Positions 1-53,301 of a stretch of 53,301 nucleotides of DNA are shown piece after piece. Source of the DNA: an uncultured Opitutia bacterium (GTDB lineage: Bacteria; Verrucomicrobiota; Verrucomicrobiia; Opitutales; UBA953); the NCBI GenBank assembly GCA_903850885.1, contig CAINMU010000114.1, positions 1 to 53,301 of the forward strand. The letters are read 5' to 3'. Position 1 is the first letter of the stretch. The number at the start of each line of letters is the position of its first letter. The notes beneath the pieces were generated by a model, which searched no databases, had not been told where the DNA came from, and saw only the letters and a program-made list of their open reading frames with translations. A program made the translations under genes and the position numbers.

Positions 1-1
1 A

Positions 2-3000
2 GCAGCTGATCGCCTGGCTAATACGGCCACCCTGACCGGCTCGGGCTCGGCCACCATCAATCTGGGTGGCTACACCGACACGATCGCGACCTATAATCAG
101 TCGGGCACCGCGACGCTGACCAACGGCACGCTCACCGCCGCCAACTATAACCTCACGGGCGGCACGATCAGCGGCAACTTGGGCGACGGCACCCTGACCG
201 CCGCCAGCGGCACCACGAGCCTCTCGGGCAGCATCGGAGCCACCACGGTGACTGTTTCCGGCGGTACCCTCAGCACCTCCGCCGCGAATCGACTGGCGGA
301 TACCGCGACCATCAATCTCTCCTCCGGCACCTTGACGCTGGGCGGCAACGATACCGTCGGAGCGTTATCCCTTTCCGGCGGCACGCTCAGCGGAACCTCC
401 TTTGTGCTCACTGCCGCCACCTACGCCCTCACTGGCGGCACCGTCAACGCCCAGCTCGGCGCCGGGGCCATCACCGTTACCACGGGCACGACCACCCTCG
501 GCTCGGCCGGACGACTCAACTCTACCGCCACCCTCGCGATTAACAGCGGCACCCTTTCGCTCGGCGGCAACGAAACCGTCAGCACACTGACCTTGGCGGG
601 CGGCACACTCAGCGGCACTGGTACGCTCACTGCGACGACCTACGACCTCAATAGCGGCACCCTGACTGCGAACACCGGAGCTGGCACGCTGAATTTTAAC
701 GGCACCCTGACACTTTCAGGCACTTCCGCTGCCGCCGTGGTCAACTTCACCGCCGGCACCGCCACGCTCGGCTCCGCGAACCGCTTCACCGGCACGCCGG
801 CTGTCACGCTCTCGGCCGGTACGACCCTGAACCTCGGTGGCAACCAAACCATCGGTTCGTTGACGGGTACGGGCTCGCTGGCCAACGCCGTCGCGAGTTC
901 GATTCTAACCACGGGCGGAGCTAATACCTCGACCGACTTCGGCGGCATCCTCAGCGGCGTCGGCGGCCTGACCAAGACCGGCAGCGGTAATCAGACCCTT
1001 TCCCAAGCCAATACCTTTAGCGGAGCGACTCTGATCTCTGGCGGTACCCTGACGGCAAGCATCACCGGTGCCCTGGGCAGCACGAGCGGCATCACGGTCA
1101 ACGGCGCAATTCTTAGTGCGCTTGATTACAATACTTCCGCCACCCTTACGCTCGACACTACGGGAACGGCGACGATCAGCGGAACCGGTCTCACGATTGC
1201 GGGTGCGGTCACGAACGCCAATACCACCGCCAGTGCCCTGAACTTCACCAACGGCTCGGGCACGATCACCCTCGACTCGCTCGCAGGAGCTGGCTCGACC
1301 CGCTTCGGCAGCAACGCGACCATTACCGGCGGCATCAGCGCTGGCACCGTCAACGTCGTCGGCCTCCTCACGGGTACCTTGAGCGGCGGCACCGTCACCG
1401 CGAACACCCTCAGTTCTTCCAGCATCACCGGCGGTACGAATACCATCACCGATACCGCGGCGATCACCACGTTCAACTCCTCCAGCGGTTCGACGACCGT
1501 TAACGGCGTGGCGACCATCACCACCCTGACCACCGGCACGCTCAACCTGAACGGTGCGACGTCTTCGATCGCGACCCTCAACGGCGGCACCATCACCCTT
1601 GGAGCCACCGCCCTCACCGTCTCGGCCGGCACTAGTGCTGGTAGCATCAGCGGAAGCACCGGCAGCCTAATCTTCACTGGAGGCACCGTCACTCTTTCAG
1701 GTTCCAACACCTATGGCGGCGGCACAACGGTCAATACCGGCACACTTGTGGTCGGCGCGACCACCGCCCTGCCGACCAGCGGCGCCATCGCTATCAACGC
1801 CGCCAGCTCACTCAGCCTCAATATCGCCGGGACGTTCGGCGGTGCCGGCCAGACCCTTACGCTCAATGCCAATCAGGCCAACAGCCCGATCCTCAGTTCG
1901 CTGAGTAACGCAGCGGTCACGCTCCTAAGCAACGTCGTGCTCGCCGACGGCACCACGAACCGCATCGAGCCGACCAGCTCGGCCGCGGTGCTCACCCTCT
2001 CCGGTAACCTGACCGGAGCTGGCAATCTCCTCAAAGCCGCCTCAGGTAATCTGACCCTCTCGGGCACGGCCAACACAAACACTGGTACGACCCAAATCGG
2101 CAACGGCACCATCACCGTCAATGCCGGCTCTGCCCTGGGCACCGGTAACCTGAACTTATCTTCGACGGGCACCAACGCGACGACGGTCATCCTGAATAAC
2201 GCTACCCAGTCCATCGGCACGCTGACCAGCTCCTGGGTCGCCATCACCGGAACCATTGCCCAAACCCTCACACTCAACAGCACGACTCTGACCATCAACC
2301 AGAGCACGGATAGCACCTTCGGCGTCGGCGCCGTCTCGACTCTCACCAGCGTGATTACCGGTACCGGTTCGATCATCAAGGCCGGCGTGGGCACCCTCAC
2401 CCTCACCAGTGCCAATACCTACACGGGCACCACGACCGTCAACGCGGGGTCGCTTGTCACCAGTGGAGCGGGGGTGATTTCTGGAGACGTCACGGTTGGT
2501 GCCTCCGGCACGCTGACCCTCGGTACCGTCCAGACCATCACCAGCCTGGCCGCGAACGGCACGGTCAACGTGAACGTCGCCGAGACCCTCGGCAGCCTGT
2601 CCGGCAGCGGCGCCGTCAATGCCAACGCCGCGATCACGGTCACCAACACCAGCCCAGCCGTCAGCAGCTTCACGGGAACATTCACCGGCAGCAGCGCCTT
2701 GAACAAGAGCGGCACTGGCACCCTTTCCTTCGGCGGAAATAACAGCGCATCCTACTCCGGTGCTGTCAACGTGTCGGGCGGCGTCGTGAAGGCCGCCGCC
2801 ACCGGCGCGCTCGGTTCGGGTACCGTCACCCTCTCCGCCGGTTCAGTTCTCGGCGGTAGCGGAGCCACCACCACCAACAGTATCGTCATCGGTACGGCGG
2901 GGACCATCGATACATCAAGCTACGCAGTTGAAGCCAATCTTTTAACTTGGAATTTGGGTACAGTCACCAACCCTAACCCCACCCCACTCGCAAACACAAA

Positions 3001-6000
3001 CGTTGCGGCTGCCAGCATTACCACCACTGGATTGACGCGCTCAGGGTTTACGGTCGGAACACAGACGGACGGCTGGGGGGGAAGCGGTTTCAACTACGCC
3101 GATGCAGCGGCCGCAATAACCGCCTCGGCTTTCGTAACGGTTAATATCACCACGACGTCCTTACTGAACATCAAAAGCGTTCTTGCTTCAACCTACTATC
3201 GCTCAGCCGCTGGGGCCAGGAACACCTTATGGCAGTATAAAATTGGTTCAGGAAACTATGTCGATATAACTACAGTGGCTCTTGGAACCGCCGCCTCTAT
3301 TCAAACCATTAGTCAGGGTAGTATTAATCTAAGCGGGATATCGGCCCTGCAAGGCATTGCAGCCAACTCAACAGTTACTTTCCGTTTGGTGAGCTACGGC
3401 GCTACCGCCTCAGGAGGCAACTGGTATCTCAAGGACACTGCTGGAACCACCGCAGACTTTGGCTTCTCGGGTGAAATCGGTACTGGTACGGCCGGTGTAG
3501 CCGCCACCGGCACTGGTACGCTCGGCATGGCTGACGTAGGCACGACGACCTTCAGTACCGGCACGATTACGGTGAATAACACGGCGACGTTGGATGCGAC
3601 GCTGGCTGACTCGATCGCGATCTTCCAAGGCGTGATCACGGGCGCAGGCGCGATCACGAAGACGGGCGCGGGGGTTGTGAAGCTCTCGGGCGTCAATGAC
3701 TTCTCGGGCGGCCTGACAATTTCCGCCGGCACCCTGCAGGCCGGCAACGCCGCCGCCCTGGGAACCGGGACGCTGACAATCAACGGCGGCGTGCTTTCTT
3801 CGGACAGCGCCACCGCCCGCACGCTCACCAATAACATCACCGTCGGCGGCGACGCCAACCTCGGTAATGGCACTAACACCGGTGCCCTCACCCTTTCCGG
3901 TACCGTCGCCCTCGGCTCCGCCGTCACCCGCACGCTGACCATCGACTCCGCCGTCACCCTCTCCGGCGTCATCAGCGGCACCACCGGTGCCCTCACCAAG
4001 GCCGGCGCCGGCACCCTGAAGCTTTCTGGTGCCAACACCTTCACGGGTGCCTTCACGCTTTCCGCCGGCACCGTCCAGGCCGGCAACGCCGCCGCCCTGG
4101 GCGCTGGCGCGTTTAACCTGAACGGCGGCGTCTTCTCTTCGGACAGCGCCACCGCGCGCACGCTCACCAATAACATCACCGTCGGCGGCGACGCCACCCT
4201 CGGCAACGGCACCAACACCGGCGCCCTCACCCTTTCCGGTACCGTCGCCCTCGGCACGTCCGTCACCCGCACGCTGACCATCGACTCCGCCGTCACGCTC
4301 TCCGGCGTCATCAGCGGCACCACCGGTGCCCTCACCAAGGCCGGCACCGGCACCCTGACGCTGTCCGGAACTAATACCTACACCGGTGCCACCACCGTCA
4401 CCGCCGGCACACTCCAAATCGGCAGCGGTACGACGGGCACCCTGGGTTCGGGCGCGGTCACGAATAATGCGACGCTCAAGTTCGCCCGTACCAATAACAG
4501 TACGGTCTCGAACGACATCAGCGGCACCGGTTCGCTCGTCCAGGACGGTGTCGGTGGCACGACCATTCTGACGGGTACGAATTCATACGATACGACGACC
4601 ATCACCAACGGCACGCTCCAGGTCGGCGCAGGCAGCACGACGGGGACGCTGGGTTCGGGCGCGGTGACGAATAATGCGACCCTGACTATCAATCGGAGCG
4701 ATGCCTATAGCGTAGCCAACGCCATCACCGGTACCGGTGGTCTGATTATAAATGGCAATGGCACGATAACGCTTTCGGGAGCCAATAATTATACCGGCGC
4801 CATGACGCTCAACGGCGGTAAGATCTCGGTCAATTCTCTCGGCACCGGCGCGGGTACAAGTGCCCTGGGCGCCTCGACGCTTACCGATGTCACGAAACTG
4901 GTCATTAATGGCGGGTCGATCACTTACACTGGCGCTGGTAGTACCTCCAACCGTAGCCTCACCGTCGGCGATGGTACCTTCTCGCTCATCAGCAGCGGCA
5001 GCGGGGCGTTCATCCTCAGTAGCACCGCGAATATCGACTTCGCGGACACGATCGGAGCTGACCGCATCCTGAACCTCAGCGGTGCCAATATTAACGATAA
5101 TACCTTCGCCGCCGCTAGCTTCGATGCCAACGACGCCGGAACTTCCCGCGTGTTCAGTCAGATCGTCAAGGATGGTGTCGGTACTTGGATTCTTTCCGGT
5201 CCTAAAAACCGTTTCCGTGGCGACGTCCGCGTCGGCGGCGGCACCTTAGGCTTCACTTCCGACAGTCTGCCCAGCGGTCAGAGTATCAGTATGGCCGACG
5301 GTGCAGTCTTGCGCTGGGAAGCGGGTAATACCGATGACATCTCGGGTAAGCTCAATCCGGACGCGAACTCCAACGTCGTACTCAAGGTCAATGGCGGGTC
5401 GGTCACGTTCGCCATGGACATGATCTTCGTGGGCACGGGTGCCACGGCAAATGCTGCTACCGCCCGCGTTACCAAATCGGGTGCAAGCGACCTGACCCTC
5501 TCAAGTGCCCAGAGTTTTACGGGCGGCTTCACGGTCAGCGCCGGAAAGCTCATCGCCACCGCCAACGGTTCCCTGGGTACGGGTAAGACCATCGTCAACG
5601 GCACCGGCACCTTGACCGCCAACGGCAATAATTCGAATACTGATGTCGATGTAGACACCGGCGGTAGCCTCACGGGCACTGGCACGCTAAAGGCCGTCAA
5701 TATCTTCACGGGTGGGACGCTCGCCCCGGGCGCTTCGCCAGGCACCTTGATCACCGACAGCTTAGTCCTCGGCGCCAATTCAAACTTCCAATGGCAAGTC
5801 TATAACGCTGCGGGTGTCGCTGGGACCGGTTGGGATAAGATCATGGTCACCAACAATCTCAACCTCAGCGCAGTCAGTTCGGCCGCAACGCGGATCGCTA
5901 TCAACGTGATGTCCTTGCATGCCTTCTCCGACACGGTCACCGGCAACGCCATCAACTGGAGCAAGGATGATATCCACACCTTCCTCTTCGGAAATGTCGG

Positions 6001-6265
6001 TAGCATTACTTATAATTCCGGCTACAGCAGCCAGATCGCTGATTACTTCAGCTTCGACACTTCGGCCTTCACGACCACGGATAGCACCGGGATTGCTAGC
6101 AGCCTCTGGTCGATGTCTTATGATTCTGGCACTGGCAATATGACGCTCACGGCAGTACCTGAGCCTTCGACTTATGGTTTCGCGATCGGGGCGTTGGCCT
6201 TGGCCCTCGCTGCCATCCGCCGCCGCCGCCAACTTGAAGTAAAGAAGAAGGCCACCAGCCTCTGA
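2..6265 (+). CDS. Giant autotransporter-repeat protein with PEP-CTERM sorting signal (5' truncated)
   Basis: The reading frame is open from the left edge, so the N-terminus and signal peptide lie outside; about 2087 residues are present. Low-complexity T/S/G/A/N-rich sequence forms two zones. The first roughly 280 residues carry RLA-type units spaced about 220-280 bp. After that come about eleven recognisable autotransporter-associated beta-strand repeats (pattern like GTGTLTLSGANTYTG followed by AGTLQ). A compositionally different globular segment sits at 2929-3486. The C-terminus holds VPEPSTYGF, a hydrophobic helix (GALALALAAI) and a basic tail RRRRQ, the tripartite PEP-CTERM signal recognised by exosortase. 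No autotransporter outer-membrane barrel follows, so export and anchoring probably go through exosortase. Likely a secreted or surface beta-helical protein; substrate or adhesion role unknown. An internal 339-bp duplication lies at 3721-4398. Confidence 0.9.
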   Translation, partial: AADRLANTATLTGSGSATINLGGYTDTIATYNQSGTATLTNGTLTAANYNLTGGTISGNLGDGTLTAASGTTSLSGSIGATTVTVSGGTLSTSAANRLADTATINLSSGTLTLGGNDTVGALSLSGGTLSGTSFVLTAATYALTGGTVNAQLGAGAITVTTGTTTLGSAGRLNSTATLAINSGTLSLGGNETVSTLTLAGGTLSGTGTLTATTYDLNSGTLTANTGAGTLNFNGTLTLSGTSAAAVVNFTAGTATLGSANRFTGTPAVTLSAGTTLNLGGNQTIGSLTGTGSLANAVASSILTTGGANTSTDFGGILSGVGGLTKTGSGNQTLSQANTFSGATLISGGTLTASITGALGSTSGITVNGAILSALDYNTSATLTLDTTGTATISGTGLTIAGAVTNANTTASALNFTNGSGTITLDSLAGAGSTRFGSNATITGGISAGTVNVVGLLTGTLSGGTVTANTLSSSSITGGTNTITDTAAITTFNSSSGSTTVNGVATITTLTTGTLNLNGATSSIATLNGGTITLGATALTVSAGTSAGSISGSTGSLIFTGGTVTLSGSNTYGGGTTVNTGTLVVGATTALPTSGAIAINAASSLSLNIAGTFGGAGQTLTLNANQANSPILSSLSNAAVTLLSNVVLADGTTNRIEPTSSAAVLTLSGNLTGAGNLLKAASGNLTLSGTANTNTGTTQIGNGTITVNAGSALGTGNLNLSSTGTNATTVILNNATQSIGTLTSSWVAITGTIAQTLTLNSTTLTINQSTDSTFGVGAVSTLTSVITGTGSIIKAGVGTLTLTSANTYTGTTTVNAGSLVTSGAGVISGDVTVGASGTLTLGTVQTITSLAANGTVNVNVAETLGSLSGSGAVNANAAITVTNTSPAVSSFTGTFTGSSALNKSGTGTLSFGGNNSASYSGAVNVSGGVVKAAATGALGSGTVTLSAGSVLGGSGATTTNSIVIGTAGTIDTSSYAVEANLLTWNLGTVTNPNPTPLANTNVAAASITTTGLTRSGFTVGTQTDGWGGSGFNYADAAAAITASAFVTVNITTTSLLNIKSVLASTYYRSAAGARNTLWQYKIGSGNYVDITTVALGTAASIQTISQGSINLSGISALQGIAANSTVTFRLVSYGATASGGNWYLKDTAGTTADFGFSGEIGTGTAGVAATGTGTLGMADVGTTTFSTGTITVNNTATLDATLADSIAIFQGVITGAGAITKTGAGVVKLSGVNDFSGGLTISAGTLQAGNAAALGTGTLTINGGVLSSDSATARTLTNNITVGGDANLGNGTNTGALTLSGTVALGSAVTRTLTIDSAVTLSGVISGTTGALTKAGAGTLKLSGANTFTGAFTLSAGTVQAGNAAALGAGAFNLNGGVFSSDSATARTLTNNITVGGDATLGNGTNTGALTLSGTVALGTSVTRTLTIDSAVTLSGVISGTTGALTKAGTGTLTLSGTNTYTGATTVTAGTLQIGSGTTGTLGSGAVTNNATLKFARTNNSTVSNDISGTGSLVQDGVGGTTILTGTNSYDTTTITNGTLQVGAGSTTGTLGSGAVTNNATLTINRSDAYSVANAITGTGGLIINGNGTITLSGANNYTGAMTLNGGKISVNSLGTGAGTSALGASTLTDVTKLVINGGSITYTGAGSTSNRSLTVGDGTFSLISSGSGAFILSSTANIDFADTIGADRILNLSGANINDNTFAAASFDANDAGTSRVFSQIVKDGVGTWILSGPKNRFRGDVRVGGGTLGFTSDSLPSGQSISMADGAVLRWEAGNTDDISGKLNPDANSNVVLKVNGGSVTFAMDMIFVGTGATANAATARVTKSGASDLTLSSAQSFTGGFTVSAGKLIATANGSLGTGKTIVNGTGTLTANGNNSNTDVDVDTGGSLTGTGTLKAVNIFTGGTLAPGASPGTLITDSLVLGANSNFQWQVYNAAGVAGTGWDKIMVTNNLNLSAVSSAATRIAINVMSLHAFSDTVTGNAINWSKDDIHTFLFGNVGSITYNSGYSSQIADYFSFDTSAFTTTDSTGIASSLWSMSYDSGTGNMTLTAVPEPSTYGFAIGALALALAAIRRRRQLEVKKKATSL
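3721..4398 (+). repeat. Two tandem 339-bp near-identical units inside the giant repeat gene
   Basis: Copy 1 runs 3721-4059 and copy 2 runs 4060-4398; both start with ttccgccggcacc and each encodes 113 residues. Most positions agree at the nucleotide level, including the stretch encoding SDSATARTLTNNITVGGDA. The nucleotide identity is much higher than between the other repeats of the protein, which indicates a recent in-frame duplication or gene conversion. A shorter related pair encoding GTLGSGAVTNNATL lies near 4435-4475 and 4640-4682. Confidence 0.9.
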
Positions 6266-6291
6266 ACTCCCCAAGCGGGTAATTCGACTTG

Positions 6292-6316
6292 AAGTTGCGG
6301 CCGTCGACCGCAACTT
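6292..6316 (+). terminator. Perfect 9-bp hairpin after the PEP-CTERM gene
   Basis: The arms aagttgcgg (6292-6300) and ccgcaactt (6308-6316) pair perfectly around a 7-nt loop. It lies 26 nt after the stop of the giant gene and 6 nt before the ATG of the SulP gene. There is no T-run after it, so it is either a weak terminator, an mRNA 3'-end stabiliser, or a structure in the leader of the next gene. Confidence 0.5.
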
Positions 6317-6322
6317 GCCGCT

Positions 6323-7921
6323 ATGACCACCGCTCCATGGTTCAAGCCCGCCCTCCTGCGTACCCTGAGGGCCGGCTATACCCAGAGCGACTTCCTGGCC
6401 GACCTCTCCGCTGGCTTACTGGTCGGGGTCGTCGCCCTGCCGCTTTCCATGGGGCTGGCTATCGCCTCGGGCGTTAAACCGGAACAAGGACTCTATACGG
6501 CCATCATCGGCGGATTGATCGTCGCCCTGCTGGGTGGCTCACGCGTTCAAGTCGCCGGCCCGGCCGGTGCTTTTGTCGGCATCTGCGCCGCCGGAGTCCT
6601 CACGCACGGTTACATCGGTCTGGCCCTCGCGACCCTGATGGCTGGTTTCATCCTCCTGGGCTTTGGCTTCCTGCGCCTCGGAAAATATATCGGCTATATT
6701 CCCTACCCGGTCGTCATCGGCTTCACGACCGGCATCGCCCTGATCATCGCAAGCACCCAACTCGGGCCCGCCCTCGGCATCGCCGATCCCGCCAAAGTCA
6801 TCCCCAGCTTCATCGGCCGCCTGCAGCACCTCTGCACCAGATTTGATCAAATCATGTCAGGCTGCTTGGTCGTCGCTGTCGCCACGTTGGCTATCATCGT
6901 CCTCTGCCGTAAAATTTCGTTAAAGATTCCGGGCGCCCTACTCGCCGTCATCGCCGGCACCCTCGTGGTATCCTCATTGGGCTTGAGCGAACAATCGATC
7001 CCGACCATCGGCTCCAAATTTAAAGAAATCAGTGCCAGCTTCCAGCTGACGAATTGGACCGCTACCCTGCCCGACTCAGCCGCCTGGCTCGCCAAGGCTT
7101 CCGATGTTTTAGGACTCGCCTTTGGCATCGCGCTTCTGGTCGGGGTCGAATCCCTGCTCTGCGCCGTGGTTGCCGACGGGATGTCCGGCGATCGACATGA
7201 CTCTGATACCGAACTGACCGCCCAAGGTTTCGCGAATATCGCTTCGGCCTGCTTCATGGGGCTACCAGTCACCGGAGTCATCGCCCGCACGAGTACCAAT
7301 GCCCGAGCCGGGGCGAAATCACCGATCTCGAGTATCATCCATTGCCTGACCGTTCTGGCGATCCTGCTCATCCTCGCTCCGCTGGTAAAACATATCCCGC
7401 TGGCCTCGCTGGCCGGCGTCCTGCTCTCCGTCTGCTGGTATATGGCCGAACTCCCGCTCTGGCCGCGTTTATTCAAGTCCGGCGGCTCCGACCTCGCGCT
7501 CCTCGTCATCGCCTGCCTGATCACAGTCTTCGTCGACTTGATCTGGGCCGTCGGCCTCGGTGTCCTCGCCGGCTTTATCTTCCTGCTTATCCGCAAGTCT
7601 TCTCATCCCGAAAAGGAAGAGCCCGAGACCATCGAGATCCAAGAAGGCGACGCCGAGGTCCGCCTCGCCCTCTCCGGCCACCTGCACTTCGGCCGGGCGG
7701 CCGAACCGCGCGCGGTCGAAGCCCGACTGAAAAGCGGAACCCTGCATTTGACTTTGGATTTCAGCCACGCCCTTTTCGTCGATTGCTCCTATGCGCAAGC
7801 CCTCCGCGAACTCGCGCTCCACGCCCGTAAGCAGGGCGTAACCGTCCGCGCCGTCGGTCTGAACGGCCGCTCCGCCGCCGACTTCGACCGCTTCGGTCTG
7901 CGCGAAGTCATCGCCCTCTGA
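6323..7921 (+). CDS. SulP-family anion permease with C-terminal STAS domain
   Basis: The 532-residue protein begins with a polytopic membrane domain (about residues 25-425, many hydrophobic segments) with the SulP hallmark region SGVKPEQGLYTAIIGGL and GSRVQVAGPAGAF. A soluble C-terminal domain (about 435-532) has the STAS pattern (VRLALSGHLHFGR, then LHLTLDFSHALFVDCS), normally involved in regulation. SulP proteins carry sulfate, bicarbonate or other anions across the inner membrane; the substrate here cannot be read from sequence. The ATG at 6323 has no Shine-Dalgarno sequence and follows a hairpin by 6 nt. Neighbours are not sulfur-assimilation genes, so bicarbonate or another anion is equally possible. 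Confidence 0.88.
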   Translation: MTTAPWFKPALLRTLRAGYTQSDFLADLSAGLLVGVVALPLSMGLAIASGVKPEQGLYTAIIGGLIVALLGGSRVQVAGPAGAFVGICAAGVLTHGYIGLALATLMAGFILLGFGFLRLGKYIGYIPYPVVIGFTTGIALIIASTQLGPALGIADPAKVIPSFIGRLQHLCTRFDQIMSGCLVVAVATLAIIVLCRKISLKIPGALLAVIAGTLVVSSLGLSEQSIPTIGSKFKEISASFQLTNWTATLPDSAAWLAKASDVLGLAFGIALLVGVESLLCAVVADGMSGDRHDSDTELTAQGFANIASACFMGLPVTGVIARTSTNARAGAKSPISSIIHCLTVLAILLILAPLVKHIPLASLAGVLLSVCWYMAELPLWPRLFKSGGSDLALLVIACLITVFVDLIWAVGLGVLAGFIFLLIRKSSHPEKEEPETIEIQEGDAEVRLALSGHLHFGRAAEPRAVEARLKSGTLHLTLDFSHALFVDCSYAQALRELALHARKQGVTVRAVGLNGRSAADFDRFGLREVIAL

Positions 7922-7970
7922 ACGCCGCTCTGAGATTGCCCCGCAAGGGTACCGCACCTAGGTTGCCGGC

Positions 7971-8726
7971 GTGAGCACGCCCTCCCTCGAAGTCCTCAAG
8001 TCCACCGCACTCGCCACGGCTGTTGCTGCCGGTGACCTGCTCTCCCAGGGCGCCCAGATGAAGGTCAACGCCTCCACGGACGATGACGTGAAGATGCAGG
8101 TCGACGTCGACTCCGAGCACCTCGTCCGCGATAGGCTGAAGGCAACGGGCCTCCCGGTCATCGGCGAAGAACTCGGGGGCGACGCCTCCCTCTACGACGG
8201 CGACAGCCTGTACTGGGTCGTCGACCCGCTCGACGGCACCTACAATTACCTCCGGCGGCAACCTTCCACCTGCGTCTCGCTCGGCCTCATGCGCGGCAAG
8301 GAGCCGGTGCTCGGCGTGATTCATGATTTCACCGCGAAGAAGACCATCCTCGGTGTCGTCGGCGAAGGCACCTTCATCAATGGCGGGCGCATCACGCCTG
8401 GTTGGGTCAGCGACATCAAGGACGCGTGCATCATGACGGGCTTTCCCGCCGCGGCCGATAAGTCCGGACCGGCGATGCAACGCTTCATCGAACAGGTGGG
8501 TCGCTATAAAAAAATCCGCATGATCGGCTCCGCCGCACTGGCCCTCGCTTATGTCGGCGAAGGACTCGCCGATACTTATTATGAATCAGGCACGAACCTC
8601 TGGGATGTGGCTGCCGGTCTGGCGATTATCAAGGCTTCCGGAGGGCATTTCCGAATGGTCCCGACCGGTAAACGCCCGCTGAACTACGACCTTTGGGCCT
8701 CCTCGCACGCCGAGTGGACCCGGTAA
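7971..8726 (+). CDS. Inositol-monophosphatase-family phosphatase
   Basis: The 251-residue protein has the metal-binding motifs of the Mg-dependent Li-sensitive phosphatase fold: VIGEE (about 63-67), DPLDGTYNY (about 84-92) and NLWDVAAG near residue 205. The family removes phosphate from inositol-1-phosphate, 3'-phosphoadenosine 5'-phosphate, histidinol phosphate or sugar phosphates. The adjacent SulP gene makes a CysQ-like role in sulfate metabolism conceivable, but the his genes 11 kb away leave histidinol-phosphatase equally possible; the sequence alone does not decide. The start is GTG at 7971, 49 nt after the SulP stop. The length is typical. Confidence 0.85.
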   Translation: MSTPSLEVLKSTALATAVAAGDLLSQGAQMKVNASTDDDVKMQVDVDSEHLVRDRLKATGLPVIGEELGGDASLYDGDSLYWVVDPLDGTYNYLRRQPSTCVSLGLMRGKEPVLGVIHDFTAKKTILGVVGEGTFINGGRITPGWVSDIKDACIMTGFPAAADKSGPAMQRFIEQVGRYKKIRMIGSAALALAYVGEGLADTYYESGTNLWDVAAGLAIIKASGGHFRMVPTGKRPLNYDLWASSHAEWTR

Positions 8727-8749
8727 GCGGAGCCTTAATTATCGACAAA

Positions 8750-8771
8750 AAACCCTAAAAGCCTAGGGTTT
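8750..8771 (+). terminator. 8-bp hairpin between phosphatase gene and small membrane protein gene
   Basis: Arms aaacccta (8750-8757) and tagggttt (8764-8771) pair perfectly around a 6-nt loop. The tail is tttcttcc, only a weak T-tract. The hairpin ends 5 nt before the proposed GTG start at 8777, the same geometry as the hairpin before the SulP gene. It may terminate the upstream transcript, in which case the next gene would start further downstream (ATG at 8831). Confidence 0.55.
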
Positions 8772-8776
8772 CTTCC

Positions 8777-9250
8777 GTGGCCACCCTCTCCCTCGTCAAT
8801 CCGCTTCAGTCCCTCACGTTCGAAGGAACGATGATCCGCTATGCCGAAACGATTCTGGGCCAGAAATATGGCGAAATTGGCTTCTGGCTCTCCCTCGCGA
8901 TGGTCGTGATCTACCTGCCTATCCTGGGCCGCCTCGCGGCCCATCACTTTTTCGGCAAAGACGGCACCGCGGTCGGCATCGGTCTCACGGGGATTATTTC
9001 GGTAGCCCTGACTTTTATCGTGATCGCGATGGCGGACACGAGCTTGTCGAGCTTTGTCCCTAAGGCCGTCCAGACGCTGGTCATCTCCCTTTGCGCGGGC
9101 ACCGCCGTCCTGCTCGTGACGAGCGCCGCCGCCCAGATGTTGAGCATGGGCTTCGGCCCCTCGCTCGGGCTGCAACTTATCTTTTGGAATATCGTGATGC
9201 TGGCCCAACTCGCCACGAAGTTCCTGACGGATTTCTGGAAGCACGTCTGA
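8777..9250 (+). CDS. Small four-helix integral membrane protein, unrecognised
   Basis: The 157-residue protein has four hydrophobic segments at about residues 35-53, 66-88, 96-118 and 126-146, with short hydrophilic loops. I do not recognise a family. The GTG at 8777 sits directly behind a hairpin; an in-frame ATG at 8831 (MIRYAETILGQKYG) would give 139 residues and keep all four helices, so the start is uncertain. It is convergent with ppc, 81 nt away. Coding is supported by frame length, the consistent membrane topology and codon use like the neighbours. Confidence 0.65.
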   Translation: MATLSLVNPLQSLTFEGTMIRYAETILGQKYGEIGFWLSLAMVVIYLPILGRLAAHHFFGKDGTAVGIGLTGIISVALTFIVIAMADTSLSSFVPKAVQTLVISLCAGTAVLLVTSAAAQMLSMGFGPSLGLQLIFWNIVMLAQLATKFLTDFWKHV

Positions 9251-9331
9251 TCCCACCCACCCCATGCCCGTAAGCCAGTGATGGCCGGACAAGCTTAACC
9301 ATGGGCTCGTTGGTAATGCGGCGTTCTTAAC

Positions 9332-12079
9332 TTAACCGGTGGCTTGGAGGCCGGCGGCGATGGCATTCAGCGAAAGCAACATCTGCGGCAAAAGCGCATC
9401 GGCTTCCTTGCGGTCGCCGTCCGCCACTTTTTTCCGCCAATCCTTCAAGATGGCGACTTGTTGCTCGTGCAAGAGGTCGATGGCTGACTCGCGAAGCGCA
9501 ATCACTTTCCGCAGACGCGGACGCCCTTCCGAGAGTTTGGACGCCGAGAGCTCATCCAACATCTTACGGGTCAATAAGTGTTCGGCCAGGATTCGCGTAA
9601 GGAAGAGGTTACGTAACTTACGATCGGTGACCATGCTGCCATATAACTTCATCATGCCGCGATTAGACGCCAAGACGCTCGTGGAAGCGTTCTTAAGCAT
9701 ATAACGCAGGGGCGCCCAATCTTTGTATTGTTTGCGGATAATTTCGAAGCCTTTGGGATCTTCGTCTTTCAGTCGGGCCAAGGCCGAGCCGACGCCATAC
9801 CAGCCCGAAAGGTAGAAACGCGCCTGGCTCCAGGCAAAGACCCAAGGGATGGCACGCAGATCCTCCAAGGATGCCGCTCCGGTCCGGCGCGAAGGGCGTG
9901 AACCGATTCGGCTGGCTTCGATGATATCGATGGGTGTCGCTTGACGGAAGAATTCAATGAAACGCGGCGTACGAATGAGTGACTGATAAGCCTCGCGCGA
10001 AAACTCAGCCAAGCGATCCATGACCTTGGAGGGGGCAGTCTCGCTGCGGACCGCGACGTCGTGTAGCAGCGAATTTTGCGTCACGCCGGCGGAGAGCAGC
10101 TCGAGGTTATTCACCGCGGTGATATGATTCGCATACTTCTGCGTGATGCTCTCGCCCTGCTCGGTGACGCGCATCTCGCCATTGATGGTGCCCTGCGGCA
10201 GTGCATCGATGAAACGGTGGGTTGGGCCGGCTCCGCGTGAAATCGTGCCGCCCCGACCATGGAAAAAGACAATCCGGACGCCATGCTTCTCGCCGACCGC
10301 GGCCAAGTTCTGCTGGGCCCGATAAAGATTCCACAGCGAAGCCAAGATACCCCCGTCCTTATTGGAGTCGGAATACCCGATCATGACTTGCTGGGTCAAA
10401 CCGTCGGTCACCCCCGCATCACGGCGCGCTTCCAAGGTGCGTTTGGTCATCGGGTGCGACAGGAAAGAATCGAGGATGGTCGTGCTACGCTCCAAGTCGT
10501 CGATGGTCTCAAAGAGCGGAACTACCGGCAAAAGACAATAAGGGCTATCCGCTCCGCCCGCCGTCAGGCCGGCTTCGCGCGCCAAGAGATAGACGGAAAG
10601 TAAATCGGACACCGACCGGGTCATGCTCACAATCAAAGAGCCCAGACCCGCGGAGCCATATTGATTGATATGAACCACCAGCGCGCGGTGGCAGGCCACG
10701 ACGGCGTCGGCCTCGGCACCCACCGGGGCTTGTTCGCGAATGAATGGGCGGGTGGAGCGTAACTCGGAGTCCAAGAAGCCCAGACGGCGCGATTCATCCC
10801 AATGCGCATAATCTGCATTATCTTGTCCGGCCGCAGCGATCAATTGTCCGATGGCCTTGTCATGGAAGGCGCTGTTCTGGCGAATATCCAGTACCGCCAT
10901 ATGGAAACCAAACGTCCGGAGAAAACGGATCAGCGGATCGAGTTCGTAACGGGCAATCTGGGAAGCCCCCACTTCGGCCAAGGTTTCCCTTAATAATAAT
11001 AGATCCGCGATGACGCTTTCGGGGGAGTGGTGTTGCCCTGGTTTCAGTTCGCCTTCGATGGCGGGCATACGGAGACGGACCAGGTTGATATACTGGCGCC
11101 AGGTCTCACCGATATTGCGTTTCAAAGCCAACTCGCCTTCTTCCCCGTGAGCCGCCGCATGCTTCTGCACCTGGCGGATGAAGATCGGGGGAGGCAGCTG
11201 CAGGTGATCTCCCAGCGATAGGCGCTGGCCGAGCGTCTCCAGACGTTCAGTGCAAATCGCAATGGCCGTCGTCCGGAAAAGATTAAGCGCCCGCGTCGTG
11301 ACTTCCGAAGTCACCAAGGGGTGGCCATCACGGTCACCACCCACCCAGGTGCCAAAGGTGATCTGAGGCAAGGCATCCGGGTGTTCAATCCGGGCCACCT
11401 CAAAACCGGCCGCTTCCCAAGCTTGCCGGAGGCGCAAATCCATACTGACCAGTGCGTCCGGGAAAACCTTCGAGAGGAAATAATTGATATTACGGAGCTC
11501 CGACTGCACTTCCGGCTTCTGCTGGTAGAGCTCACCCGTCCGCCAAAGACGCTCTAAGGCGACTTTGATTTCATCCCGGATGGCACGCTGCTCCGCCACG
11601 GTCCACATGTTATTTTCCCGGCGGACCAATAATTTATAAACTTCGCGATGGATTTCGAGGACGGTCGCCCGCTTGGCTTCGGTGGGGTGCGCGGTGAGCA
11701 CTGGCTCGACATGGATACGATTCAGACGCTTCGCGATTTGCTTGTCGTTAAGCCCGGCTTCTTTGAGCGCATTCAAGGCCCGACCCCACGAACCGGGATC
11801 GGCCGCCAGCCCCAGCTTGTCTTCGCGCAGACGTTTGGATTGAGCGGAGGCGTTTTCCTCCACCATGTTCAATAATTGAAAAGCGATGGAATAAGCCTGC
11901 ACGCCGCGGTAGGAAAAGATCTGCACGCCGCGTAATTTCCGCTTCCCCATCCAAGGCAAAGTGCCCGCGATATCCTTGTGATCGAGCTGCTCGAGCACTT
12001 CGACAAAACAACTCATCATGAAGTCGAGGTCTTTATCGACTTTTTTTAAGCCACGGGCGAGGTCGTTACTGATAGCCAT
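9332..12079 (-). CDS. ppc: Phosphoenolpyruvate carboxylase
   Basis: This 915-residue enzyme fixes bicarbonate onto phosphoenolpyruvate to give oxaloacetate, replenishing the TCA cycle in the cytosol. Family signatures are VLTAHPTEAKR with catalytic His131, GYSDSNKDGG near residue 565 and the glycine-rich loop FFHGRGGTISRGAG near residue 605. The chain ends in ATG (Ala-Thr-Gly), close to the family's usual QNTG end, so it is complete. Length matches bacterial PEPC. It is transcribed alone, divergent from the helicase gene with about 97 nt between the start codons. A GTP-dependent PEP carboxykinase (44964) and citrate synthase (18303) in the window act at the same metabolic node. Confidence 0.97.
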   Translation of the reverse strand: MAISNDLARGLKKVDKDLDFMMSCFVEVLEQLDHKDIAGTLPWMGKRKLRGVQIFSYRGVQAYSIAFQLLNMVEENASAQSKRLREDKLGLAADPGSWGRALNALKEAGLNDKQIAKRLNRIHVEPVLTAHPTEAKRATVLEIHREVYKLLVRRENNMWTVAEQRAIRDEIKVALERLWRTGELYQQKPEVQSELRNINYFLSKVFPDALVSMDLRLRQAWEAAGFEVARIEHPDALPQITFGTWVGGDRDGHPLVTSEVTTRALNLFRTTAIAICTERLETLGQRLSLGDHLQLPPPIFIRQVQKHAAAHGEEGELALKRNIGETWRQYINLVRLRMPAIEGELKPGQHHSPESVIADLLLLRETLAEVGASQIARYELDPLIRFLRTFGFHMAVLDIRQNSAFHDKAIGQLIAAAGQDNADYAHWDESRRLGFLDSELRSTRPFIREQAPVGAEADAVVACHRALVVHINQYGSAGLGSLIVSMTRSVSDLLSVYLLAREAGLTAGGADSPYCLLPVVPLFETIDDLERSTTILDSFLSHPMTKRTLEARRDAGVTDGLTQQVMIGYSDSNKDGGILASLWNLYRAQQNLAAVGEKHGVRIVFFHGRGGTISRGAGPTHRFIDALPQGTINGEMRVTEQGESITQKYANHITAVNNLELLSAGVTQNSLLHDVAVRSETAPSKVMDRLAEFSREAYQSLIRTPRFIEFFRQATPIDIIEASRIGSRPSRRTGAASLEDLRAIPWVFAWSQARFYLSGWYGVGSALARLKDEDPKGFEIIRKQYKDWAPLRYMLKNASTSVLASNRGMMKLYGSMVTDRKLRNLFLTRILAEHLLTRKMLDELSASKLSEGRPRLRKVIALRESAIDLLHEQQVAILKDWRKKVADGDRKEADALLPQMLLSLNAIAAGLQATG

Positions 12080-12176
12080 GCGACATCAGTCGTAGCACGA
12101 GGGCCGCAAATCCCGCAACCGCAAACCCCTCTCCGGCTTGCGTTCATCTCCGTCCGCGCTTTGCTGGAAAGTCGTC

Positions 12177-14531
12177 ATGTCGGACTCACGGCTCATCCTC
12201 CCCGACCTTTGGCAACAACACGCTTTAAAGGCTCTGCGCCAGGGCAACGACGTGATCGTCCAAGCCCCGACGGGGGCGGGCAAAACTCATGTATTTGAAT
12301 TATTAATCAAAGGCGGCACCCGTGGCCAAGCGGTCTACACGGTGCCGACACGCGCCCTGGCCAATGATAAACGCGCCGAATGGCTCGCCCAAGGTTGGGA
12401 CGTGGGCATCGCAACGGGCGATATCAGCGAAAATCTCGAGGCCCCCGTCATCGTCGCCACCCTCGAGACCCAGCGTCAACGCTTCCTCGAAGGGCGGCAC
12501 CCCAGCCTGCTGGTGATCGATGAATATCAGATGCTGGCCGACCGGCGGCGGGGTGCGGCTTACGAGACTGTCCTCGCCATCGCCCCACCGCCAACGCAAC
12601 TGCTCCTCTTGAGCGGTAGCGTCTCCAATCCCCAAGCCATCGCCGATTGGCTGCAAGGCATCGGCCGCAAGGTCACCTTAATTCAGGAGTACGCCCGCCC
12701 CGTCCCTCTGGAGGAGATTTCGTTAGATGCGCTCGAAACGCGCGAACCCTCTGGCGTCAAAGGTCACCTCGCCCGGGCCGTCATCCGGGCCGTCCTCGCC
12801 GATTTAGGCCCCATCCTGGTCTTCGCCCCCCGCCGGCGGGCCGCCGAACAAATCGCCCGTGAAATCGCCCACGGCCTGCCCCTCGGCCAAGGACCGCAGC
12901 TTAATCCGACCCAACGTGCCTGCGCCGGCGATGACTTAAACCGACTGCTTCGCCAAGGGGTGGGGCTGCACCATAGCGGTCTTACCTTTGAACAAAGGAC
13001 CCGCCTGATCGAGCCTTGGGCCAAAGAAGGACGGCTCAGCGTGGTGGTCGCCACGACCGGCCTGGCCTCAGGCATTAATTTCTCCCTTCGCTCTGTTTTG
13101 GTGACCGATCGCCGTTATGCCAGCGATCACACCGAAAGGGAAATTCGTCCCGACGAACTGTTGCAAATGTTCGGCCGGGCCGGTCGTCGCGGGCTCGATG
13201 AGCGGGGCTATGCGCTCTGGACGGGCGACTCCCCCCGGCTCGGCGAGGCCAAGCCTTTGCAACTGAAACGGAGCGAGGGACTAGATTGGCCTGCCTTCTT
13301 ATCTTTAATGAAAAAATCGCCCGAGCCGAAGCTCGCGGCACAACGACTCGCCCAAGCGCTCTTCTCCCGAGAACCGATCGATTTAGCCCTCGAAAACCTT
13401 CCGGCCGAAGAATCGCTGACCCAACCCGAGCCGACCCGAGGGATCATGAGAAAGATCCAAGAAATTAAAAGTCGCCACGGTATCTGGCAACGCGAACGCC
13501 CCACTCAACTCGTTCCGCTCTCCGCCGCCCTCATCCGCATCAAGGATGCCTGGCACCCCGCCCTGACCAAGCCCGATTCGTTGCGGGCACTTCCCTACGG
13601 CACGCCGTGCAAATTGGAACCGATCGCCGGCATCCAATATTACGGACGCATCGTCACGCTCGCCTTTTTTCCCAAAGCTTCGGGAGCCCACCAACTAACT
13701 CCCGCCGGATGGCTGATCGACGCCTTGCAAAAGATTTCGCACCGCAGCCCGCGCACGTGGCAGCTGGAGAATCTTGAGAAAGAAATTCTACCGCTCCTCC
13801 CTCGCCTCACCCAAGGCGGTCAAGCCCAGGGCAGCGTTTTCCTGGGCAAGGATTGTGTCCAAGTTAAACTCGATTACGCGGCGGCGCACGTGAAAGTCTG
13901 GCCCGACGCGGAACAACAACCTCTGATCAATCCAGAAAAACGTGAGATTGAAAAGGAAGATATTAATCTCAGCGAAGTCCTCGGCGGCGGCCAAGCCCAG
14001 GGCGCTAAGGCGGGTCGGCTCTGGCGAAAACTCGGCTTAATCGACCCCTCAGGAAAACCGACTCGCCGCGGAGAAATCGCCTCGCTCTTTCAACATGGCG
14101 AAGGCCTGGCGGTAGCCGCCGGTCTGGAAGATCTGAGCTACGATGCCGAAGCCATCGCCTGGGATCTGGCCGAACTCCGCGCCGGTGAACGCGTCGCCGC
14201 CGCCACGCGTAACTCCAGTCGCCTCGGTGCCTGCTGTCGCTTGACTTATAAATCTCTCACCGCCGACGGCTACTTGCGCGAAGGCCTGTCCGAAGGCTTC
14301 GGCGAAGGTTGCGCGGAAACGATGAAGTCCTTCGCGCTGCATCGCAAAATCCCGAAGCACGAAACTCAAGAACATGGGCCCGGACCAGGCGACTTGGAAC
14401 GCGCTTTGCTCGAATGGCGGAGTACCCTGCAATTGATCGCCCATGGACCCGGTCACCCCTGGACCCGCTGGCAAGAACTCCGCGAGGCAGCCGCCCAGGT
14501 TCTCGCCCAAATCGCCGGCCAACAAAAGTAG
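12177..14531 (+). CDS. Ski2-like DExH-box helicase
   Basis: The superfamily 2 helicase has a Walker A motif APTGAGKTH at residues 30-38, motif II VIDEYQ at 113-118 (DEYQ in place of the usual DEAH/DEVH) and motif VI QMFGRAGRR at 330-338, the arrangement typical of Ski2/Hel308-like enzymes. Residues beyond about 380 form a long C-terminal part without a domain I can name. The in-frame TTG at 12138 would add 13 residues, but ATG at 12177 (MSDSRLILPDLWQQ) starts the normal helicase N-terminus, so I chose it (784 residues). Role is presumably RNA or DNA unwinding; the substrate is unknown. It lies between ppc (divergent) and the RNase P RNA gene, 109 nt downstream. Confidence 0.87.
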   Translation: MSDSRLILPDLWQQHALKALRQGNDVIVQAPTGAGKTHVFELLIKGGTRGQAVYTVPTRALANDKRAEWLAQGWDVGIATGDISENLEAPVIVATLETQRQRFLEGRHPSLLVIDEYQMLADRRRGAAYETVLAIAPPPTQLLLLSGSVSNPQAIADWLQGIGRKVTLIQEYARPVPLEEISLDALETREPSGVKGHLARAVIRAVLADLGPILVFAPRRRAAEQIAREIAHGLPLGQGPQLNPTQRACAGDDLNRLLRQGVGLHHSGLTFEQRTRLIEPWAKEGRLSVVVATTGLASGINFSLRSVLVTDRRYASDHTEREIRPDELLQMFGRAGRRGLDERGYALWTGDSPRLGEAKPLQLKRSEGLDWPAFLSLMKKSPEPKLAAQRLAQALFSREPIDLALENLPAEESLTQPEPTRGIMRKIQEIKSRHGIWQRERPTQLVPLSAALIRIKDAWHPALTKPDSLRALPYGTPCKLEPIAGIQYYGRIVTLAFFPKASGAHQLTPAGWLIDALQKISHRSPRTWQLENLEKEILPLLPRLTQGGQAQGSVFLGKDCVQVKLDYAAAHVKVWPDAEQQPLINPEKREIEKEDINLSEVLGGGQAQGAKAGRLWRKLGLIDPSGKPTRRGEIASLFQHGEGLAVAAGLEDLSYDAEAIAWDLAELRAGERVAAATRNSSRLGACCRLTYKSLTADGYLREGLSEGFGEGCAETMKSFALHRKIPKHETQEHGPGPGDLERALLEWRSTLQLIAHGPGHPWTRWQELREAAAQVLAQIAGQQK

Positions 14532-14640
14532 CCGACCGCAGACGCCCCGAGTTTAGCTTCGGCGGCCGAAACAAGTCAGACCTTAAGGCAAAACCATCTT
14601 TGCCCTTCCCTATCCCGGTCCGATGACTACATTGCAGGGA

Positions 14641-15010
14641 CAGTCATATACGCGCATTCGCACGGAGCAATCCGTGAGGAAAGTCCGGACACCATAGGGC
14701 AGGATTCCCGCCGCAAGTCGGGGCACGACGCAAGTCGTGACGGAAAGTGCCACAGAGAAGATACCGCCTCCTCCGCAAGGAAAGAGGTAAGGGTGAAAAG
14801 GCGGGGTAAGAGCCCACCGCTCGAAGGGCAACCAACGAGGCATGGTAAACCCAATCCGGTGCAAGACGAACAGGGACCGTTCGAGGTCGCCCACCAAGGT
14901 CCCGGGTTGTCGCATCGCCGCAAGGCGAGATTGAAAGATCAGAGAAATGAATGTGCAGGGGATCGGCGAGAGCCACCCAAGGACAAAATCCGGCTTACAG
15001 TATATGGCTC
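14641..15010 (+). ncRNA. rnpB: RNase P RNA (bacterial type A)
   Basis: This is the catalytic RNA that matures tRNA 5' ends. Conserved region I reads gaggaaagtccggacacc (14691 on), the central conserved part reads ggtaagagcccacc (14803 on), the tRNA-CCA-binding L15 motif is ggtaaaccc (14842 on), and the 3' conserved strand is acaaaatccggcttacag (14983 on). Helix P1 is visible: 14642-14650 pairs with 15001-15009 (9 bp including one G-U), which fixes the ends near 14641 and 15010. A strong terminator follows. The length of about 370 nt fits type A. Confidence 0.96.
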
Positions 15011-15017
15011 AAAAGAC

Positions 15018-15054
15018 GGAGGGCCGAACGGAAACGTTCGGCCCTCCCCCCTTT
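15018..15054 (+). terminator. Intrinsic terminator of rnpB
   Basis: Arms ggagggccgaacg (15018-15030) and cgttcggccctcc (15035-15047) form a perfect 13-bp GC-rich stem closed by a GAAA tetraloop, followed by ccccttt. It begins 8 nt after the predicted 3' end of the RNase P RNA. Confidence 0.9.
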
Positions 15055-15120
15055 GTGCCACGAACCGTCAGGGCTTAACTGCTTGATTCAAACTGCATTC
15101 ATCGGCATCGATTATCCTCA

Positions 15121-15840
15121 ATGGAGTCCACCCCCGCCCCCGCGACTCGACTTAAAGACGCCTTAACCGCAGGGGCACGCATTGCGATCCTCGCGCCCCA
15201 CCCTGACGATGAATCGCTCGGCACCGGTGGTCTCATTCAACGCGCTCTGACCGCTGGAGCCGAAGTCAGGGTGATTTTCGTTTCCGACGGCGATAATAAT
15301 CCCTGGCCGCAACGTTATATCGAAGGTCGTTGGTTCATCGGTGCTTCCGAACGTGCCCGCTGGGGAGCCCGCCGTCGCTCCGAAGGCCAGCGCGCACTGC
15401 AACTCCTGAGCGGGGGGAAATGCCAGGCGGAGTTCCTGGGGCTACCCGACGCTGGCATTCTGGCCCTCTGGGAGGCCGATCTGCCGGGCCCCATGCTGGC
15501 CTTCGAGAAACTTTTACGCGCATGGCAACCAACCATCGTAGTCATTCCCTCCGAAATCGACCGCCATACGGATCATCAAGCCACCCACCTCTTCGGGCTC
15601 GAAGCCATTCGGGCCACCGGCCTTCACTGTCTGGCCTACTCCTACCTCATCCATCGACCTTGGGCGCAAAAAGTCATGAGAAGGCACCTTGCTTCCGACC
15701 AGCTGGATCTGAGCGAAACTGAACGCCTGCTCAAACTCGACGCCATCCGTTGCCACCATACTCAGATGGCCCTCAGTGGCGGACGTTTTTCAAAGTTCGC
15801 CTCTGATACCGAACGTTACACTCTCGTCCAAATCACTTAG
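15121..15840 (+). CDS. PIG-L family N-deacetylase
   Basis: The 239-residue protein has the zinc-binding signature ILAPHPDDESLGTGG (about residues 22-36) and the second metal motif RHTDHQATH (about 147-155). The family are LmbE/PIG-L-like deacetylases acting on N-acetylated sugars such as GlcNAc-linked lipids or small thiols. The ATG at 15121 has no Shine-Dalgarno sequence. The stop (15838-15840) is 2 nt before the ATG of the GT39 gene, so the two are probably one operon and may modify a lipid-linked glycan together. No signal peptide, hence cytosolic. The exact substrate is unknown. Confidence 0.88.
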   Translation: MESTPAPATRLKDALTAGARIAILAPHPDDESLGTGGLIQRALTAGAEVRVIFVSDGDNNPWPQRYIEGRWFIGASERARWGARRRSEGQRALQLLSGGKCQAEFLGLPDAGILALWEADLPGPMLAFEKLLRAWQPTIVVIPSEIDRHTDHQATHLFGLEAIRATGLHCLAYSYLIHRPWAQKVMRRHLASDQLDLSETERLLKLDAIRCHHTQMALSGGRFSKFASDTERYTLVQIT

Positions 15841-15842
15841 CC

Positions 15843-17639
15843 ATGAGCGAATCTAATCAGCCGTTGCGGCCAACCAGCCCCACCTTCCTGCAGTCCACGC
15901 GCTTCCAGGCGCTCAGCCTCGGCGCCCTCGTGCTCTTCCTCTTCTGGTGGCGCTTGGGAAGCCTCGGCTTAATTGACCCCGATGAACCTTTTTACGCTCT
16001 GACGAGCCGCGAGATGGTTCAAACCGGCGATTGGATCACGCCCCGCGTTTTCGGCGAACCCCAATTCGAAAAGCCGATTCTCTTTTATTGGGAAACCTGC
16101 CTAGCTCAGATCGTCTTCGGCGATAACGAATTCGCCGCCCGCGTCCCCGGCGCGCTCGCCGCTACTCTGGTAGTCTTTCTCACCTGGGGCATCGGCCGGA
16201 AACTCTTCTCGCCGCTGGCCGGCTTCCTGGCGGCCATCGTCGTCGGCACTGGCTCACTCTTCGTGGTGATGTCACGCCTGATGCTGACGGATCTTTCGCA
16301 CACCCTTTTTATCTCGGCGGGCATGTACTGCCTCTGGCGGGCGTTCCACGATGAGCCCCGCCGCCTGCGCTGGCTCCTGGCCCTAACCATCACCTCCGCC
16401 CTCTCAATGCTGACCAAGGGCCCGCAAGGCCTCCTCTTCATCGCGATGGCCAGTTTAGCTTACGGCTGGCTGAGTGGGCTTAAGTCGCCTTGGAGCTGGC
16501 GCCATCTGGCCCTCTGCGTGCCCCTCTGGTTGCTCCTCGTCGTGCCTTGGTATCTGGCGATGTTCCTGCTGCACCAATCCGGGCCGACCTCGCCAGCGAC
16601 CGGCTGGGCCTACTATTGGGACACGTTCTTCATCCACGAGAACTGGGACCGGTTCTTCCACGCCGAGCATAAGGGCAATGACCATTGGTATTACTACCTC
16701 GAGATGCTCATCGGCGGTTCACTGCCATGGATTCCGCTGATTGTCGCCGCGCTCTGGGAAACCGCTGCGAACTTTCGCAAGCGTTTCCGCACCCAGCCTG
16801 GGCTCACAATGGTCATCTGCTGGTTCGTTCCGTCCTACCTCTTCATGACCCTCGCCGCGAGCAAGCTGCCGAGTTATATCTTCTTCCTCATCGTGCCCTT
16901 GGCCCTGCTGGCCGGCGTCACGCTCGAGCGCTGGCTTCGCGATGGCTTCGGGCCGGCGGAACGCTGGGCCGTCGGTTTTTTCACGCTCCTGCAAGGCGTC
17001 GCACTGATTTGGTACCTGCCGACGTTTCACCCCAATTCACTCCCGTTCCTCCCGCAACTCATTGCTCTAGGCATACCGCTCACAATCGCAGGACTCTTTG
17101 CCCTATTCCGTAAAGCCTTCCATTGGGCGGCCGTATCCGTTTTCTTTAATGTCGTTCTGGTCTTCACCGCCTTCTTCTGGATTGAAGCCCGGCTCGAAGG
17201 CACGGTGGGCAGTCGTGAGATCTGCAAAATCGCAGCCACGGCACGCAAGCCGGGCGAGAAACTCGTCACTTGTAGCTTCCTCGGCCGAGCCGCGAAGTTC
17301 TACCTTGGCGAAACCCCTGCCGCAATTTTCGTCCCCGACCCGAAACTCTTGGCCGACTACGGTAAAGGTAACTTCCGCCCCTACTACCCGTTCTATTCCT
17401 ATCACCCGTTGCCCCAGCTCACGATCGAGCAGCAATTAGGGGAATTCGCCCACACCAACGGCTCGCTGCTTTGTATCGGCGAGAAACGAGACTTCCGACT
17501 CCTGAACACCTCGCAGGGCTCCTCGGTGCGTGGCCGCTGCGAATTGCTTGGTGAAACCGGCGACACCCCCGGACGTGCGGTCTTCCGCATCCACCCCAAA
17601 GACTGGCGTCCCGCCAACTCTGCCGCGGAAATTAAATAG
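15843..17639 (+). CDS. ArnT/PMT-like glycosyltransferase of family 39
   Basis: The 598-residue polytopic membrane protein has the catalytic first-loop motif DPDEPFYA at residues 45-52, followed by SREMVQTGDWITPR and EPQFEKPILFYW, as in ArnT-like enzymes. About 11-12 hydrophobic segments occupy residues 20-450, and a soluble C-terminal part (about 455-598) probably lies in the periplasm. The family moves a sugar from a polyprenyl-phosphate donor to lipid A, protein or another lipid acceptor. It is 2 nt downstream of the PIG-L gene and convergent with a polyprenyl-phosphate glycosyltransferase-like GT2 gene that could make its donor. The acceptor is unknown. Confidence 0.9.
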   Translation: MSESNQPLRPTSPTFLQSTRFQALSLGALVLFLFWWRLGSLGLIDPDEPFYALTSREMVQTGDWITPRVFGEPQFEKPILFYWETCLAQIVFGDNEFAARVPGALAATLVVFLTWGIGRKLFSPLAGFLAAIVVGTGSLFVVMSRLMLTDLSHTLFISAGMYCLWRAFHDEPRRLRWLLALTITSALSMLTKGPQGLLFIAMASLAYGWLSGLKSPWSWRHLALCVPLWLLLVVPWYLAMFLLHQSGPTSPATGWAYYWDTFFIHENWDRFFHAEHKGNDHWYYYLEMLIGGSLPWIPLIVAALWETAANFRKRFRTQPGLTMVICWFVPSYLFMTLAASKLPSYIFFLIVPLALLAGVTLERWLRDGFGPAERWAVGFFTLLQGVALIWYLPTFHPNSLPFLPQLIALGIPLTIAGLFALFRKAFHWAAVSVFFNVVLVFTAFFWIEARLEGTVGSREICKIAATARKPGEKLVTCSFLGRAAKFYLGETPAAIFVPDPKLLADYGKGNFRPYYPFYSYHPLPQLTIEQQLGEFAHTNGSLLCIGEKRDFRLLNTSQGSSVRGRCELLGETGDTPGRAVFRIHPKDWRPANSAAEIK

Positions 17640-17641
17640 CC

Positions 17642-18310
17642 TTAAAGGCGTCGCAGGAGCTTAAAGAAACGCAACGTATCTTGCACCGGGCGAATCTTAC
17701 TCCGCTCGTCTCCGTAGGTCGTCGGGACGGCGACGCTGCTGATCTTTCCGCCCGCCCGCGCCGTGAGAATCAGGACTTCAGATTCATATTCAAAATGATC
17801 AGCCACCGCGCCTAACAGCACGGGGTTCGCCAAACGGACGCCACGATACCCACACTGGGAATCCGGGATCGGACAACGGCAGATCCGGGTAATCAACCAA
17901 GACATCAGCGCGTTTACGGTCCGCCGTAATAGCGGCATGCCTTTCGGGTTGGCAAAGCGATTACCCAAGACGATTTCCACGCCTGGCTCAGCCAAGGCGA
18001 CCATGAAAGCTGGGATTCGGTCGGGGTCGTGCTGACCATCCGCATCCAAGGCGATCGCATGGGTGAAGCCTAATTCTTTCAACGCCGCAAAACCGGTCTT
18101 GAGGGCCGCGCCCTTGCCTCGGTTAACTTCATGTCGGATCACGCGCGCCCCGGCCTCCTGGGCCCGATCCGAAGTCGCATCCGGCGAGCAATCATCCACG
18201 ACCATGACGGTGGCCAAATGTGCCCGACAGCCGCGGATGACTTCAGCAATGCGGGCCTCCTCGCGATACGCCGGTAAGACGACCGCGATCCTCACATCAG
18301 CCTCAGACAC
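17642..18310 (-). CDS. GT2 glycosyltransferase, polyprenyl/dolichyl-phosphate sugar synthase-like
   Basis: The 222-residue GT-A protein opens with [17 protein letters not shown], then [25 protein letters not shown] and the catalytic metal site [11 protein letters not shown]. There are no C-terminal membrane helices. This layout is typical of dolichyl-phosphate mannose/glucose synthase-like enzymes that charge a polyprenyl phosphate with a sugar. The GTG start overlaps the last 8 nt of gltA (gtgtctga), implying coupled translation. The convergent GT39 gene ends 2 nt away, and GT39 enzymes use such donors, so a functional pair across the two strands is plausible. Confidence 0.87.
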
Positions 18311-19604
18311 GGCTCGCGATGGGCGAATAACTGCGGTTCACGTTCCCGACGTAAATCTGACGTGGGCGGTGAATTTTCTGCTTCGGCGTTTCGGCGATTT
18401 CCTTCCAATGCGAAATCCAACCAGGCATCCGGCCGATGGCGAAGATAACCGTGAACATCTCCGTGGGGATGCCGATGGCCTTCAGGATGATGCCCGAATA
18501 GAAGTCGACGTTCGGATAAAGGTTACGCTGCTTGAAGTAAGGATCGTTTAAAGCGGCCTCTTCGAGGCGCATCGCGATGGCCAAGAGCGGGTCGTTGATA
18601 CCGAGCACTTTGAGGACCTTGTCGCACTGCGCCTTGATGATCTTGGCCCGCGGATCGTAATTCTTATAAACCCGATGCCCGAAGCCCATGAGGCGGACGC
18701 TTTTGGTCTTATCCTTGGCGTCGGCAATGAAGCGGGAACCGTCGTCGCCCGCCGCATGGATTTCTTCCAGCATCTCGATGACGGCCTGGTTCGCCCCACC
18801 GTGTAACGGACCCCAAAGCGCGCAAACGCCGGCCGAGACGGAGGGGAAAAGATTAGCGCCACCCGAGGCCACCATACGCACCGTCGAGGTCGAGCAATTC
18901 TGCTCATGGTCCGCATGCAACAAAAGGATCAGATCCAGCGCCCGAGCGATTTCCGGATGAACGGCGTAATCGACGTTGGGTCGGGAAAAAAGTAGGTGCA
19001 GGAAATTCGAGCAATAATCCAAGCCTGGCTTAGGGTAGACCGGAGGTTCGCCTTCCTTGGAGCGGTGGGCGAGCGCGGCGAGGGTGCGAACCTTGGAGAT
19101 GAGTACGGCCGCCGTCTCATCAAACTTCGCCAAATCGTGGGCCCGCTCGTTCGTTCCGAGCTCTGGATAATAACAGCCGAGGGTATTCAGGGTGGCGGAC
19201 AAGACGGCCATCGGATGCGCATTACCGGGGAAGCCGCTCAAGGCGATGCGGAGGCCTTCATGGATCTGGGAGTTATCCAAAATCCGCGCCTTGAAGTCAT
19301 TGAGTTGCCCGGCGGTCGGGAGTTCACCGTAAATTAACAGATAGGCCGTCTCGATGAAGGTGGATTTTTCAGCCAAATCTTCGATGCTGTAACCACGATA
19401 ACGTAAGATACCCTTTTCACCATCGATGAAGGTCACCTTTGACTCGCAAGCGCCGGTGTTGGCATAACCGTCGTCGAAAGTGATGTAACCCGTCTCGTCT
19501 CGGAGCTTGCGCACATCTACCGCTCGCTCACCCTCTGAGCCTACGATGATGGGAAGGACAATATCCTTATCGTCTAATTTGAGAGTGGCGTGGGGGGTGC
19601 TCAT
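18303..19604 (-). CDS. gltA: Citrate synthase
   Basis: The 433-residue protein is the hexameric-type citrate synthase that condenses oxaloacetate and acetyl-CoA. The N-terminal beta-rich extension ([20 protein letters not shown]) and the active-site region [17 protein letters not shown] (near residue 308) are clear, and [11 protein letters not shown] is also conserved. Length is typical. It starts 34 nt after hisH and overlaps the GT2 gene by 8 nt, so it sits in a run of genes with ptsI and his genes. The combination looks like convenience of chromosomal order, not a pathway operon. Confidence 0.97.
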
Positions 19605-19638
19605 GGCGGAGGTTGGGAACGCCAGGACAAAGCAGACC

Positions 19639-20283
19639 TCAGCGGGTCGTCAAAGTCAGAAAATTACGGTAAAGTTGCAAGCCTTTGGCCTGACTTTTCT
19701 CGGGGTGGAACTGGGTCGCAAAGACCCGACCACGACTAACGCCGCTTACAAATCGCCCCGCATAGTCGGTCTCGGACCAGACAATGTCCGGATCGGTCTC
19801 GACCACGCGGTAACTGTGGACGAAGTAAAATGGCTCCCCCTCCGTCTGCAGGCCTTGGGTTAAAGGACTTCCGGTCTTAAAAATCGCCTCATTCCACCCC
19901 ATATGCGGGATGCGTAGCCCCGGCTGAGACGGGAAGCGCTTCACGACTCCCGGGAAAATACCCAACCCAACGCGGTCCGACTCCTCGGAACGCTCAAAGA
20001 GGACCTGGAGACCCATGCAGACGCCAAGGAAAGGCCGGTCCGCCGCTATCCAAGTATTTAGGAAAGTCTCAAAATCGTTACGACGGATGCAATCCATACA
20101 ATCAGCCATCGCCCCCTGCCCCGGGAAAACCACCGCATCGGCCTCCTCGGCTTGCTGGGGCGTAGCCGCGAGGTAAGCGTCGGCCCCGACCGCAGCCAAG
20201 GCCCGGCTGACACTCCGCAGGTTACCCATGCCATAATCAATGACGGCAACCTTGGGACGGCGCACTGACCCTGTTGCTTCCAC
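19639..20283 (-). CDS. hisH: Imidazole glycerol phosphate synthase glutaminase subunit HisH
   Basis: The 214-residue class I glutamine amidotransferase has catalytic Cys89 in GVCMGLQ and the His193/Glu195 pair in FHPEK. The N-terminus [14 protein letters not shown] is typical of HisH. It supplies ammonia to HisF for the fifth step of histidine synthesis. The GTG start is 5 nt after the hisB stop. The partner hisF and hisA are not in the window, so the his genes of this genome are split. Confidence 0.95.
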
Positions 20284-20288
20284 AAGTT

Positions 20289-20891
20289 TTAGGCGAGCGT
20301 TCCCTTGGTGCTGGGCACACGTCCGCCTTGCCGGGCGTCGATTTCTACCGCCGCCCGTAAGGCACGCGCAAAGGCCTTGAAGAGCGCCTCCGCGATGTGG
20401 TGCGGCTCTTCGCCATACTCTAGCTTCAAGTGCAAGTTACAGCCCAAGGCATTGGCGAAACCCTGAAAAAATTCGCGCACCAGGGCGATGTTGAAATCCT
20501 TCACCATGTAGTTGGTGATCTCGACTTGGTAGACCATCATCGGACGGTTGCTCAGGTCGATGACGCAACGAGCCAAGGTCTCATCCATCGGCAAGATGAA
20601 AAAACCGTAACGCCGGATACCAGCCTTGTCGCCCAAGGCTTCTTTGATAGCTTGGCCCAACACAATCCCCACGTCTTCGACGGTGTGGTGATAATCGACG
20701 TCCGTATCGCCGTCGGCCTTCAACTTAAGGTCGATCAGGGCATGCCGGGAGAAAAGCGTGAGCATGTGGTCGAAGAAAGCCACGCCCGTACTGATCTCGG
20801 ACGTTCCCTGCCCGTCGAGATTCACCGTCAGGTTGATCTTGGTTTCTGCCGTATCTCGGCGGATGGTGGCCTGTCGAACTCCTGCGCTCAT
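20289..20891 (-). CDS. hisB: Imidazoleglycerol-phosphate dehydratase HisB (monofunctional)
   Basis: The 200-residue protein has the two manganese-binding signatures [16 protein letters not shown] with [16 protein letters not shown], and [18 protein letters not shown]. It lacks the phosphatase domain found in enterobacterial HisB, so histidinol phosphatase must come from another gene. A TTG 6 nt upstream could extend it by two residues; I prefer the ATG at 20891. It lies 37 nt after hisC and 5 nt before hisH. Confidence 0.96.
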
Positions 20892-20928
20892 CAGCAAGAA
20901 ATCCCCTTTGTGAGCCAGATTGTCAACC

Positions 20929-22023
20929 TCACCCTTTAGTCCAAGCTTTGGCCGCGGCCACGAACTGTGCCATTTCTACCTCCGTCCCGATGCTGATACG
21001 TAAAGCATTCTCGGTCAGGGGATGATGCGGAAACCGGCGGACTAAAATCTTCCGCTGACGCAAAAAATCGTAAGCGTGGGCGGCCGTCGCGGCTGAAGCC
21101 GGACGCTGGGCCGAAGCAGGCACCGCGAGGATAAAGTTAGTCGCCGATGGGTTAACTTTCCATCCCAGCCGAACCAGTTCCTCACTCAACATTGTCCGGC
21201 TCGCCCGAATCTTGAACACCGTATCGGCCAGCCATTCGCGATCCTCCAAGGCCGCCGCGGCTGCCACCTGGGCGAGTCGATCGAGATTATAACTGTCGCG
21301 CACGCGATGCAGGACCTCCGCGACCTCTGGCGGGCAGAGCGCATACCCCGCCCGCAAACCCGCCAAGGCATGCCCCTTCGACAGGGTCCGCGTCACGACG
21401 ACATTTGGCAGGGTCTTTGCGAGTTCGGCGCAGTCGGTCTCCGCGAAGGCCGCATAAGCTTCGTCGACCACCAATAATCCAGGGAAGATTTCCGCCAGCG
21501 CCCTGACTTTCTCCGGCGTAAAGGCTACGCCAATCGGAGCGTTAGGGTTTGTCAGAAAAAAGACCGCCGCCCCACATCGCGCCACCGCTTCAATTTCGAA
21601 AGAGTAATCGGGCATGAGCGGCACCCGGATGACTTCGGCGCCTTGCGCGGCCGCCAAGACTGGGTAGAGCGAATAGCTTGGCATCAACATGCCCACCGCA
21701 CGCCCCGGACCGGCGTAAGCCCGGATCAGCAGGTTCAAGAGGTCGTCCGATCCATTCCCCGCCACGATGTGCCGCTCATCAAAGCCGTGCAACCGGGCCG
21801 CCGCCTGGCGCAGCGGCGAGGCATCCGGCGATGGATAAAGCCGCAGCAACGCCCCCTCATCGGCCAAGGCCAAACGAACGGCTTCCAACGCCCTCTTGCT
21901 CGGCGGATAAGGGTTTTCGTTGGTATTTAATTTTACCCAACCCCCACCCTGCGGCTGCTCTCCAGGGGTATACGCCACCATCGCTGCGATATGAGGATTT
22001 GGCTGAGGCGAGGGCTTGGGCAT
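20929..22023 (-). CDS. hisC: Histidinol-phosphate aminotransferase HisC
   Basis: The 364-residue class II PLP aminotransferase has the Schiff-base Lys216 in [24 protein letters not shown] near 158-165 and VVDEAY near 185-190. It carries out the imidazole-acetol-phosphate transamination in histidine synthesis, and such enzymes can also serve aromatic amino acids. Its ATG shares one base with the TAA stop of ptsI (TAATG), a classic coupling overlap. Confidence 0.94.
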
Positions 22024-23771
22024 TAACGAAGCTTAAGTTTATGGGCGGCAAAATCCTGTAATAAAATGCGGGTCATATTAGCCTCGGTCGAATTCAGGGC
22101 GCGGTGAGCTAACTGCTGTAGTTCAGTTAAAGAAGAATGCCGTAGCATGAAACGCACTTCCGGCAAGGCCGCCGGCGACATGCTCAATTCGTGCGCCCCC
22201 AACCCGAGCAACAATGGAGCCCACACCGGGTCCCCAGCCAACTCCCCGCATACCGCCGCCGGAATACCTCGTTGTTTAGCTGCCAAGAAAATGCGCGCCA
22301 AGGTACGCACCACCGCCGGATGACATGGCTCGTAAAGGTGGGCCACGCGTTGGTTACCCCGATCGACCGCTAAAAGGTATTGGACCAAATCATTTGTCCC
22401 GATGCTGAAAAAATCTGCTTCGAGTGCCAACTCATCTGCTACCATCGCCGCGGAAGGGATTTCAATCATGGCCCCGAGCTTAATCGGCGCCATCGGGGTC
22501 ACGCCTTCTTGCGTCAATTCATTTTCGATACTGCGAAAAATCTGCTTGGCCCGTCGTAATTCCTCCACGCCGGAAATCATGGGGAACATCACCGCGACCG
22601 GACCTAACGCCGCCGCCCGGATGATCGCCCGTAATTGCGGACGGAAAACGTCAGGTCGCTCTAAGCAAAGCCGTACGGCACGATAACCCATGAATGGATT
22701 GGCTTCATCCGCCAAATCGCCCAGGCGCTTATCACCCCCTAAATCCAAGGTTCGGAAAGTGAGCGGACGCCCCTGGGCCAGCTGCACGGCTTCCGCATAC
22801 TCAGCATATTGCTCCGCTTCGCTCGGCCAAGCATCGAGGCGGAGGTAAAGGTTTTCGGTGCGATAAAGACCGACGCCGCGCCCGTGATACGCCACCGCGT
22901 CATTCATCTCCTCCGGCCCGCCGATATTGGCCCACAAGGTGAAAGGCGCCCCATCCGACATGACCTCAGGCAAGGCGACTTCACGCATGACCCGGTCGCG
23001 CCTCGTAAGAATCGCCTGCACTTTGTCGCGGTAGGCATCAATCGTTTGCGCCGTCGGGTTAACGATGACTAAACCTGTCTCGCCGTCGACCAAGACGATA
23101 TCCCCTTCCTTCACCGCGTCCATCAGGCCCTTCACCCCGACGACGGCCGGAATATCCAAAGAACGCGCCATGATCGCGGAATGGCTGGTGCGCCCGCCCT
23201 CTTCGGTGACAAAAGCGGAAACCCCATCGTCATGCAGGCCCGCGGTATCCGAAGGGGTCAGGTCGCGGGCGACGACGACATGCAATTTAGCTGCCTCGCC
23301 CGCTCGCTCCGGCTGGGTCCCTAAGAGTTGCTCCAAGACACGTCCCGTAACGTCGCGAATATCCGCCGCCCGCTCGCGCAGGAAGTCATCATCCATCTTC
23401 TGAAAGATTTCGATGTAGCGCTGGGCGACTTCTTGAAAACAGAACTCGACGTTAAAACCGGTCTTCCGAACCTCACGGCTGACATCATCGATCAAGGCGA
23501 CGTCTTCAAGGACGAGTAAATGGGCGTCAAAAATTGCGGCCTCAGATTCGTTGAGTTTACGGGCGATATCGTCGCGTAATTTGCTGATCTCCAGACGCGT
23601 GACCCCCAAGGCGGCCTCCAGCCGACGGATTTCAGCCTCTGGGTCATTCACTTTCTGACAAGCCACGATGGCCATGCCTTTCATTAAGAGATACACCGGA
23701 CCTCTCGCCACGCCTGGTGCCGCAGCGGTTCCTTGTAGGCGCCGTTCTGGCCTGTTGTTTTCGGCCTTCAT
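22023..23771 (-). CDS. ptsI: PTS enzyme I (phosphoenolpyruvate-protein phosphotransferase)
   Basis: The 582-residue enzyme accepts phosphate from PEP and passes it to HPr. The phosphohistidine His197 lies in GGRTSHSAIMA, and the PEP-binding barrel shows GAMIEIPSAAMVADELA, FSIGTNDLVQYLLAVDR and a catalytic Cys region YEPCHPAVVR-like, followed by VCGELAGDP. Length is typical. No HPr or sugar-specific EII gene is nearby, so it may serve a regulatory or carbohydrate PTS encoded elsewhere. The stop overlaps hisC by 1 nt. The gene starts 53 nt after the anti-sigma-like gene. Confidence 0.95.
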   Translation of the reverse strand: MKAENNRPERRLQGTAAAPGVARGPVYLLMKGMAIVACQKVNDPEAEIRRLEAALGVTRLEISKLRDDIARKLNESEAAIFDAHLLVLEDVALIDDVSREVRKTGFNVEFCFQEVAQRYIEIFQKMDDDFLRERAADIRDVTGRVLEQLLGTQPERAGEAAKLHVVVARDLTPSDTAGLHDDGVSAFVTEEGGRTSHSAIMARSLDIPAVVGVKGLMDAVKEGDIVLVDGETGLVIVNPTAQTIDAYRDKVQAILTRRDRVMREVALPEVMSDGAPFTLWANIGGPEEMNDAVAYHGRGVGLYRTENLYLRLDAWPSEAEQYAEYAEAVQLAQGRPLTFRTLDLGGDKRLGDLADEANPFMGYRAVRLCLERPDVFRPQLRAIIRAAALGPVAVMFPMISGVEELRRAKQIFRSIENELTQEGVTPMAPIKLGAMIEIPSAAMVADELALEADFFSIGTNDLVQYLLAVDRGNQRVAHLYEPCHPAVVRTLARIFLAAKQRGIPAAVCGELAGDPVWAPLLLGLGAHELSMSPAALPEVRFMLRHSSLTELQQLAHRALNSTEANMTRILLQDFAAHKLKLR

Positions 23772-23824
23772 CTAGGGGTCAATTGATGCTCCCCGAGGGA
23801 AGATGCAAGGCAGGATTATCGACC

Positions 23825-24331
23825 TTAAGCTTCGTTGACCGTAGGCTCGTCCGCGGGGGTAACAATATCAGGCATTACCAGGGATGGAACGGTCATATCC
23901 GGCATCTCTGCTCCCAGCGAAACTTCGAATTCCTGCCCATTATCTGCGAACGCAATCAGCGGCATTTCATGCTCTGCCGCCGAGGGCTCTTCGATAACCG
24001 CGGCTTCGACGTAGAAAAGTAACCCGCTATACTCGGCCGGAATCGTCACCCGTAGCTCAACAAAAACTAATGCAAGTAGACACAGGTGCGCGAAGGAACG
24101 GCCGGACCTCTGGGCAAAGCCCTGCAACCAAAGCATGGCGGTCAAAAACGAACTTTCTTCCCGACGACGCAACACGCTCAACTGCGCTTGGTGCAAACGT
24201 AGGCGCGAATGGAAGCGCTGCTGCATCGCAGGCGAGGATTTGATCGCATCGCGCAAACGGACAATCTGAACCCGCGAAGCGGTACCTTCGAGGTAGCCAA
24301 CAACTAAAGATTCGAACTCGGAGTTACTCAT
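23825..24331 (-). CDS. Anti-sigma-like membrane protein paired with the ECF sigma factor
   Basis: The 168-residue protein begins with FESLVVGYLEGTASRVQIVRL and RLRLHQAQLSVL, which follows the N-terminal anti-sigma pattern (YL-D/E-GT ... RF ... LRLH) seen in FecR-type regulators of Verrucomicrobiota and Planctomycetota. A hydrophobic stretch at about residues 79-93 may be a membrane segment. The acidic, proline-containing C-terminus lacks a recognisable FecR domain, and there is no H-x3-C-x2-C zinc motif. The start overlaps the sigma-factor stop by 4 nt (ATGA), so the two are made together. Anti-sigma function is inferred from the pairing and the N-terminal pattern. Confidence 0.65.
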   Translation of the reverse strand: MSNSEFESLVVGYLEGTASRVQIVRLRDAIKSSPAMQQRFHSRLRLHQAQLSVLRRREESSFLTAMLWLQGFAQRSGRSFAHLCLLALVFVELRVTIPAEYSGLLFYVEAAVIEEPSAAEHEMPLIAFADNGQEFEVSLGAEMPDMTVPSLVMPDIVTPADEPTVNEA

Positions 24332-24918
24332 ACTCGAAACTCCTCTCCCATGAGTTCACGCAGGGCTTCGCGGGCACGGTTAATCCGGCTCTTCACCGTC
24401 CCAATCGAGAGCCCAAGATCTTCGGCGATCTCTTCGTAAGACATATTGCGCACATTACGCATGGTAAGAATACGAGCGTGTTCGGGCTTCAATTGTTCCA
24501 TACACTCGGCCACTTTATTGACGAATTCATTGGTCTGCGCCTCATGCCCCGGGCCCTGGGCCCCATCGGAAAGGATGTCATGTAGGGTCGCACCCGGGTC
24601 ATCCCCCAGATCGGCGTCGAGCGACATGGACTGATCCCGCTTGCGCCGGCGCCAGTACCAATAGCGATTTCGGGCTAAATTCGTGCCGATTTGATGAATC
24701 CAGGTCGAAAAGGTGGCGGTTCCACGAAAAGAGGCCAACACGCGGTGCGCGCGGATAAAGGTGTCTTGGGTGATTTCCTCGGCGTCTTGGCGGTTCCTCA
24801 ATAAGGAAAAGACCTTAGCAAAAATACGCCCCTGATACTTCAGGACCAACTCGTTATAAGCCATCAAGTCGCCTTGGCGGGCCTTATCGAGGGCAGATTG
24901 GTCAGCTTCGGTCTCCAT
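24328..24918 (-). CDS. ECF-family RNA polymerase sigma factor
   Basis: The 196-residue protein has sigma region 2 (about 20-95: LVLKYQGRIFAKVFSLL, QDAEEITQDTFIRA, FSTWIHQIGTNLARNRYW) and region 4.2 (about 140-190: MRNVRNMSYEEIAEDLGLS, IGTVKSRINRARE), with no region 3, as in extracytoplasmic-function sigma factors. It is divergent from the GTPase cassette with 110 nt between the start codons, and it is the first gene of the minus-strand run that continues into ptsI. A weak promoter-like pair on the minus strand (ttgaaa, 16 nt, catgat) lies in that gap. Which promoters it directs is unknown. Confidence 0.92.
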   Translation of the reverse strand: METEADQSALDKARQGDLMAYNELVLKYQGRIFAKVFSLLRNRQDAEEITQDTFIRAHRVLASFRGTATFSTWIHQIGTNLARNRYWYWRRRKRDQSMSLDADLGDDPGATLHDILSDGAQGPGHEAQTNEFVNKVAECMEQLKPEHARILTMRNVRNMSYEEIAEDLGLSIGTVKSRINRAREALRELMGEEFRV

Positions 24919-25028
24919 ACATTAAGGGTGAATTAAGGACAGGGGGGTGAGGGGTATCTGACAATCATGCTGACATCCCTGCGGATTTCAACAGCAGTCT
25001 TATATCTATTTCCTCACCCCAAGGCGTT

Positions 25029-26777
25029 ATGTTCACCTCGTCAAAGAAAGCCCCTCCCCTCCAGTGGGTTAACTGCCTTAATGGCACCATCGGCCAAGCC
25101 GATGAGTTCCCCCTTCTCCTCCCCCAGGGCAGCCCCTTCCCCTCCATTTCCGTCACCCAGGCCGAGAAAGGGGTATTCCTTGAACCGATTGGCAACAGCA
25201 CCCTCATCATCAATGGCAGCCCTTCGCGCCAAAAGATAAATATTCAAGTTACCTCGACCCTCCAACTTTCAGACTCCCTTCTCGTCCTGTCTTTAGATCA
25301 AATTGCGCCCTTTAAGTCCGTCGACACTAAGTCATGGATTCTTTTCGACGCCCAGTCGGGCGACGCATTAGGCGAATTCTCTTCCGACAAGCTCCTCGAT
25401 GTCGCCGCGCAGTTAGGGCGGGCGCCCGACACCCTCGCCTGTACGCCCCAAGGCTTGGAAATCGGTTTTACGCTTTCGCAGATCGCTCCCTTGCTCTCCA
25501 CGCGCAGCGCCGATGAAACGCACGCCAAAATCACCGCGCGGCCAACTTTGACCGAAGAACAAAATCGCGGCGCCCACATTTGCCCGGTTTGCTGGACTCG
25601 CTTCGATTCAGGTGATGCCTTAAGTATCGCGGTCCACGAAAACCTGCGCGGCGATCCGATCTTAGGCTCCGACGCCCGTCTACGCTTTCAACCCACTCGA
25701 TTTAACGATCAAAGCCTTGCCCTCGATCCGATGGGCTTGGCTTGCACGGATATCGCTTGCCCGCATTGCCGGCGACAACTTCCCCCCGGCTACCTGGACA
25801 TGCCTCACCGGATCATTTCGCTCATCGGGGCGCCCAGCGCCGGCAAATCATACTATTTGGCCGCCTTGACCCGCGTGCTTCAAGACCGCCTACCCAACGA
25901 CTTTCAACTCGCCTTCAAAGACGGCGACCCGAGTGGTAATATGCTCTTAAATCAGATGCGTAACACGCTCTTCTCGGCCGCCACCCCCGAAGATGCTCTC
26001 ATCGGTAAAACCGCGCTCGAAGGCGCCACCTACGAAAAACTTCCTCGTCTCGGCCGGATGGTCTCACTCCCCCGCCCCTTCATTTACTCCATCAGTCGCC
26101 CCGGCCAACAACGCCAAGAGATGTCGATCATTCTTTACGATAATGCCGGCGAACACTTCGAACCAGGCATTGATATCCATGAATCGCCCGGCGCAATGCA
26201 CGTCGCCAATTCCGCTGGGCTGATTTTCCTTTTTGACCCCACCGCCAACGCCCGCTTCAAAGCCAAATTAATCGGAGTCGAAGATCCTCAATTCACCCTT
26301 AAAGGTCGCGTCGATCAACAAGACAGCATCTTGGCCGAAATGGAGTCGCGCATTAAACGTGTCCTGGGCTTAAGCCAAAATCAACGCATCAGCGCGCCGC
26401 TCGCTTTTGTGGTCGGGAAATCCGACACGTGGGAAAAGCTCCTGAGCTCCCCGTTGGAACCGGTTATCAAAGATTTCGCCCTCGACCTGAGCGCGATCCA
26501 AAGAAATTCCGCCCGCGTGCGAGAAGTTCTCGTCGCTCTGTGCCCCGGCCTCGTTGCCTCCGCCGAATCTCTTTGCAGTCAGATCTGCTACTTTGCCGCC
26601 TCGTCTTTCGGTCACATGCCAGTCATGATTCAGGCGGGACCCAACAAAGGTCGCATCGCCCCCGACCCCCAACGGCTGGTACCCGCCCACGTCGAAGAAC
26701 CTGTTTACTGGCTGCTCCATCTTACCGCAGCTGAAATGTTTCCCTCCCGGCTCGCGCTCGCGCCCATCCAACGCTAA
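25029..26777 (+). CDS. Multidomain GTPase with zinc ribbon (DO-GTPase-like)
   Basis: The 582-residue protein has a beta-rich, possibly FHA-like N-terminus (about 28-90; the NSTLIINGSP segment resembles the FHA NG loop). A segment at about 101-157 (SWILFDAQSGDALGEFSSD) has a GYF_2-like pattern. Cysteines C185/C188 (CPVC) and C244/C247 (CPHC) look like a split zinc ribbon. The GTPase part has a P-loop GAPSAGKS at 267-274, G3-like LYDNAGEHFE (D371, G374) and G4-like VVGKSDTW (461-468). It resembles the double-GTPase (DO-GTPase) family seen beside GAP1 proteins. No membrane segment. Head of a four-gene cassette with gaps of 5, 3 and 3 nt. GTPase call is strong; domain names at the N-terminus are inference. 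Confidence 0.8.
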   Translation: MFTSSKKAPPLQWVNCLNGTIGQADEFPLLLPQGSPFPSISVTQAEKGVFLEPIGNSTLIINGSPSRQKINIQVTSTLQLSDSLLVLSLDQIAPFKSVDTKSWILFDAQSGDALGEFSSDKLLDVAAQLGRAPDTLACTPQGLEIGFTLSQIAPLLSTRSADETHAKITARPTLTEEQNRGAHICPVCWTRFDSGDALSIAVHENLRGDPILGSDARLRFQPTRFNDQSLALDPMGLACTDIACPHCRRQLPPGYLDMPHRIISLIGAPSAGKSYYLAALTRVLQDRLPNDFQLAFKDGDPSGNMLLNQMRNTLFSAATPEDALIGKTALEGATYEKLPRLGRMVSLPRPFIYSISRPGQQRQEMSIILYDNAGEHFEPGIDIHESPGAMHVANSAGLIFLFDPTANARFKAKLIGVEDPQFTLKGRVDQQDSILAEMESRIKRVLGLSQNQRISAPLAFVVGKSDTWEKLLSSPLEPVIKDFALDLSAIQRNSARVREVLVALCPGLVASAESLCSQICYFAASSFGHMPVMIQAGPNKGRIAPDPQRLVPAHVEEPVYWLLHLTAAEMFPSRLALAPIQR

Positions 26778-26782
26778 GTCCC

Positions 26783-28915
26783 ATGCCGCTCCAACTTATC
26801 TTCACCTCCGCACCCCAAGGACTCGTTGCGGGTCGTTCCGGGTTTTGTACGGTCGCCCGGCATCAAGCGATGCCCGAACGGTTGGCGCATCTGCTGGAAT
26901 CCATCGGCACCCCTCACGGCCAGTCCACCGGCGCGACGTTCACGTTTCGCACCTTGGAGGCATCGGATAAAACTTACTACGTGCTGTCGCGTTTCGTCGC
27001 CCGCGGTCTCGACTACACCCAGCGCGATAATCGCTTGGCACACCATCTGGTCTTCACCCAAGAAGAAGTGGCGATTCTCCCCCCTCCTCCCGCCCTGGCC
27101 GCCCGCTGGAAAGGCTGGCGTGACGAATGGACCTCCGCCCCCGAATGGCTGGCCGAGGATAACAAGCCGCTGACGCTGGATTCTTATCCTCCGCTCTCCC
27201 CCGCGACTTCTTGGCGCGAACTTGCCGGCACCGGCGCCAAGGCCGCCTGGTTAGTCAATGAATCCGGACCCGCGCTGGCCGGCTTAGTTAATTTTCCCGA
27301 AACGCTGCAAAGCTTACGCCTCCTCGCCGAATCCGCGAACTTACTGGGCAAGGCCGCTTGGGCCGCAACCTTCACCACCGACTCCGCCACGACAACTGCC
27401 GACGGTTTCACGTGGGCCATCGGCGCCACCAAAGGTCGCCCCATCATCGATTTGGCGACCGCCACCGCCCAGCCCGCCCCCATCGGTCCCTTCGCCCGTC
27501 AGGCTGCGATGGGCGTGACGGCGCAAAAGCATCCTTCCGCCCATCAATCCCAACATAACCAGCCGAGCCCCAAAACTCCCGGAAAAGATTCCGGCTTCAA
27601 TGGCCTTTTTCTTATCGTTATCGGGCTCGTTCTGCTCGCTGCTGGTCTTGGTTCTTATCTGTTGCTCAGCACCTCCGCCCCGCCGGCGCCCCAAGTGCAC
27701 GTCGTCGCCACCCCGCCGGCGGTCGACATGGCCAAGGCCGATGACATCATGCGCGCCGGCCGCGCCCTGAATGACGTCAACGGATTCTTAGCCCGGGAAG
27801 ATTATGTTGCGGCGGCCAAGATCTGGATGGAAACAGTCGCGATCTCACCCTCCTTTTCGGAAAAATATACCACCGATAATCTTCCGCGGATAAAAGGTAA
27901 ATACGCCGCCGCTACCGTCGCCCAACTGACGGCCAGACTCGAACGCCCAGGTGCGACGGCGGACCCGCGCGGAACCCGTGAAATCGCCGACGAAGCCACC
28001 GAGGCAATCAACGTCGGCACTCAATTAAAAGTTCCGCAGGATGAACAGTGGAAACGTCTGACCGAAATCGGTGGCCGGGCACTTTTTATCGCCAGTCTGG
28101 ATATCCGTCCGACGCTCGTCATACTGGGCGAATGGGGTTCCTCCGACACCGGACCCAACGCCCCTTCTCAGGCGGACTTCAAATTAAGCGCAGCCGCGGC
28201 CGATAAGATCCAAAAATTCGTCGAAAATTCCGGCGCCACGACCGCCACCTCGGTCTCGGCCCGCATCCGCCTGCTTCCACTCACTTCTTTTCATCAACGC
28301 GACACTCAAACCAAATACGGCAGCGCCGAGCTTCGCCGTACTCCGAAATCTGATTGGATCGAAGCCCAGTCCACTCCGGGCCGCCAACCGCCCATCCTCA
28401 TCAGCGTCGGTTCACGGAGCAATCTGATCACGCTTAACTTCCAGGATAATTCAGGGGCGCAAGCGGAAGCCAATCGTCTCATCGAAATCGAACTAGCGAC
28501 CGGTGAACACTTCTGCATCGCCCTCGTCGCCAACCCACGCGTACTCCCGCCGCTCAACCTCGGATTAAATGGCCTGCAACTCGATAAGGACACGGGCGTC
28601 GTCCGCCCCGCCCCTTGGGCCGAACCCGCCGTCAACGCCTTTATCTGGCCCACCGGCGCGATTGGCCTTTACCCCGATGGTCACGAATTCCCCGATCGAG
28701 ACCTCCCCTCCATTCGCGCCACTCGCTCCCTGCTCGACACTGATTTGCTCCGCCTCGAAAATAAATCCGGCCCGGGTACTCCCCCGTTCGAAACCATCGC
28801 GCAACGCCGCAAACTTTTCATTAAACTCGACTACATTCTGGCCGGTGCTCCCTGGACCCTGCGGACTATCTCCACCCGAGGTGAAGCCGGCCCAAGTCTT
28901 CTCGAATTTCGCTAA
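26783..28915 (+). CDS. GAP1-N-like GTPase-associated membrane protein
   Basis: The 710-residue protein starts with QLIFTSAPQGLVAGRSGF, followed by YYVLSRFVARGLDYTQR and RLAHHLVF, which match the pattern I know for the N-terminal domain of GTPase-associated protein 1 (GAP1-N) (about 1-240). A proline/glutamine-rich linker precedes one transmembrane helix at 273-296 (LFLIVIGLVLLAAGLGSYLLL). Lysines before it suggest the N-terminus is cytosolic, leaving residues 300-710 outside the inner membrane; that part is unrecognised. It starts 5 nt after the GTPase stop, so the GTPase and the cytosolic domain are likely to interact. Confidence 0.75.
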   Translation: MPLQLIFTSAPQGLVAGRSGFCTVARHQAMPERLAHLLESIGTPHGQSTGATFTFRTLEASDKTYYVLSRFVARGLDYTQRDNRLAHHLVFTQEEVAILPPPPALAARWKGWRDEWTSAPEWLAEDNKPLTLDSYPPLSPATSWRELAGTGAKAAWLVNESGPALAGLVNFPETLQSLRLLAESANLLGKAAWAATFTTDSATTTADGFTWAIGATKGRPIIDLATATAQPAPIGPFARQAAMGVTAQKHPSAHQSQHNQPSPKTPGKDSGFNGLFLIVIGLVLLAAGLGSYLLLSTSAPPAPQVHVVATPPAVDMAKADDIMRAGRALNDVNGFLAREDYVAAAKIWMETVAISPSFSEKYTTDNLPRIKGKYAAATVAQLTARLERPGATADPRGTREIADEATEAINVGTQLKVPQDEQWKRLTEIGGRALFIASLDIRPTLVILGEWGSSDTGPNAPSQADFKLSAAAADKIQKFVENSGATTATSVSARIRLLPLTSFHQRDTQTKYGSAELRRTPKSDWIEAQSTPGRQPPILISVGSRSNLITLNFQDNSGAQAEANRLIEIELATGEHFCIALVANPRVLPPLNLGLNGLQLDKDTGVVRPAPWAEPAVNAFIWPTGAIGLYPDGHEFPDRDLPSIRATRSLLDTDLLRLENKSGPGTPPFETIAQRRKLFIKLDYILAGAPWTLRTISTRGEAGPSLLEFR

Positions 28916-28918
28916 ATC

Positions 28919-31858
28919 ATGCAGGTCGAACGTCTCATCGCCCGGATCCGCGGCCAACTTGAACTGGGTACGCCCGATCTCGAAGCCCGCTCGCTGGCCG
29001 GTGAATACGTGGCACTCTGCCAACGGGCCCGCGAACGGCTCGAACAATGTTCAACTTTAATTCGCAGCGGCAATGAACATGCGGCGTATCAAGTCGCCGA
29101 ATCGGAACCCGACTTACTCACGCTCTGCGCCGAGCTGAGCTTCGCCGAATCGGAACGCTGGAATGCGCTCTGCCGCGAACGCGGGCTACCTACCGCCTTC
29201 CCGCTCGACGGCCAACATGTGATGGCGCTGGAAGGCCTTTACGGTAAAGAAATCGGCGAGAACCACCCGCTCTACCGCGATTACCGCGATGCCATCCGCA
29301 AACGCGACGAAGACCGCGCGCTGTCCATTCTTCGTTCGATTGTGCGCATCAACGCCAATGATCCTAACGCCCGCTCCGAACTTTCCCGACTTTCCGCCAA
29401 ATTTCTCCGCGAAGCCTTAGGCAAGGTCACGTCGTTCTTCGCCGCTCAACAAAACGCGGATGCGGTCAACCTAATGAACCGGATGGAGCGCTTCGGCGCC
29501 AACGACCTGGCCGATGAGCCGCAATGGGAGCAAGCTCTGGCGAAACGCGTGGCATGGCTACGCTCCAAAGCCGTCGAACAAATCGAGATTCTGATTAAGG
29601 ACGCCTCGCAGGCCCGCCAAGGTGGACACTGGGAACAGTGCGCCTCGAATATTGGCCGGGTCCGCGCGCTCGAACGCGACCATCAGATCAACTTAGCTTC
29701 GGAACTTAACCAAGAACTCACCTCCCTCGAAGCTTGGGCCGGCCAACTCGCCACCGCCGACGAAGCCGAAGCCTCCCTTCGCGCCGCCACTCAAGCTCTC
29801 CTCGATGAGTGGATGAGTTTGAAACAAGAAGTCACCCAGACGGGCTCTTCCGCGATTCTCGTCTCTCGTCTCGGCACCTGGCTTGATAAATCCACCCCCC
29901 TCGCCGAACGCCTACCTGAAGGGCTCATCCGCCAAGTCCGGCAACTCCGCCAAGCCAAACGCGCAGGTTTAAGTCGACGCTATACGATCCTGATTACCTC
30001 CTGGGTCTTTGGTGTCCTGATTTTATTGGGTATTCTTTATAGTTGGTATAATCAGAATAAGTTGACCACCGAAGCGGACGAGCGTCTGGCGGCAGCCGAC
30101 CGTCTCGTGGCCGCTTCAGACTACGAAAACGCCGAACGCGCTCTCGACGAATTCAACTCCAAGAAACCCAAGCCCGAGTTCATCGAAGCGATCAAAGCGT
30201 TGCGCAAACAAATCGCGGATCTCCGCGAAACCGAACAACGCCTCCTCGTCGAAGCCGTCTACCTCCAAGCGCGCCGGCTCGAAGGTATCTCGCTTGCCAA
30301 CATCGAAGCGACTTTCCCCCGCGCCACCAAATATCAAAACGAAGTCAGCAAGGTCGGGCCGATCTCGCAAGGTCGCCTGAAGAAGACTTTTGCGGATCCT
30401 GTGGGCTTTCTGGCCGAATGCACCAGCCAAGTGGATAACACCAAGAACGACCTCACGACGGAACGCCAAAATCTGGTCAAAGCACTCCAAGGTAATGACG
30501 CGGTTGCCGACATTCCCCACGCGCAAGAGGCCATCAGTCGCCTCCGCACTTTACTCCGCGTCCTCAAAGCCTGCGGCATCAAAGACCTCGAGGAAGCCAA
30601 TGCCGAAGTCGTCCAAGCGACAGTCCGCCTCGACGCTGAACGCAAATCGCTGGGTGCCATTAAATCCCTGGAGGTTGCCGCTGACCTGAAATCCTACCTT
30701 TCCGCGCTCAGTAATGCCGCGCAAAATACGGCTGATAAATCCGATCTCGGTAAGCGCGCCGCTTTCATCGTCGAGCGATCGGAGTCGTTGCGTACTCTGC
30801 CGCGTTCCGCCCTCGCCCCGCGCGTCGCCGCCATGTGGGACCAAGCCCTGAACCCCAATCCTCAAGGCGTCTTCCAACCACCGACCTACCTGGAAACCGA
30901 GACCAAAATCCTAAAATCGCTCGCCGACGAAACCGTCCTGAAGTCACTCCGTAAATATAACGTGCTGCTCAGTTCTTCGCAAGGCACGCGTCCGGTGCGG
31001 ACGGCCTTCATCATCGGAGAACTTTCTCAGGAAAAAAACCTCCTCGGTACCAACGGCATCGAATACATCCTCAAAGGTAAGGAATTACTCAAAGACGGTA
31101 CCACCGTCGATTCCACCTGGCGTCGCCAAGAATTCAACAACGGCTCCCACCCCGGAGAATACCTTGAAGAGGCTCTGAGTATCCCAGAACTCGACTACCT
31201 CCGGCAGTTCGGCCGCTTCCACGATGCCAAGACCGGCAAACTCCTCGAGCCCCTGCTCCGTACCATGGATCGGGTTCGCCGTAATCCATCGACTTTCTTT
31301 GAACTTAGAGCGTTCCAACTTCAGGAACTTTATCGCATCGCCAGCCTGCGCCCCGAGGCCTGGGGTTTTATTTTCTCACCCTCCGCCCAACGTGAAGCCG
31401 ATCAATTAAGACGGATTACGCAAAACACGATGGGCCCCTACGACTTCCTCTTCAAAGAAAAGTGGGCTGACGTCCAAAATGAATTGAAGACCTTCATGCT
31501 CCATCAAGCCGGCGCCACTTACGCCGAGGAAGCCCGCTTCTGGCATGCCACTTTCCATAATCTGCGGAATCGTAATTTGATTTACGCCGGCATGATCGGA
31601 CGAGACGGCAAGCCCGTCTTGCGTGAAACCATCACCGGCACGGCGCTCTACGGGATCGACACCGACGGCCACGCTACGGTTCTTTTCCGGGTCGATGCCG
31701 CCGGCGTCACCGAACGTATCGCCGAAGCCGCCCCCCTTTCTCCGCTTCTCCGCTACCCTGGCTCCGTCACCGAGGCCACTCAAGCTGCCGGTATTCCCGC
31801 CGGACTCACCCCGCCGGAAGGCGGCTGGGAAGCTCTCTTGCAAGGCCGCGACCTCTGA
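28919..31858 (+). CDS. Large coiled-coil, single-pass membrane protein of the GTPase cassette
   Basis: The 979-residue protein has a helical, charged N-terminal half (1-350, many E/R/A-rich segments likely to form coiled coils or alpha-solenoid repeats). One transmembrane helix lies at about 354-374 (YTILITSWVFGVLILLGIL), preceded by KRAGLSRR, so the N-terminus is probably cytosolic. Helical repeats continue at 380-620, and a mixed C-terminal domain follows (about 640-979). I recognise no named family. The topology matches the preceding protein: cytosolic N-domain, one helix, large external domain. Start is 3 nt after that gene. A scaffold or effector role in the membrane is a guess. Confidence 0.7.
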   Translation: MQVERLIARIRGQLELGTPDLEARSLAGEYVALCQRARERLEQCSTLIRSGNEHAAYQVAESEPDLLTLCAELSFAESERWNALCRERGLPTAFPLDGQHVMALEGLYGKEIGENHPLYRDYRDAIRKRDEDRALSILRSIVRINANDPNARSELSRLSAKFLREALGKVTSFFAAQQNADAVNLMNRMERFGANDLADEPQWEQALAKRVAWLRSKAVEQIEILIKDASQARQGGHWEQCASNIGRVRALERDHQINLASELNQELTSLEAWAGQLATADEAEASLRAATQALLDEWMSLKQEVTQTGSSAILVSRLGTWLDKSTPLAERLPEGLIRQVRQLRQAKRAGLSRRYTILITSWVFGVLILLGILYSWYNQNKLTTEADERLAAADRLVAASDYENAERALDEFNSKKPKPEFIEAIKALRKQIADLRETEQRLLVEAVYLQARRLEGISLANIEATFPRATKYQNEVSKVGPISQGRLKKTFADPVGFLAECTSQVDNTKNDLTTERQNLVKALQGNDAVADIPHAQEAISRLRTLLRVLKACGIKDLEEANAEVVQATVRLDAERKSLGAIKSLEVAADLKSYLSALSNAAQNTADKSDLGKRAAFIVERSESLRTLPRSALAPRVAAMWDQALNPNPQGVFQPPTYLETETKILKSLADETVLKSLRKYNVLLSSSQGTRPVRTAFIIGELSQEKNLLGTNGIEYILKGKELLKDGTTVDSTWRRQEFNNGSHPGEYLEEALSIPELDYLRQFGRFHDAKTGKLLEPLLRTMDRVRRNPSTFFELRAFQLQELYRIASLRPEAWGFIFSPSAQREADQLRRITQNTMGPYDFLFKEKWADVQNELKTFMLHQAGATYAEEARFWHATFHNLRNRNLIYAGMIGRDGKPVLRETITGTALYGIDTDGHATVLFRVDAAGVTERIAEAAPLSPLLRYPGSVTEATQAAGIPAGLTPPEGGWEALLQGRDL

Positions 31859-31861
31859 ACC

Positions 31862-32497
31862 ATGTCTTCCCCTTTACAATTCCGTCTGCGATGGAAGGGC
31901 AATATCACCGGGCCCTTCCCCTTGGCTCGCATTCATGAGATGCTCCGCTCCGGCGAGGTCAGTCTCTTACACAGCATCGAAGTCAACGAGGGCTGGATGA
32001 CCGTACGCGACTATTTCCGTTCGGTCGGATTAAATCGCCCCACCCTCTCGTCTGCCCATCCCGCCGACGAAATCTACAACCCGAACGCGGGGCAGCCAAC
32101 CTCCCCCGGTCCCGGTGGGAATTTTCCTAACCCTCCCGGCGGCTCTTTCTCTTCCAGTCAGAACCCCGCCGAGATCCTCGAACGCCATGTGCGCGAAGGC
32201 TATCTGTGGTGTGGCTCGACGTTCCTACTGCCCCCGCTCTTTGCCCTACTGGTCGTACTCTGGATTTTGATTGGACCCGAAACGGCGCCGATCTCGAAAT
32301 TTGTCCTCTTCACGTTCACGACCATGGTCGGCAGTTTCTTACCGATTATTTTCGTGCGCCGAACGGGCCTCATCCTCGAACAAGAAGGCCTGGGCGAAAT
32401 CTGCCAAGCGCAGTCCCGCCTCGTCGTCATCTTGGCTGTTCTGGGCCTGTTTTTATGGGAAATTGCGTTTTGGTTTTTATCCCACCCCACGCCCTAA
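31862..32497 (+). CDS. GYF_2-domain membrane protein of the GTPase cassette
   Basis: The 211-residue protein opens with a GYF_2-type domain (about 5-55: LRWKGNITGPFPLARIHEML, then VNEGWMTVRDYF), a small module that binds proline-rich peptides in eukaryotes and is common in membrane proteins of PVC bacteria. A Pro/Gly/Ser linker (about 78-100) is followed by three hydrophobic helices at about 117-137, 146-165 and 186-206. It begins 3 nt after the coiled-coil gene and ends the cassette, 58 nt before the tRNA gene. A second GYF_2 protein is at 41684. Confidence 0.78.
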   Translation: MSSPLQFRLRWKGNITGPFPLARIHEMLRSGEVSLLHSIEVNEGWMTVRDYFRSVGLNRPTLSSAHPADEIYNPNAGQPTSPGPGGNFPNPPGGSFSSSQNPAEILERHVREGYLWCGSTFLLPPLFALLVVLWILIGPETAPISKFVLFTFTTMVGSFLPIIFVRRTGLILEQEGLGEICQAQSRLVVILAVLGLFLWEIAFWFLSHPTP

Positions 32498-32555
32498 CCT
32501 TCAATCGGCTTGACGAGTCTGGGACGGCTGGACACTAATCCGTCTCTCGGTTTTA

Positions 32556-32632
32556 GGTAGTGTAGCTCAGTTGGTTAGAGCGCCGGACTCATAAGCCGGA
32601 GGTCGGCAGTTCAATTCTGCCCACTACCACCA
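32556..32632 (+). tRNA. tRNA with CAU anticodon, probably elongator tRNA-Met
   Basis: A 77-nt cloverleaf with encoded CCA: acceptor arms ggtagtg (32556-32562) and cactacc (32622-32628), D-arm gctc/gagc, anticodon loop ctcataa (anticodon CAT), T-arm ggcag/ctgcc. The G1-C72 acceptor pair argues against the initiator. Elongator Met is most likely; a lysidine-modified tRNA-Ile2 cannot be ruled out from the gene alone. The base pair closing the anticodon loop would be an A-G mismatch. Confidence 0.93.
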
Positions 32633-32676
32633 CCGAGAATTTAACTTAACAACCCAACCAGGCTCGGCGACGCACC

Positions 32677-33204
32677 TTAGTTCTTCAGGATCGCGGCCAC
32701 TGGAATATCCCGCCCATCTTTCCACAGCGTCTCTAAGGAATAACTCTTCCGTACGTCCTCCCGGAAGATATGAAAAATAATATCGAAAGCGTCGACCACC
32801 GTCCAACCACTTTCTTTTTGCGATTCGGTTCCGCGGGCACGGGCGCCCGCATCATCCAAAGCACGCTCCACTTCGATCCGCAAGGCGCGCAGATGCGGCT
32901 CGGAGTTACCACTGGCAACGACGAGGTAATCAGCGATGGAAGACAGCTGGCCCAACTCCAAGACTTGGATTGCATAACCTTTCTTATCGTCAATGGCTTT
33001 GACGGCGGCGATTAGATGAGCGGGCAGCTTCGGCAAGGGGACCGACACCGGGACGACAGCTTTGACGAGGTTTTCGGAACGGCCTTTGGCCTTCGGGGTG
33101 GCGTACTTGGCCGGCGTACGACGTACCGGCCCTTTGATCGGTTTACCCTTGCCGCGCGATTTGGCAGCAGGCTTGGCGGAGGTTTTTTTCTTGGCGGCGG
33201 ACAT
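32677..33204 (-). CDS. rsfS: Ribosome silencing factor RsfS with basic N-terminal tail
   Basis: The conserved domain (about residues 63-175) has IADYLVVASGNSEPHLRA and WTVVDAFDIIFHIF, the RsfS/DUF143 core that binds L14 and keeps the large subunit from joining when nutrients are scarce. Before it lies an unusual tail of about 50 residues rich in K, A and P (SAAKKKTSAKPAAKSRGKGK onwards). I chose the ATG at 33204 because it sits 1 nt after the nadD stop (TGAcATG); an ATG at 33231 would add nine residues and overlap nadD. nadD-rsfS is a very common bacterial pair. Confidence 0.92.
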   Translation of the reverse strand: MSAAKKKTSAKPAAKSRGKGKPIKGPVRRTPAKYATPKAKGRSENLVKAVVPVSVPLPKLPAHLIAAVKAIDDKKGYAIQVLELGQLSSIADYLVVASGNSEPHLRALRIEVERALDDAGARARGTESQKESGWTVVDAFDIIFHIFREDVRKSYSLETLWKDGRDIPVAAILKN

Positions 33205-33205
33205 G

Positions 33206-33796
33206 TCAGGCTTGGTAAAGTGAACGCTCATCGATGTGGCGGCTCACCCCGCTGGGCAAGCCGTTTCGAGATGAATCGCCCCGCTTGATGGCCGCCCGAA
33301 GGGCTGTCGAAGAGACCAAAACCGGTGGAGCGGTCAAAATCGTAAGTTTAATCTGCTTGGCCAAGCTGGCCGGCGGCACCGTGGAGATACCATCACGGGC
33401 CAGTACCGCAAAATCTACCAGCCGGCAGATTTCTTCCACTTCCTTCCACCGATCAAGCCTGGCCAGCTGGTCCGCCCCCAAAATCCAGACTCGCCATGCG
33501 GTCGGGTGCTCCTTCGCGAGTTCTCTGACCGTATCAATCGACCAACTCACACCTTCGCGAAGGGTCTCACGGTCATCTACCACCGCCCAAGGACAATCCG
33601 CAAAGGCCAGTTTCGCCATGGCTATCCGATCAGCCGCCGGGGCCAGCGGCACCGCCGAACGCAAAGGCGCTTGGCCAGCCGGAATGATTAGGACTTGATC
33701 AAGCCCAAGCTGCTTCCACGCCGCCGTCGCGGCGGCGACGTGTCCGTTATGCGGTGGATCAAAGGTGCCTCCCAAAATGCCAAGCGCGGCGGACAT
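33206..33796 (-). CDS. nadD: Nicotinate-nucleotide adenylyltransferase NadD
   Basis: The 196-residue nucleotidyltransferase makes nicotinate adenine dinucleotide in NAD synthesis. It has GGTFDPPHNGH (about 9-19) with the HxGH-type nucleotide site and SSTALRAAIKRG near the C-terminus, equivalent to the family's ISSTxxR signature. Length is typical. It is divergent from lpxI (83 nt) and directly upstream of rsfS with 1 nt between. Confidence 0.94.
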   Translation of the reverse strand: MSAALGILGGTFDPPHNGHVAAATAAWKQLGLDQVLIIPAGQAPLRSAVPLAPAADRIAMAKLAFADCPWAVVDDRETLREGVSWSIDTVRELAKEHPTAWRVWILGADQLARLDRWKEVEEICRLVDFAVLARDGISTVPPASLAKQIKLTILTAPPVLVSSTALRAAIKRGDSSRNGLPSGVSRHIDERSLYQA

Positions 33797-33879
33797 TCCG
33801 ACATTACGCTGCCAACCTCACACCGAGGCAACCCAAAGCAGGCTTGAGCCCGAGCCCATCCCACGGACTATAGGCGTCT

Positions 33880-34740
33880 ATGGCGTCAGCCTCCCGCTTC
33901 CTGCCCATCGGATTCTCCCCCTCCCATGCCATCGCGGTCATCGCCGGCAAGGGTCGCTACCCCGCCCTGCTCATCGAGTCCGCCCGCAGTCGGGGCGCTC
34001 ATATCAAACTCGTTTCCTTTGACGAAGAAACCGACCCTGCCCTCATCGCCACGTTCTCACCTAAGGATCATCGCGCCGTACCCGTCGGTAAACTCGGCAC
34101 TTTGCTTGCTTCCCTTGAGGAACTTGGCGTCCAAGGCGCCCTCATGGCTGGCCAGGTGACTCCTCGGAAACTTTTCGCCGGCATGATCCCCGACCTTAAA
34201 CTGGTCGCGCTCATGGCCTCGCTCCGCGAACGTAACGCCGAGTCTATTTTCGGGGGCATTGCGGCGGAAATCGAAAAGCTTAAGATCACAATGCTCGACG
34301 CTCGGGTATTCCTGGACGATCACCTCGCCGCGCAAGGCTGCATGACCGGCTGGAGTTGCGGGATTTCCGACGATGAATTAAATTTTGGGTCGCACATGGC
34401 CCGCGAAATGGCGCGACTAGATATCGGCCAATCTGTCGTCACCGCCAAGGGAACCGTGATCGCGGTCGAAGCGTTTGAAGGCACCGATAATATGCTTCGG
34501 CGCTGTACTCAGACGGGAGGCAAAGAGATGCTTCTCACCAAAGCCGCCAAGAGCCCGCAAGACTGGCGCTTCGACGTTCCTTGCTTCGGTCTGAAGACGC
34601 TGGAAAGTATGGCCGAAGGTGGCGTCAAGAAAGCCGCCCTCGAAACCGATGGCGTGATACTGATTGATAAGCCGCTGGTGATTGAACGGGCCAAGGAACT
34701 TGGCATCGATTTGGTGGGCTTCGCTTCGGCTGCGGTTTAA
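33880..34740 (+). CDS. lpxI: UDP-2,3-diacylglucosamine pyrophosphatase LpxI
   Basis: The 286-residue protein matches the LpxI (DUF1009) family: IAVIAGKGRYPALL at the N-terminus, GALMAGQVTPRKLF, LDDHLAAQGCMTG, then the C-terminal GGVKKAALETDGVILIDKP and DLVGFA. LpxI hydrolyses UDP-2,3-diacylglucosamine to lipid X in lipid A synthesis, acting instead of LpxH. Its presence indicates an outer membrane with lipid A. The ATG at 33880 has no Shine-Dalgarno; no better start was found downstream before the conserved N-terminus. Confidence 0.92.
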   Translation: MASASRFLPIGFSPSHAIAVIAGKGRYPALLIESARSRGAHIKLVSFDEETDPALIATFSPKDHRAVPVGKLGTLLASLEELGVQGALMAGQVTPRKLFAGMIPDLKLVALMASLRERNAESIFGGIAAEIEKLKITMLDARVFLDDHLAAQGCMTGWSCGISDDELNFGSHMAREMARLDIGQSVVTAKGTVIAVEAFEGTDNMLRRCTQTGGKEMLLTKAAKSPQDWRFDVPCFGLKTLESMAEGGVKKAALETDGVILIDKPLVIERAKELGIDLVGFASAAV

Positions 34741-34742
34741 GG

Positions 34743-35006
34743 TCAGCCTTCGAAAAAATTCCAGGCCGTCACCATCTCCATCAGGAACCACGCCAACAAG
34801 AGTGCGAGGGCGATAAGTAACGCGCGGCGGTAACGCATCCAGATGACGGGTTGATCAGCGGCGTGATCGACGATGCCGCGCGAGCTCACCAAAAGGCGAA
34901 GTCTAACGTACCAAGCCAGACGCGTCTGCCCAGAGAGGTCTTGGTGCGCATACACGCTCTCCCGGTAGTCAGTCTTACGGAATAGGCTTAAAATCCGACG
35001 TAACAT
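34743..35006 (-). CDS. Small single-pass membrane protein, unrecognised
   Basis: The 87-residue protein has a basic N-terminus (MLRRILSLFRKTDYRES) and one C-terminal helix at about 63-80 (ALLIALALLLAWFLMEMV), a tail-anchored layout. It ends 2 nt after the lpxI stop on the other strand and starts 59 nt from panB. No family recognised. The gap it fills would otherwise be empty in a tightly packed region, and the frame has no long rival on either strand, which supports it. Confidence 0.55.
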   Translation of the reverse strand: MLRRILSLFRKTDYRESVYAHQDLSGQTRLAWYVRLRLLVSSRGIVDHAADQPVIWMRYRRALLIALALLLAWFLMEMVTAWNFFEG

Positions 35007-35065
35007 CCCCCTGACCCTACACCCTTCACCGACGCTTTACAAGCGGAGGGTCTAGGGGTAATGCC
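35007..35065 (+). promoter_or_regulatory. Imperfect inverted repeat in the panB leader masking its RBS
   Basis: The arm cccctgaccct (35008-35018) can pair with agggtctaggggt (35047-35059, one bulged T). Inside, cgctt (35033-35037) and aagcg (35041-35045) form a short hairpin. The right arm contains agggg, placed 7 nt before the panB ATG and thus one of the few Shine-Dalgarno-like sites in the window. Folding would hide this site. It may be a leader control element or simply a terminator-like palindrome between divergent genes. Confidence 0.35.
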
Positions 35066-35842
35066 ATGGGTGTGAAGACCACCACCCGGTCCCTCCGCTC
35101 CCTCAAAGGAGTCCGGCCCATCGTCTGCTTGACCGCCTACGACACCATCACCGCCCGTATCGCCGAGGCCGGTGGCGCCGACCTCATCTTGGTCGGTGAT
35201 TCAGTCGGCAATACGGTCCTCGGGATGTCCGACACGGTCGGTGTCACCCTAGAAATCATGGTGCACCATTCCGCCGCCGTCACCCGCGCCAAAACCGAAC
35301 GGCTGGTGATCGCCGATCTCCCCTTCGCCCTCGCCCACGACTCCTTCTCCAAAGTCCTTAAGGCTTGTCGCGAACTCCTCCAACGCGGCGGTGCCCACGG
35401 CGTAAAAATCGAAGGCGGCGCTTCGCTCGCTCCGACCATCGCCAAGCTCGTTGACGCCGGCATCCCCGTCATGGGCCACATCGGCATGCTCCCGCAACGC
35501 GTCCACTCCGCCGGCTATCGCCGCCGCGGCCTTACGACCGACGATCAGACGAAAATCTTGATCGACGCTCAAGCCGTTGCCGCCGCCGGCGCCTTCGCAC
35601 TGGTCGTCGAATGCGTCGACGAAGCTTTGACGCCCAAAATTACCAAAGCAGTCACTATCCCCACCATCGGCATCGGCTCCGGACAAGGTTGCGACGGCCA
35701 GATTCTCGTCATCCACGATCTGCTTGGTTTCACTTCCAATCCTCCACCTTTCGCCAACCCCGAAGCTAATCTGCAACGGGATGCCATTGCTGCCGTGCAA
35801 CGCTGGGCCAAAAAAGTCCGCCAACAAAAATCGTCCCAATGA
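35066..35842 (+). CDS. panB: 3-methyl-2-oxobutanoate hydroxymethyltransferase PanB
   Basis: The 258-residue TIM barrel makes ketopantoate in pantothenate (CoA precursor) synthesis. The signatures are LILVGDSVGNTVLGM, VIADLPFALAH, VKIEGGASLAPTI, PVMGHIGMLPQRVHS and the C-terminal IGSGQGCDGQILVIHDLLG. Its stop overlaps the gpsA start by 4 nt (ATGA). No panC is in the window. Confidence 0.96.
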   Translation: MGVKTTTRSLRSLKGVRPIVCLTAYDTITARIAEAGGADLILVGDSVGNTVLGMSDTVGVTLEIMVHHSAAVTRAKTERLVIADLPFALAHDSFSKVLKACRELLQRGGAHGVKIEGGASLAPTIAKLVDAGIPVMGHIGMLPQRVHSAGYRRRGLTTDDQTKILIDAQAVAAAGAFALVVECVDEALTPKITKAVTIPTIGIGSGQGCDGQILVIHDLLGFTSNPPPFANPEANLQRDAIAAVQRWAKKVRQQKSSQ

Positions 35843-36840
35843 ACTGCGTTATCTTTGGAGCCGGTGCTTGGGGTACGGCCCTTGCCATTCACCTCAGCCG
35901 TCAAGGACACACGGTCTCACTTGTCCCTCGCCGGCTCGAACAAGCCCTCGCGCTTACCAGCTTGCGCGAGAATATCGATTACCTACCCGGCCATCGCCTG
36001 AATGATTCGATTCAAGTCGCCCTTGAACCCATCCCCGCGCTGATGGACGCCGATCTGATCTTTATCGCCTGCCCCTCCAAAGGCCTCGCTGAACTGCTCC
36101 AATCTATCGGACCTGCCGTGCGTGCTTCGTCTGCCGTGATGGCGATTTCGCTCTGTAAGGGACTCGATCAATCCACCCTCCGCCGCCCGACCGAAATGAT
36201 GGCCGCAGCTTTTGGCACGCTTCCCGTCGCAACTTTGAGCGGCCCCAGCAATGCCGATGAAGTCGCCCGCGGTCTGCCTACTGCGCTGGTCCTTGCCGCC
36301 CTCCAAGACGATAAGCTCTTACGCGATGTCCAATCCGCCGTGAGCGGTCCTTCGCTCAGGGCTTACACTTCCTCCGACTTAGCTGGTGTTGAAATCGCCG
36401 CGACCTTGAAGAATGTCTACGCCCTCGGCGCTGGTCTGTGCGACGGACTTCAACTCGGCTCCAACGCCAAAGCGGCCTTTCTCACCCGTGCCCTCCAAGA
36501 AATGATGCGCCTCGGGCAAGCCGTGGGCGGGCGGACCGAAACTTTCCTGGGCCTCAGCGGCGTCGGCGATTTGATGGCCACCGCCCATGGCTCTTGGAGC
36601 CGTAACAGAGCCTTTGGCGAACAACTTGCCATCCATCCGCAAACCACGCTCAAGGCCCTGACGACGCGTCGCGACTCGGTCGAGGGCTATCGGGCCACGG
36701 AAACCCTTTCCAAACTCGCCGCTCAAAAAGGTGTGGCGACCCCGATCCTTTTTTGTCTTAACGAGATTCTTTTCGCCGGCCTCGAACCGCGCGCCGGAGT
36801 GCTCGCCCTGATGACCCGCGATCTGAAGTCCGAGGTTTGA
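35839..36840 (+). CDS. gpsA: Glycerol-3-phosphate dehydrogenase [NAD(P)+] GpsA
   Basis: The 333-residue enzyme reduces dihydroxyacetone phosphate to sn-glycerol 3-phosphate for phospholipid synthesis. It has the dinucleotide fold IFGAGAWGTALAIHLSRQGH (4-23), AISLCKGLD, TLSGPSNADEVARGLPT and the catalytic lysine region GVEIAATLKNVYALGAGLCD. It overlaps panB by 4 nt upstream and the SET-domain gene by 1 nt downstream (TGATG), so the three are probably translated together. Confidence 0.96.
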   Translation: MNCVIFGAGAWGTALAIHLSRQGHTVSLVPRRLEQALALTSLRENIDYLPGHRLNDSIQVALEPIPALMDADLIFIACPSKGLAELLQSIGPAVRASSAVMAISLCKGLDQSTLRRPTEMMAAAFGTLPVATLSGPSNADEVARGLPTALVLAALQDDKLLRDVQSAVSGPSLRAYTSSDLAGVEIAATLKNVYALGAGLCDGLQLGSNAKAAFLTRALQEMMRLGQAVGGRTETFLGLSGVGDLMATAHGSWSRNRAFGEQLAIHPQTTLKALTTRRDSVEGYRATETLSKLAAQKGVATPILFCLNEILFAGLEPRAGVLALMTRDLKSEV

Positions 36841-37301
36841 TGTCCGCCGACTTCGCCGTCCGTCCCTCCGCTATCCAAGGCCTCGGGCTTTTTGCGCTTC
36901 GTAATTTTAATAGAGGGGAACGGCTGTTAGCCTACGCGGGTTCCGTCTCCACGGTCCGACCAGCTCAGACTTCGGCATCGTCCCCGATCTACGCGCTCGA
37001 AATTCGGCCTGGGCTGTGGCTCGATGGCTCCGGTCAGGCTAATATCAGCCGCCATGCTAATCATTCTTGCGCGCCCAACGCCGAACTGGTCTTCGTCGAC
37101 GAAAGTGCCGGCGCCTGGCTGATTGCCCAAGAAAACATCCCCGCGGATGCCGAAATTACCTTTGATTATGGGTTTAATCTGGCCGAAAGCCTCTTCCAGC
37201 CCTGTCGCTGCGGACAACCCGATTGCATCGGTTATATCATCGCTGCCCCCCGACGGGCCAGCCTCCGCCGACACCTGCGGTTTTCACGTCCAAGGGATTG
37301 A
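36840..37301 (+). CDS. SET-domain protein, putative protein lysine methyltransferase
   Basis: The 153-residue protein has the SET core: SAIQGLGLFALRNFNRGE at the start, ANISRHANHSCAPNAEL with the NHS motif (74-76), AEITFDYGF (about 105-112), and a post-SET-like CRCGQPDCIGY (C122, C124, C129). SET proteins transfer methyl from S-adenosylmethionine to lysines. Stand-alone SET proteins occur in scattered bacteria and their targets are mostly unknown. The ATG shares its A with the gpsA stop TGA. A TTG 3 nt upstream is an unlikely start. Confidence 0.88.
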   Translation: MSADFAVRPSAIQGLGLFALRNFNRGERLLAYAGSVSTVRPAQTSASSPIYALEIRPGLWLDGSGQANISRHANHSCAPNAELVFVDESAGAWLIAQENIPADAEITFDYGFNLAESLFQPCRCGQPDCIGYIIAAPRRASLRRHLRFSRPRD

Positions 37302-37352
37302 CCCAAGGGCGTGGGAGCCTCAGTTTTCGCAGGTCAATCAGTCTATTTCTTC

Positions 37353-38756
37353 ATGAAAAAAGTCGCCCTTACCGAGCTCGATCCCCGGCTCCAAAAACAA
37401 ATCACCGCCGCTGAACAACAGCTTAAGACCAATCCGCAATATGCTGTGGAGGTCCTGACCGGTATCCTGACTCGCAATCCGGGCTGCATCGAGATCCGGC
37501 GCACCCTGCGCTCCGCCCAAAAAAATGTCATGGGTACCAAGAAAGGTCTGTTTGACGGCATCATGGGCGGGCTGACTTCCGGTAAAATTGCCAAAGCCGT
37601 CGACGCTGATCCCATCGCCGCTATCGCCGACGCCGAACTGGCTCTCGCGAAAAAGCCAACCGACACCAACGCCAATAAGACTATCGCCCAAGCCGCCACG
37701 AAGATTGGCTTCTACGACTTGGCCGCCTTCGCCTACGAGGAACTCGCCGCCAACGACCCGAAGAACGTCCAACATTTCGTCGACCTCGCCAATACTTGGA
37801 TTGCGGGCGGTGAAAACGACGCCGCCCTCGAAGCCGCCGATAAAGGCCTGCGCATCTTCCCTGGCAATGGCGACCTGCAAGAAGCCGTCCGCAAAGCTTC
37901 GGTAAATAAGACGATGAAAAAGGGTAACTGGGAAGATAAGGGCGACTTCCAATCTAAGCTTAAAGACAAAGACGAAGCGCTTCGCCTCGACCAATCCACC
38001 CGCACGGTGACCGATGCCGCCACCGCTCTCGAACAAGCCGCCCAAACCGCCGTCAAAATCCAAGGCGAACCCGACAGCTTGGACTTGTACCGCGACATCG
38101 TCCGTCAATTCATCTCCGCCGGCGACCTGGATAGTGCCATCGCCTGGCTCCAACGCGGTCGGCTCACCACCATGGGCCGCGCCGACCCCTCCCTCGAACG
38201 TCAAGAGAGCGACCTCATCATTCAACGGCTCGAAAAGATTTCGAAGCAGCTTCGCGAAGTCCTCTCCACTAATCCCTCCGACGCCACCAACAAGGCTGCG
38301 CTGGAAAAGAACGACCTCGAACTCGCCGACTATCGTCTCAAGACCGCTGGCAGCCTGGTCGAACGTTACCCGAACGATTACGCCTACCGCTTTGACTTCG
38401 GCTCCCTCTTGCTCGCCGCCGGTCGCGTCGAAGACGCCGTGCAACAGCTGCAATACGCCCAACGTAATCCGAAGTATCGCCAGCCCTCCCTGCTCGCCCT
38501 CGGCAAAGCCTTCGTTCTCAGTAATAAATTCGATATCGCCGTCGAGCAGCTCGTTCTGGCCAAGAGCGAGATTCATATGATGAACGATCTCAAAAAAGAC
38601 GTCATCTACGAATTGGGCTCAGCCTATGAGAAAATGGGTAAAGCCAAAGAGGCCGTCGACGAATTCAAAATCATCTATATGGCCGACTCCGGCTTCCGTG
38701 ACGTCGCCAAGAAAATCAACGATTTCTACGAAGGGCAGAAGAGTCCTTCCGCCTAG
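37353..38756 (+). CDS. Tetratricopeptide-repeat protein
   Basis: The 467-residue protein is helical, with TPR-like units such as DPIAAIADAELALAKKPTDT, YDLAAFAYEELAANDPKNV, DAALEAADKGLRIFPGNGD and AYRFDFGSLLLAAGRVEDAV, so it probably binds partners or acts as a scaffold in the cytosol. There is no signal peptide or membrane helix. I chose the ATG at 37353 (MKKVALTELDPRLQ); a GTG at 37311 would add 14 residues without obvious purpose. It is followed after 60 nt by purA. Confidence 0.83.
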   Translation: MKKVALTELDPRLQKQITAAEQQLKTNPQYAVEVLTGILTRNPGCIEIRRTLRSAQKNVMGTKKGLFDGIMGGLTSGKIAKAVDADPIAAIADAELALAKKPTDTNANKTIAQAATKIGFYDLAAFAYEELAANDPKNVQHFVDLANTWIAGGENDAALEAADKGLRIFPGNGDLQEAVRKASVNKTMKKGNWEDKGDFQSKLKDKDEALRLDQSTRTVTDAATALEQAAQTAVKIQGEPDSLDLYRDIVRQFISAGDLDSAIAWLQRGRLTTMGRADPSLERQESDLIIQRLEKISKQLREVLSTNPSDATNKAALEKNDLELADYRLKTAGSLVERYPNDYAYRFDFGSLLLAAGRVEDAVQQLQYAQRNPKYRQPSLLALGKAFVLSNKFDIAVEQLVLAKSEIHMMNDLKKDVIYELGSAYEKMGKAKEAVDEFKIIYMADSGFRDVAKKINDFYEGQKSPSA

Positions 38757-38816
38757 TCCTTCCTTTTGTTTCTGTCTTTAGCGGCCGTTTCACCGTTCGC
38801 TTCCTCCCTCCTGCCC

Positions 38817-40364
38817 ATGGCTCTCACCCCTTTCAAAAGTCACCTTATCGCTGACGTTGGCATCAGCATGGGAGACGAAGGCAAGGGCCGCCTCATCCCC
38901 GAAATCGTCCGCGAACTGCAAGCGCTCACGGGACGCCGCGATGCCGTGGGCACCGTGCTCAAGGTCAACGGAGGCGCCAACTCCGGCCACACGGTCGCTG
39001 GCCTGAAACTCAATCTACTCCCAGGCGGCGTGGCCGAACATGACGTCGCTTGCCTAGCGCTCGGCTCCGGCGTCGTCGCCGACCCGCGCAAGGCCCTCTG
39101 GGAAGCGCTGCCACTCGAGAAGATCGGCATCCCGGTCCTCTCCCGCCTGCTCATCGACGAACGCTGCATGGTGAGCGATGTCGCCCACCGCATCCTCGAC
39201 CTGGCCTGGGAAGACTACCGTATCAACGTCCTCGGCCACGAAGCCCGTGGCTCCACCGGCCGCGGCATCACGCCCGCTTACGCCGACGAAGTCGGCCAGT
39301 TCCAGATCCATTACTCCGAATTCCTCGGCGTGAAGGCCGACTACTCGACCCGCCTTTCCGCTCGCCTCGACCGTGCCTCCGCCATCGTGCGCGATGTGTG
39401 TAAACTCGCCCCAGAAAAATGGGCCGGCCTATTTGTCAAACTTTCCGAAGCCGAACTCCGCGCCAACAAGGGTGCCATCGATTCCGTCGTCTTCGCCGCC
39501 TCTGAATTCGACTTCACGCAATACGCCGGGCCAACGCCTTTCACTTTCAATCATGCGGCGGTCCTCGCTTCCTACTGGCAAGCTGGCTCCAAGCTGGCCC
39601 CCTCGATTGGGGATGTCCGCGAGCGCATCCTAAGCGACCTCGCCGCCGACCGTCGCATCATCGGCGAATTTGGCCAAGCCTACTGGCTCGATAAACGCGC
39701 CGGCTTCGCCCCTAACGTCACGGCCTCACATACCTACACGCCCGAGTTCTTCCAGTCCGACGGCATCCCCGTCCAAGCCATCCACACCGTTGGTTGCTGC
39801 AAAGCCTACGATACCAAGGTCGGCACGCACGTCTTCCTGACGAAGATGGATGACGCTCACCCTTTGCAAAAAGCCCTCGCGAAATTGGAATTCGGCACCA
39901 GCACCGGCCGGCAACGGATGGTGGGCTGGTCCGACCTCGTCGAAAAAGCCGATGCGCTTCGCTACGGTGGCTACGACGATATGGTCCTTAATAAACTCGA
40001 TGCGCTTTCTCCGCATGGCGAATGGAAGGGCGGCGATCTCCAGCTTTGCACCGGCTACCGAGACTCTGCTGGAAAAATCCACCAAGGCGTACCCCGCAAC
40101 GACGCCGTCCGTCGCCAACTCCAGCCGATCTACGCCACCCTGCCGGGCTGGACGGCTGACATCACGAAGGTCCGCTCCTACGCCCAACTGCCGCCTGAAG
40201 CCCGTCGTTACGTGGCTTTCACGATGGCCGAAATCGTCCGCCTGGCGGCCCGCGGCGGCGAACTCGCCACGTTGCCCAACCTCCGCTATATCGGCGTGGG
40301 TCCCGATCCGGAACAGATTATTTCGGATATTCCGTCGACGCGCGAACTGATCAAGCAGGCTTAA
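38817..40364 (+). CDS. purA: Adenylosuccinate synthetase, divergent long form
   Basis: The 515-residue protein keeps the PurA motifs: MGDEGKGR (P-loop with catalytic Asp), [10 protein letters not shown] (His conserved; the family usually has GGxNAGHT), [55 protein letters not shown] and [11 protein letters not shown]. It converts IMP plus aspartate plus GTP to adenylosuccinate. It is about 80 residues longer than typical bacterial PurA (around 430), with substitutions in the P-loop (W to M before GDEGKG). The ATG at 38817 starts the conserved part; the TTG at 38766 adds only 17 low-complexity residues. Confidence 0.88.
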
Positions 40365-40382
40365 GCCTTACCGCGGCTTTCG

Positions 40383-40706
40383 ATGAGCGACCTGGAACAC
40401 ACTTTCGCCCTACCCCTTTGGGCGATTGTCGACGAATCGAAAGTCGAACCTGGCAAATCCGATACCCGCATGCTCGCCCGTCAGCTGGGGCGGTGGTTTA
40501 GTCATAACTTCAATATCACCCACAAAGGCACGACCATCGAGGCAGGTCCCGATGGGCCGATTTTCGTGATCGCCGGTATCGCCGAAGCCCATTGGCCGGC
40601 GATGATCGCCCTCGCCCAAGCCCAAGCTTGCACGCTGTACCTGGTGCTGCCGATGCCGGATGGAAATTTCCAGCTCAAGCCCCTCGAGGTTCCTCCGCTG
40701 CCTTAA
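40383..40706 (+). CDS. Small conserved-looking protein downstream of purA, unrecognised
   Basis: The 107-residue protein has no membrane segment and no motif I recognise; it has a mixed alpha/beta look (MSDLEHTFALPLWAIVDESK at the start, FVIAGIAEAHWPAMIALAQA in the middle). It starts 18 nt after the purA stop and ends 14 nt before the stop of the convergent HDAC-fold gene, so it probably shares the purA transcript. No Shine-Dalgarno before the ATG at 40383. Confidence 0.6.
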   Translation: MSDLEHTFALPLWAIVDESKVEPGKSDTRMLARQLGRWFSHNFNITHKGTTIEAGPDGPIFVIAGIAEAHWPAMIALAQAQACTLYLVLPMPDGNFQLKPLEVPPLP

Positions 40707-40720
40707 TCGCACCCGCCGGC

Positions 40721-41608
40721 TCAGTCTTTCGCGAGGGCCTTGATGGTCTCCAGATGCAATTCCGCGATCTGCTCGAGGCTCAGACCGCCCCACTTGTAAC
40801 CGCCGGCTAAGGCGAAGATGATCGGTATTCGCCGCGTCTTGGCCCAAGCGGCCACCCGCGATTCTCGCTCCTGAATGATAGCCCGCGTGATGCCTTTAAG
40901 TCCGCCAGCTTTCTCGTACGTATCCATGCCGGCGTTATAAATCAGGAAGTCGATGCCTTCTAAGAAGGCCAATGCTTTGTCCGTTTCGGCGAGGTAACGC
41001 TCGGGGTCCGTGACTAAGGTGGCGAGGTGACGCTGCGGATCAGCAGGTTGCCACACATCATACGAATCGACGCTCACATCCGCCAAGCGCACCCGTGGAT
41101 GCGCCTGCAAGATGTCGAAGGTACCGCCGCCGAAATGGGCGTCTAAATCCAATAGGCCCACGGTTTTGACTTTCTTTAACGCCACGTGGGCGGCTAAGGC
41201 CAATCCGTTCAGGGTGCAGAAGCCCTGCCCGGAATCCTTCCGCGCATGATGTAATCCGCTCGAAAGACTGCCCGAACGACCGTTCTCTAACGCCTCCCTG
41301 ACCGCATCGCGCATCCCGCCCGTGGACGCCAAGATGCTCGCCAACAAAGGCTCCGACCAGGGACCCACTTCGAGGAAGCCTTTTTTATCTTCGAAGACCG
41401 TCTGCAGGTATTCTTTGCCATGGATGACGCTTAATTCTTTCCGACTCGCCGGCTTCGGGGCTTCTAATACGACCTTACCCGCCTTACCGGCTTGGATCAG
41501 CTTCGCAACCAGCAGCGACTTGGTCACGGTTTCGCGGGTGCTTTTGACGACGTACGTGGAATCATAATAGACTTTTAAGGGCGGCTTGGCGCCAAGGATT
41601 TTGGGCAT
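40721..41608 (-). CDS. Histone-deacetylase-fold (acetoin-utilisation type) deacetylase
   Basis: The 295-residue protein has the arginase/deacetylase fold markers: active-site histidine pair LHHARKDSGQGFCTLNG (H120, H121) and the zinc ligands in LLDLDAHFGGGT (D154, D156, H158... D-x-H arrangement). Bacterial members deacetylate acetylpolyamines, acetyl-lysine of enzymes such as acetyl-CoA synthetase, or small amides. The ATG at 41608 (MPKILGAKPPLKVYYDS) is preferred over a TTG 15 nt upstream. It is convergent with the small gene after purA. The target is unknown. Confidence 0.85.
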   Translation of the reverse strand: MPKILGAKPPLKVYYDSTYVVKSTRETVTKSLLVAKLIQAGKAGKVVLEAPKPASRKELSVIHGKEYLQTVFEDKKGFLEVGPWSEPLLASILASTGGMRDAVREALENGRSGSLSSGLHHARKDSGQGFCTLNGLALAAHVALKKVKTVGLLDLDAHFGGGTFDILQAHPRVRLADVSVDSYDVWQPADPQRHLATLVTDPERYLAETDKALAFLEGIDFLIYNAGMDTYEKAGGLKGITRAIIQERESRVAAWAKTRRIPIIFALAGGYKWGGLSLEQIAELHLETIKALAKD

Positions 41609-41611
41609 CAA

Positions 41612-41642
41612 ATTATTACACAATACTTCCTATAAGAGTCAA
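41612..41642 (-). promoter_or_regulatory. Putative promoter just upstream of the HDAC-fold gene
   Basis: Read on the minus strand, ttgact (41642-41637) is followed after 18 or 19 nt by taataat (41618-41612), close to -35 and -10 consensus. The -10 element lies only 3 nt before the ATG at 41608, so if used, transcription would start about at the ATG and the mRNA would be nearly leaderless. Confidence 0.35.
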
Positions 41643-41683
41643 ACTGACCCCTGGCATCGCGATAAAACCCTGACCAAACGGGC

Positions 41684-42952
41684 CTAATCCTTGGCCTGGC
41701 GGACCAGCCTTCGCAGGATCACGGCGGCTTCAGCCTGTCCGGACGGGAAGAAAAATAGGACGTCGCCGCCCGTGTCCTTGTCGATCTCGATGGCATCGCT
41801 GTAGACGGTGACATCCAGGACCTTGGCATACTTGAAGTTCAAGCTCTTCAAACTGCCGGTGAAGATGACGCGCTTGGAGGTAAACACGAGGGTGCCCGTA
41901 TCAATCTTTACGAGACGCTGTTCGGTCTGCCGCTCGACATCATAGGAACCCGCACGATAACGCAAGGGTCCCCAGATTTTTATACTGGTGCCGAACCCGC
42001 CGTAACTGCGACGGGTCGTAACCCGCTTGTTAAGACCGAGCTCCACCTGTTGCGTCCAGAAACAACCCTCGTTCCCCAGATCCAGTTCGCAAGGTACCTC
42101 CTTGAGCGGCGAACGGCAAAGGGCCCACAGTCGCTGCGCGCTGTCGATTCGGATATTCAATTTATCATCCAGACTAAGGTTGATATCCATCTGCTTAATC
42201 TCGGCCGAAAAAGCCGCGTAGGCTGAGGGGTCCATCACCTCGCCACCGTCCTCCTGTTGCATCAAGACCTTGAGCCGATCGTTGAAATAGGACTGTAAGG
42301 CATCGTGCATCGCCTCCTTGACCTTCTCGTCCGAAAGGGGGACCTCCTTGCCAAGTAAATCAATCTGCTCCCGTTTCAGCTGCGGCGGGATATCACGCAA
42401 CAAAACCGTGAGCATGCCGATGCGGCAATAACGGGCAAAGGCTTCGCCATGGAGCGCCTCTGCCGCCGGCGCATCCAGTCCGAAACTACGGGCAAGGTTG
42501 CCGAGATCCGCCTTTTCCAACGGATCGAAATAACGGTCGGAAAGGTAGGCCTCGAAGGCCTGGCGATACCACTTGATGAGGTCATCGCGACAACGCTTGC
42601 GGACATCGTAGCCGAGCTTCTCACCCAGCGCTAGCCAGTCATCGTCCGAAATCAGGCACTGCGCCGGCATCTTCGAAAGTATATCCCAGACTGCCAGTAG
42701 TCCGGCCTGATAACTCTGCCGCCCCAACATGCCGTCCAGGAGATTGGCTCCCTTTTCGGCGGGACGCGGAAACGGCAAGACTCGGACGGAATCAGGCAGG
42801 ACGGCTAAGGTCAGCCATTCCGCCATCCCGGGCTTCCAATAGTTATCGGTTACCCCCAATTCGGCCGAAGCCAGCTTGGCCCGGACCTCATCCAAGGCCC
42901 ATGCACCGATTTCGACGCCGGCCCGGGCGATATGGATGAGTTCGGATGACAT
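41684..42952 (-). CDS. GYF_2-domain protein with helical middle and PH-like C-terminus
   Basis: The 422-residue protein begins with a GYF_2-like module (about 5-50: IHIARAGVEIGAWALDEVRA, then YWKPGMAEWLTL). A helical middle region spans about 80-235, and the C-terminus (about 300-420) has SIKIWGPLRYRAGSYDV and GTLVFTSKRVIFTG, a pattern like bacterial PH-like domains. There is no membrane helix or signal peptide. The open frame continues upstream into the SGNH gene, but that part mirrors the neighbour; the ATG at 42952 is 4 nt after the upstream stop and starts the GYF module. Function unknown. Confidence 0.72.
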   Translation of the reverse strand: MSSELIHIARAGVEIGAWALDEVRAKLASAELGVTDNYWKPGMAEWLTLAVLPDSVRVLPFPRPAEKGANLLDGMLGRQSYQAGLLAVWDILSKMPAQCLISDDDWLALGEKLGYDVRKRCRDDLIKWYRQAFEAYLSDRYFDPLEKADLGNLARSFGLDAPAAEALHGEAFARYCRIGMLTVLLRDIPPQLKREQIDLLGKEVPLSDEKVKEAMHDALQSYFNDRLKVLMQQEDGGEVMDPSAYAAFSAEIKQMDINLSLDDKLNIRIDSAQRLWALCRSPLKEVPCELDLGNEGCFWTQQVELGLNKRVTTRRSYGGFGTSIKIWGPLRYRAGSYDVERQTEQRLVKIDTGTLVFTSKRVIFTGSLKSLNFKYAKVLDVTVYSDAIEIDKDTGGDVLFFFPSGQAEAAVILRRLVRQAKD

Positions 42953-42956
42953 CGAA

Positions 42957-43766
42957 TTATTTGGTCCCAGCCAGGATGGCTTCACTGACCTTAGCCCCAA
43001 GGAAATCGTAGCCTTCACCTTTGAAGTGAACGTCGTTCGGATTCTGGAGCTTGGCGAGATGCGGCGTGATAGCGGCGAACAGGTCATCCGTGGGAATGCC
43101 GTGCTTAGCCATAATCTCGGCCGCAATTTTATTCTTTTCGACGACGGAAGCCGCCGTTTGTTTCTGGGCGGGATTATCCGGGATCGGCGTGGTGCTCGCC
43201 CAGATAACTTTAGCTCCAGTTTTTTGAAGCCGTTCGACAATCTCTTCCAAGCGCTTGGCATAATCCGCCGCCGGGGTCGCCCGATCATGGATGCCGAAAT
43301 TGAAATGGATGACGTCCCACTTGCCCTCGCCCAACCATGTCTCGAGATTCTTTAGTCCCGAGGTGGTGGGTCCGCAATTCGCTGGCGCCCGATGGACGTT
43401 GGCCTTTCCTTCGAGGGCCTTTCGGGTGGGTTGGGTGTAGCCGCGCGAGACGGAATCCCCGATGAGAAGGATACGGGGAAGTTTTGGGTCATCCTTCACG
43501 AAGTCCCAAGCATTCGATTTCCCGGCGATTTTATCCCGCTTATGCAGCGGGAGGTAGAAACTGCCGAGCTGTTGCTGCAGCACTTTCTCCCATGCCTGCT
43601 CTTCCGGCGAAAGTTTATCAACCCACGTCTGATAACGGGCATCAACCAAGGTATCCTGCGCGGCCTTTTTCGCCGCAGCTTCCTTGGCGTTCGTCGGCTC
43701 CCCTTTCGGCGGCTCCGCGGCGACCAAAAAAAATGATAAACCAAGCCAGGCGATGAGAAGCTTCAT
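42957..43766 (-). CDS. Secreted SGNH/GDSL hydrolase
   Basis: The 269-residue protein has a signal peptide (MKLLIAWLGLSFFLVAAEPP) and SGNH blocks: GDSVSRGY with nucleophile S105, HFNFGIHDR (block III, N/H position) and NDVHFKGEGY near the end, giving the catalytic Asp/His. Such enzymes cleave ester bonds, often acetyl groups on carbohydrates, outside the cytosol. The ATG at 43766 is chosen because it opens the signal peptide; an upstream in-frame start at 43829 adds 21 residues that would disrupt it. It is 17 nt downstream of another SGNH-type gene and 4 nt before the GYF_2 gene. Confidence 0.86.
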   Translation of the reverse strand: MKLLIAWLGLSFFLVAAEPPKGEPTNAKEAAAKKAAQDTLVDARYQTWVDKLSPEEQAWEKVLQQQLGSFYLPLHKRDKIAGKSNAWDFVKDDPKLPRILLIGDSVSRGYTQPTRKALEGKANVHRAPANCGPTTSGLKNLETWLGEGKWDVIHFNFGIHDRATPAADYAKRLEEIVERLQKTGAKVIWASTTPIPDNPAQKQTAASVVEKNKIAAEIMAKHGIPTDDLFAAITPHLAKLQNPNDVHFKGEGYDFLGAKVSEAILAGTK

Positions 43767-43783
43767 GTCGAATATTTGAACGG

Positions 43784-44638
43784 TTACTTGCTCACGCCGC
43801 TCAGGGGATACTCGGTCACCGCCTTCCAAGCGATACCCTGCAAGATACGGTTCACCTTTTCGGCCTCCGGGTGTTTCGCCAAACTCACAGGCACGGGCAG
43901 TCCCGTCGGGTTGCGCTTATAGATGACGGCAAAATGGCAATAGGCCGACAAGATCCGAATCTGAACCTGCGGATGTCCCAAGGCGTCGGTGAAAAGTTCG
44001 CTCTGCTTGGCCACGCCTGGTAGCTCGCCCTTGATAACCAGGTCGCGTAAGGCCAATACGGCCACACCACAGGGTACGATGACGATCTTCGCCTCAGGTA
44101 TTTTCTTATTTAATTCGCCGATGTGATCTTCGAATAATTTAAAGTAGGGTTCATTGATCTTCTTGAGTTCCGCCAAGGTCTTGGTGTCCCTGTCGACCAC
44201 GACGGTCTTGATTTTTTTGAGCCAAAGTTCGGCATCGTCGAACGGCACCCAATTCTGCTGCAGGGTGAATCGGATCTTAGGATGATGCGCTAAGCCAAGT
44301 TTGACGAAATTCTCGATGCCATCATCCGGCAGGAAAGTCGGTGCCATGGTGAAGAGCTCCGCCGTACCGGCCTCTAAGATCGGCTTAGCCTTATTCTTAC
44401 CTTCCGGCAGGTTCCAATGCTGGATGACCTGAGAACCGCCGATCGACGAAATCGCCAGTTGCTTATGCCCCTCGATTTTCGCGGCCTTGGCCATCTCCTC
44501 CACCAAAGGCGGCATCCAGACGTGAAAACTGTGTCCGGCACTTAAGACCTTAAGCCCAGCCGGGGGTGCCGCTTCCGCCGCCGAAAAAAGGGGCACGAGC
44601 AAGGACAGGCAGGCTAGCAGGATTGGGGTTAATCGCAT
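43784..44638 (-). CDS. Secreted SGNH-like protein, divergent
   Basis: The 284-residue protein has a signal peptide (MRLTPILLACLSLLVPLFSA, cut near AEA) and an opening VLSAGHSFHVWMPPLVEEMA that matches block I of SGNH proteins, with S37 in GHS in place of the usual GDS/GNS. The later catalytic Asp/His block is not clear, so activity is uncertain. The preserved N-terminal strand-loop resembles the SGNH protein at 51908. It is first in a minus-strand run with the two following genes. Confidence 0.68.
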   Translation of the reverse strand: MRLTPILLACLSLLVPLFSAAEAAPPAGLKVLSAGHSFHVWMPPLVEEMAKAAKIEGHKQLAISSIGGSQVIQHWNLPEGKNKAKPILEAGTAELFTMAPTFLPDDGIENFVKLGLAHHPKIRFTLQQNWVPFDDAELWLKKIKTVVVDRDTKTLAELKKINEPYFKLFEDHIGELNKKIPEAKIVIVPCGVAVLALRDLVIKGELPGVAKQSELFTDALGHPQVQIRILSAYCHFAVIYKRNPTGLPVPVSLAKHPEAEKVNRILQGIAWKAVTEYPLSGVSK

Positions 44639-44963
44639 TTCGCCATCCTTTCGTCCCGCTCGACCCAGTCAACCCTCTGTCGTTTTGTGCGTATTTACTC
44701 ATAAATCTTCGTCATAGCTGTCTGCCACCGCCGCCGAAGCACTTCCTATTAGCAAAGTTAATGTCTCACTTGGGTTTAACCATCGGGTCTTAGTTCTTTA
44801 AGAATAACAGCCCAAACGGTCCATTGCCTCTGCGCAAACCGACCCAAAAGGCCCTGTTTTACTTATGACTTAATAAAGACATAAAGTGGGCATCAACGAG
44901 ATACAGAGAGGTTTTTATCTTTGATAGACGCGACGACCCGGGAGCCGAATATCTCCCTGTATC
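44639..44963. promoter_or_regulatory. Gene-free divergent region before pckG with promoter-like site
   Basis: This 325-nt gap separates the minus-strand SGNH-like gene from pckG and is more AT-rich than its surroundings. On the plus strand, tttact (44858-44863) and cataaa (44880-44885) are spaced by 16 nt, a weak promoter match. An imperfect inverted repeat (acttatg 44861-44867, cataaagt 44880-44887) covers it and could be an operator. A short palindrome ttctttaagaa is at 44794-44804. No small gene was supported. Confidence 0.3.
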
Positions 44964-46793
44964 ATGAAAAAGAAACGTAAATCCAACGAACCCCTCAGCC
45001 AAAATCGCAACCTGCTCCGGTGGGTCGAAAAAATGGCCGACCTTTGCCAGCCTGCGCAAATCCACTGGGTCGATGGCAGCCAAGCGGAATACGACCAATT
45101 ATGCGCCCAGATGGTCGAACAGGGTACGCTCACGAAGCTTAACGAAAAGCTCTGGCCCGGATGCTTCTACGCCCGCTCCGACGCTTCGGATGTCGCCCGC
45201 GTCGAAGATCGCACGTTCATCTGCTCCCAATCCCGGGAAGCCGCCGGCCCCAACAACAACTGGGAGAACCCTTTCGAGATGCGCCGCAAGCTGCGCGGGC
45301 TTTTCACCGGCTGCATGGCCGGCCGCACGATGTACGTCCTGCCTTTCAGCATGGGTCCCGTCGGCTCGCCGATGGCGCAATTGGGCGTCGAGCTAACCGA
45401 CTCTCCTTATGTGGTCATCAATATGCGCATCATGGCGCGGATCGGCCTGCCGGTTTACGCTGAGATCGATCGCGGCCACCAACGCGTGGTGCCGTGCCTC
45501 CACTCCGTCGGTGCTCCGCTGCGCAAAGGACAGAAGGATGTGACCTGGCCCTGTAATAAGGAAAAATATATCGTCCATTTCCCGGAGTCTCGCGAAATCT
45601 GGAGCTTTGGTTCCGGCTACGGCGGCAACGCGCTGCTCGGCAAGAAATGCTTCGCCCTGCGTATCGCCTCCAACATGGCCCGCGACGATGGTTGGATGGC
45701 CGAGCACATGCTCATCCTCGGCGTCGAAGATCCTCAAGGGGAGAAGACCTACGTGGCCGCGGCTTTCCCAAGCGCCTGCGGTAAGACGAATTTCGCCATG
45801 CTGGTCCCGCCGCCTTCCGTTCAAGCCCAAGGCTGGAAGGTGACGACGCTCGGCGATGATATCGCCTGGATCAAACCGAGCGCCGATGGTCGGTTGCATG
45901 CGATCAATCCCGAAGCGGGCTTCTTCGGCGTCGCCCCCGGAACTTCGAAGTCGACCAACCCGAACGCGATGGCGACGCTTTCACGTAATACGATTTTTAC
46001 CAATGTCGCCCTGACTCCCGAAGGGGGCGTCTGGTGGGAAGGGATGACCGAAACGCCTCCGCCTCGCCTGACGGACTGGCAGGGGCAACCGTGGACTCCA
46101 GCAATCGCCCAAGCTACGGGCGCCAAGGCCGCGCATCCGAATTCCCGCTTTACCGCCCCGGCCTCGCAATGTCCGACGATCGACCCGGATTGGGAAAGTC
46201 CCACGGGCGTCCCGATCAGCGCCATCATTTTCGGCGGTCGCCGCGCCACGACCATCCCGCTCGTCTATCAAGCCTTCAACTGGAGCTCGGGCGTTTACAT
46301 CGGCGCTACGATGGGCAGCGAGATGACCGCGGCCGCCGCCGGTACGGTCGGCAAGGTCCGCCGCGACCCCATGGCGATGCTACCCTTCTGCGGCTACCAC
46401 ATGGGTGATTACTTCCGCCACTGGATCTCGATGCAGAAAAAGATCTCCGAGACCCCCCGCATCTTCCACGTCAACTGGTTCCGCAAAGACGCCGAGGGTA
46501 AATTCATTTGGCCCGGCTTCAGCGATAATATGCGCATCCTCAAATGGATCGTCGCCCGTGCCCGCGTCCGCGCGCTGGCACGCGAAACTCCGATCGGCTG
46601 GATGCCTCGCTACGAGGACATCGATTGGACGGGACTCGATTTCTCAAAAGAACACTTCGATGAGCTGCAATCCTTCGACCGGCAGGCCTGGCGAGCCGAA
46701 GTCATGGCCCACGAGGAACTTTTCCTCGACCTCCACGACCGCCTCCCCAAGGAACTCATCTACGAACGCGAACTTCTGATCTGTCGGATGTAA
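44964..46793 (+). CDS. pckG: Phosphoenolpyruvate carboxykinase (GTP)
   Basis: The 609-residue enzyme converts oxaloacetate and GTP to PEP and CO2, the committing step of gluconeogenesis. The GTP-dependent form is shown by [13 protein letters not shown] near residue 270 (P-loop with the reactive Cys), [35 protein letters not shown] and WNSGVY-like [13 protein letters not shown]. Length is normal. It runs in the opposite metabolic direction to ppc at 9332, so the two are presumably regulated oppositely. The upstream gap carries a promoter-like site. The next gene begins 15 nt after the stop. Confidence 0.97.
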
Positions 46794-46808
46794 GCGCCTC
46801 CCCTCCCC

Positions 46809-48734
46809 ATGCCCACGCTCTCCCCAGCTTTCGACGGACCGTGGCGCCTGCTCCTCCTCTCCCTCGCTCTCATCTTCGGCGGAGCCTGGCTGGCGAATCA
46901 GGTGCAGACCGACGGGGGCAACGTCGAGGTCACGGGCTTTCGTCTTCCGACGGTCAACGGTCAATGGGTACAGTCTGATATCTTCCGCCCCGGCACGGCC
47001 ACGGCTTCGCATCCCGCCCCGGCCGTCGTGATTTGCCCCGGCTTCGAACGCAGCAAGGAGACGCTCGCTTCCTTCTCCCTTGAGCTGGCACGTCGCGGCT
47101 TCGTCGTGGTGACGATCGACCCCTATAATCAAGGGGCTTCCAGTTCCACCCGCGAACGCCGCTCCGCCACCAAGGAAGGCTACGGGCTCATTCCGATGAC
47201 GGAATTCCTTCACGGTAAAACGGGTCCAGACTTCATCGATCGCACCCGCCTCGGCGCCCTAGGCTATTCCGCCGGTGGCAATGCGGTCCTGCAATCCGCC
47301 TCCGAATTCGGCTCCCGCCAAGCCAACCTACTCCGACGTGCGACCCGCCTCGACTCCGCCAGCGGCCGAACGGTGACGACTCAAGAACGCGCCGAAGCGG
47401 CCGAACAGAATCTTTTGTCCGCGATCTTCGTCGGTGGCTACGTGCTGACGATGAAGCCGGAGCTTTTCTCCACGGTGAACGCCAACGTGGGCATGGATTA
47501 CGCCCGCTCCGACGAAGGCGCCTTCCGCAATCAAGCCGGCAATGCCGATATGCGTACTGCCGCCGAAGCACTCGCTTTAGTCAATTCGGCCCGCGCCCCC
47601 GCCGATGCACTGACGTCGCTCGAACTCAGCCACGCCTACGGCGCCATCGATGAAGGCTCCTACCGGATCGTACATAACACGCCGGGGTTACATCCGCTCC
47701 TCCCCTACGACGCGCGCTTCGTCGCCCATGTCCTCGATTTCTTCTCGATCGCACTTTCTCCACCGCATCCTTTGCCGTCGTCCGCTCAGGTCTGGAAACT
47801 TCATGAGCTGGCCACTTTGCTCAGCCTGCTTGGAGCATTTATTTTTATTATCCCAGCCTGTGCCTTGCTACTCCGGAGCCGTTGGTTCCTGGCGGTGCGT
47901 CGTCCGTTGCCGCCCGCCCTTCCCGCCCCGGACACCCAAGGCCGCCGGCTCACTTGGGTGCTCTTTTTGCTGTCCGCACTGATTGCGGCGTCCCTCTTCA
48001 TGCCTCTGGCCCAAGCCACTGCCTCCGTTTTTCCCGCGGCCAGTTCCAATCAACTGACGTGGTGGTTTCCTCAACGGATCAATAACGCCCTACTGCTCTG
48101 GGCTCTCGCCAATGGGCTCATCGGGTTACTGCTCTTCGGGCTATCCTACCGCTTCCACGGCCGCCAGCGCGGCGTCAGGCCCGAAATGTGGGGCATGTGC
48201 CTCACGGGTCGTGAACTCGCCCACACGGGCCTCCTCGCCCTTACGGTCCTCGGTCTTTTCTACGCGCTGCTGTTCAGCTGCTACGGCCTCTTCCATACGG
48301 ATTTCCGTTTTCTCTTCGTGGCCGCTACCGCCTCTTTTCCTCCTAAAATGCTGCTAATCGCTTTGGAATACATTCCGGTTTTCTTCATTTTTTACTTCGC
48401 GAATTCTCTCCGGGTCAATGGTGCCAACCGGGTCGCAGGTCATAGCCGCTGGCGAAGCGGATTGTTCAGCGCTCTTGGCAATACGCTCGGGCTCATCCTG
48501 GTGCTTGGTTTGCAATATTCCTACATCGGGATCACGGGGCAGCCCTTCTGGACCGACGGCTGGCTTTACGTCAATCTGCTCTTCGGGGTCATCCCGATGA
48601 TGTTCCTGCTGCCTTACCTTCATCGTATTTTCTTCGAGCTCAGCGGCCAAATCTGGCTGGGCCCGATGATCACCTGCCCGCTCTTTGTCTTCATGATGCT
48701 GACGAGTAACGTCTGCTACCTGCCGCTGGATTGA
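46809..48734 (+). CDS. Alpha/beta hydrolase domain fused to a polytopic membrane domain
   Basis: The 641-residue protein has an N-terminal membrane helix (about 12-30). A serine-hydrolase domain follows (about 45-320): VVICPGFERSKETLASFS, VVTIDPYNQG and the nucleophile elbow GYSAGGNAV with S154, resembling dienelactone-hydrolase-type proteins. From about residue 325 to the end there are roughly nine to ten hydrophobic helices with no transporter family I recognise. The hydrolase domain would lie outside the inner membrane if the first helix is an in-to-out anchor. It lies 15 nt after pckG. Substrate unknown. Confidence 0.75.
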   Translation: MPTLSPAFDGPWRLLLLSLALIFGGAWLANQVQTDGGNVEVTGFRLPTVNGQWVQSDIFRPGTATASHPAPAVVICPGFERSKETLASFSLELARRGFVVVTIDPYNQGASSSTRERRSATKEGYGLIPMTEFLHGKTGPDFIDRTRLGALGYSAGGNAVLQSASEFGSRQANLLRRATRLDSASGRTVTTQERAEAAEQNLLSAIFVGGYVLTMKPELFSTVNANVGMDYARSDEGAFRNQAGNADMRTAAEALALVNSARAPADALTSLELSHAYGAIDEGSYRIVHNTPGLHPLLPYDARFVAHVLDFFSIALSPPHPLPSSAQVWKLHELATLLSLLGAFIFIIPACALLLRSRWFLAVRRPLPPALPAPDTQGRRLTWVLFLLSALIAASLFMPLAQATASVFPAASSNQLTWWFPQRINNALLLWALANGLIGLLLFGLSYRFHGRQRGVRPEMWGMCLTGRELAHTGLLALTVLGLFYALLFSCYGLFHTDFRFLFVAATASFPPKMLLIALEYIPVFFIFYFANSLRVNGANRVAGHSRWRSGLFSALGNTLGLILVLGLQYSYIGITGQPFWTDGWLYVNLLFGVIPMMFLLPYLHRIFFELSGQIWLGPMITCPLFVFMMLTSNVCYLPLD

Positions 48735-48744
48735 CGCTTTTCAG

Positions 48745-48803
48745 CCTCCGGACTTAATAATATAACGGGTGGGGCTGGGTTTTATATTACACCCAAGCGG
48801 AGG
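48745..48803 (+). promoter_or_regulatory. Structured leader with possible pseudoknot
   Basis: An outer stem cctccg (48745-48750) with cggagg (48798-48803) encloses two crossing helices: taatataa (48758-48765) with ttatatta (48782-48789), and gggtg (48767-48771) with caccc (48790-48794). The order A-B-A'-B' allows a pseudoknot or two alternative folds. The outer 3' strand is also the only Shine-Dalgarno-like sequence here. It sits 60 nt before the proposed ATG at 48863. It matches no riboswitch class I know. Confidence 0.4.
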
Positions 48804-48862
48804 GGATGCGTAAAGGGTCGCAAGGCTCCACGGTTTCCCCTGACTGCATGCCACCCCCCCTT

Positions 48863-50968
48863 ATGCGTTCGTTCCTGCTTTCACTCGGTCTGCTAAGCCT
48901 CGTCGGCCACCCCGTCCGCTCATCGGCCGAAGACGCCCGTCTGGCTCCGCTGAAAAACCTCAACAGTTATTTCCCCTTCGCCGCCCCGAAATCCATCCAA
49001 GAGTGGGAACCGCGCCGCGACTTCGTCCGCCGGCAATTACTCGTCTCCCAAGGGCTCTGGCCCATGCCGACCAAGACGCCGATGAACGCAGTGATCCACG
49101 GTAAAATCGACCAAGGCGATTACACGGTGGAAAAAGTCTATTTCGAAAGCGCTCCAGGCTTTTTCGCGACCGGAAACCTCTATCGGCCGAAAAACATCAA
49201 CGGCCGCATCCCCGCCGTGATTTTTCCGCACGGGCATTGGACCGACGCCCGCTTCCTCATCCAACCGGAAAAACATGTCCGTGAAGAAATCGCCTCGGGT
49301 CAGGAACGTTTCGAACAAGGCGGCCAATCCCGCTTCCAATCGATGTGCGTCCAGCTCGCCCGCATGGGTTGCATCGTGTGGCAAATCGATGCACTTAGTG
49401 ATTCCGACTCCATCCAATTCTCGCCAGCCATCATTCATAAGTTCGCCAAGCAACGCCCGGAAATGAACACGGTGGACCAATGGGGTCTCTATAGCACGCA
49501 AGCCGAAGCCAATCTGCAAAGCGTGATGGGCCTGCAGACGCTCAACCTGGTCCGAAGCGTCGACTTCCTGCTAACGCTCCCCGAAGTCGATCCCGCTCGT
49601 CTCGCGGTGACGGGTTCCAGCGGCGGCGGCACGCAGACGATGCTGCTCGCAGCGGCCGACCCTCGCCTCGCCCTCTCCTACCCGGTGGTGATGGTCAGTA
49701 CCGGCATGCAAGGCGGCTGCTCCTGCGAGAACGCCACGCTCCTCCGCGTGAACTCCGGTAACGTGGAGATCGCGGCGCTCTTCGCCCCCAAACCCCAAGG
49801 CATGAATACGGCCAATGACTGGACGAAAGAAATGGCGACCAAGGGATTTCCCGACCTGCAAGCGCTTTACCAACTTTACGGTAAAAAATCTTTCGTCACC
49901 CTCCAACGCGGCGAACATTTTCCCCACAACTATAACGCGGTAACCCGCATGGGCTTCTACGCCGTGCTCAACAAGCACTTCAAACTCGGCCAACCGGAAC
50001 CGGTCATCGAACGCGACTACGCCCCGCTGCCTAAAGAAAAATTGGCGGTCTGGGATTCCGCCCACCCCGCCCCGAAAGCCGGCGATGCTGAATTCGAACG
50101 CCACCTGCTCCATTGGCTGAAATCCGACGCCCAAGCCCAGCTCCTCGCGGCGGCGAAGTCCGCCGAAGGCCGTGAGCACACGCTGCGACCGGCCGTCGAA
50201 GCCCTCATCGGTCGTTCTTTCACCCAAGCAGGTAAGGTCGAGTTTCCTAACGCCAGCACGCAGTGGCGCGATTCCCACTTCCGGACGCAAGGGACGCTCG
50301 TCAATCAATCCTATGGCGAAGAAATCACCATCGATTGGCTCCAACCTACCAACTCCACGGGCGAAGTCGTCATCTGGCTCGACGATTCCGGCAAAGGCGC
50401 CGCCCGCCTTGCCGATGGTTCGCTCCGTCCTGAGATCGAATCGCTCATCGAGCGCGGCATCGGTATCATCACGACAGATCTATTCCTTCAAGATGACAAG
50501 ACGCTGAAACAAACCCGCGTCGTACCTGGGCCTCGCGAAGTGCCCGCTTATACGTTCGGTTATAATCATGCGCTCTTCGCCCAACGCACGCACGATATTC
50601 TCTCGATCGCCGGCTATCTACTTTCTCCACGCGACTCCTCCCAGCCTGCCGTGAAGAAAGTCTCGCTGGCTGGCTTCGGTCGCCTCGGCCCCATCGCCGC
50701 CGCTGCTCGCGCCGTCGCCGGCTCCGCCATCCACCGCGCCGCCATCGATACCGGTGGCTTCCGCTTCAGTCAGCTGTTGGACTATCGCGACCCGATGTTC
50801 CTCCCCGGTGGCTCCAAATACCTCGATGTCCCTGGGCTATTATGCTTAAGCGCCACCCACCCTCTCTGGGTCGCCGGCGAAACCGATCAAGCCCTCTTCC
50901 CCTCCGCGACCTTGCACACGAGCGCCAACGACTCCAAGGCCGCCGCCACGCTGTGGTTGCTTAAATGA
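48863..50968 (+). CDS. Secreted alpha/beta hydrolase, acetyl-xylan-esterase-like
   Basis: The 701-residue protein has a signal peptide (MRSFLLSLGLLSLVGHPVRS), a spacer, then a serine-hydrolase fold with PAVIFPHGHWTDARF (about 117 on), DALSDSD and the elbow VTGSSGGGTQT with nucleophile S253. HFPHNYNAVTR (about 350) may hold the catalytic His. A second, shorter hydrolase-like domain seems to occupy about 440-701. This two-part layout is common in large Verrucomicrobiota/Planctomycetota esterases of unknown substrate. An upstream ATG at 48806 exists, but 48863 gives the signal peptide. Confidence 0.82.
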   Translation: MRSFLLSLGLLSLVGHPVRSSAEDARLAPLKNLNSYFPFAAPKSIQEWEPRRDFVRRQLLVSQGLWPMPTKTPMNAVIHGKIDQGDYTVEKVYFESAPGFFATGNLYRPKNINGRIPAVIFPHGHWTDARFLIQPEKHVREEIASGQERFEQGGQSRFQSMCVQLARMGCIVWQIDALSDSDSIQFSPAIIHKFAKQRPEMNTVDQWGLYSTQAEANLQSVMGLQTLNLVRSVDFLLTLPEVDPARLAVTGSSGGGTQTMLLAAADPRLALSYPVVMVSTGMQGGCSCENATLLRVNSGNVEIAALFAPKPQGMNTANDWTKEMATKGFPDLQALYQLYGKKSFVTLQRGEHFPHNYNAVTRMGFYAVLNKHFKLGQPEPVIERDYAPLPKEKLAVWDSAHPAPKAGDAEFERHLLHWLKSDAQAQLLAAAKSAEGREHTLRPAVEALIGRSFTQAGKVEFPNASTQWRDSHFRTQGTLVNQSYGEEITIDWLQPTNSTGEVVIWLDDSGKGAARLADGSLRPEIESLIERGIGIITTDLFLQDDKTLKQTRVVPGPREVPAYTFGYNHALFAQRTHDILSIAGYLLSPRDSSQPAVKKVSLAGFGRLGPIAAAARAVAGSAIHRAAIDTGGFRFSQLLDYRDPMFLPGGSKYLDVPGLLCLSATHPLWVAGETDQALFPSATLHTSANDSKAAATLWLLK

Positions 50969-51016
50969 TAGATGGACGAATTTTACCCGACCCCTATTCC
51001 CTTACTTTCCTCCCCC

Positions 51017-51886
51017 ATGTCTAAGTTTCCTTTCGCGCTCTCTGGCTTAGCCGACGAAGCGGCCGATGATATCGACGGCCAGATTCTCGCCCAAAAGACC
51101 CTGGGCTGGCCGGCCATCGAATTGCGGTTGCTTAAGGGCAAACAGGTCTGCGGCCCCGCGACTTCTGATGAAGATTTCTCGCGGGCGATGGATAAGATCG
51201 AGGCCGCTGGTCTTACCGTCTCATCTTTCGGCTCAGCCATCGGCAATTGGGCTCGTCCGATCACCGGCGATTTCGATATCGATCTCGCCGACCTCCGCTT
51301 GCTCATCCCACGCATGCAACGTGCCCGCACGAAATTCGTCCGGACGATGAGCTGGGTCCGGGGTGACTTTTCCGACGATCAATGGCGCGAGGAAGGTCTT
51401 CGTCGCTACCGGATCATGGCCCAGATGGCGGCCGACGGCGGCATCACGCTGTTGCACGAAAATTGCGAAGGTTGGGGCGGGCATAGCGCCGCCAATGCCA
51501 AGGCTTTCATGGAAAGCCTGAATCATCCTCACGTCCGCTACCTCTTCGATATCGGTAACACGGTCTCTTACAGCCAAGACACACTCGAGTTCTATCGCAC
51601 GATTCGTCCTTGGATCGCCTACGTCCACGTGAAGGACTGCCGCTACCACCCCAAGGGCGAAAAATCGAACGACTTCACCTACCCCGGCCAAGGCGAAGCC
51701 AAGCTGCGCGAGGTGCTGACGGATCTCATCCGCACGGGCTATACCGCCGGCATCACCATCGAGCCTCACGTCGCCAATATCGTCCACCTCGGTGCCGATG
51801 CCGCCCAAGCTTCACCGCAAGTCCGCTTCGATTCGTACGTCCGCTATGGCCGGGAACTCGAAAGCCTTCTGACGTCCATCCGCTGA
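51017..51886 (+). CDS. Sugar phosphate isomerase/epimerase-like TIM barrel
   Basis: The 289-residue protein belongs to the AP-endonuclease-2/xylose-isomerase-like barrel family: FALSGLADEAADDIDGQI, GWPAIELRL, LLHENCEGWGG, YLFDIGNTVSYSQD, AYVHVKDCRYHPKG and GITIEPHVAN, where the E/D/H residues are metal ligands. Such enzymes act on ketoses, inosose or hydroxypyruvate. No signal peptide, so cytosolic. ATG at 51017 is chosen over 50972, which would add 15 residues lacking homology-like character. It follows the esterase gene by 48 nt and may process sugars released by it. Confidence 0.83.
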   Translation: MSKFPFALSGLADEAADDIDGQILAQKTLGWPAIELRLLKGKQVCGPATSDEDFSRAMDKIEAAGLTVSSFGSAIGNWARPITGDFDIDLADLRLLIPRMQRARTKFVRTMSWVRGDFSDDQWREEGLRRYRIMAQMAADGGITLLHENCEGWGGHSAANAKAFMESLNHPHVRYLFDIGNTVSYSQDTLEFYRTIRPWIAYVHVKDCRYHPKGEKSNDFTYPGQGEAKLREVLTDLIRTGYTAGITIEPHVANIVHLGADAAQASPQVRFDSYVRYGRELESLLTSIR

Positions 51887-51907
51887 AGGCGGAGCAAGCC
51901 CGGTCGG

Positions 51908-52678
51908 TCACTTCAGGACCTTGGCCGCGTACGCTCTTAACTGCTTAACTTCTTCGTCAGGCAGTTTTTCGTGCCATTCGACCTTGGGTTCTTTGACGCC
52001 GTAAAGGGTGCCGTAAAAAACCAAACCGGCCAAATAGCTGCCGTTGAATTCCGGATGTGAATTGTCGGAGCGGTGCAAGCGGATCGGCTTAGCTGAGCTA
52101 TAATTCAACTCCCAAGCATCCCCCACGGGCACGACCGTGGCTTTATTATCCTTTGCGACCTGGCCATACCATTTACGCAGCCGCGCCTGCATGTCCTTCG
52201 GATTGGCCCCTACCGCAGCCGCATCCTTGGCGGTCTTTTCATTCGTCCAAAAATCTGCATGCCGTGCCCAGGTCTCATAAAAGTAGATTTTCGCCTTGGG
52301 ACTTTTTTCCCTAACCAGCTTGCAAAGTTCCGCCGCGCTTTTCACGAAATGATCCCGAGATTTCATATCTTTCTCCGATAAAGCGGGCTCTTCGCTCTGC
52401 CCCTGTAAAACGACGATATCCCAATTACCCTCCGCCATGAGCGCCAAGCTGGGCTCTTGCGTCAGCTGCTGCCTCAGCGTCTGGCCTCCGGGAGTCGCTG
52501 ACTTCACGACCGGGACCTTACGTCCGGAGCTTTTGACGATTTCGGTAAAGATATCAGGCAGTTTATTTACGCCCGTGTAACTATTACCGATAAACAAGAC
52601 CCGGCGAGGCTCTTCCGCCATCAACGCGACCCCTGACATCAGCAGCGCCAGGCACCAACTACCGGGGTTATATTTCAT
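51908..52678 (-). CDS. Secreted SGNH hydrolase-like protein
   Basis: The 256-residue protein has a signal peptide (about 1-21, MKYNPGSWCLALLMSGVALM), block I RVLFIGNSYTGVNKLPDIF with S33, a VVLQGQSEEP block (third conserved block) and a DNSHPEFNGSYLAG block near residue 205 giving the catalytic Asp/His pair. It thus has all SGNH elements. Its function is probably ester cleavage on a carbohydrate outside the cytosol. It is convergent with the isomerase-like gene (22 nt). Confidence 0.82.
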   Translation of the reverse strand: MKYNPGSWCLALLMSGVALMAEEPRRVLFIGNSYTGVNKLPDIFTEIVKSSGRKVPVVKSATPGGQTLRQQLTQEPSLALMAEGNWDIVVLQGQSEEPALSEKDMKSRDHFVKSAAELCKLVREKSPKAKIYFYETWARHADFWTNEKTAKDAAAVGANPKDMQARLRKWYGQVAKDNKATVVPVGDAWELNYSSAKPIRLHRSDNSHPEFNGSYLAGLVFYGTLYGVKEPKVEWHEKLPDEEVKQLRAYAAKVLK

Positions 52679-52749
52679 CCCTTTTTGATAGCCGACTGAC
52701 CTGCCACTTCAATCTCAACCTTACGGCACCCCACGCCAGCAGCCTACCG

Positions 52750-52983
52750 TCACCCCTTACTCACCATGAGGGAAGCGCCATACACGCGGCCGGAAATGAT
52801 CACCCGCACGCCCTCGTGCGTCGAATGCTCGCGGTGACGATCATGGCTGCTGCTCCAACTCGTCAGGTTGCCAGGGCGATGCTCGCGTTCATCTTTCCGC
52901 CCCCACGCATGCGCGCATTCGATCAAGGCCAAAGTCGTGATTAAAACAATTTTCAACACGGGAACCAGTGATGAATAGTTCAT
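52750..52983 (-). CDS. Small secreted His/Arg-rich protein, unrecognised
   Basis: The 77-residue protein has a likely signal peptide (about 1-26, LVPVLKIVLITTLALIECAHA with AHA before the cut), leaving about 50 residues rich in His, Arg and Ser. No family recognised. The region is otherwise empty, and the signal peptide supports the frame, but the short length leaves doubt. Confidence 0.45.
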   Translation of the reverse strand: MNYSSLVPVLKIVLITTLALIECAHAWGRKDEREHRPGNLTSWSSSHDRHREHSTHEGVRVIISGRVYGASLMVSKG

Positions 52984-53117
52984 GGGGATATATTCTAAAT
53001 ATTAGACCCTGCTCGCAACGGGAAGTTGCTCGTTAGGGTAAAATCCCTAAGCACCTTAAAATTAAATTAAGTCCGAAAATATTAATCAGGGATGAAGTCT
53101 CAACGTCTGGCTCTCAA

Positions 53118-53141
53118 GGTAGGGATGCGATGACATCGCAT
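53118..53141 (+). repeat. Partial copy of REP-like palindromic element
   Basis: It begins with ggtaggg like the complete element at 53218, followed by the palindrome atgcgatg-a-catcgcat (53125-53141). The second half of the full element is not visible, so this looks like a truncated or diverged copy. Confidence 0.45.
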
Positions 53142-53217
53142 TCGCTGTAAGGTATTCATTCTCAGGTTGCAGGTGGCAGCCCCGGGCAACGGGTGGCAGG
53201 ATTAATCTCGGGTCTCA

Positions 53218-53273
53218 GGTAGGGCTGATCACCCTTGATCAGCCGCGGTTGAGCGAGGGCGCTCAACCCTACC
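53218..53273 (+). repeat. Cloverleaf-like palindromic repeat (REP/BIME-type)
   Basis: The outer arms ggtag (53218-53222) and ctacc (53269-53273) enclose two perfect 9-bp hairpins: ggctgatca/tgatcagcc (53223-53231, 53236-53244) and ggttgagcg/cgctcaacc (53247-53255, 53260-53268), each with a 4-nt loop and separated by only gc. All bases except the loops and the gc are paired, which would fold into a three-way junction on either strand. It looks like a non-coding mobile REP-type element. Confidence 0.6.
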
Positions 53274-53301
53274 CGATGCATCTTGCCGCCACCCGCCACC
53301 T

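Follow-up and report, generated by a model that had tools for sequence, protein, structure and literature searches.

A REPIN of two inverted GTAG-type REPs in the genome of an uncultured Opitutia bacterium and its probable link to a RAYT

The 56-nt element at positions 53218-53273 of the DNA analysed here is a REPIN, composed of two inverted REPs of the GTAG type that lie 2 nt apart; we use this name because two inverted REPs at so short a distance bear it in the literature. The window, that is, the whole stretch of 53,301 nucleotides under analysis, is contig C114 of a draft genome of 2.34 Mb in 152 contigs (hereafter G000). In our judgment, the element is very probably a non-autonomous repeat that owes its spread through intergenic DNA to a HUH/Y1 RAYT whose gene lies on contig C73. 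We base this reading on the structure of the element, on its copy number and intergenic bias, and on a RAYT gene bracketed by the same REPs, as well as on hairpins that track the groups of RAYTs, on higher copy numbers in genomes with the cognate RAYT, and on a differing content at orthologous places. The initial annotation had proposed a RAYT-mobilised repeat with a partial copy nearby. The copy number and the REPIN and REPs on either side of the C73 gene speak for the first part as a probable reading, while the partial copy proved to be a mistake.

Folded as single-stranded DNA, the element reaches -21.3 kcal/mol (z -6.6), a value equalled by 0 of 200 shuffles, which bears out the nearly full base pairing that had been ascribed to it. 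At its base is a 5-bp foot (GGTAG/CTACC), above which stand two perfect 9-bp hairpins, each closed by a 4-nt loop and separated from the other by 2 nt. Read from the outer ends inward, both halves begin with GGTAG and continue with a GG...CC hairpin of 22 nt: the X REP (53218-53244, plus strand) carries GGCTGATCACCCTTGATCAGCC and the Y REP (53247-53273, minus strand) carries GGTTGAGCGCCCTCGCTCAACC, with the spacer GC at 53245-53246; neither the spacer nor the REPIN as a whole is assigned to a strand. The two REPs have the same apex and hence loops that are complementary on one strand; as this accounts for the complementarity, we make no claim of loop-loop kissing between the hairpins. No ORF of at least 60 aa covers 53218-53273. 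Moreover, three GTAG-tagged hairpins crowd the final 184 bases: GGTAG occurs 81 times in the window on both strands, and the three occurrences that precede a qualifying hairpin (first letter G, at least eight pairs) all lie inside 53118-53273. The same scan returned no hit in the reversed window, nor for any of eight permuted 5-mers. X, Y and a third REP, at 53118, each consist of a palindrome headed by a GTAG tag.

A count of such elements in the genome, which the initial annotation had proposed as a check, gave 29 strict copies in G000 (16 forward and 13 reverse, the whole unit measuring 54-56 nt), compared with 0 for the reversed pattern searched as a control. Two close inverted REPs therefore recur as a unit. 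The 29 copies fall into 17 distinct forms, one of which is common to 13 letter-identical copies; the window REPIN is one compensated pair away from it (C:G to T:A), and this form of the window REPIN, GATCACCCTTGATC, is also found in the related genomes G008, G016 and G025. The looser pattern GGTAGGGN17-18CC occurs 352 times, versus 54 for its reverse. Two of the 29 copies lie by at least half within an ORF of at least 200 aa. In the five longest of the stretches used (78,520 bases), 81% of the sequence is taken up by ORFs of that size; many other stretches in the overlap count were about 1 kb long, which reduces the ORF length that can be seen. Overall, the copies are biased to intergenic DNA, and the high copy number and mainly intergenic location are those of GTAG-type REPs.

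The search for a RAYT-type transposase gene, the second check proposed, was likewise successful. A profile search of G000 with Y1_Tnp (PF01797) returned two genes, and a protein search returned those two together with a third; the three RAYT-like genes lie on contigs C73, C149 and C21. The C73 product scores 27.9 bits against Y1_Tnp (cut-off 23) and 86.1 bits against the NCBIfam equivalog REP_Tyr_transpos (cut-off 80), has 4er8 ('TnpArep') as its closest solved structure (E 2e-7), and carries the H-x-H and Y..NP motifs. It is thus a REP-associated Y1 HUH transposase. The C149 product, with 75.8 bits, is under the REP_Tyr_transpos cut-off of 80. The C73 gene (locus L030, 1423-1890) has a copy of the REPIN at 1274-1329 and a lone REP at 1341 upstream of it. 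At its other end, the stop codon is overlapped by 1885-1911, an inverted REP of that type, so that the gene stands between two inverted, genome-repeated REPs, as in a REPtron. REPs of the X type flank this RAYT, and the Y type is also present upstream of it. The C149 RAYT is flanked by ATGACCGGCCC(T)GGTCAT and GCGTGCGGCCCGC(A/G)CGC REPs, and the C21 RAYT by GGCAGCACCGCGTGCTGCC REPs. A single copy in the genome and the lack of a Y1/RAYT transposase had been named beforehand as counter-evidence; the genome holds 29 copies and RAYT-like genes.

GC-rich intergenic DNA abounds in short palindromes, and one could suppose that two unrelated ones came to lie side by side with no link to a transposase. 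To this we assign an almost negligible probability, since it leaves the copy number, the RAYT linkage and the genus-wide pattern unaccounted for and since the copies next to RAYT genes contradict it. If the C73 RAYT did spread the REPIN, REP DNA would have to become single-stranded, whereupon each REP would fold into a perfect 9-bp hairpin. By analogy with the published biochemistry of other RAYTs, the C73 enzyme would then recognise the GTAG foot and, through loop recognition, the hairpin apex; it may cut beside the REPs and would transfer the strand to a new site. The dinucleotide CT, published as the cleavage site of other RAYTs, occurs within 10 nt outside the foot at 14 of 27 left ends and 13 of 27 right ends, which we estimate to be about chance and which counts against this reading.

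Stable hairpins located mainly outside long ORFs could also belong to a structured RNA or a transcription terminator, whose hairpins would act in RNA and which chance or selection, and not a transposase, would have spread, and Di Nocera et al. (2013, PMC3733652) describe many REPs as plausibly transcribed and acting as RNA elements. We nevertheless hold this to be very unlikely as an explanation of the element: no Rfam family covers it at the gathering threshold, at which the whole window yields only a Bacterial class A RNase P RNA (14642-15013) and one tRNA (32556-32629), and a terminator does not explain 13 letter-identical copies or the adjacency to a RAYT. A secondary RNA role of the REPIN is possible.

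The third REP (53118-53143, plus strand) consists of GGTAG and GGATGCGATGACATCGCATTC, with a mismatch close to the base of the stem. It is what had been taken for a partial copy of the element, with which it has only GGTAGGG in common; it is a complete solitary REP from another family. An identical hairpin, ATGCGATGACATCGCAT, flanks the RAYT of locus L084 (G028:C18). Complete copies of this type occur elsewhere in G000, for instance at C17:10181 and C42:4065 among the matches listed, and the DNA downstream of the C149 RAYT has a variant of it at a distance of 208 bp. A truncated REPIN at 53118 was ruled out, as the arms match that other family. The inverted AGGTGGC motifs reported around the cluster are indeed present: AGGTGGC (53171-53177) and GGGTGGC (53191-53197), on the plus strand to the left of the REPIN, are inverted relative to GCCACCC (53288-53294) and GCCACCT (53295-53301), on the minus strand to its right and reaching the contig end. 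Similar units adjoin REPINs in loci L131-L134 and L138. These motifs are a separate degenerate repeat class and not part of the REPIN. In G000 and its relatives, short units (CAGGTGGC/GGGTGGC, CAGGTCTC, GTTGACC, TCCCCATG, TTTGCACC) recur beside REPs in degenerate arrays, which often form long imperfect inverted repeats (in the window and in L014, L026, L131-L136 and L138).

As the window ends where contig C114 ends (53301 bases), 28 nt past the REPIN, and as contigs C17, C69 and C141 also end in REPINs, it has to be asked whether the assembly has brought together, at this contig end, pieces that lie apart in the chromosome. In genome G025 (contig C9, L134), about 1.5 kb with coding sequence separates two similar REP clusters, and relative to it, G000 has the left side of the first cluster joined to the right side of the second (window 53100-53301). 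The stretch missing from G000 may reflect a deletion between repeats or an assembly collapse, both being possible. As an account of the element, however, such an artefact is highly improbable: the order REP, AGGTGGC units, REPIN and inverted units recurs in G025 at 90% identity, the REPIN and the right-hand units recur in G008 and G015, and the element itself is present in 29 copies. Draft assemblies of this genus often break at such repeats, and the REPINs suggest why.

Strict REPINs were found in 29 of 55 genus genomes and in none of 40 further genomes that represent the family and order. A generic GGTAG-hairpin RNA model matched 53 of the 55 and 6 of the 40; as at most 81 candidates were scored per genome, its high per-genome counts are lower limits. 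A RAYT match at E 1e-6 was obtained in 28 of the 55 genus genomes. Genomes with a C73-type RAYT (73-100% identity; n=6) carry on average 14.2 strict REPIN copies, versus 1.8 in those without one (n=49; one-sided Mann-Whitney p 1e-4, a test that ignores kinship and assembly completeness and in which one overlapping G025 match is counted twice). Counting against a strict link, 23 genus genomes have strict REPINs with no C73-type RAYT detected, for which gene loss or gaps in the draft assemblies are possible reasons. The flanks of 31 RAYT loci, out of 56 match rows, were surveyed with a strict hairpin test: REPs lie within 320 bp on both sides of the gene at 25 loci, on one side at four, where two of the genes stand at contig starts, and on neither side at two, where GGTAGG elements with imperfect hairpins are still present. 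A simple pattern scan found H-x-H in 30 of the 31 proteins (all except that of G028) and Y..NP in all 31. The C73-type RAYT of G001 (L075, G001:C54) is in two pieces, 95-96% identical to the G000 gene, and is probably broken or misassembled. Longer Y1_Tnp proteins of a different subclass, with open frames of about 310-330 aa, were also observed in the genus beside the shorter RAYTs (L056, L058, L059, L061, L062 and L064).

Insertion sites were compared between relatives, as the initial annotation had suggested for strains; REPIN content does differ at some orthologous places, but a clean empty site was found neither at the window locus nor at C95, C17, C105, C60 or the RAYT locus. At the window locus, the left flank is matched in G010, G025 and G001 (95-96% identity) up to 53145, 53200 and 53106, respectively; beyond these points their REP content differs from that of the window, and G001 and G010 have a REPIN-like unit in the opposite orientation. 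The REPIN of C95 is common to G000, G001 and G010. That of C105 is present in G000, G001 and G025 and absent from G010, where the intergenic DNA differs too. Upstream of the C73-type RAYT, a REPIN is present in G000, G001 and G040 and absent from G004, and G008 and G040 have an extra one downstream. This differing content is consistent with gain and loss of REPINs. The gene next to the C73-type RAYT on the upstream side does not change across the six genomes, while a similar gene downstream is inverted in three of them; this fits the published observations that rayt genes stay at a fixed location (Nunvar et al. 2010, PMC2817692) and act like housekeeping genes (Corneloup et al. 2021, PMC8266576). 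Separately, between contig C17 of G000 (L012), which has a REPIN at its start and another at its end, and G001:C73, blocks of several kb are reordered and reoriented, with REP clusters at the junctions.

The RAYT groups of the genus carry their own REP hairpins. In a tree of the 31 RAYTs, which has 11 open forks and several long branches, proteins with the same hairpin apex were seen by inspection to group together: six of the C73 type (ACCCTT/GCCCTC and variants), four of the C149 type (GGCCC, once GGCTC), G002 with G047 (CTCCG), G011 with G050 and G054 (CTACG), G000_C21 with G033 (CCGCG) and, with weaker support, G010 with G023 (CTGCG) and G009 with G034 (CCACG). When the REPs around a single RAYT are compared between strands, the apex tends to be the same and the mid-stem different. 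Across 27 loci, the mid-stem difference is 0.381 between opposite strands (142 pairs) versus 0.099 on the same strand (113 pairs), and 0 of 5000 strand shuffles gave as large a difference; since this test takes in orthologues, a second run was limited to a single locus for each RAYT type (15 loci) and gave 0.371 versus 0.082 and again 0 of 5000 shuffles. Both tests admit near-perfect hairpins only, so that compensated stem changes arise partly by construction. The apex differs about as much on the same strand (0.248) as between opposite strands (0.232; 27 loci), and the first three apex letters are identical in 109 of the 142 opposite-strand pairs from one locus, versus 236 of 3368 pairs between loci, orthologues included. 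Two of the 27 loci (G028 and G009) have no strand difference, and the C21 locus has two REP forms on one strand. Covariation across 19 hairpins (all cells paired; 54 changed on both sides versus 14.0 in shuffles) is partly circular, because these hairpins came from hairpins found by pairing, and we do not count it as evidence.

The combination of a common apex with a stem that depends on the strand deserves further attention. We tentatively raise the possibility, without favouring it, that the REP hairpin might work as a two-part address, in which the apex (top pair and loop) would name the RAYT and the mid-stem, mainly positions 3-7, would name the side. If so, the loop would select the transposase and the stem would tell the two ends of the unit apart, and, with about fifteen RAYT/REP types in one genus, the recognition code could be read from natural variation. 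The diverged RAYT/REP pairs form a natural panel for how a single-strand transposase picks its hairpin. Moreover, RAYT/REP systems are hereby firmly placed in a genus of the Opitutae, a little-studied lineage.

REPINs, the co-evolution of RAYTs and REPs, dimorphic REPs and the GTAG repeats of Opitutus are all in print; the kind of element described here is therefore already known, and the element adds a member to it. A literature search for REPINs or repetitive extragenic palindromic repeats in Verrucomicrobi- returned Di Nocera et al. (2013), the rest being off subject by title, and one for the REP-associated tyrosine transposase in Opitut- returned none. As in the REPINs defined by Bertels and Rainey (2011, PMC3116915), two inverted REPs form a larger hairpin in single-stranded DNA, occur in many copies and are linked to a RAYT; unlike the REPINs they describe, the present one has a host in the Opitutae, REPs only 2 nt apart and stems that differ between its two REPs. 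In Opitutus terrae, Di Nocera et al. (2013, PMC3733652) describe GTAG families together with head-head dimers at a spacing of 1-2 bp and with REPtrons that are repeat-specific. Compared by description and not by sequence, the element resembles those families in its GTAG tag, in stems of up to 9 bp, in the several families per genome, in the repeat-specific REPtrons and in the verrucomicrobial host, and it resembles GTAG-17 in particular in its head-head dimer 1-2 bp apart. According to Corneloup et al. (2021, PMC8266576), perfect palindromes are recognised in a loop-dependent mode. Their group 3 TnpAREP/REP pairs, e.g., that of Stenotrophomonas maltophilia, in which the loop is critical and much of the stem tolerates change, combine a perfect 8-9 bp palindrome beside GTAG with a short loop, as here; the likeness of our RAYTs to group 3 is one of REP shape only, namely the perfect palindrome. 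Finally, Nunvar et al. (2010, PMC2817692) reported RAYTs between inverted REPs, their co-evolution and dimorphic REPs. Like the systems of that survey and of its 2013 successor (PMC3686654), those described here have inverted REPs flanking the RAYTs, hairpins that follow RAYT phylogeny and two REP forms per RAYT; unlike those surveys, which concern gammaproteobacteria, the present one finds about fifteen types within one genus of the Opitutae.
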